Origin: a virus
Direction: 5' to 3' (one strand)
DNA length: 25,432 nt
IMG/VR virus record: IMGVR_UViG_3300030118_002060
Coordinates: 1 to 25,432 of that record
Below are positions 1 through 25,432 of this stretch, in pieces (the stretch's first letter is position 1; every line of letters begins with the position of its first letter). Below the pieces are notes generated by a model. It was not told the origin of the DNA. It worked only from the letters and a program-made list of their open reading frames with translations, and ran no database searches. A program made the position numbers and the translations under genes.

Positions 1-947
1 TCAAAATTTGTTTTCACACCAGTGGCAGATGACGTAATCGCGATTGCTTGAGCTAGTTTATCAGCATCATCTTTGTTCCCGCCAAGTGCATCTAGTATGG
101 CCTTGCCACTGCGCTCATACCAAAAGCGTCCAGGCTCACCCTCGGCAGTTGCCGCCTCAAGATTGCGCCGTAATTTATTTAAGGCTCTTTGTGATTTGAT
201 TTCTGGTGGTGCGCCTACTAGCTGACCTGATTTCCGAGCTTTTCTTCCTGCATAAGAAAGTGCTGCGTCAATCGCTGGCGTTGGGTCAGCCCCAGCCGCA
301 AGCGTCACCCCGGTATCAGCCGCACGGTCGGCAATCCGCGCATCGGCAGATTGTCCAGCCTTGACCACGCCCTCTTTGATTGCGTCCTTGCCAACAGCGG
401 CTGTCGCGCCAACACCCGGGATTGATAAAAATGAGCCAGTTTCCGCTGCGTCGAGCATCATCTGCTTGTCAGACTGACTCAGGTCAGCATTGTTTACAAA
501 GTCCCTATAAAGTCCGAGGAAGCGCTCTGAGCCGATTGTCTCAGATATCTTGCTCATAGTTTCTGTTGCCGCCTCCATGCGGCTCTTATCGCCGGGAAAC
601 AGTGCGCTAGACAAGCCACCTATGAGAGACACAACATCGCCCGGAAGACCAGCAACACCAGCCGCCGTACCAACCGCCATACTGCCAGCAGCTTGCGACA
701 AGTCCTCCAATGCTTCGCCGGTACGCTCCATGACTGTGCCGGTATACTCCTTGCGAGGAGCATCACCGCCGGGGTAGAAAGCCTGACCTTGTACTGGCTG
801 GGGTCCGTCTTCATTTGCAATTCTTCGCATGTCCTGTGTAACAGACATAATTTCACTCAGTGTCGCGCCTTGTTCGTTGATGACCACTTCGTAGTCCTCA
901 GATTTACGAAGCTGATGCGACTGTGTTCTGGCGTCTAAAACATTCAT
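1..947 (-). CDS. Internal virion / ejection protein, partial (C-terminus off left edge)
   Basis: An open frame starts at ATG 947-945, overlapping the previous gene's stop as ATGA, and runs for 315 codons off the left edge without a stop, so the C-terminus is missing. It is the last of three genes after tail tube B, the place of T7 gp16. The N-terminal third is polar. Around residues 90-120 is a Gly/Ala-rich amphipathic stretch (AAGSMAVGTAAGVAGLPGDV), as expected of a protein that enters a membrane during DNA ejection. Near the edge is a motif reading FWYERSGKAILDALGG, followed by AITSSATGVKTN, which I have seen in large virion proteins of marine phages. No lytic transglycosylase motif is visible in this part. 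The assignment rests mainly on gene order. Confidence 0.7.
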   Translation of the reverse strand, partial: MNVLDARTQSHQLRKSEDYEVVINEQGATLSEIMSVTQDMRRIANEDGPQPVQGQAFYPGGDAPRKEYTGTVMERTGEALEDLSQAAGSMAVGTAAGVAGLPGDVVSLIGGLSSALFPGDKSRMEAATETMSKISETIGSERFLGLYRDFVNNADLSQSDKQMMLDAAETGSFLSIPGVGATAAVGKDAIKEGVVKAGQSADARIADRAADTGVTLAAGADPTPAIDAALSYAGRKARKSGQLVGAPPEIKSQRALNKLRRNLEAATAEGEPGRFWYERSGKAILDALGGNKDDADKLAQAIAITSSATGVKTNF

Positions 948-2743
948 TGAGCTAGCGCCTCCGCAGCTTTTTGCAGGCTTTCTATGCGACGCTCAAAACC
1001 ACTTGCGGACAGGTTTCTCATAGCTGGTGAGCGTTTATCTTTGTCATCTCTCATTGTTCTCAAAATGTTTATCATTCCGTCAAAGTCATCGACCTCAACC
1101 CTATCGGATTCTGGAAGTAAGAGGTTGGCCGCTTTCAAGGTGGACCGACCAGCTCTTATGGTCAGCTTTGTTATGGCGTCATCAAACTCTGTCCCCATTT
1201 CTAGCATGACTTCATCAGCAATTGCTTGCCCGTCAAACGACAAACCTTCACTCTGTGCTTTGTCGTATCGCGCTTTTACCTTGCCTGTTATTTTGGCTAG
1301 TAGTTGCACCTTTTTAAAGTTTGGGTCATCTGCTGAAAGAGCCTGTATTTCTTCCGGCAGCTCCAACTCGCCTCTGATGACGGCCAGTGCAGTTTTCATT
1401 TCAGCAGTTTCAAAGGTGGCTGCATCTTTTCTAAACTTTTCTAGGTCTTTGTTCGACAATCCATCTATATTCGACTCAACATCAAAAAAGGTGATGTTTG
1501 GCCCTAGCGCCGTTAACTTGTTTGTAACATCTGGGTCAGAAGTTGTACGCCTGCCGCCAGCTTCGTCAAATTTGATTTGTAATTCTGCTGCTTTTTCTGC
1601 GTCTGTTTTTCTTAAAAGTGCAATAGCAACATCAAATTTACCTTTATCGCCAGCCGCCATGTGAAGAAGAGCGTTGCCAATATGTACCTTTTCATCTTTT
1701 TCAGCTTGCTCGTTTGCACCTTCCTGTTCATCTTCTTCGAACTTTAGTTGAGCTACACGCTCATCGCGCAGACCCTTTGCTATGTCAGTGTTGGACATGC
1801 CTTGTTTTTTTAAGACTGTGATGGCGTTTTTGACGCTATCGCCAAAACCTGACACCACACCTTTTTGAATGTTCTTGATAGACTTAGACGGGCTACCGCT
1901 TTGCAGGATGGTGTCGTCCAGAATCTGCAACGCGGCGGTCTTGTTTTTGTCATCCATCCCGTCAAGAAATGTTTTAAGACTACTGCCAGTCATGAAAGTT
2001 ACTGCTTTGTTTTTTGCCTCCTCCGTTCTTTTATTCAGAGCGTCAATACCGTTTGGCAACCGTAGTATCTTTGCGATGTTTGGCACACTGTATTCTAACT
2101 CATGAGTGGCTCGAAACTTAGTCTCCAGCCGCCTGTTTTCTACTTTGACATATTCCTCAAGATAAGATGCATAGCTGCTATGATTTGTTATGCCTTGCTT
2201 TGCGCGAAACTCTCGGGCAAGGGCAGGGCTAGTCTCGTCAAGCACACCTCCATAACCGGCAGCAACCTCATCAAGTTTGTCAGCCAAAGCACCGGGACTG
2301 AAGTCTGTAATGCCAAAATCACGTTCTGCTGCGTCCCTAAACTGCTGGCTTTGCCCGTACTCTGTCAGAGATTGCTCATACAGTGTGGTCAGGGTCGTGG
2401 CTTGATTTGATGCAAGAGCGCTGATTTCGTCACCCGCTATCGACAGTGCAGCCCGTCTGGCACTACGACCAAATACGCTACTATCATCGCCCGGCAGCTC
2501 CAGCTCTTCGCCTGCAACAAAAGCATCATTGATTTGCTCAGCGGTCGGCGCGTTCAAAGCACCATACTCCGCGCCCTCTATCTTGGCCTTGTCCTCGGCC
2601 ATCGACATGACAAAGCTGGACAGTCTGTTCAGATTGTTGGCAAGCTGGTTACGACCACGCGCTATCTCCTGTTCAGCAGCAAAGTTAACCCGTGGCACGC
2701 GTAGCTGCTGATTTGAACCGCGTAATCTTACTTGCTCTGCCAT
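944..2743 (-). CDS. Internal virion protein (T7 gp15 position)
   Basis: A 599-residue soluble, strongly helical, charged protein with no signal peptide or membrane segment. It begins at an ATG placed directly after the upstream gene's stop and ends inside the ATGA of the next ejection gene. The N-terminus (about residues 1-60) contains a long helix with QLANNLNRLSS and MSMAEDKAKIEGAE, typical of phage internal-core proteins. The middle is rich in Glu, Lys and Ala with coiled-coil character (about residues 340-365, EEDEQEGANEQAEKDEK). Position after tail tubes A/B and the gp14-like gene suggests an ejected core or trans-periplasmic channel component. I see no enzymatic motif, so the name is from gene order plus general character. 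Confidence 0.7.
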   Translation of the reverse strand: MAEQVRLRGSNQQLRVPRVNFAAEQEIARGRNQLANNLNRLSSFVMSMAEDKAKIEGAEYGALNAPTAEQINDAFVAGEELELPGDDSSVFGRSARRAALSIAGDEISALASNQATTLTTLYEQSLTEYGQSQQFRDAAERDFGITDFSPGALADKLDEVAAGYGGVLDETSPALAREFRAKQGITNHSSYASYLEEYVKVENRRLETKFRATHELEYSVPNIAKILRLPNGIDALNKRTEEAKNKAVTFMTGSSLKTFLDGMDDKNKTAALQILDDTILQSGSPSKSIKNIQKGVVSGFGDSVKNAITVLKKQGMSNTDIAKGLRDERVAQLKFEEDEQEGANEQAEKDEKVHIGNALLHMAAGDKGKFDVAIALLRKTDAEKAAELQIKFDEAGGRRTTSDPDVTNKLTALGPNITFFDVESNIDGLSNKDLEKFRKDAATFETAEMKTALAVIRGELELPEEIQALSADDPNFKKVQLLAKITGKVKARYDKAQSEGLSFDGQAIADEVMLEMGTEFDDAITKLTIRAGRSTLKAANLLLPESDRVEVDDFDGMINILRTMRDDKDKRSPAMRNLSASGFERRIESLQKAAEALAQ

Positions 2744-3322
2744 CTATATATACCCCGCGTATGGTGTTGCCCCAGCAGTAAGTCGAGCTTGCTGTGTCCC
2801 TCCGGTGAATGCGGATGTAGATGTAGCTGAGCTTGGTGAAAACAGTGAAGTCAAACCCTCTGAACCGTAGAGCTGACCAGCTCCCGCCACGCCCAAACCC
2901 AAGGTAGCAAGAGCGCCAAGCCGCCCTGTCTGCCGGGCTGACTGACCAGCGACTCGCAAGTTTGCCGCCTGATACTTGGCCATCTTGGTTGCGATGCTGG
3001 CGTTGTCTCTGGCTATCGTAAACTCATTGACGCCGTCACGCATGTTAAGCCTGGCTATCAAATCAGCAGATGACCCGCTTGATAGAGGGTCAAGGTTGCC
3101 AGCCGCGCCCCGTGCAATGTTAGCAGCCAGTACCTTTTCCAGATTCTGCAACGCTGTTACGCCCTGCTTTTTATACTCCAGTGCCTGCACACTGCCCTGT
3201 ATTTCAGCCTGCCGGGCTTCAGCGTTGCGTTGGTCTTCGATTGCCTCTCCCGCGTCAAGCTGCGCTTTGGCAGATAATGCTGCTGCACCTATAGCGATGG
3301 CTGCTAGAGCTGGTCCACCCAT
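2744..3322 (-). CDS. Internal virion protein B-like (T7 gp14 position)
   Basis: A 192-residue Ala/Gly-rich protein. The N-terminus is hydrophobic (PALAAIAIGAAALSAKAQ, residues 4-21), followed by a helix with many Glu, Gln and Arg (EAIEDQRNAEARQAEIQGS) and a second hydrophobic stretch around residues 130-150 (GRLGALATLGLGVAGAG). This Ala-rich N-terminus plus helical 'RNAEARQAE' pattern is typical of gp14-type ejection proteins in T7-like podoviruses, which insert in the host outer membrane. The gene follows tail tube B with a 19-nt gap. Its start codon lies in the second copy of a 20-nt tandem duplication (3320-3362). The next gene starts on the base after its stop. Confidence 0.75.
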   Translation of the reverse strand: MGGPALAAIAIGAAALSAKAQLDAGEAIEDQRNAEARQAEIQGSVQALEYKKQGVTALQNLEKVLAANIARGAAGNLDPLSSGSSADLIARLNMRDGVNEFTIARDNASIATKMAKYQAANLRVAGQSARQTGRLGALATLGLGVAGAGQLYGSEGLTSLFSPSSATSTSAFTGGTQQARLTAGATPYAGYI

Positions 3323-3362
3323 TGTCCTACACTCACTTTACTCATTGTCCAACACTCACTTT
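3320..3362. repeat. Tandem duplication (20 of 23 nt) across the tail-tube-B / internal-protein junction
   Basis: The 20-nt unit CATTGTCCWACACTCACTTT occurs at 3320-3339 and 3343-3362, period 23, with one mismatch. On the coding strand one copy encodes the last residues and stop of tail tube B (KVSVGQ); the other holds the leader and start codon of the downstream gene. A period of 23 changes frame, so the copy does not extend the protein. Confidence 0.9.
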
Positions 3363-5414
3363 ATAGTCCATTGCCAACACCGTAAAAAATACAGGCTTTG
3401 ACTGTGAAATTGTTATTTGCGCATCCCGGCTGTAGCCCAAAAAGCCTTGGGTTTTCTTGACTCCGGTGAAGGTTGATACCCCACCAGCTCCCGACAGTGG
3501 CAGACTTTGCAGCGGTATCTCTCGTCCATTCAGCGTAATGTTCTGACTGCGATGAAGTATGGGCGATACCTCAAGTATCCGGCGGCGCTGGCTCTGAACT
3601 GAACCGCTGGAAAGTCTAGGCTCAAAGGGCTGGGTTTTGACCGTGACCGTGTAGGCTAGCCCAACCTCGGCATAGCTGGTCGGCGTACCGCCAAGCGTGA
3701 CCTGACCGCTACTGACAGTCTGGTCAGTGTCCACAATGTCATCGCGCACGATGTTGACTGTCTTGCCCTCCAGGTGTGACAAGCTACCGGCTGTAGCGCT
3801 GCCGGGCAGGGACTGGTCAGGCGAAGACGCACCAGCAAAATACTGTATTGATGCGTCAGTCGTGCGGTCAGTATCAAATATCTCAACATAGTACTTGGTT
3901 GCGCTGTTGACCGTGCGTTTCACAACACAATAAATGGTATCCAAATCAACGCCTACATCGACGAAGTTTCCGTCAGTGGTAAAGGTTGAGGCCGCTACAA
4001 TCTGTTGGGGTCGGTTCAGCGTAAATGCTGCCATTGTGCCAGCAAAGCCCGTACTGTCGGCTCTGTAGCCCGTTGTCGAGGTTCCGTTGACAATCAGTAG
4101 CAAATCACCCTCGGTCGTGTCTGTGGCCGGTCTAAGCGCCATACGCAGCGGGTCTACAATTAGGTGGGAGCTGAGCAAGCTAATATTGTTAGCGACATAG
4201 GACAGCTCAACATCACTGAACAGCATCTCGCGCAATGCCTTGCCTTGGCGCTGGATAAACAATGTTCCACCTTCGGCTGACTGTGGTCGCAGGCCCACCT
4301 TACTGCCGCGGCGGGTCGCTGACTTGATAGTAATGTTGGCCGGTGTGATAGGGTCTAGGTCAGCTTGGGGGACGAAGAACTCAGCCCCAGTAGTAAATAT
4401 CTGCAAGTCTCTGCCAGACCTGATGCCAGTTATAGCGTTGACCGTATCGGTGTTAAGTGTGGCAAGTATCGCATCATCATCCAGAGCCTCGGCTGCTTTG
4501 AAATTGAAAAAGTCGTTCACCTTGCTACCAAACAGGGTGTTGACCAGACTTGCACTGCCGCCAAAATATAAGCGCCCCTCATGGAAAGAACAGGTACGAG
4601 GCCAGCCTCTGGTATTCGACCATGCATCCTCGTAGCCCGACTCAATCTCATAGTCTCCAGAAGCAATCGCATCAGTTGAAAAAAACGGGATTTCGGTCGT
4701 TGTAAGCACTTCGGTCGCACTGTTACGCTGAATAATACGGGCTCTTCCAAATCCGTTGGTTACGTTGATAAACTGGTCCACCATATCAGCGGTGAAGATG
4801 CTGCCGGACGCAGTCACCTTGACCGTGCCATCGACTGCGTCGGGGGTAATCGTGCCGGACGGCGTAGCTGTCGATAGCGTAAAGGCCACTTTTGGGACAG
4901 TCAGCGTAATCGCAGACGCTGTCCAGCTTGTGTTATTTGCCCCGCGCACTATTTTGAACGGTGCAAAATTCTCATGCACAATAATAAGCGTGTCAGCACT
5001 CTGCGTGAAATACAGCTTCTGCATATCGAAGTTGCTGACCTCATAGAGGGTGCCAACGCTGTAATCCAAGTAATCATTGCCCGACCCATTGATATTGGTC
5101 AGCAATGTGCCACCCGCAAAAAACCTGAACCTAATAGTGCTGGTGGTGTTCTGTGCAGATGCCAGTATCATAAAATTCTGGGTGGTCGAAAACTCAAACG
5201 GTATCAGCGCCGTGCCATTTGCCGCATTGTCACTCGTTGCATCAAGAACAAACCTCAAGCCGGGGCGGCGGGAGAAACCGCCCTGCGGCTCAAAGACAAC
5301 ATTGCTGGCCAAATCGACCGAGCTGTAATATTGGGACAGGTCAATCCGGCCACGCAGCAACGGGTCCAGCTCACCAACAGTAAAGCTCGATTGATATTGC
5401 TGTATCCGGCTCAT
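3342..5414 (-). CDS. Tail tubular protein B (T7 gp12-like nozzle)
   Basis: A 690-residue protein beginning MSRIQQYQSSFTVGELDPLL, then RGRIDLSQYYSSVDLASNVV and PQGGFSRRPGLRFV. This opening is the hallmark of the gp12/tail tubular protein B family. In T7-like phages it forms the nozzle at the tail tip and carries propeller-like beta domains. Length fits the family (about 600-900). The rest is beta-rich, with repeated short Thr/Ser/Gly segments. It starts with an ATGA overlap on tail tube A and is followed by internal virion proteins, the expected order. Start is the only sensible ATG, coupled to the upstream stop. Confidence 0.92.
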   Translation of the reverse strand: MSRIQQYQSSFTVGELDPLLRGRIDLSQYYSSVDLASNVVFEPQGGFSRRPGLRFVLDATSDNAANGTALIPFEFSTTQNFMILASAQNTTSTIRFRFFAGGTLLTNINGSGNDYLDYSVGTLYEVSNFDMQKLYFTQSADTLIIVHENFAPFKIVRGANNTSWTASAITLTVPKVAFTLSTATPSGTITPDAVDGTVKVTASGSIFTADMVDQFINVTNGFGRARIIQRNSATEVLTTTEIPFFSTDAIASGDYEIESGYEDAWSNTRGWPRTCSFHEGRLYFGGSASLVNTLFGSKVNDFFNFKAAEALDDDAILATLNTDTVNAITGIRSGRDLQIFTTGAEFFVPQADLDPITPANITIKSATRRGSKVGLRPQSAEGGTLFIQRQGKALREMLFSDVELSYVANNISLLSSHLIVDPLRMALRPATDTTEGDLLLIVNGTSTTGYRADSTGFAGTMAAFTLNRPQQIVAASTFTTDGNFVDVGVDLDTIYCVVKRTVNSATKYYVEIFDTDRTTDASIQYFAGASSPDQSLPGSATAGSLSHLEGKTVNIVRDDIVDTDQTVSSGQVTLGGTPTSYAEVGLAYTVTVKTQPFEPRLSSGSVQSQRRRILEVSPILHRSQNITLNGREIPLQSLPLSGAGGVSTFTGVKKTQGFLGYSRDAQITISQSKPVFFTVLAMDYKVSVGQ

Positions 5415-6040
5415 CTGACATCCGTAAGTAAATAGTCACCGACAACCGAAGGCGTCTGGCCTCCGGCATCTATGTTGGCGGCCTGCCTGAAATATCCGCC
5501 CCTGAAACCTTCTGCCGCTGTGCCAAGTGCGATAGCACGCCAATATTCAGACTTCTGGGTCTGGTCGGTTATTACCTCGGCTATATGCCAGGCCATCTGG
5601 TAGGCAAGCAGTGTAACGAAATAGGTGGGCATGTTGCCCTCTGATACGGCTCGTTGATAATCAATATGGATTTCTGTTGCGTCCGTAAGAAGCACCGTGC
5701 CACCTGCTGATGACTGGCCTATCTCCCAAATTTTGAAGAGGGCAGCGCCAGCCGCTGAACTGGTGCGAACGGCGCGAGGCACACCCAATACCATGTCGTT
5801 GGGCAGCAGAAACTGATTGTCATATTCGTTCGCCGGGCTGGTGGTATCTTTTACCAGTTCTGTTTTTGCAACAGTAAAGCTCCAGGGGTACATGCCAAAG
5901 GTGGTGAGCTTGACTTCGTTGTATATAGTCGAGCAAGCCTGTGCCGCCGGTGTACCGTCAGAAAATGAAGTGATTGCATCCGAACCTAGAAGCAATAAAG
6001 CCTTGTTGCAGATGCTGACATCGGTATCACCAACAGCCAT
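5411..6040 (-). CDS. Tail tubular protein A (T7 gp11-like adaptor)
   Basis: A 209-residue protein with the pattern of the gp11/tail tubular A family: an N-terminal helical part (DVSICNKALLLLGSDAITSF), then a Tyr/Trp-rich segment (TFGMYPWSFTVAK), PLPNDM-type turn (FLLPNDMVLGVPRAV) and a C-terminal helical bundle (LLAYQMAWHIAEVIT). In T7 it forms the ring between portal and nozzle. The chosen start is ATG 6040, which has GGAGG six bases upstream; a TTG one codon earlier is possible but unnecessary. It lies between the decoration protein and tail tube B, with a strong hairpin in its leader (6062-6098). Confidence 0.9.
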   Translation of the reverse strand: MAVGDTDVSICNKALLLLGSDAITSFSDGTPAAQACSTIYNEVKLTTFGMYPWSFTVAKTELVKDTTSPANEYDNQFLLPNDMVLGVPRAVRTSSAAGAALFKIWEIGQSSAGGTVLLTDATEIHIDYQRAVSEGNMPTYFVTLLAYQMAWHIAEVITDQTQKSEYWRAIALGTAAEGFRGGYFRQAANIDAGGQTPSVVGDYLLTDVR

Positions 6041-6061
6041 CAATTACCTCCGCTTCAGGGA

Positions 6062-6098
6062 TTGGCAGAGAGGTGCTTCGAATTGACCCCTCTGCCAA
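6062..6098 (-). promoter_or_regulatory. Stem-loop in tail-tube-A leader
   Basis: Arms TTGGCAGAGAGGT (6062-6074) and its complement (6086-6098) make 12 pairs of 13 with one A/C mismatch and an 11-nt loop. It fills most of the 73-nt gap between the decoration gene stop and the tail-tube-A start. No U-run follows in the direction of transcription, so a simple intrinsic terminator is unlikely. An mRNA processing or stability element is more plausible. Confidence 0.6.
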
Positions 6099-6113
6099 AC
6101 TTGTTAGTCGCTA

Positions 6114-6395
6114 TCAGTCGTCGTCAGTCTGACTGATGCTCGTGCCGTTAGATACATCAACCACGCCTGATGCATTAGATACAACAGTGTGGATTGATGA
6201 CGCCAAGGTGCCGCCGGTTGATGTCACAGAAATGATAACATCGCCAACTGACACATCGTCAGACACATCATTGAAATAACCAGCTCCGTCAACAGTTCCG
6301 ACCGCGTCGGTCGTTGTGTATGTAAAGAGTTGGGGTGCGGTGCCTTTTTTAGACTGACCGCCGATTGGGTTCCAACCCGCTCTTGCAAATGCCAT
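6114..6395 (-). CDS. Small virion protein, probable capsid decoration
   Basis: A 93-residue protein directly after the major capsid gene, with AGGAGG eight bases before its ATG, one of the best ribosome sites in the window. It opens MAFARAGWNPIGGQSKKGTAP, then a beta-rich Thr/Val/Asp/Gly region (TYTTTDAVGTVDGAGYFNDV, SVGDVIISVTSTGG), ending in TDDD. Small 'NPIGGQSKRG... TAGYF' proteins next to the capsid gene are common in marine T7-like phages. Their role is not established as far as I know. A head-decoration or head-surface role is inferred from position, size and beta-rich make-up. Confidence 0.65.
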   Translation of the reverse strand: MAFARAGWNPIGGQSKKGTAPQLFTYTTTDAVGTVDGAGYFNDVSDDVSVGDVIISVTSTGGTLASSIHTVVSNASGVVDVSNGTSISQTDDD

Positions 6396-6407
6396 CTGTC
6401 AGTCCTC

Positions 6408-7259
6408 CTATGACTCGTCCATTACGACATCGACAATGCCGTCAACATCAATCGCTACCGCGCCCATCGACAACATAGCTGTAATCAGGAAGCTAGTTTT
6501 CTCAGGCACATAGTTGATTTCTGTTTTCGGTGCGATGCCTACGGCCACACCGATGGCAGAGCGATGGAACGCAAAGCCGGTGCGGTCATTGGTTGCTAGT
6601 GGTAAACCACCTTCATCCCGGTCACCCACAACATGGAACTGAAAGCCCATCATTGCCGTGATTTCTCCGGTCACAAGATGTTTGAGCTGGGCAAAATCTG
6701 CGCTGACAGCTCTCTCATCACCAAGTAATCCAGCCAGGTTATTGGCATGAATCACAAAGTGCCGGTCAGTAGCTGGCACGTTCTTCGCGTCTAAGGCTTT
6801 CTTGGCGGCGATAATCTTACCCATATTTAGGTTCGACGCAGTAGCAGAGCCACTGGTAACAACAGTCTTGGCAACGCTTGAGCCAGCAGATGCAGTATTA
6901 AGCGCATCAATAATTATCTGGTCTTCGCGTCGGCCGATGGCGTTACCCACGACTTGCGCCAGTTCTTGCCTCTCATCAAAGTTGACCTTTTGCTGGTCGA
7001 ACACGTCCGAGTATTCCGCAGCCACGAAATTAGTAAGGCTACAGGAAACCTGGCTAAAACTAGCGTTAATAGGCACGACATCGGTGGCAGGAGTACGCAC
7101 AGAAGCTGTGCCTTTTCCAACCTTCGGGAACTTGACGGTATCACCGACAACACCCGTGCGCGTTCTGGCAGCATTACGAAGCACGGCAGAAGACTGATAA
7201 GCCTGATGCACTTCTGCTTCAAAGAGCTGAACAAACGCTGGAGATAGATTCGTTGACAT
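6408..7259 (-). CDS. Major capsid protein
   Basis: A 283-residue protein in the capsid slot between scaffold and decoration genes. It has HK97-fold capsid features seen in podovirus relatives: an N-terminal helix (LSPAFVQLFEAEVHQAYQ), a Gly-Asp 'E-loop' region with GDTVKFPKVGKGTA, a spine helix with DERQELAQVVGNAIGRREDQ, ALNTAS, and a C-terminal beta region (GMGAVAIDVDGIV type). Length is in the usual 280-350 range. The start is ATG 7259 with GAGGAG eight bases upstream; an in-frame GTG at 7268 lies inside that ribosome site and is rejected. Its about 200-nt leader holds the iteron copy and the structured RNA described separately. Confidence 0.88.
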   Translation of the reverse strand: MSTNLSPAFVQLFEAEVHQAYQSSAVLRNAARTRTGVVGDTVKFPKVGKGTASVRTPATDVVPINASFSQVSCSLTNFVAAEYSDVFDQQKVNFDERQELAQVVGNAIGRREDQIIIDALNTASAGSSVAKTVVTSGSATASNLNMGKIIAAKKALDAKNVPATDRHFVIHANNLAGLLGDERAVSADFAQLKHLVTGEITAMMGFQFHVVGDRDEGGLPLATNDRTGFAFHRSAIGVAVGIAPKTEINYVPEKTSFLITAMLSMGAVAIDVDGIVDVVMDES

Positions 7260-7296
7260 CTTTGTCACTCCTCAATTTGAACACACAAAACTTGCG

Positions 7297-7388
7297 CCTT
7301 GCGGGTTATCGGGGAGTCCCCGGCCCTGGCTACGCGAACGTCGCGCACGGTGTATTTCTACACGCCAGACCGGCCCTTACGGGTTATC
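7297..7388 (-). ncRNA. Candidate structured RNA leader of the capsid mRNA
   Basis: Read on the minus strand, the segment folds by eye into a three-way junction. A closing stem GGCC+CUGGC (7375-7372 and 7368-7364, GGU bulge) pairs with GCCAG+GGCC (7330-7322). Hairpin A is GUGUA-GAAA-UACAC (7363-7350), a GNRA tetraloop stacked directly on the stem. Hairpin B is CGCGA-CGU-UCGCG (7345-7333). A further hairpin GGGG-ACU-CCCC (7321-7311) follows. The block is bracketed by 14-nt direct repeats, CCTTRCGGGTTATC on the plus strand (7297-7310 and 7375-7388). The upstream repeat can itself form CCC-GUAA-GGG. It sits between the scaffold stop and the capsid start. Family unknown to me; function (translation control, processing) is inference. 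Confidence 0.55.
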
Positions 7389-7407
7389 AGTCTTTTTGAA
7401 CATATAC

Positions 7408-7425
7408 TACAAGCTGTAGCTTGTA
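7408..7425. repeat. Fourth iteron-like palindrome, in capsid leader
   Basis: TACAAGCTGTAGCTTGTA has 8-bp arms around a 2-nt centre. It matches the three iterons inside the initiator gene (ACAAG, 3 to 4 bases, CAGCTTGT on the minus strand). It overlaps a possible leftward promoter, minus-strand TTTACA then 17 bases then TATGTT, so it could be an operator for the capsid transcript. Confidence 0.7.
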
Positions 7426-7426
7426 A

Positions 7427-7453
7427 ACAGTCCAAACACATCATCTGGACTGT
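7427..7453 (-). promoter_or_regulatory. Hairpin after scaffold gene
   Basis: ACAGTCCA (7427-7434) and TGGACTGT (7446-7453) form a perfect 8-bp stem with an 11-nt loop, starting 7 bases after the scaffold stop codon. No U-run follows on the minus strand, so it is a poor terminator. It may be a processing or attenuation stem ahead of the capsid leader. Confidence 0.45.
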
Positions 7454-7460
7454 GTACAGT

Positions 7461-8288
7461 TTACCCGTAGCGTTTTTCAAACCTTTGCTCAACCTGACGT
7501 CTGAAGTTTGCATCATTGCGGTAGCGCGGGTCAGCAATCAGTGTTTGCATTTCAGCGTCGAACTCATCCTTGCTTTGCCCAGCTTCGGCAACATCTGCTA
7601 TTGGCAGCTTTGACAAGTCACCCGTCATCTGACGCACTTTCTGCATCATCCGCTGACCCAAAGCCGTGCCGCCCCAGATGTTCAGCTCTTCACGCTCCTC
7701 ATCTGAAATCACGCCTTTTCGCAGCATACCGTCTGCCCATTCGATATTTGACCGGATGATTGCATCAGCGTTAGCGCCAAGCGCCTGCTTTTCAGCTTCA
7801 AGGTTGGCTTTCATTTCAATGCCAGCCTCACCAGAAATAACCGTGATGGTTTCTGCCAGCTCGGAAAACGCCGCTTGATTGATGCCATGTTTTCTTGCCC
7901 ACTCAAGATAGCCCTCAACCACTGGGTCATCTGTCTCATAACCAGCGTCGGTCAACACCGACATATCGTAGTTGCCATCTTCGGGCGCCTTATGGTCACC
8001 ATGGTGAAACTTTTTTTCCAGTTCAAGATTGCTTTTGACCAGCCCCTCTATGTCCGGGCCTTCCTTCTCGTCCCAGTGCTTCGCCGGGAACCAGTCTGGC
8101 CTTTCGTAGATTTCGTCCTCATCCTCCCCCTCAACCGGCTGGGCGTCCTCCGCAAGGTGAGGGATGCTCGACTGCTCGTCGTCATTGGCTGTATCCTCCG
8201 CTAGAGCTGCGGCGGCCATCAATCCATCAGGAGCCGGTGTTTCTTCCGGTTGTTCCTGTGCTTGCTGGTTATCGTCAACTTGGCTCAT
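7461..8288 (-). CDS. Scaffolding / capsid assembly protein (T7 gp9-like)
   Basis: A 275-residue, very acidic protein. The N-terminal 65 residues are dominated by Glu, Asp, Gln and Ala. Then comes YERPDWFPAKHWDEKEGPDIEG and LVKSNLELEKKF, a pattern typical of podovirus scaffold proteins ('RPDWLPEKF... DLEALAKSYSELEKKFG'). The C-terminus is a basic helix (NFRRQVEQRFEKRYG), the usual capsid-binding end. It lies between portal/Bbp19-like and capsid genes, as in T7. The start overlaps the previous gene by 14 nt. It should guide head assembly and then leave the capsid. Confidence 0.88.
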   Translation of the reverse strand: MSQVDDNQQAQEQPEETPAPDGLMAAAALAEDTANDDEQSSIPHLAEDAQPVEGEDEDEIYERPDWFPAKHWDEKEGPDIEGLVKSNLELEKKFHHGDHKAPEDGNYDMSVLTDAGYETDDPVVEGYLEWARKHGINQAAFSELAETITVISGEAGIEMKANLEAEKQALGANADAIIRSNIEWADGMLRKGVISDEEREELNIWGGTALGQRMMQKVRQMTGDLSKLPIADVAEAGQSKDEFDAEMQTLIADPRYRNDANFRRQVEQRFEKRYG

Positions 8289-8574
8289 TTGCTCGTTTTA
8301 TCCTCTGTTCTATGTCCCGCACTATGGAATTCTGACCCTCCCGCGCGAAACCAAAGGACGGGTCAGCGCCCGGCACCCACGCCGGTTGTTCAATCGTGAT
8401 GGCCCGTAGATGCTCCAGAACTTTCGCGCCTGCCTCGGTTTCAAAACAGCGTTTGAAATTGATATCAAGACTGCGTTGTAGGTCGATATTCTGGAGCCTG
8501 ATGGGTTCACCTGTTGCATCAACGCCATCCCAACCGGGAGCATTGATGCTCTGTATCTTTTCTGCTTGTGACAT
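8275..8574 (-). CDS. Bbp19-like small phage protein
   Basis: A 99-residue protein between portal and scaffold, coupled to the portal stop by a TAATG overlap. Its centre (about residues 40-60) reads FKRCFETEAGAKVLEHLRAITIEQ, followed by a Gly-containing loop and REGQNSIVRDIEQRI. This agrees with the small Bbp19-type domain found beside portal genes in many T7-like phages (a Phe-x-x-Cys-Phe, 'G.KVLEHLR' and 'EGQ...I' pattern). No biochemical role is known to me. Its constant neighbourhood suggests head assembly. The N-terminal 30 residues look extended and polar. Confidence 0.65.
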   Translation of the reverse strand: MSQAEKIQSINAPGWDGVDATGEPIRLQNIDLQRSLDINFKRCFETEAGAKVLEHLRAITIEQPAWVPGADPSFGFAREGQNSIVRDIEQRIKRANEPS

Positions 8575-10133
8575 TACTCAGCCGCTTGTTGTTCTTGTTG
8601 TTGGGGTGGTGCGGCCATGCCTTGTGCCTGCATGGCAGCTTGTGCCGCCTGAATCATTTGCTGCTGTATTTCAGCGCGTTGTTGCGGAGTAGTGCGAAGA
8701 CTTGCTGGGATGCCAAGCTGGTCGGCGATGTAATCGCCAACCGCCTCCATGTTCAGCAGCATCTGACCTTGCGGCCCAAGGCTCTGGCTGACTTGCATAA
8801 ACTGCATAACCTCGCCGACTTTCTCCATATTGTTTGCCATCGCCAGCGGAGATATCGGTGTAACTTCTACCTCCAGACCATTTACTTTCAACGGCAAATC
8901 AATCTTGCCCATTTCATCCATCAGCTCTAACGTGCGCCGCACAATCGGAAACATTGTCTCAGATATAAGCCTGCCAAACGCTGACCCAAGGTTCTGGGAC
9001 AACTCAGTCAGCTTGGCATTGATTTCTGTAGCAGACCGGGCGCTCATGTTCTCCGGGGTCAGGCTCTCATCAAGCAGGGTCTTTTTAATATTGGTGCGGA
9101 GGTCATTGGCTACAATCTGAGACAATGAAGCATCCCCAGACCGGGGCAGCGGGGCAAGGGAGGGACCGCGTGGCCCCCCATTGCTCGACACGCCGATAAC
9201 AGCGCCCGGCACAATGGATATGGTCTGAGGATTTAACACGCCATCATCGACAGCGGTGAACACCCCGCCGATAGAAATGCTGGCATTTTTCAACGTTAAT
9301 TCGACAACCTTATTCAATGTTTTAATGTCAGGCAACGCGTACAGTACCGGGCCGCGCCCATATCTCTCATTACTGGCTTTCATGTACCGGCTAATGACAA
9401 ACGGAAAACTTTTCAAGTCGCGGTGTAAGAGCTTGATGTCCTCTTCCATCGTTATGACGCAATAGCTTATCTGGCCCTCTTCAGTATAGGTGGCCTCAAG
9501 CAATTCCACCGTTTCGGTCGGGTCTTCCATATATTTTTTAGCCAGCTCGTCCGGTATATCGGCATCGGGAAACTCGGCCTGGATTAGCCGGAACGGACGG
9601 CGAAACTTTCTGTAAACGGTGTCAACCGTTCCATTCGGCCCTTCGTCAAACGTAATGTGATAGCTGGGTATAGCTGTGTAGCGTATCGGCGTTAAGTCAT
9701 CGCCCGGCTGAATCAGCATCACGGCTGTACCCACAGCCAAATCAAGTAAGAACTCCCCCATCGCCAGGTCAAAGCCTGACAATCTCATAATACCGAACAT
9801 GCGCTCGGTAATAAAATCCAACCCTTGCTGCGCCTCAATCTGTCTGGCTCTTGGGATTTCGTTGCCCGGTTGCAAGCGGCACCAAGTTTGCTGAGGAGGA
9901 AACAGACTGGACTGGATGCGGTTCGCAAACCGGGCAGTCGAGTGAATGGCAGTGGAATCAAACACTCGTTTCATTTTGTTCTGACCGGGTACGCTTTGCT
10001 CGTAATAGCCGTCGTAAAGGTTTCTCATAGGCAGGGCGTACTCATACGCCTCTTCGTAAATTGCCCGCCATTGCTCCTTGTGTGTCTGAGCTTTCTTGTA
10101 TCTCTTTTTGATTTCTTTTACTGATACTTCCAT
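8574..10133 (-). CDS. Portal / head-to-tail connecting protein (T7 gp8-like)
   Basis: A 519-residue protein of the podovirus head-to-tail connector family (Head-tail_con type). The N-terminus has KEQWRAIYEEAYEYALPMRN, then KRVFDSTAIHSTARFANRIQSSLFPPQQTW, which is the family signature. Mid-protein there are WRP-type beta parts and a GRGPVLYALPDIKTLNKV segment, also conserved. Near residues 355-390 is LTPENMSARSATEINAKLTELSQNLGSAFGRL. The C-terminal 40 residues are Gln/Ala-rich. Length is normal for T7-type portals. It forms the 12-fold ring through which DNA enters and leaves. A second, unrelated portal gene lies at the right edge of this window. Confidence 0.93.
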   Translation of the reverse strand: MEVSVKEIKKRYKKAQTHKEQWRAIYEEAYEYALPMRNLYDGYYEQSVPGQNKMKRVFDSTAIHSTARFANRIQSSLFPPQQTWCRLQPGNEIPRARQIEAQQGLDFITERMFGIMRLSGFDLAMGEFLLDLAVGTAVMLIQPGDDLTPIRYTAIPSYHITFDEGPNGTVDTVYRKFRRPFRLIQAEFPDADIPDELAKKYMEDPTETVELLEATYTEEGQISYCVITMEEDIKLLHRDLKSFPFVISRYMKASNERYGRGPVLYALPDIKTLNKVVELTLKNASISIGGVFTAVDDGVLNPQTISIVPGAVIGVSSNGGPRGPSLAPLPRSGDASLSQIVANDLRTNIKKTLLDESLTPENMSARSATEINAKLTELSQNLGSAFGRLISETMFPIVRRTLELMDEMGKIDLPLKVNGLEVEVTPISPLAMANNMEKVGEVMQFMQVSQSLGPQGQMLLNMEAVGDYIADQLGIPASLRTTPQQRAEIQQQMIQAAQAAMQAQGMAAPPQQQEQQAAE

Positions 10134-10285
10134 CAGCTTCCGACTTTCTTTTGTGTCTCAGCGTGAGCTTCAGAAAACGACTTTCCCTGTTTCATCAGGT
10201 TGGTCATCATCCGCATGTGGCGTGGCGTGTGATGTTTCTTGTGCTTTTCCATCTTTGCCTTCTGGCGTTTTGTCAGCTCTGCCAT
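10133..10285 (-). CDS. Small basic protein (50 aa)
   Basis: A 50-residue frame from ATG 10285, two bases after the preceding stop, to a TGA that overlaps the portal ATG (TGATG). It is rich in Lys, His and Met (KMEKHKKHHTPRHMRMMTN) and ends LMKQGKSFSEAHAETQKKVG. Coupling on the portal side and lack of any gap argue that it is real. No domain recognised. Its C-terminal LMK-x-GK...A-x-A pattern resembles that of the 48-aa protein at 20919-21065. Confidence 0.7.
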   Translation of the reverse strand: MAELTKRQKAKMEKHKKHHTPRHMRMMTNLMKQGKSFSEAHAETQKKVGS

Positions 10286-10286
10286 G

Positions 10287-10559
10287 TCATGCCTTTTTGT
10301 GTCTGTTTGCAAAATTTCTAGCCGCTTCTACTGAGCTAAACCCCCAGGCTTTCAGGGCTAATGCTTTACGGGTGGGTCGGCCCTTTTCATCTTTCATCGG
10401 TCCCTTCATCCCGGCAAATCTAGCGGCAAATGAAACCCTTCGCGGTGATGTGCCGGATGACAATGGGCGACGGAGATTTGCCCCTTCGGTCTTTTTGAAA
10501 TGCTTTCGACCAGCTTCATTGAGGCCACCTGACGGGTTTTGGAATCTCTTAGCTACCAT
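10287..10559 (-). CDS. Small basic phage protein (DUF6321-like)
   Basis: A 90-residue basic protein. It opens with AKRFQNPSGGLNEAGRKHF, continues KKTEGANLRRPL, and later has GPMKDEKGRPTRKALALKAWG. The 'NPSGGLxxAGRKxF...EGANL...GPMKDEKGxPTRxALxxxxWG' pattern is a recurrent phage family that I associate with DUF6321; the number is from memory. Members lie near terminase and portal genes, but I know no assigned function. Its start overlaps the end of the 39-aa gene by 11 nt. Confidence 0.75.
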   Translation of the reverse strand: MVAKRFQNPSGGLNEAGRKHFKKTEGANLRRPLSSGTSPRRVSFAARFAGMKGPMKDEKGRPTRKALALKAWGFSSVEAARNFANRHKKA

Positions 10560-10668
10560 ACGACTTAGCTGCCGCCTTCTTCTTTCCTATCTTCTTCATC
10601 GCTGTTTTTCGCATCTTGTTCATTTTGCTGTTCATTGTCTTGGCCATTGGCCGCTTGGTTCCCGGCAT
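10549..10668 (-). CDS. Very small Lys-rich protein (39 aa)
   Basis: ATG 10668 has AAGGAG seven bases upstream, a strong ribosome site, and the frame runs 39 codons to a TAA inside the next gene. The product is very basic and Met-rich (KTMNSKMNKMRKTAMKKIGK), like its small neighbours. A second frame on the same strand (10565-10711, 48 codons, acidic, starting one base after the previous stop with a GGGG site) covers the same bases. I prefer the 39-aa frame for its ribosome site, but both could be used. Confidence 0.5.
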   Translation of the reverse strand: MPGTKRPMAKTMNSKMNKMRKTAMKKIGKKKAAAKSYGS

Positions 10669-10711
10669 CACTAAACTCCTTGTGTCTGGGGTTACGTTTG
10701 TAGCTGTTCAT
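10565..10711 (-). CDS. Alternative small acidic ORF (48 aa) overlapping the 39-aa frame
   Basis: Starts at ATG 10711, one base after the TGA of the 81-aa gene, and ends at TAA 10565. The product begins MNSYKRNPRHKEFSDAG and turns very acidic and Gln/Asn-rich (QDNEQQNEQDAKNSDEED). It fills what would otherwise be a 44-nt gap. The composition could be a by-product of the Lys-rich frame on the same bases, so this is a tentative entry. Confidence 0.35.
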   Translation of the reverse strand: MNSYKRNPRHKEFSDAGNQAANGQDNEQQNEQDAKNSDEEDRKEEGGS

Positions 10712-10712
10712 A

Positions 10713-10958
10713 TCAGCCCCGAGGGTTACGACCAGCGCCTAGAGTTGTGGTCAGAGTCACATCACGGCCTTCGCCCTCACCATAAACTCCGGGAGCCATG
10801 AGCGTAGCTCTGCCGCCGGTTCGCCTTGCTGACCGCCGAGCTGCCAGACGCCGCCTGGACGACACTTCATCGCGCTCGGCCTTCTGCCTTTGGCGTTCAA
10901 GTTCAGGGTCAACACTTGGTGGTGGTGGTGGCTTTGGTCTGGAAAAAATACCGCTCAT
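10713..10958 (-). CDS. Proline-tract small protein (81 aa)
   Basis: An 81-residue protein that starts on the base after the stop of the gp13-like gene. It opens MSGIFSRPKPPPPPSVDPEL, then a charged helix (ERQRQKAERDEVSSRRRLAARRSARR), then a Gly/Thr-rich tail with GGRATLMAPGVYGEGEG. A short 'P-rich, RRK-rich, ATxxT/GxxG' protein between gp13-like and portal genes is common in this phage type. It is probably a minor virion or assembly factor, but no function is assigned. Read on the plus strand, the proline tract is a GGT/GGC repeat. Confidence 0.7.
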   Translation of the reverse strand: MSGIFSRPKPPPPPSVDPELERQRQKAERDEVSSRRRLAARRSARRTGGRATLMAPGVYGEGEGRDVTLTTTLGAGRNPRG

Positions 10959-11453
10959 TTAAAAAATCCTCGCATACATCCAATAATCAGCGCCATCAGG
11001 CCCGTAGTGTTTCAACAAGCCTTCTTTCTTAAAATGACACCGCGATGCCCATCTGTCAGCGCGTTCATTACGCGTATGAACCGTGAATTGTAGCCTTTTT
11101 GTTTGCATTTGGCGGGCTGCATACTCAAAAAACGCCAGTGAGCCGCGATGCATTGCAACGGTTTTTTTCTTGATTTTTGCATTGGGTATTAGCCAGGCTT
11201 CGCAAACGCCGGGCCATAACTGCCAGACGCCAAACATCGCCATGACATCATCCTCAACCATAGCGGTAAATGCATGGCCGGTCGCTGCATACGTTTCCAG
11301 ATACTCATGAAAATCGCCAAACATTTCCAGATTAGCCTCATCAAAGGCGTTGAGCTGGCACATGTAGAGATGAGCCGGTTGCCAACGGATGATGCGGTTG
11401 GTCGGATAATCCATACGCATGACGCGGTTTAGTTCATCAAGCGAAAACATCAA
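10959..11453 (-). CDS. GNAT-like phage protein (T7 gp13 / DUF2833 type)
   Basis: A 164-residue protein with a GNAT-like layout: beta strands around HAFTAMVEDDVMAMFGVWQLWPGVCEAWLIP (residues 60-90), then a helix (TVAMHRGSLAFFEYAARQMQ), and a late strand-loop (RLQFTVHTRNERADRWASRCHFKKEGLLKHYGPDG). The GVWQ-WPG--EAWLIP block and the N--A-RW---L-F--EG ending are typical of the gp13/DUF2833 group in podoviruses, often annotated as internal virion protein A or acetyltransferase. The classical acetyl-CoA loop (R/Q-x-x-G-x-G/A) is not evident, so catalysis is doubtful. It overlaps TerL by 17 nt; the second Met is an equally good start. Confidence 0.75.
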   Translation of the reverse strand: MMFSLDELNRVMRMDYPTNRIIRWQPAHLYMCQLNAFDEANLEMFGDFHEYLETYAATGHAFTAMVEDDVMAMFGVWQLWPGVCEAWLIPNAKIKKKTVAMHRGSLAFFEYAARQMQTKRLQFTVHTRNERADRWASRCHFKKEGLLKHYGPDGADYWMYARIF

Positions 11454-12966
11454 AGTCCAGCACTTTGGCCTGCGTTGGTCTGCCGCCGGTCGGGGTAGGG
11501 CGCTTGGTCATCATTTTATGCTCGGAGCCTAGCAGACAATAGCCAGCCGCATCGCCAACGTGTGAGTGTTCGTTTTTATCGGGAACATCGCGGAACCGTT
11601 CCTGACCGGCACCAATCGCTAGGCGCTTGAAGTGATACCCGCCGCCAAGGCTCTTACGAAGCTTCAGACAGCGCCGGTCTATCATGAACCCTGGCTTGCC
11701 ATCAATCAGCCTGCCCATCGGTATTGCCAGTGCTTCGCGCCGGGTTCTGAACTCGTTGGTCGCAGTAGGGCGTGCCAGAATGCCATGCGTTTTAAGATGG
11801 TCAAATGCCGTGGTTTCAAATATCTGGTCACGCTGTGAACCAGCAGGGTCACCCCAGACCAGCATTTCCATACGCGGAAACCGTGCCTCGATATCACTCT
11901 TCAGCATAGAACAAAACCGCTCCAGTCCCATGTCGAAGCTGACCAGCTCATGCAGTACATGCCACCGGCCATCAGGCAGCTTCTGAGCAAACACCGCTGC
12001 CGGGGTTAGTCCAAAGTCCAGGCCGATATGCACCGGCACATTTGGCTCGGGCTCCAAGTCAGCCGCCATCATCTGGTCATTGAACTCGGGCCAGACCGGG
12101 CGCCCTTCCTGCACAAAGGTATATTCGCCTTTGGCATAGCACTGAATCCAGTCAAGGTTTTTACCGCCCAGGAGCTGGTCATAGTATCCGGTCGGCAAGT
12201 TCCTGAGGTTCTCAGCCTTCGGGTTGGTCTGCCACCACCGGCCAGCCTGATGAATAAACCCCTGCGCCTCGGGCATCTCTTCGGGCAGTTCTTCAAGCGG
12301 CACCTCCAGTACACCGCCGGGTTGCCGGAAAAAGTCCCAGGCAAAGCGCCCGGTTGGCCGGTCTTTCTCAGCCAGCCGAAAATACCAGTGGTCGTCGTCC
12401 ATCGGGTTGCTGTCCATAATCACACCACGCCAGCTAGGCCCACCATCAGCCTTGGTCGGATATCTGCCCACACGGTGCGTCAGCCCGTCCACAACCGCTT
12501 TCGGAAGCTCTCTCGCCTCATTGACCCAGGCGCCGGTCAGCTCAAGAGACAAAAGTTTACGCACATCCTTGGGGTCATCGAGCGCCAGGAACAGCACCTC
12601 CATGTCAATCCCGGCAGCACCATCACGCGGCGGCAAATTGATATGATGCGTAATAGGCGGTGAATATTTCACCGGCCCCCAGACATGCTCGGGCAACAGC
12701 TCCAGCCACGTCTTCAAGGTCGTCGTGCGTAGCATCGGATGCGTGTTACGCACTATCGCCCAACGGCTATACTTCACCCCATCCCTAGGGGAAGGGCGTT
12801 GCTGTACCGCTCGCCGGAATATCTCCGCGCAGCAGGCATAGCTCTTGCCACTACCCACCGGACCCATCAAACCCCTTACAAACGCATCACTCTTGAAAAA
12901 CCGCGCTATCGTAGGCGCAGAACTGAAATCAAGTTTTAGACCCGCAGGTATCTGTTTGTCACTCAT
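11437..12966 (-). CDS. terL: Terminase large subunit
   Basis: A 509-residue packaging motor with ATPase and nuclease halves. Walker A is GPVGSGKS at residues 35-42, and Walker B lies in MEVLFLALDD (about 120-130). The nuclease half begins near HIGLDFGLTPAAVF (first Asp), continues with LVWGDPAGSQ and ends with HVGDAAGYCLLG, giving the three acidic residues of the RNase H-like fold. Start ATG 12966 overlaps the previous stop as ATGA; a GTG five codons upstream is possible. In T7 the terminase genes lie after the virion genes; here they precede the portal. Confidence 0.95.
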   Translation of the reverse strand: MSDKQIPAGLKLDFSSAPTIARFFKSDAFVRGLMGPVGSGKSYACCAEIFRRAVQQRPSPRDGVKYSRWAIVRNTHPMLRTTTLKTWLELLPEHVWGPVKYSPPITHHINLPPRDGAAGIDMEVLFLALDDPKDVRKLLSLELTGAWVNEARELPKAVVDGLTHRVGRYPTKADGGPSWRGVIMDSNPMDDDHWYFRLAEKDRPTGRFAWDFFRQPGGVLEVPLEELPEEMPEAQGFIHQAGRWWQTNPKAENLRNLPTGYYDQLLGGKNLDWIQCYAKGEYTFVQEGRPVWPEFNDQMMAADLEPEPNVPVHIGLDFGLTPAAVFAQKLPDGRWHVLHELVSFDMGLERFCSMLKSDIEARFPRMEMLVWGDPAGSQRDQIFETTAFDHLKTHGILARPTATNEFRTRREALAIPMGRLIDGKPGFMIDRRCLKLRKSLGGGYHFKRLAIGAGQERFRDVPDKNEHSHVGDAAGYCLLGSEHKMMTKRPTPTGGRPTQAKVLDFDVFA

Positions 12967-13163
12967 TGCGCTCTTACCCACCTGTCATCTTGCTCTTTGA
13001 GGCGAAACAAAACCTCTCTGACCTCCATGTACAGTCCCATATCACTAGTGTTCAAAGAGGGCTTGCCGAAAAAATCTATCGGCACCGGCTGGTGCGCCTC
13101 TAGTGCCGCATACACCAAGTCCAAGTCCTTCAAACTAATATCAACCCTTATCTGCTTTTCCAT
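12963..13163 (-). CDS. Small protein between terminase subunits (66 aa)
   Basis: A 66-residue acidic protein beginning MEKQIRVDISLKDLDLVYAALE, with later HQPVPIDFFGKPSLNTSDMGLYMEVREVLFRL. It is predicted mostly helical with one beta strand at the start. The gene overlaps TerS by 23 nt at its start and TerL by 4 nt (ATGA) at its end, so it is part of the packaging cluster. I do not recognise a family; an accessory of the terminase is possible from place only. Confidence 0.7.
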   Translation of the reverse strand: MEKQIRVDISLKDLDLVYAALEAHQPVPIDFFGKPSLNTSDMGLYMEVREVLFRLKEQDDRWVRAQ

Positions 13164-13545
13164 CTGGCATCACCATTTCAATTGCTACAACACTAGGCTT
13201 GTCAGCCTCTTTCTCCGTATCCAGCAAACCGGCACTCTTCGCCAGCATCTGTAACACCCGTACCTTGTCAATCATCTCAACCTCAACCTGGTCACCATTG
13301 CGACCCGGCGTAATCTTAATTTTCTTTACCGCCCTCAATGCCGCATCCGGTATATCCGCAATATCCTTCAACCGCACCGAACCCCCCACAATATCCACCA
13401 CATCGGTTATCTTGCTACTACCCAAACTCAAAAGCTCAATAGCCAGCTCGTCACGGTTGTCGTAAATCAGCTTGCTGCCCTTCAACCGCTTCCTGACCTC
13501 GCCCATGGCAAACCGCCCACGCGGCGGTACACGCTGACTAGCCAT
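13141..13545 (-). CDS. terS: Probable terminase small subunit
   Basis: A 134-residue protein two genes ahead of TerL. The C-terminal half reads IADIPDAALRAVKKIKITPG then DQVEVEMIDKVRVLQMLAKSAGLLD. The 'P-x-A-x-x-A-V-x-x-I-K...VEVE-x-x-DK--AL-MLAK--GL' pattern is characteristic of phage small terminase families. The N-terminus is basic (RKRLKGSKLIYDNRDELAIELLSLG) and may bind DNA. Start chosen is ATG 13545, which overlaps the previous gene's stop by 8 nt; a longer in-frame ORF to 13617 has Arg-rich, shadow-like N-terminal residues and is rejected. Confidence 0.75.
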   Translation of the reverse strand: MASQRVPPRGRFAMGEVRKRLKGSKLIYDNRDELAIELLSLGSSKITDVVDIVGGSVRLKDIADIPDAALRAVKKIKITPGRNGDQVEVEMIDKVRVLQMLAKSAGLLDTEKEADKPSVVAIEMVMPDGKADKG

Positions 13546-13750
13546 TGCCCCACGGGTCCGTGTTCTGCTTCGGAGCATCCTCATCAAACGCCCGGAGCCA
13601 AACCTCACCCTTCGCATCCGGCAACGGTAAAACCTCCAGCTTTATGCCGCTAATAGAACCGTCATCCTTCAAGAACACCGCGCCAACATTCAGCCATATA
13701 GGCTTGTCACGGCCCTCAACCTCTTTCGCCTGCACCAACTTCTTTCTCAT
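13538..13750 (-). CDS. Small beta-rich protein before terS (70 aa)
   Basis: A 70-residue protein with GGGAG eight bases before ATG 13750. It has a core of KPIWLNVGAVFLKDDGSISGIKLEVLPL then GEVWLRAFDED, a small antiparallel beta arrangement that recurs in phage genomes (pattern 'W--VG--F---DGS---KL--LP--GE--LR'). No function known to me. It ends overlapping the TerS start. Its own start overlaps the stop of a small ORF (13747-13914). Confidence 0.7.
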   Translation of the reverse strand: MRKKLVQAKEVEGRDKPIWLNVGAVFLKDDGSISGIKLEVLPLPDAKGEVWLRAFDEDAPKQNTDPWGNG

Positions 13751-13914
13751 TTGAAAAACTCCCTTAATAAAAAATGGTAAAATATTTTTGTGTGACCCCC
13801 CCTATACGCGCGCAGGGTGGGGAGGGGTATGGTCGCCTTTTTTTCTGCACGATTTCTGGCCGTCGTTGCCGCGCTGTACAAATTGTAGCCGACCGTCTGG
13901 TGTTTGTACATCAT
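13747..13914 (-). CDS. Small ORF (55 aa) linked by ATGA at both ends
   Basis: ATG 13914 overlaps the initiator stop as ATGA, and its own TGA overlaps the next gene's ATG, again as ATGA. In between are 55 codons starting MMYKHQTVGYNLYSAATTAR, then RAEKKATIPLPTLRAYRGG, and an aromatic tail (KIFYHFLLREFFK). The linker would otherwise be a 160-nt non-coding gap in a genome with almost none. The 3' end is AT-rich and carries the next gene's ribosome site, so the C-terminus is not very protein-like. An inverted repeat TGTACAAA...TTTGTACA (13875-13882 and 13903-13910) lies inside it. Confidence 0.5.
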   Translation of the reverse strand: MMYKHQTVGYNLYSAATTARNRAEKKATIPLPTLRAYRGGHTKIFYHFLLREFFK

Positions 13915-14852
13915 GGCATCCGCGTCCCCGCTACAACCTTGTTGATTATCCCCTGTGCATCGATTGGCTTGTCCTGTTTCTGCTTGCGTGTCACGAAGTA
14001 TTGCAGGCTTTGAGGTGGCTGCTTGTTGTTCTTGCGCTGCCAGTCCAGCAGCTTTGATGCATCTGCTATGAAGTCATCGACATCTTTGTACATACCCAGC
14101 AGCTCACGGGCCAACGCCTCCTGTCTGAGGTCATGTCGGAAGGCTACTTGCCACCTCGCCATCAGCTCATGTGAGTAGCTTATACACAGCTTTCTACAAT
14201 CAACTTCACTAGCTCTTTCCTCTATAGTTCTATGTTGTAAGTTACTTACAAGCTGTGCCTTGTGGGTTCGCACAAGCTGGGGCTTGTAGCTGGCATCTTC
14301 TTTACACAAGCTGGAGCTTGTAGGTGCAGAGTTATCCACAGCCTCTTTGGCCGCGTTTTGTTTACGTTTGGACTGCTGACCTTTGGCGCCTTTTGCGACC
14401 TGTTTGATGGTATCTTCGATGGCTTCCTGTTCCTGTTCTGGTGTCTTTGGCTGTCTCTCTGCCCAGGCTTCTACATCCTTGAAGCTCATTTTTGGGTCGT
14501 ATATGACGCGCCACAGGGCGCCTTTGTGGCCGTACTTACGCCTCTGGTCCTCTTTACGCAGCTTTTCTATGTAGCCCCACTGAACGAGGCGGTTCATGTG
14601 CTGGCTGACGGCCTGCTGGCTTGTACCCATGTATCTGGCGATGCTGGACTGGTTAACGTAGAACGTAGCGGTCCAGTTCTTTGCGTGGCCGCAGCACTTG
14701 GCGAGTATGAGCATGGCGGTCGGGAACCTTGCGAACCTTGTATCGACTATGGCTCTGCCGGGTATTACTGCGACGGGTCCGGGGCTTTGCTCTTCGCCGT
14801 GACCTTTGGGTGCATCGCGGATAGCGTCTGGCGTGATGTCACTTTTCTGCAT
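13911..14852 (-). CDS. Winged-helix replication initiator-like protein
   Basis: A 313-residue protein in three parts. Residues 35-120 form a winged helix: FPTAMLILAKCCGHAKNW, NQSSIARYMGTSQQAVSQHMNRLVQWGYIEKL (helix-turn-helix), then the wing and GALWRVIYD. Residues 130-215 are a low-complexity Lys/Gln/Ser linker. Residues 218-290 form a helical C-terminal domain (LARELLGMYKDVDDFIADASKLLDWQ, PQSLQYFVTRK). This layout resembles phage O/RepA-like initiators that load host helicase. The linker-coding DNA contains three iterons and is flanked by two DnaA boxes, strongly supporting an origin role. A plain transcription regulator is the alternative. Its start overlaps the methyltransferase end. Confidence 0.7.
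   Translation of the reverse strand: MQKSDITPDAIRDAPKGHGEEQSPGPVAVIPGRAIVDTRFARFPTAMLILAKCCGHAKNWTATFYVNQSSIARYMGTSQQAVSQHMNRLVQWGYIEKLRKEDQRRKYGHKGALWRVIYDPKMSFKDVEAWAERQPKTPEQEQEAIEDTIKQVAKGAKGQQSKRKQNAAKEAVDNSAPTSSSLCKEDASYKPQLVRTHKAQLVSNLQHRTIEERASEVDCRKLCISYSHELMARWQVAFRHDLRQEALARELLGMYKDVDDFIADASKLLDWQRKNNKQPPQSLQYFVTRKQKQDKPIDAQGIINKVVAGTRMP
14180..14340. other. Candidate replication origin inside initiator gene
   Basis: Two exact matches to the DnaA-box consensus TTATNCACA lie at 14180-14188 (TTATACACA) and 14332-14340 (TTATCCACA), same orientation. Between them are three 16-bp iterons and a relatively AT-rich stretch (14189-14247) that could serve as an unwinding element. Location within the initiator's linker region matches the lambda O/ori design. 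Only about one such DnaA box is expected by chance in a window this size. Confidence 0.7.
14248..14321. repeat. Three iterons (16-bp inverted-repeat units)
   Basis: Plus-strand copies are ACAAGCTGTGCCTTGT (14248-14263), ACAAGCTGGGGCTTGT (14272-14287) and ACAAGCTGGAGCTTGT (14306-14321). Starts are 24 and 34 bases apart, a difference near one helical turn. On the minus strand all share ACAAG, then 3 to 4 variable bases, then CAGCTTGT. Preceding the first is GTAAGTTACTTAC, another near-perfect palindrome (14237-14249). Confidence 0.85.
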
Positions 14853-15390
14853 CGCTAATCCATTCTATACGCGGGTCATCAGCATAATCCTTGTGCCAGA
14901 TGAACCAGGCGTATGCTGTTGTGCCGGTGCTGGTGATGTCTTCATCACCTCGCCAGATTGTGAGGCGCTTTGAGAACACCAGGACACGAGCAGGCGGGTT
15001 CATTGCGAACAGCCCCCAATAGCGGTTTATTCCCTCGAGGAAGCTCAAGCGGAGTAGCCAGGCATGTTTGCTGGCGCCAAGATGTATGGCGTGGCTGATG
15101 AACTGTTCTGCCAAACGGTAAGGCGGGTTTGATATGATACTATCGACGGTTTGTTGTGCTTGCGGCAGGCTTTGCTCCATTAGAAAATCAACGCCGGCTT
15201 TGCAGTAACCGTAATCGTTGAGGTCGCTGGCTATGACGCCGTAGCCTGCTTTTGTGCATACTTCTGCTAACGCCCCGTTGCCCGCGGCGGGTTCCCAAAT
15301 CACGGGGCCGAACCTCTCGCGGCTGAGTAGGGCAGCGGTTGCGTGAACTGGCGTTGGGTAAAAATCATCCTTGTGTCGGCGGTTCATCAT
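14839..15390 (-). CDS. Adenine-specific DNA methyltransferase-like protein
   Basis: About 183 residues with class-I methyltransferase landmarks. The opening is DFYPTPVHATAALL, common in phage adenine methylases. Motif I is WEPAAGNGAL (residues 32-41), an acidic motif follows in IASDLND (about 53-59), and the catalytic motif IV is SNPPY (87-91). It would methylate adenine in DNA, perhaps for protection from host restriction. It lacks an obvious target-recognition domain and is short. GGAGG lies just before two tandem ATGs (15390 and 15387); the second has better spacing. A longer frame to 15474 is rejected because its extra residues overlap the Cys-rich gene out of frame. The end overlaps the initiator gene by 14 nt. 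Confidence 0.8.
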   Translation of the reverse strand: MMNRRHKDDFYPTPVHATAALLSRERFGPVIWEPAAGNGALAEVCTKAGYGVIASDLNDYGYCKAGVDFLMEQSLPQAQQTVDSIISNPPYRLAEQFISHAIHLGASKHAWLLRLSFLEGINRYWGLFAMNPPARVLVFSKRLTIWRGDEDITSTGTTAYAWFIWHKDYADDPRIEWISDAEK

Positions 15391-15511
15391 CAGCCTCCGG
15401 GTGCGTATTGACACAGACGCACAATGTCCATTGCCCACAGCCATAGCCGTCTGGCTCCCAGCACCAGCCGTCATCGCAGTTGTATTTGCACGGGACTAAA
15501 TCTTCAGCCAT
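15365..15511 (-). CDS. Small Cys-rich peptide (48 aa)
   Basis: From ATG 15511, inside the end of the nuclease-like gene, 48 codons to TGA 15365, overlapping the methyltransferase start by 26 nt. It has six Cys in CKYNC, GWCWEPDGYGC and LCVC, with Trp and Gly between them. The spacing suggests a small metal-binding (zinc-ribbon or DnaJ Cys-rich-like) fold. The frame explains the bases between the two neighbouring genes and is too Cys-rich for a random ORF. Function unknown. Confidence 0.6.
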   Translation of the reverse strand: MAEDLVPCKYNCDDGWCWEPDGYGCGQWTLCVCVNTHPEADDEPPTQG

Positions 15512-15978
15512 GTGCCACCTATCAGATTTCTGGCGCGTTCAATGGGCAGCAACACGCACCTGGCCCGTGCTGCCGGGTCACCTGATGCAACGGGCGCTAG
15601 GCCCATTGTCTGCACCAACTCTTGAACAATGCCGGTTTTAATAATCCAGACCTCATCTCCAACGCCGTGTATCCACAAATCTGGGTTGGATGCTTTGGGA
15701 TGTATGCCTCGGGGCTTACCGCCGTCCCATATTTGCAAGGCGAGGTGGTTGGTTGACGCAGCCATCGCATCAAACTTGCACTCGCCGGTCACCTGGTAAC
15801 TGCCCCACAATGGCACATTGAGGTTAATGATAAGGTCATAGGTCGGCTCGGTAGGCTTCCAGGCGTCGTGGCCGTGGCTTCGCAATAGGTCAATCACCCG
15901 GCGTTCAAACGCTTCGCCCTGGCTCTTTTTATTGTGCCAGAGGTCAATATCAAACTGTGCCTTTTGGTGTTTGTACAT
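15496..15978 (-). CDS. PD-(D/E)XK nuclease-like protein
   Basis: A 160-residue protein with the spacing of a PD-(D/E)XK fold. An N-terminal helix has GEAFERRVIDLLRSHGHDAW (Glu at 22 and 25). Then comes PTYDLIINLNVP with Asp48, followed by YQVTGECKFD with Glu66-Cys-Lys68 as the E-x-K motif. After it is a helix with Asn-His-Leu-Ala (78-81) and LQIWDGGKPRG. Resolvases and restriction-like nucleases of this fold cut branched or foreign DNA; substrate cannot be told from sequence. It lies next to a methyltransferase-like gene, so a restriction-modification-like pair is conceivable, but a resolvase or repair role is just as likely. Confidence 0.6.
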   Translation of the reverse strand: MYKHQKAQFDIDLWHNKKSQGEAFERRVIDLLRSHGHDAWKPTEPTYDLIINLNVPLWGSYQVTGECKFDAMAASTNHLALQIWDGGKPRGIHPKASNPDLWIHGVGDEVWIIKTGIVQELVQTMGLAPVASGDPAARARCVLLPIERARNLIGGTWLKI

Positions 15979-15988
15979 TGCGGTCCTA

Positions 15989-16204
15989 CTAATACTTTGC
16001 CAAGTGGCTCTGGATGCGTTGCACGGTTGTTAGATTGACCACCTTGTAGTTTACCTTTTTACCGGGCTTGGCATTGAGATAGGTGCGGGTTGCGCGCGGG
16101 TTGTCACGCGATGCGGCGAGGGGATTGACACTGTGAACACGGTCATTCAGCGAGGCCAGCTCTGCTTTGAACTGTTCCAAAGTCATGTCAGCCGCATCTT
16201 TCAT
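15989..16204 (-). CDS. Small basic protein of unknown function (71 aa)
   Basis: A 71-residue protein starting in an ATGA overlap with the DnaA-like gene. It has an N-terminal helix (MTLEQFKAELASLNDRVHSV), a polar middle, and a basic end (NAKPGKKVNYKVVNL, TTVQRIQSHLAKY). I do not recognise a family. Coupled to the DnaA-like gene and close to other DNA-related genes, so a DNA-linked role is possible but unproven. Confidence 0.65.
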   Translation of the reverse strand: MKDAADMTLEQFKAELASLNDRVHSVNPLAASRDNPRATRTYLNAKPGKKVNYKVVNLTTVQRIQSHLAKY

Positions 16205-16509
16205 GGCCGGTCATCCAGCTCTTGCCTGACCGTGTCATAGGCTTGCTGCCACTCCCGCGATTCAGCCATACGCTCACGGTATTTCTTGCAGCCAGACCAC
16301 ACGGTTGTATGGTCCCGGTTCAGTGCATTGCCGATATCCGGCAGGGACTGGTAGGTCAGCTCATAGCACAGCAAATAGATAAGCTGACGCCACTGGGCAA
16401 GGTCGCGCACCCGGCACCGGCCCAGCAATGCGCGGGTGTCAATGCCCGAGTAAAGACTGACCGCAATCACAACGTCGCGGACTTGTACCTTTGGGGCGAT
16501 ATCTCGCAA
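16201..16509 (-). CDS. DnaA domain IV-like protein
   Basis: The conserved part reads YSGIDTRALLGRCRVRDLAQWRQLIYLLCYELTYQSLPDIG then NRDHTTVWSGCKKY. It matches the DNA-binding domain IV of DnaA, including the RDHTTV signature and the SLPEIG helix. No AAA+ or N-terminal DnaA domain is present, so it could bind DnaA boxes but not hydrolyse ATP. The start is uncertain. GTG 16470 overlaps the DUF1064 stop as GTGA but clips the first helix. TTG 16509 (chosen) keeps the helix but has a poor ribosome site. ATG 16668 would overlap DUF1064 by about 200 nt. A -1 shift at 16543-16550 is another entry route. Confidence 0.75.
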   Translation of the reverse strand: MRDIAPKVQVRDVVIAVSLYSGIDTRALLGRCRVRDLAQWRQLIYLLCYELTYQSLPDIGNALNRDHTTVWSGCKKYRERMAESREWQQAYDTVRQELDDRP

Positions 16510-16841
16510 ATCCTCACACCGGGATACAAAGCTTCGACCAGCTTTTTTTTCAGCCGGTAGATGTCCGTCCGAAATCCCTTCACGTCCTCGACTACCTGGC
16601 ACCCAGCTTGTCCGTCTGGCCCGGTGGCTGTTGAGTCCAGATATCTGAAATCTGCTATGTAATCGCATACCTTCTTCCCCCCTATCGCGCAGCGTATGCG
16701 CGGATGTATTTCCAAGTGACTGATTTCGCCAGCATCCAGCCGGGGTTTCAGTGTGTATTTGTAGTGCTTGGCCTCAGCCAGACTGTCGAAAGTGTAGCCA
16801 TCGAGGCTGACCTTCTTGTTTTTAAATTTGCTACGCGACAC
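16467..16841 (-). CDS. DUF1064 nuclease-like protein
   Basis: A 124-residue protein with the DUF1064 pattern: KKVSLDGYTFDSLAEAKHY, then LKPRLDAGEISHLEIHPRI, DYIADFRYLD, VVEDVKGFRTDIYRLKKKL and a last strand VRICEI. The Glu in SLAEAKHY, the Asp in YIADF and the Glu/Lys of VEDVKG are spaced as in small PD-(D/E)XK-like nucleases, so a junction- or end-processing nuclease is plausible. The start is GTG 16841, overlapping the end of the regulator gene by 11 nt. Codons CTG AAA AAA AAG inside it make an A8 run discussed as a possible frameshift site. Confidence 0.85.
   Translation of the reverse strand: MSRSKFKNKKVSLDGYTFDSLAEAKHYKYTLKPRLDAGEISHLEIHPRIRCAIGGKKVCDYIADFRYLDSTATGPDGQAGCQVVEDVKGFRTDIYRLKKKLVEALYPGVRICEISPQRYKSATL
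16543..16550 (-). other. A8 slippery run: possible -1 frameshift DUF1064 to DnaA
   Basis: On the coding strand the run reads CTG AAA AAA AAG in the DUF1064 frame, compatible with A-AAA-AAG-type slippage. Slipping back one base enters the frame of the DnaA domain, which is open from 16668 to 16201. The DnaA-like ORF has no convincing start of its own, so a fusion product is plausible. This is inference. Confidence 0.35.
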
Positions 16842-17016
16842 GGCCTGCCGCCTTTACCGCGCGTTCTAAGTGCTTGGTGTCCGGCATCTCGACCGCATCT
16901 CGCAATAAAATTTCTACTAAACTGGACAAACTCCGGCGCTCGGCCTTTGCTTTTGCTTCCAACTGGGCCTTCAACTCCTCACTTACCCTACAAAATAATA
17001 CAACATTTTCAGACAT
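16831..17016 (-). CDS. Ribbon-helix-helix regulator
   Basis: A 61-residue protein: a short beta strand (NVVLFCRVSEEL), helix 1 (KAQLEAKAKAERR), the SLSSLVEILLRDAV second helix, and a basic tail. This is the Arc/CopG/MetJ-type ribbon-helix-helix fold, whose dimers bind inverted repeats. It is the first gene of the leftward operon, divergent from the recombinase. The shared promoter region holds several palindromes (17018-17097), so autoregulation and control of the recombination operon is a natural guess. GGAG lies 10 bases before its ATG. Confidence 0.75.
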   Translation of the reverse strand: MSENVVLFCRVSEELKAQLEAKAKAERRSLSSLVEILLRDAVEMPDTKHLERAVKAAGRVA

Positions 17017-17030
17017 TTGTACGTTTTCTC

Positions 17031-17080
17031 CATAAAAGTAACGTTTAGGTCTTGTACAATTGCTAGCACAGTGCTATCTA
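17031..17080. promoter_or_regulatory. Back-to-back promoters sharing a palindromic -35
   Basis: The 8-bp palindrome TTGTACAA (17052-17059) gives a -35-like TTGTAC on both strands. Rightward, 17 bases later is TATCTA (17075-17080). Leftward, 17 bases later is TTTATG (17036-17031). The rightward spacer holds TAGCAC-A-GTGCTA (17064-17076). ACGTACA-type arms face each other at 17018-17024 and 17091-17097. Confidence 0.5.
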
Positions 17081-17146
17081 TTATGTATAGACGTACAGAA
17101 TGCGAACGAAACACGTTTATTGCATATTTTTTTAGGGAGGCATCTG

Positions 17147-17917
17147 ATGCTTACAACAACCAGACCAGACCACGGGGCGATGCATGACGGCAAGTATGCC
17201 GCCTATGTTCGTGTGTCTACCGACGCCCAAGATGTGGCAAACCAGGAGCATGGCATCAAAGCCTATCTTAACGGCGGCGACTTCGATGTGAAGTGGTACA
17301 GGGAAGAGGGGGTGTCGTCGGGTGAGGACTGGCACAACCGGAAAGAACTGCACCGCTGTCTTGACTACTGCCGCAAGCAGGGGGCAACGCTGGTCATTTA
17401 CTCTATCAGCCGTATGAGCCGGAAGCAGTGGGAAACCCTGCGCTTTTTTGAGCAAGAAATTTTGCCCGGCAAAATCAAGCTGGTGGTTGTTGATGACCCA
17501 ACCTTGGATGAAACCACCATCGGATTCAAGGCCATGTTCGCACAGCATGAGCGCACCCAGATAAAGCAGCGCACCAAGCTGGCGCTGGGGCGTATCAAGT
17601 CGGAGATTGCAGAGAAGGGCAGCTATACCAGTAAGGCTGGCAATGTCATCACCAAGCTGGGTGTCCATGAGAATCTGGATGCGGCTGGCAAAAAGGGTGT
17701 CGCATCATCCATCGCCAAGGCTGACGCACGGGCAGGTGATGTCTGGCCTATCATCCAGAACCTGCTGGAGCGCGGGGTGTCTCTTCGCGGTATCGCCAGA
17801 GAGTTGAACAATATGGGCGTGGCTACACCGACCAAGCGACGCAACCCCGACATATCGAAACGCACCGAGTGGCATGCCAGCTCAGTTAGAAATTATGTGC
17901 AACGGATGCAAAAATAG
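17147..17917 (+). CDS. Serine recombinase (resolvase/invertase family)
   Basis: A 256-residue serine recombinase. The catalytic domain has YAAYVRVSTDAQDVANQ with nucleophile Ser24, a Tyr-Ser-Ile-SRMSR motif (Arg of the active site), and a long helix containing QHERTQIKQRTKLALGRIKSE. The C-terminus carries a helix-turn-helix (VSLRGIARELNNMGV) and SKRTEWHASSVRNYVQRM, as in the Recombinase-type DNA-binding part. It is larger than gamma-delta resolvase and smaller than large serine integrases. The Asp of the usual D-R-x-S-R motif is Ser here. Start ATG 17147 has AGGGAGG seven bases upstream. It could resolve dimers, invert a segment or integrate the phage; no att site was identified. Confidence 0.85.
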   Translation: MLTTTRPDHGAMHDGKYAAYVRVSTDAQDVANQEHGIKAYLNGGDFDVKWYREEGVSSGEDWHNRKELHRCLDYCRKQGATLVIYSISRMSRKQWETLRFFEQEILPGKIKLVVVDDPTLDETTIGFKAMFAQHERTQIKQRTKLALGRIKSEIAEKGSYTSKAGNVITKLGVHENLDAAGKKGVASSIAKADARAGDVWPIIQNLLERGVSLRGIARELNNMGVATPTKRRNPDISKRTEWHASSVRNYVQRMQK

Positions 17918-17971
17918 GTTGACCTTGTGGGTGTGTACAAGATAAGAACAAAGGCTGAACAAACTGAGGGC

Positions 17972-18382
17972 ATGATGACGACAGGGCGCGGCAGAAAAAG
18001 ACAGAGAATAAAATATAATCCGACTGTAAATGCCATGCGCTCTGGCATGATGCGATTTAAAAGACGCATCGACGTACCCATGTGGCACATTGAACATCTG
18101 CGCCAGGTGATACCGGTGTTAAAATCAGCCACCGACGAATTAGAGAGGTTGGAGAGGTCAAACAGTTTGAGAAATGTTGATAAGTGTATTTACGCGCAGT
18201 CTGTTTTGATGGGCGTGAACACTGCTTGCAACCATTTCAAACCGCACGACCCTCGCCATCGCGGCACAGAAGCTCTTGTGTATGACCCGCATTTGATAGA
18301 CACCAGAGGTCATTCAGATTTGCAGTCAAGGCCCGAGCTTGATGAGCCATTGCAGAAACCAGACGATGCGTCTGGTGTTTAG
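17972..18382 (+). CDS. Protein of unknown function (about 136 aa)
   Basis: Start placed at ATG 17972 or the next codon, with GAGGG upstream; a GTG at 17927 is also in frame without a ribosome site. The N-terminus is very basic (RGRKRQRIKYNPTVNAMRSG), then a helical middle (MWHIEHLRQVIPVLKSATDELERLERS). One part reads CIYAQSVLMGVNTACNHFKPHDPRHRG, with Cys/His that might bind metal. The C-terminus is acidic. No family recognised. It lies between the recombinase and recombination genes in the rightward operon. Confidence 0.65.
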   Translation: MMTTGRGRKRQRIKYNPTVNAMRSGMMRFKRRIDVPMWHIEHLRQVIPVLKSATDELERLERSNSLRNVDKCIYAQSVLMGVNTACNHFKPHDPRHRGTEALVYDPHLIDTRGHSDLQSRPELDEPLQKPDDASGV

Positions 18383-18390
18383 TGGAGAAC

Positions 18391-18426
18391 GTCTAGTCAT
18401 TGGCTAGACACATTATGTAAACATAA
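18391..18426. promoter_or_regulatory. Two adjacent palindromes before small membrane gene
   Basis: GTCTAG...CTAGAC (18391-18396 and 18404-18409) can extend to 8 pairs with one wobble and a 3-nt loop. TTATGT-AA-ACATAA (18413-18426) follows and touches the ribosome site of the next gene. They may be an operator or a translation-control hairpin. No clear promoter boxes accompany them. Confidence 0.4.
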
Positions 18427-18436
18427 GGAGGGTTTA

Positions 18437-18643
18437 ATGAGAAAATGTCGCATAATGTATAGTATCCCAGTGTCGTCTGGGAAACAGGTGAAACAGTCCA
18501 GCCTGTATAAACTGACAGGGCTGACAATCTTAGCAGTCATCTTAGCCATCGCGTTTGTCGTGTACATGTGGGCCTTTATCTGGGTCTTGTGTGCGCTCGA
18601 CGATGTGTGCTTTGCCGCCAACACAATCGGAGGGCTAGCCTGA
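18437..18643 (+). CDS. Small single-span membrane protein (68 aa)
   Basis: ATG 18437 has AGGAGGG with good spacing. The product has a basic N-terminus and one long hydrophobic segment, LTGLTILAVILAIAFVVYMWAFIWVLCAL (about residues 27-55), then a short acidic tail. Its TGA overlaps the exonuclease ATG (TGATG). A membrane protein upstream of exonuclease and annealing genes is unexpected; superinfection exclusion or an inhibitor of host functions is possible, but nothing in the sequence shows it. Confidence 0.75.
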   Translation: MRKCRIMYSIPVSSGKQVKQSSLYKLTGLTILAVILAIAFVVYMWAFIWVLCALDDVCFAANTIGGLA

Positions 18644-19557
18644 TGCCGAAGCTAACTATTACAGCCGAAGAGACCGGCAGCTCTGATGCACCGACAATCG
18701 TGTTGCATAAAAACAAGTTTGGCAAAACTCGCCAAAATTTGTTGGACGAGGTGCGAGCCATCAGGGCTGGGGTCGAGGTTTTGCCAACCCAGATGAACGA
18801 GTGGGCGCTTCGTCGTGGCACAGAGCTTGAACCGTCGGTAGCCAGATTGGCACAGCAAGAGCTGGAAAAGATGACCGGCGGCACCGTTGAGATGTGGGAG
18901 CCGCGAGATGCCTTCCGCGTCAAAGACAAAAAAATTGCCAGCTCTGTGGACCGCATCATCAATCTGTCACAACCTCTGACATTGCAAGGTCATACGTTTC
19001 ATGGCGAGGGGCTCTTGGAAATCAAGACAGACTTCTATCACCAGGACAAACTGGTGCCTGACTGGGCGGTGCAAGTGCATCATCAGCTTATTTGCACTGG
19101 TCTGGACTGGGGTGTTGTCGCCTGCTTCTCTCAGAAGGGTAAGCTGCACTTTTATTCCGTGCCAAAAAATGAGGCACTGGTTGACCAAATGCTTAAAGCC
19201 TACGCTGAGTTTTGGTCAATGGTTCAGAGCGGCGAGGACTATCCGGTCAGTGTGACAGCATCGGCACCCGAGCTGGTGGACATCACCGAGATGTTGCCGC
19301 AAACAAATCAGGATGTGGCACAGCTTTGCACCGACTACCTCAAAGCAAGCGCCGAGGAATCAGCGTGGAAAAAAACCAAAGCAGAAGTCAAGGACGCCAT
19401 TGTCGTGGCGCTCGACAGCCTTGGTGTGGAACGCGCCAAGCTGCCCGGCTTTGAAATCAAATCAGTGACAGTAACGAAACCAAAAAAAGAAATGGTTGAA
19501 ACCGGCGAGACTTACGAGAGCCTGAGTTTCAGCGTAAAGGAGATAAGCAGTGAGTAA
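18643..19557 (+). CDS. YqaJ-type viral exonuclease
   Basis: A 304-residue protein with the YqaJ/lambda-exo-like PD-(D/E)XK layout. The N-terminal helix has MNEWALRRGTELEP (Glu61-63). Asp103 lies in IASSVDRII. The E-x-K motif is GLLEIKTD (Glu126, Lys128), followed by WAVQVHHQLICTG with the conserved Gln. It should chew one strand at double-strand ends to make ssDNA for the RecT-like partner encoded next. The chosen start (ATG 18643) overlaps the preceding stop; a longer in-frame ORF lies inside the membrane gene. The C-terminal 90 residues are charged and may mediate partner contact. Confidence 0.92.
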   Translation: MPKLTITAEETGSSDAPTIVLHKNKFGKTRQNLLDEVRAIRAGVEVLPTQMNEWALRRGTELEPSVARLAQQELEKMTGGTVEMWEPRDAFRVKDKKIASSVDRIINLSQPLTLQGHTFHGEGLLEIKTDFYHQDKLVPDWAVQVHHQLICTGLDWGVVACFSQKGKLHFYSVPKNEALVDQMLKAYAEFWSMVQSGEDYPVSVTASAPELVDITEMLPQTNQDVAQLCTDYLKASAEESAWKKTKAEVKDAIVVALDSLGVERAKLPGFEIKSVTVTKPKKEMVETGETYESLSFSVKEISSE

Positions 19558-20482
19558 GTTGACGATATTAGAACCTCGGAATCTGACCGAGGCCATGCAG
19601 TTTGCTGAGCATATATGCAAGTCTGGCATGGTGCCAAAGGACTACCGAGGCCAGCCACACAATACGCTGGTCGCTATGCAGTGGGGCTATGAGCTGGGGC
19701 TTGCTCCCATGCAGGCGTTGCAGAATATCAGCGTCATCAATGGCAAGCCAAGTATCTGGGGCGATGCCATGATGGCGCTTGTCAAAGCGCACCCGGACTA
19801 TCGTGGTTGCCATGAGTATCTTGACGGCGAGGTCGCTGTGTGTGAGGTCAAACGCGCTTTGCCAGACGGTGAGGTTGAAGTAACCAAGCGCACCTTTTCA
19901 ATTCAAGAGGCCCAGACAGCCGGGCTGATCAGCAAGGGTGGTGCCTGGAAGGCTTACCCAAACCGGATGCTGGCGCTACGAGCCAGAGGTTTTGCCCTGC
20001 GTGATGCATTTGCTGATGCGCTCGCAGGCATTATCACCACCGAAGAGGCGAGGGACTACCCGGACCCAGAAAAAAATCAGGCTGTAAAGACCGTACAAGC
20101 ACCATTGGTTGGGTCTGAGGGTGATACTGTAGAAAATATCCTAGAGGCCGTCAGTGAGGCTCAGAGCGCCAGCAATGACATAGAGCCTCCAACGATGTTG
20201 ACGCTGGCTATACCGGGGCGTGAATCAGAGCAATATCAGATGCAAGAAGAGTGGGCGGCTCGATATGCAGAGCTGATGCTGGCGATGCGGCAGGCTGAGA
20301 AGCTGCCTCATGCTACGCGGCGAACCAAGCTCAAAGAGCTGGAGCAAGTCAACATAGACGCGCTCAACAGTATTGACTTGGAACTAAACACCGAGCTGAA
20401 GCAGAAGCGCCTTGATTACAACAAGCAACTATCAGTCGAAGAGAAGGGGGGCAACGATGACCAAAGCTGGCCTAACTCCTAA
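19550..20482 (+). CDS. RecT-type single-strand annealing protein
   Basis: A 310-residue protein with the RecT signature near residues 40-80: TLVAMQWGYELGLAPMQALQNISVINGKPSIWGDAMMALV. It continues with TGLISKGGAWKAYPNRMLALRARGFALRDAFADALAGI, also typical of RecT/Bet-like proteins. The last 130 residues are Glu/Gln-rich and probably disordered or ssDNA-partner binding. It starts with GTG 19550, with AAGGAG seven bases upstream, overlapping the exonuclease by 8 nt. Exonuclease plus annealing protein form a two-component recombination system that also aids phage replication. Confidence 0.92.
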   Translation: MSKLTILEPRNLTEAMQFAEHICKSGMVPKDYRGQPHNTLVAMQWGYELGLAPMQALQNISVINGKPSIWGDAMMALVKAHPDYRGCHEYLDGEVAVCEVKRALPDGEVEVTKRTFSIQEAQTAGLISKGGAWKAYPNRMLALRARGFALRDAFADALAGIITTEEARDYPDPEKNQAVKTVQAPLVGSEGDTVENILEAVSEAQSASNDIEPPTMLTLAIPGRESEQYQMQEEWAARYAELMLAMRQAEKLPHATRRTKLKELEQVNIDALNSIDLELNTELKQKRLDYNKQLSVEEKGGNDDQSWPNS

Positions 20483-20696
20483 ACAGCGTCAGGTGTTTGA
20501 CTTTCTGCGCCTGTATCATAAAACCAAAGGCTACTACCCATCAGTGCGTGAGATTGGTGTTGGGCAGATTGATGGACAGCAAGTGATGCAGCAGCGTACC
20601 AGTCCGACATCCGTTCACCGGCATCTGTTTGCTTTGCAGGAGCGGGGCTGGATAGCCGTGTTGCCGGGCAAAGCAAGGTCAATTACAATTTTGTGA
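20457..20696 (+). CDS. LexA N-terminal-domain-like repressor without peptidase
   Basis: A 79-residue protein covering only a LexA-type winged helix: LTPKQRQVFDFLRLYHKTKGYYPSVREIG, then TSPTSVHRHLFALQERGWIAVLPGKARSITIL. The wing ending 'G-I--L-GKARSI--L' is typical of LexA DNA-binding domains. There is no S24 protease or dimerisation domain and no room for one, since the stop lies in a convergent overlap with the minus-strand gene. It may compete for LexA sites or act as a small repressor without SOS-induced self-cleavage. Start ATG 20457 overlaps RecT by 26 nt and has a purine-rich AGAAGGGGGG site. Confidence 0.8.
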   Translation: MTKAGLTPKQRQVFDFLRLYHKTKGYYPSVREIGVGQIDGQQVMQQRTSPTSVHRHLFALQERGWIAVLPGKARSITIL

Positions 20697-20922
20697 CCAG
20701 CTCCTCGTCATTTGTGTCGAGAGGTTTCATCAGGCTTACTTGATTTCGTCGAGCGCGGGGGACGGCAACCCCCCCGCCTTGATTCGTAATTTTTCTTGTT
20801 GCTTTGGGCCTGTTTTTCTTTTTTATAACACCTTGTAAACCCGCGGCTGTTTTAGCGCTCGGTTTCAAAACAAAGTTGATAAATTTTGCGAATGCCTCTG
20901 CCTGTTTATTGGGGTCAATCAT
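20683..20922 (-). CDS. Small basic protein (79 aa), last gene of the lysis operon
   Basis: A 79-residue basic protein starting in an ATGA overlap. It has a short hydrophobic helix (EAFAKFINFVLKPSAKTAAG), then a very basic stretch (KKKNRPKATRKITNQ), GGGVAVPRARR, and a polar end. No family recognised. Its last 14 bases overlap the end of the convergent LexA-like gene. A strong GC stem (20755-20777) lies in its coding sequence. Confidence 0.65.
   Translation of the reverse strand: MIDPNKQAEAFAKFINFVLKPSAKTAAGLQGVIKKKNRPKATRKITNQGGGVAVPRARRNQVSLMKPLDTNDEELVTKL
20755..20777 (+). terminator. Possible terminator of the rightward operon
   Basis: GCGGGGG (20755-20761) pairs with CCCCCGC (20771-20777) around a 9-nt loop, about 60 bases after the LexA-like stop. 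A T-run (ATTTTT) follows only about 13 bases later, so it is not a textbook site. It lies inside the opposing gene. Confidence 0.3.
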
Positions 20923-21065
20923 GCCTTTGCTCCTTTAGCCTTTTCACCAACCATCCCGTACGCAATAGCAAACGCTTGCTTGCGGGGCTTGCCTTCCTTC
21001 ATCAGGGTCATTGCCTTGGCGGCAACCTTCCGGTCAAACTCTTTTTTCTTTGCTGTCTTTGCCAT
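20919..21065 (-). CDS. Small basic protein (48 aa)
   Basis: From ATG 21065, overlapping the previous stop as TAATG, 48 codons to a TGA that overlaps the next ATG as ATGA. The sequence opens MAKTAKKKEFDRKVAAKAMT and has LMKEGKPRKQAFAIAYGMVGEKA. Short Lys-rich peptides with 'LMKEGKPRKQAFAIAY' are common in phage late regions, with no assigned role known to me. It resembles the 50-aa protein at 10133-10285 in its LMK-x-GK segment. Confidence 0.75.
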   Translation of the reverse strand: MAKTAKKKEFDRKVAAKAMTLMKEGKPRKQAFAIAYGMVGEKAKGAKA

Positions 21066-21277
21066 TACTTCTTACCTTTCAGTAAATCTTTGTCAGCTCT
21101 CCGCGCTCCACCTTTCCCACTGACAAAGGATTTAACGCGGCCCATAGCCCAACTGTGTGCGCTCTGACCGGGTCTACTGCCAGAGCTATAGAACGCCCCC
21201 AACCCTCTACGATACACCTTGTTCAGTGTGCTTTGGCTGAACCGTCCAGCGCCGGGGATGCTGTCAAATTTTGCCAT
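21065..21277 (-). CDS. Small conserved phage protein (DUF5824-like)
   Basis: A 70-residue basic protein with VYRRGLGAFYSSGSRPGQSAHSWAMGRVKSFV then GGARRADKDLL. The 'RRG-GA-YSSGSRPGQ---SWAxGRVxSF...AR-AD-DL' pattern is a widespread phage family that I associate with DUF5824; that number is from memory. Function unknown. It starts at TGATG on the preceding stop, with GGAG nine bases upstream, and ends at TAATG. Confidence 0.8.
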   Translation of the reverse strand: MAKFDSIPGAGRFSQSTLNKVYRRGLGAFYSSGSRPGQSAHSWAMGRVKSFVSGKGGARRADKDLLKGKK

Positions 21278-21459
21278 CAGGTTTTACTCCTCTGTTTGCT
21301 GATGCGGTCCATCATCGCCGGAGTCAGCATGCCCATTTTGTAAAGGCGTCGAGTCCGTTTGATTTCTGCGCGAGTTTTGTCTGGGTTCTTACTGCCGGTG
21401 ACATACTTTTTTGGGATACCGCTTTCCTTATCTTTTGGAACCTTCTCAAACCTTCTCAT
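21277..21459 (-). CDS. Small basic conserved phage protein (60 aa)
   Basis: A 60-residue basic protein: VPKDKESGIPKKYVTGSKN, then AEIKRTRRLYKMGMLTPAMMDRISKQRS. The 'GxPKKYVxG...EIKRTxxLYKxGxLTPAMMDxISKxRS' pattern recurs next to lysis and virion genes in marine phages. I associate it with a DUF family (possibly DUF5872), from memory. It begins in an ATGA overlap with the endolysin stop. Confidence 0.8.
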   Translation of the reverse strand: MRRFEKVPKDKESGIPKKYVTGSKNPDKTRAEIKRTRRLYKMGMLTPAMMDRISKQRSKT

Positions 21460-21902
21460 CCTATCAGCCCCTTCCTGTAACCATTTGCTCGGTCATACGT
21501 CAGCACTTCTTTCCTCGGCTCATGCACATAAGAGCAATGAACCCAGCCAGTATTGCCACCCGTGAAACATTCTAGGATTAGCTGGTCAAAGGGCAGGGTT
21601 TCAATAATGAACTCAGCCAGCTCCATGTTGCTGATGCCCGGCACTTCGAAGTCTGCTGCCTGTCCCTTGGCGTGTTGGCTTTTGATGTTGCTGCCGACAG
21701 CAATGCACAGCTCTGGGCAACGGTATCCAGAACTTGGGGTGAAGGGTATACCGTAATGGTCGCGCACAGGCTGTAGTATTTCGGTGCAAAGCTTTGCCAT
21801 GTTGTCGATACTTGTCTGGTCAGGGATATTGTCAATGCCCTTACGCAAAGCTGTCTGGCTCTTTGTCATTTCGGCAAGTGAGAAGTTTTCGGACAGTTTC
21901 AT
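21456..21902 (-). CDS. Endolysin, peptidase M15 family
   Basis: A 148-residue D-Ala-D-Ala carboxypeptidase / L-Ala-D-Glu-type peptidase of the M15A group. It opens LSENFSLAEMTKSQTALRKGI, has SSGYRCPEL (58-65), then SQHAKGQAADFE with zinc ligands His77 and Asp84, and TGWVHCSYV with His122. It should cut peptidoglycan cross-bridges at lysis. The start ATG 21902 overlaps the holin stop (ATGA); an in-frame extension to 22088 lies inside the holin gene and is rejected. No signal sequence, in agreement with holin-dependent release. Confidence 0.9.
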   Translation of the reverse strand: MKLSENFSLAEMTKSQTALRKGIDNIPDQTSIDNMAKLCTEILQPVRDHYGIPFTPSSGYRCPELCIAVGSNIKSQHAKGQAADFEVPGISNMELAEFIIETLPFDQLILECFTGGNTGWVHCSYVHEPRKEVLTYDRANGYRKGLIG

Positions 21903-22276
21903 TTTCGGAATCCTTTGATGCCTCGGATGCCGAAGCTCGCGCCTATGCTGGCGTACATCGCCCACTGGAACCACTCTGGTGTACGAGAAAGAGCCGCAAA
22001 GCCTTCTTCGACATACGGTTGTGTAAACGGAATAAAGCACATAGCGATTATGACAATAAACAAAATCGTCCACGCCTCGTCCTTCCAACTGTTGTCAGAG
22101 GACTGTGCCATTATCTTTTCCCAGCCAGCTTCGTGAGTGGCTGCGACTTTCATAACTTCGGCTTCGGCTTCAGCCTTTGCTTGTGCGACTCTGCCTTTAG
22201 CTTTTGTTTGCTCTATCTTCGACTCCATGAAGGAACCGGCTAGATTAGCTATAGGTCCGATAAGTGCCTGTATCAT
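21899..22276 (-). CDS. 3-TM holin (GTA holin family type)
   Basis: A 125-residue protein with an amphipathic N-terminus (MIQALIGPIANLAGSFMES), a Lys/Glu/Ala-rich helix (residues 20-50), WEKIMAQSSDNSWKDEAW, then two clear membrane segments (TILFIVIIAMCFIPF, and FQWAMYASIGASFGIRGIKG). This is the layout of the GTA-type 3-TM holins ('SWKDE--T------...GF--L---P-W---A----GASFG-R'). It would open the inner membrane for the M15 peptidase coded next, with which it overlaps by ATGA. Confidence 0.88.
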   Translation of the reverse strand: MIQALIGPIANLAGSFMESKIEQTKAKGRVAQAKAEAEAEVMKVAATHEAGWEKIMAQSSDNSWKDEAWTILFIVIIAMCFIPFTQPYVEEGFAALSRTPEWFQWAMYASIGASFGIRGIKGFRK

Positions 22277-22485
22277 TCGTCCTCCAAGATTTCCATAATC
22301 TCGCCAGCCTCAAGCCTGACCTTTAATTGTTTACATGACCACTTCTTTTCAAAATCAGCCGTGTGTCCAACATTACGTTTTATCTTGCGGCGTATGTTTA
22401 GACACTCAGACAGGTTCTTGTAAGGCGTGTACTCAACTCGCTCCTCACCTATCATCAACAGCAATACAAAAGTCATCTCAATCAT
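22273..22485 (-). CDS. Small secreted or membrane-anchored protein (70 aa)
   Basis: A 70-residue protein with a short hydrophobic N-terminus (MIEMTFVLLLMIGEE), then a soluble part with two Cys (NLSECLNIRRKIKRNVG and KKWSCKQLKVRLEAGEI). The pattern looks like an exported protein with one disulfide. Coupled by ATGA on both sides. It lies just before the holin, where spanins or lysis accessories are often found. No family recognised. Confidence 0.7.
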   Translation of the reverse strand: MIEMTFVLLLMIGEERVEYTPYKNLSECLNIRRKIKRNVGHTADFEKKWSCKQLKVRLEAGEIMEILEDE

Positions 22486-22871
22486 TTGTTAGTCAACTTT
22501 TCTATGTTGTCTTCAATCTTTGTCAAGCGCCTATCATAAAACTCCAAGACCAGTTTCTGTTGTTGATCATGTGGTGCATTACCACTTTCAATGTTTTCTG
22601 CCAGCTTTTCTAACTCTCCAGCTAAATGTTCGATCATCATAAACTGCTCTGAGTCGGCTGGCAAACTACCCATCTCACCACGCGGCCACTTAATACGGAA
22701 CTCTGTATTCATATTCAGGTCTGTCTCCATCAGAATCAGCTTATTCTCTATCGTATTTAATCTTTCAATAACACCAAAATAAGCCCATGTGCCAACTGTT
22801 GCGGCTATGAGCAACGCAATCAGGTTGCGTATGGGCATCGCCAATTCAGTGTTTTCACTTAGCTTTGGCAT
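22482..22871 (-). CDS. Membrane protein with coiled coil, possibly spanin-like
   Basis: A 129-residue protein with one membrane segment (IRNLIALLIAATVGTWAYFGVI, about 14-35) followed by a helical, heptad-like region (ERLNTIENKLILMETDLNM), a short loop, and a second helix (EHLAGELEKLAENIESG). It ends EFYDRRLTKIEDNIEKLTNK. N-in, single span and periplasmic coiled coil would fit an inner-membrane spanin, and it is near the lysis genes. No lipoprotein partner was found, so this is tentative. Lower GC than flanking genes. Confidence 0.7.
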   Translation of the reverse strand: MPKLSENTELAMPIRNLIALLIAATVGTWAYFGVIERLNTIENKLILMETDLNMNTEFRIKWPRGEMGSLPADSEQFMMIEHLAGELEKLAENIESGNAPHDQQQKLVLEFYDRRLTKIEDNIEKLTNK

Positions 22872-23113
22872 TACTCACATTTGTCCTTTCCTGCACAATC
22901 CGTAGGAAAACAATGTGCCATCATACGATAATATTCATTTTGATAAGTGGCTTTCCACATGTCTTCAGCTATCAGATATTCACACTGACTCTCTGTCATG
23001 GGCTGTTGTAAAGCAACTTGATTACCAATGTATTGCCACTCATATCCGTCAAAACCCCACATACTGATAACCATAATAAATAAGGTTTCAACGGTATGAT
23101 GCACTTCATTCAT
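22871..23113 (-). CDS. Small exported protein (80 aa)
   Basis: An 80-residue protein. Its N-terminus has a hydrophobic stretch (ETLFIMVISMWGF), then YEWQYIGNQVALQQPMTESQCEYLIAED, and ends with HCFPTDCAGKDKCE. Four Cys suggest a secreted, disulfide-bonded domain. It starts eight bases inside the preceding gene (ATGAATGA) and its stop overlaps the next ATG (TAATG). AT-rich for this genome. Unknown function. Confidence 0.65.
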   Translation of the reverse strand: MNEVHHTVETLFIMVISMWGFDGYEWQYIGNQVALQQPMTESQCEYLIAEDMWKATYQNEYYRMMAHCFPTDCAGKDKCE

Positions 23114-23276
23114 CCGTGATGATTACCCATTGAACATTGTTAGGAGTGCTTTCTGTCCTAAAATTACCAGCAAGCTCCCAGTTTATATCATCTTTTACAA
23201 CTTCTTGTTTTTCACCGCCCGTAACATGGCCGTGTATCATCGCTGCCAACATGGCCGCTATTATAATGTTTTCCAT
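23106..23276 (-). CDS. Very small exported protein (56 aa)
   Basis: From ATG 23276, 56 codons to TGA 23106, overlapping the next start by 8 nt. The N-terminus is hydrophobic (MENIIIAAMLAAMIHGHV), then a polar part (GGEKQEVVKDDINWELAGNF) and a beta-like end (NVQWVIITDE). The ribosome site is weak (AGAGTGAG). Its tight fit between neighbours, and the downstream overlap, support it. No family recognised. Confidence 0.6.
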   Translation of the reverse strand: MENIIIAAMLAAMIHGHVTGGEKQEVVKDDINWELAGNFRTESTPNNVQWVIITDE

Positions 23277-23288
23277 AATCTCACTCTG

Positions 23289-23609
23289 TTATTTCTTCGA
23301 CATCCACGCCGTCGTGCCCATATACGCGCCGACAATGCCAGCCCCACTCAAAAATATGAGGTCGGTGACTGCACCTAGACCCTCAAGTTTTTCCGCAGAG
23401 CACCACGGTGATGCTAGAAACACAGCATAACATCCCATAAATATCAAGGTATATCTGGCCATGCGTAACTGAGCCACGTTCTTACGAAGCTCCGTTTCCG
23501 TCTTTTTTATCTCTTTTATGTGACTTAGCTCCTCGTCACTGACGATGCCGTCACCATCCTCGTCGTATTCAGCGTAAACAGACTTTTCTTGTAATTTTTT
23601 CTGACTCAT
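23289..23609 (-). CDS. EF-hand membrane protein (106 aa)
   Basis: A 106-residue protein. Residues 16-27 read DEDGDGIVSDEE, a canonical 12-residue EF-hand loop (Asp16, Asp18, Asp20, Gly21, Val23, Ser24, Glu27). A helix with Lys/Glu follows (IKEIKKTETELRKNVAQLRMA), then two membrane segments (YTLIFMGCYAVFLASP, and LIFLSGAGIVGAYMGTTAW). Ca2+ binding on the cytoplasmic side of a two-span protein is a fair reading. Sea water is Ca-rich, so a calcium-sensing role at lysis or infection is thinkable but speculative. Overlaps both neighbours closely. Confidence 0.75.
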   Translation of the reverse strand: MSQKKLQEKSVYAEYDEDGDGIVSDEELSHIKEIKKTETELRKNVAQLRMARYTLIFMGCYAVFLASPWCSAEKLEGLGAVTDLIFLSGAGIVGAYMGTTAWMSKK

Positions 23610-24088
23610 AACATCACCTTAAACATCATCACAAAAAACAGAAGAGACATCAGTATGACCGCCCCAGCCATAACGATCTGCTGCATTGTATTCTCAAAAT
23701 CCTTTTGTTTCTGTATCTTTGCTTTTCTAGCAGCAGCTTCAGCCTCTTTAGCAGCTTGAATACGTCTAGCCCGCTCGTCAACTATGCTCTTCCACGTCCC
23801 GTGACCAAAACGAAGGTCCACCATGCTGGCTATCTCTCTCATCTGTTCTTGAGCTAGTTTGGCGTTTATGATTTCTTGCGCTACAGACTTGATACCAAAC
23901 TGATCTCCTACGCCCATGCCCGACTTTTTGTTTCGTTCCTGCTGTACCTGCTTTTCACCCTCAAACAGATTATCCAGATATCCCGCTATATCGGACACGT
24001 CATTAGCGGTTCCGATAGCACTCTTGATGCCATCGACCGCACTTTTAAATAAGGCAAATCCTGCTAACGCCGCACTGATTGGTTCCAT
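23606..24088 (-). CDS. Membrane-anchored protein after P22-type portal (160 aa)
   Basis: A 160-residue protein starting MEPISAALAGFALFKSAVDG, an amphipathic Ala-rich N-terminus. The middle is helical with coiled-coil character (NLFEGEKQVQQERNKKS; then INAKLAQEQMREIASMVDLRFGHGTW). A long charged helix follows (ERARRIQAAKEAEAAARKAKIQKQKDF). The last 25 residues are a membrane segment (IVMAGAVILMSLLFFVMMFKVML). Proteins of this layout follow P22-type portals in marine phages, to my recollection. Role unknown; perhaps a virion or ejection factor. It starts 12 bases after the portal stop with a GGGGG site. Confidence 0.7.
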   Translation of the reverse strand: MEPISAALAGFALFKSAVDGIKSAIGTANDVSDIAGYLDNLFEGEKQVQQERNKKSGMGVGDQFGIKSVAQEIINAKLAQEQMREIASMVDLRFGHGTWKSIVDERARRIQAAKEAEAAARKAKIQKQKDFENTMQQIVMAGAVILMSLLFFVMMFKVML

Positions 24089-24100
24089 TTAGCCCCCAAG

Positions 24101-25432
24101 CTATTGTTTCTTTAGTAGTTCTCTCTCCATTGCAGACTGAATACGTGCTTGGGTCTGTTTTTCCTGACTGGCCAGTTTCTGTTGGAATTGTGATGCCCGC
24201 ATCTGCTGGTTCTGTGCGTCAAGGTTGAGCTTGGCAGCCTCATTCTGAGCATCCGCCTGCTCTGACTGAGCTCTAATTTGTAGCTCCTGCTCTTTCAGTT
24301 TAACCAGTGGGTCTGGCCCCTGATTAGATACCTGCTGAGACATCTGCTTAACCATCTGCATACCCTCGGCAACAAACTGCGCCGTCAGGCCCTCTATGGC
24401 CAACATCTCTTCTTCTGTGGCAGCCGCACCGCCCGTAGCTTGTCTTTGTTGTATAAACTGCACCGCCGCACGTTCTCGCGCTGCAATCTTCACATGTTCC
24501 ATAACGTGCTTCTGCAAAGCCATCGCAATGGCAGGCATCCCGCCCACCATAGGTGTAGACCCAAACACCAAGTGCGCCATGATATGCGCCTCATGCTCCT
24601 GACCCTCAAACGCCTGCAACGGCACCATGTCCAAAGCGTCTATGTTTTCCTGCGCCGGATCTTTTGGTTCCGGCTCCTCATCAGGAATACGCTTCATTAT
24701 CCTGTCGGTGTCTTTTACACCCAGAGCCTCATACATGTCTTTGTAGACCTCGTACATGTTATGAAGCTCTGGGGCCGCCCCCGCCAGTTGCAGCTTGGTT
24801 TGCGCTAATGCAATCCGTTGCGCCTGACTAAACATATTGGGATCAGATACCGGAATTACATCAATCCGGTCATCAAAATCACTCGCCATCACCGCAGACT
24901 CTGCACCCTCTACGGTATACGGATACTCTTGCGGCAGGCTCTCTGACATTACCCGTGCCAGCATTTTGAACTCAATTCTCATAGCGTAGTGCAAGCGTTT
25001 ATGCACCGCACTCATCACACGAGACCCCTGTTCCAGCATCGCGATAGTCGTACCCACCGCAGCCTGCTGGTTTCCGTCTCCAACCTTCAAATCCGTAATC
25101 GTCGCGAAGCGCTGACCTGCCTGAACCACGAACCCAAGTAAGTTAAACAGCGTTGCATCGGGCCCCTTAAATGGCAGCGGCATCAGGCTGTCACGAATAG
25201 CCCCTCCGGGAGCGTCCACATCGCGAAACTCACCGGGCTGCAACGGGTCATCGTCGTCTCTGATCCGCAGTCCGCGGGCTTTGAAGCCCGCTGGGAGGTT
25301 GGACAACGTGCCAGCGTCGATTAACTGTCGCAGTGCCGCTGTGGCGGTCCGTGACAGCCCGCCAATCGTGTGAATTAGCCCTAATCCGTAAAAACCAAAG
25401 CCCGGAAGGAACTTATAATGCACAAAATACTG
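24101..25432 (-). CDS. P22-type portal protein, partial (N-terminus off right edge)
   Basis: The frame is open to the right edge and gives 443 residues; the N-terminus is missing. It reads YFVHYKFLPGFGFYGLGLIH, then LRQLIDAGTLSNLPAGFKARGLRIR, DATLFNLLGFVVQAGQRFA, AAVGTTIAMLEQGSRVMSAVHKRLHYA and DDRIDVIPVSDPNMFSQAQRIALAQTKLQLA. These are hallmarks of P22-like portals in marine phages. The tail (about 110 residues) is Gln/Ala-rich and coiled-coil-like, like a portal barrel. A full member would be about 700 or more residues, so less than two thirds is present. This is a different family from the T7-type portal at 8574-10133, which makes the pair odd. Family assignment is from recognition, not from a search. 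Confidence 0.85.
   Translation of the reverse strand, partial: QYFVHYKFLPGFGFYGLGLIHTIGGLSRTATAALRQLIDAGTLSNLPAGFKARGLRIRDDDDPLQPGEFRDVDAPGGAIRDSLMPLPFKGPDATLFNLLGFVVQAGQRFATITDLKVGDGNQQAAVGTTIAMLEQGSRVMSAVHKRLHYAMRIEFKMLARVMSESLPQEYPYTVEGAESAVMASDFDDRIDVIPVSDPNMFSQAQRIALAQTKLQLAGAAPELHNMYEVYKDMYEALGVKDTDRIMKRIPDEEPEPKDPAQENIDALDMVPLQAFEGQEHEAHIMAHLVFGSTPMVGGMPAIAMALQKHVMEHVKIAARERAAVQFIQQRQATGGAAATEEEMLAIEGLTAQFVAEGMQMVKQMSQQVSNQGPDPLVKLKEQELQIRAQSEQADAQNEAAKLNLDAQNQQMRASQFQQKLASQEKQTQARIQSAMERELLKKQ

What the first reader, a model, noticed from the sequence alone, without database searches (positions are those of the whole stretch)
14180..14340. Lambda-ori-like origin: iterons and DnaA boxes inside the initiator gene
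Three 16-bp inverted-repeat units (14248, 14272, 14306) fall exactly in the bases coding for the low-complexity linker of a winged-helix initiator-like protein. Two perfect TTATNCACA boxes bracket them at 14180 and 14332. The lambda O gene has iterons in the same kind of place, but the addition of DnaA boxes and a phage DnaA-domain protein would make this a hybrid origin.
Basis: partly seen in the sequence, partly recalled or inferred. Interest (0 to 1): 0.8.

Follow-up and report, generated by a model that had tools for sequence, protein, structure and literature searches.

The report
Lambda-type phage origin inside initiator gene
A marine phage carries its replication start site inside the gene for the protein that starts replication, and related phages keep one extra copy of the same protein-binding site in the promoter region of the capsid gene, which would let the replication protein also control when capsids are made.

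Summary
The three 16-bp palindromes (14248, 14272, 14306) and both perfect DnaA boxes (14180, 14332) are present and lie in the disordered linker of a 313-aa winged-helix O-like protein.

Eighty relatives found by peptides outside the repeats keep them: 77 of 79 with an intact linker have at least two units. Units are read in all three frames. Synonymous codons are frozen in the zone (29/29 versus 103/176 elsewhere). About 60 AT-rich bp follow the last unit. DnaA boxes sit 18-42 bp before the first unit in 26 of 35 non-redundant members. In two separate lineages the half-site changes from ACAAG to ACAAC where recognition-helix residue 84 changes from Q to R or K.

This is a lambda-type origin bound by its own initiator. 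Conserved DnaA boxes and an encoded DnaA domain IV protein make it a variant.

Not in the finding: a single distal unit (window 7409-7424) lies 6.4-7.7 kb away, upstream of the major capsid gene, in 28 of 31 records that hold the region, between TTTACA and a -10-like hexamer. In one R84 record it carries the same swap as its origin. I infer the initiator also controls capsid transcription. Everything is computational.

The parts
13911..14852 (-). Initiator gene, 313 aa: winged-helix N domain, disordered linker, helical C domain
   Evidence: MarR_2 8e-8 and HTH_36 5e-6; PHROG 270 replication initiation protein 1.6e-8, PHROG 391/345 O-like; AF2 model: N domain and C domain confident, linker about 157-211 below pLDDT 50
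14332..14340 (+). DnaA box 1 (TTATCCACA), 19 bp (start to start, gene direction) before the first iteron
   Evidence: 26/35 non-redundant relatives have a perfect box in the 50 bp before the first iteron; 36 boxes there against 5 in 215 kb outside the gene
14306..14321 (.). Iteron 1 (gene order), ACAAGCTGGAGCTTGT, 7-bp arms fully complementary
14272..14287 (.). Iteron 2, ACAAGCTGGGGCTTGT; 34 bp from iteron 1
14248..14263 (.). Iteron 3, ACAAGCTGTGCCTTGT; 24 bp from iteron 2 (24 bp is the commonest spacing in the family)
14189..14247 (.). AT-rich tract, 34% GC counted from the sequence; candidate DNA unwinding element
   Evidence: family mean GC 0.24-0.30 in the first 60 bp after the last iteron against about 0.48 elsewhere in the gene, 34 genes
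14180..14188 (+). DnaA box 2 (TTATACACA), beyond the AT-rich tract
   Evidence: kept in L003, L218, L223 at the same offset
16204..16668 (-). Standalone DnaA domain IV protein (domain at 16282-16476); the upstream part of the ORF overlaps the DUF1064 gene, so the true start is uncertain
   Evidence: PF08299 1e-16, 7.5e-19 in the genome search; present in 23/33 related records
7409..7424 (.). Distal single iteron, ACAAGCTGTAGCTTGT, 156 bp upstream of the major capsid ORF
   Evidence: 28/31 records that hold the region have it
7399..7427 (-). Candidate capsid promoter: TTTACA (7427-7422), 17-bp spacer holding the iteron, TATGTT (7404-7399)
   Evidence: 27/28 aligned distal sites have TTTACA, 1/28 TATACA, with a TA-rich hexamer near 17 bp; activity not tested
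6408..7268 (-). Major capsid protein gene, controlled by the candidate operator in the model
   Evidence: PHROG 3437 major head protein 2e-50

Best explanation
A lambda-type replication origin inside the initiator gene. The 313-aa winged-helix protein binds, probably as dimers, the three palindromic iterons in the DNA that encodes its own linker; the adjacent AT-rich tract opens; and the helical C domain recruits the host helicase, directly or through a loader. DnaA boxes on both sides bring in host DnaA and/or the phage's own DnaA domain IV protein to help or regulate opening. A single further iteron about 7 kb away lies between the -35-like and -10-like hexamers upstream of the major capsid gene. 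There the initiator most likely represses capsid transcription, perhaps until replicated origins titrate it away. Shown by sequence: position, conservation, phasing, DNA-level constraint, specificity covariation, and the distal site carrying the same base swap in one record. Inferred: actual binding, unwinding, helicase loading, the part played by DnaA, and the sign and timing of capsid control. The confidence given is for the origin; the capsid control is scored in the section on the most novel reading.
For: (1) The family is O-like or replication initiation by PHROGs in 24/25 members. (2) 80 homologues found without using the iterons: 66 have at least 2 strict units, and 77 of 79 with an intact linker have at least 2 units by the relaxed pattern. 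(3) Units are encoded in three frames (HKPQLV, QAPAC, TSSSLC), so the DNA rather than the peptide is conserved. (4) Synonymous codons identical 29/29 in the box and iteron zone and 10/10 in the AT-rich zone, against 103/176 elsewhere, window versus L003. (5) Spacings cluster at 24, 33-34 and 44-45 bp, steps of about one helical turn. (6) AT-rich tract after the last unit. (7) DnaA boxes 36 in the 50-bp zones against 5 in 215 kb; Val-Asp codons there are GTG GAT in 65/67; L249 has two boxes in the opposite orientation. (8) Half-site ACAAG to ACAAC in every unit with Q84R (L232 clade) and, separately, Q84K (L255); their tree neighbours keep Q84 and ACAAG; 84 lies in predicted helix 79-92. (9) Distal iteron upstream of the capsid gene in 28/31 records; record G009 (R84) has the C-type version.
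Against: No binding, unwinding or origin activity has been measured. The protein has no relative by tblastn in 50,697 phage records, so nothing experimental carries over. DnaA boxes are missing in several clades that keep iterons (L008, the R84 clade, L258), so they are not essential. The codon identity of VD[KN] and many counts come from related sequences and are not independent. The C-type distal site together with a C-type origin rests on one record. The AF2 whole-chain model has pTM 0.39, and PDB matches are generic MarR folds.
Confidence: 0.9

Rival explanations
1. The palindromes are operators of a transcription regulator (the winged-helix protein as a MarR-like repressor, or another factor), not an origin; the copy at the capsid promoter is the main site and those in the gene give autoregulation.
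For: The N domain matches MarR families best; the distal copy sits in a promoter-like spacer.
Against: The in-gene units lie mid-gene, not at a promoter, and are followed by an AT-rich tract and flanked by DnaA boxes in most relatives; PHROG matches are replication initiators; the C domain is long and conserved.
Confidence: 0.06
2. The repeats follow from a repetitive linker peptide (KPQLV repeats) and have no DNA function.
For: The commonest frame gives HKPQLV/YKPQLV, and low-complexity linkers often repeat.
Against: Other units of the same genes are read in other frames (QAPAC, TSSSLC); synonymous sites are frozen; one copy is intergenic; palindromy is kept through symmetric base changes.
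Confidence: 0.01
3. The distal iteron is not an operator but a copy-number (handcuffing) or partition-like site that pairs with the origin.
For: Iteron plasmids use extra iterons for handcuffing (own knowledge); the distance is similar among records (6.4-7.7 kb).
Against: The similar distance follows from shared gene order; TTTACA and the TA-rich hexamer are kept around it in nearly all 28 sites, which a looping site would not need.
Confidence: 0.2
4. The DnaA boxes reflect host DnaA acting on nearby transcription rather than in origin opening, as reported for lambda.
For: Lambda has DnaA-protected box-like sites downstream of pO near ori (PMC3985674); some clades lack boxes.
Against: The boxes abut the iterons and AT-rich tract at near-constant phase rather than a visible promoter; not excluded.
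Confidence: 0.35

Closest known systems
Bacteriophage lambda ori / O protein (lambdoid and Stx phages)
   Same: Origin in the middle of the initiator gene, several palindromic iterons of similar length, adjacent AT-rich tract (PMC7466680; PMC3985674).
   Different: Different iteron sequence and irregular 24/34/45-bp spacing; DnaA boxes next to the iterons; an encoded DnaA domain IV protein; an extra iteron in the capsid promoter region; no lambda P-like gene identified here.
Iteron plasmid origins with DnaA boxes (pSC101, P1, F type; own knowledge)
   Same: Iterons, DnaA boxes and an AT-rich unwinding tract; initiators that also bind inverted repeats to repress transcription.
   Different: Here the origin is inside the initiator gene, the iterons are palindromes, and the outside repeat is at a structural gene about 7 kb away.
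Methylophilales (OM43) phage MEP301 (PMC8024684)
   Same: Large terminase 64% identical; similar gene content (YqaJ, ERF-type recombinase, capsid block).
   Different: Its distant winged-helix relative gp55 (201 aa, profile E 4e-9) has no iterons in the gene, and the record has no iteron-like site upstream of the capsid gene.

Membership tests
Lambda-type (O protein/ori-in-gene) replication origin | Repeated initiator-binding iterons inside the initiator coding sequence | tested here: met
   binding itself not tested
Lambda-type (O protein/ori-in-gene) replication origin | AT-rich tract directly beside the iterons | tested here: met
   family mean GC 0.24-0.30 in the 60 bp after the last iteron; 34% in the window
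Lambda-type (O protein/ori-in-gene) replication origin | Initiator homologous to O-like families | tested here: met
   PHROG 270 in 24/25, O-like PHROGs 391 in 19/25 and 345 in 16/25; matches are modest (E 1e-4 to 1e-9)
Lambda-type (O protein/ori-in-gene) replication origin | Initiator recognises the iterons specifically | tested here: inconclusive
   Covariation of residue 84 with the half-site in two lineages is strong but indirect
Lambda-type (O protein/ori-in-gene) replication origin | Replication starts there in vivo and needs helicase loading by the initiator or a loader | not testable with these tools
   needs experiments; no loader gene identified
Iteron plus DnaA-box hybrid origin | Consensus DnaA boxes conserved next to the iterons | tested here: met
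   26/35 non-redundant members; absent in some clades
Iteron plus DnaA-box hybrid origin | DnaA binds the boxes and is needed | not testable with these tools
   needs footprinting and dnaA mutants
MarR family regulator | Winged-helix dimer that binds palindromic operators in promoters | tested here: inconclusive
   N domain matches MarR_2/HTH_36 and MarR folds, and one site is promoter-like, but the 313-aa architecture and in-gene sites fit an initiator

The most novel reading that the evidence does not exclude
In this phage group the replication initiator is also the regulator of the major capsid promoter, through one dedicated iteron placed between -35 and -10. As origins multiply, initiator is titrated off that operator and capsid synthesis switches on, so genome copy number itself times the change from replication to virion assembly.
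Probability: 0.45. Interest if true: 0.78.

Novelty: new variant of a known kind. Interest (0 to 1): 0.62.

Why it matters
It defines, by sequence conservation, a family of lambda-type origins in uncultured, apparently marine phages, with a natural specificity swap (Q84R/K with ACAAG to ACAAC) that predicts which residue reads which base. The conserved single iteron at the capsid promoter would tie DNA replication directly to capsid synthesis through one protein and makes that link testable with a simple reporter assay.

Tried and rejected
Relatives of the initiator in cellular genomes: none; the iteron pattern in genomes hits mostly dispersed repeats, the great majority of 45 stretches in one Bryobacterales MAG. 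Initiator in sequenced phages: no tblastn match, and one relative's 4.3-kb locus found nothing by blastn. A first loose pattern (three CAGCTTGT) mostly caught low-complexity genes and was replaced by the palindrome-pair pattern, whose hits were checked by reading the covering ORF. Fold search gave only generic MarR folds. GC skew follows gene strand. Strict pairing of DnaA boxes with the DnaA domain IV gene was considered and rejected: several box-less clades keep the gene. More records with both a C-type distal site and a C-type origin were sought; the 11 contigs with the C-type distal site, apart from G009 itself, do not reach the origin, though those with a capsid gene are by capsid identity all among the nearest relatives of G009 (that script stopped at a later, unrelated line). 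Rfam on the capsid leader: only a spurious E 0.17 match. Intrinsic terminator for the distal palindrome: rejected, no T-run follows. Literature for an initiator controlling a capsid promoter: nothing relevant.

Full report
What was checked. The three 16-bp units and two DnaA boxes are exactly where the finding puts them, within the 313-aa ORF 14852-13911 on the minus strand. The protein has a winged-helix N domain (MarR_2 8e-8, HTH_36 5e-6), matches replication-initiation and O-like PHROG families, and in the AlphaFold2 model has two confident parts joined by a disordered linker (residues about 157-211) which the repeats encode. Shuffling synonymous codons of this gene gave three units in 1 of 20,000 trials.

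Relatives. The window is a virus record. A protein search gave L002 (98%) and L003 (72%); small alignments reached 12 and then 80 loci. The last search used peptides around SLQYF and WGYIEKLR, outside the repeat zone, so it is a fair test of whether repeats go with the protein. Of 80, 66 carry at least two strict units; L269 ends before the linker; of the other 79, 77 carry at least two units of the relaxed form ACAA-N8-TTGT. The remaining two, L250 and L251, have one relaxed unit, and the record of L251 has three one-mismatch units at the gene. A separate scan for paired palindromes gave 65 stretches, all covered by ORFs of this family.

DNA, not peptide. Units appear in all three frames within and between genes, as HKPQLV, QAPAC or TSSSLC. 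Between the window and L003, codons for identical residues are identical 29/29 in the box and iteron zone, 10/10 in the AT-rich zone and 103/176 elsewhere; eight further comparisons point the same way in the iteron zone. Spacings between units cluster at 24, 33-34 and 44-45 bp. The first 60 bp after the last unit average 24-30% GC against about 48% over the gene; in the window the tract is 34% GC, counted.

DnaA. In 35 members below 90% identity, 26 have a perfect box in the 50 bp before the first unit; 36 boxes lie there, against 5 in 215 kb outside the gene. Where Val-Asp-Lys/Asn is encoded there, the codons are GTG GAT in 65 of 67 cases, although GTG is only about 23% of Val codons in these genes; L249 instead has two boxes in the opposite orientation. 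Relatedness inflates these counts. Some clades (L008, R84 clade, L258) have no perfect box. A standalone DnaA domain IV protein (PF08299) is encoded upstream in 23 of 33 records; some of the rest are short fragments, but a 34-kb record of the L256 clade, which also lacks boxes, has none.

Recognition. Across 35 members the fifth base of the half-site is G with Q, E or L at residue 84, C with R (L232, L235) or K (L255), and mixed with H; L250, with Q, has a single mixed unit. The two C-type lineages are separate on the tree and each has a Q84/G-type neighbour. Residue 84 is the only column within the recognition helix (79-92) that separates the classes; columns 27, 29 and 144 also do so but vary widely. 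This was found by inspection and then scanned, so it is post hoc, with two independent events.

Distal iteron. The window has one more perfect palindrome at 7409-7424, between scaffold and major capsid genes. Whole-record searches found one such copy in many relatives, 6.4-7.7 kb from the origin. Of 49 records searched with the capsid protein, 32 match; one (G048) has too little upstream DNA; of the other 31, 28 have the site. It is missing in G017, G018 and G037; the last two have E84 initiators. In all 28 the arm overlaps TTTACA (27) or TATACA (1), with a TA-rich hexamer about 17 bp on. The hexamers score mostly 5/6 and 3-5/6 against sigma-70; promoter activity was not tested. In G009, whose initiator has R84 and C-type origin units, the distal site is also C-type. 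Eleven contigs have C-type distal sites and 50 G-type ones, but those checked do not reach the origin, so the coupling rests on one record.

Mechanism. Best supported is a lambda-type origin whose initiator binds the iterons and opens the AT-rich tract. The lambda layout (iterons in O, AT-rich tract, 19-bp imperfect inverted repeats) is described in PMC7466680, and lambda itself has DnaA-box-like sites downstream of pO near ori (PMC3985674). That the initiator represses the capsid promoter is inferred from a palindrome in a promoter-like spacer; release by titration is a further guess.

Limits. All evidence is sequence-based. The host is unknown; the large terminase is 64% identical to that of OM43 phage MEP301 (PMC8024684), whose shorter winged-helix protein lacks iterons. 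The record is probably a fragment.

Noticed in passing
window 7269-7395 (-), L272-L291: Leader between the distal iteron and the capsid start codon looks like a conserved structured RNA: 16 sequences, 28 predicted pairs, 16 with changes on both sides; no Rfam family.
   Followed up: partly
window 24104-25432 and 8577-10133: Two portal-type proteins: phrog_1216 portal, cut by the window end, and a head-tail adaptor. Possible chimeric assembly or recombination at the right end.
   Followed up: no
window 16204-16841: The DnaA domain IV ORF overlaps the DUF1064 (Holliday-junction-resolvase-like) gene; its true start codon is unclear.
   Followed up: no
L173-L217: The iteron-pair pattern occurs as dispersed repeats mainly in one Bryobacterales MAG and in a few other genomes, apparently unrelated.
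   Followed up: no
window 14231-14249: A further inverted repeat, TTGTAAGTTACTTACAA, overlaps the end of iteron 3; only partly kept in L003.
   Followed up: no
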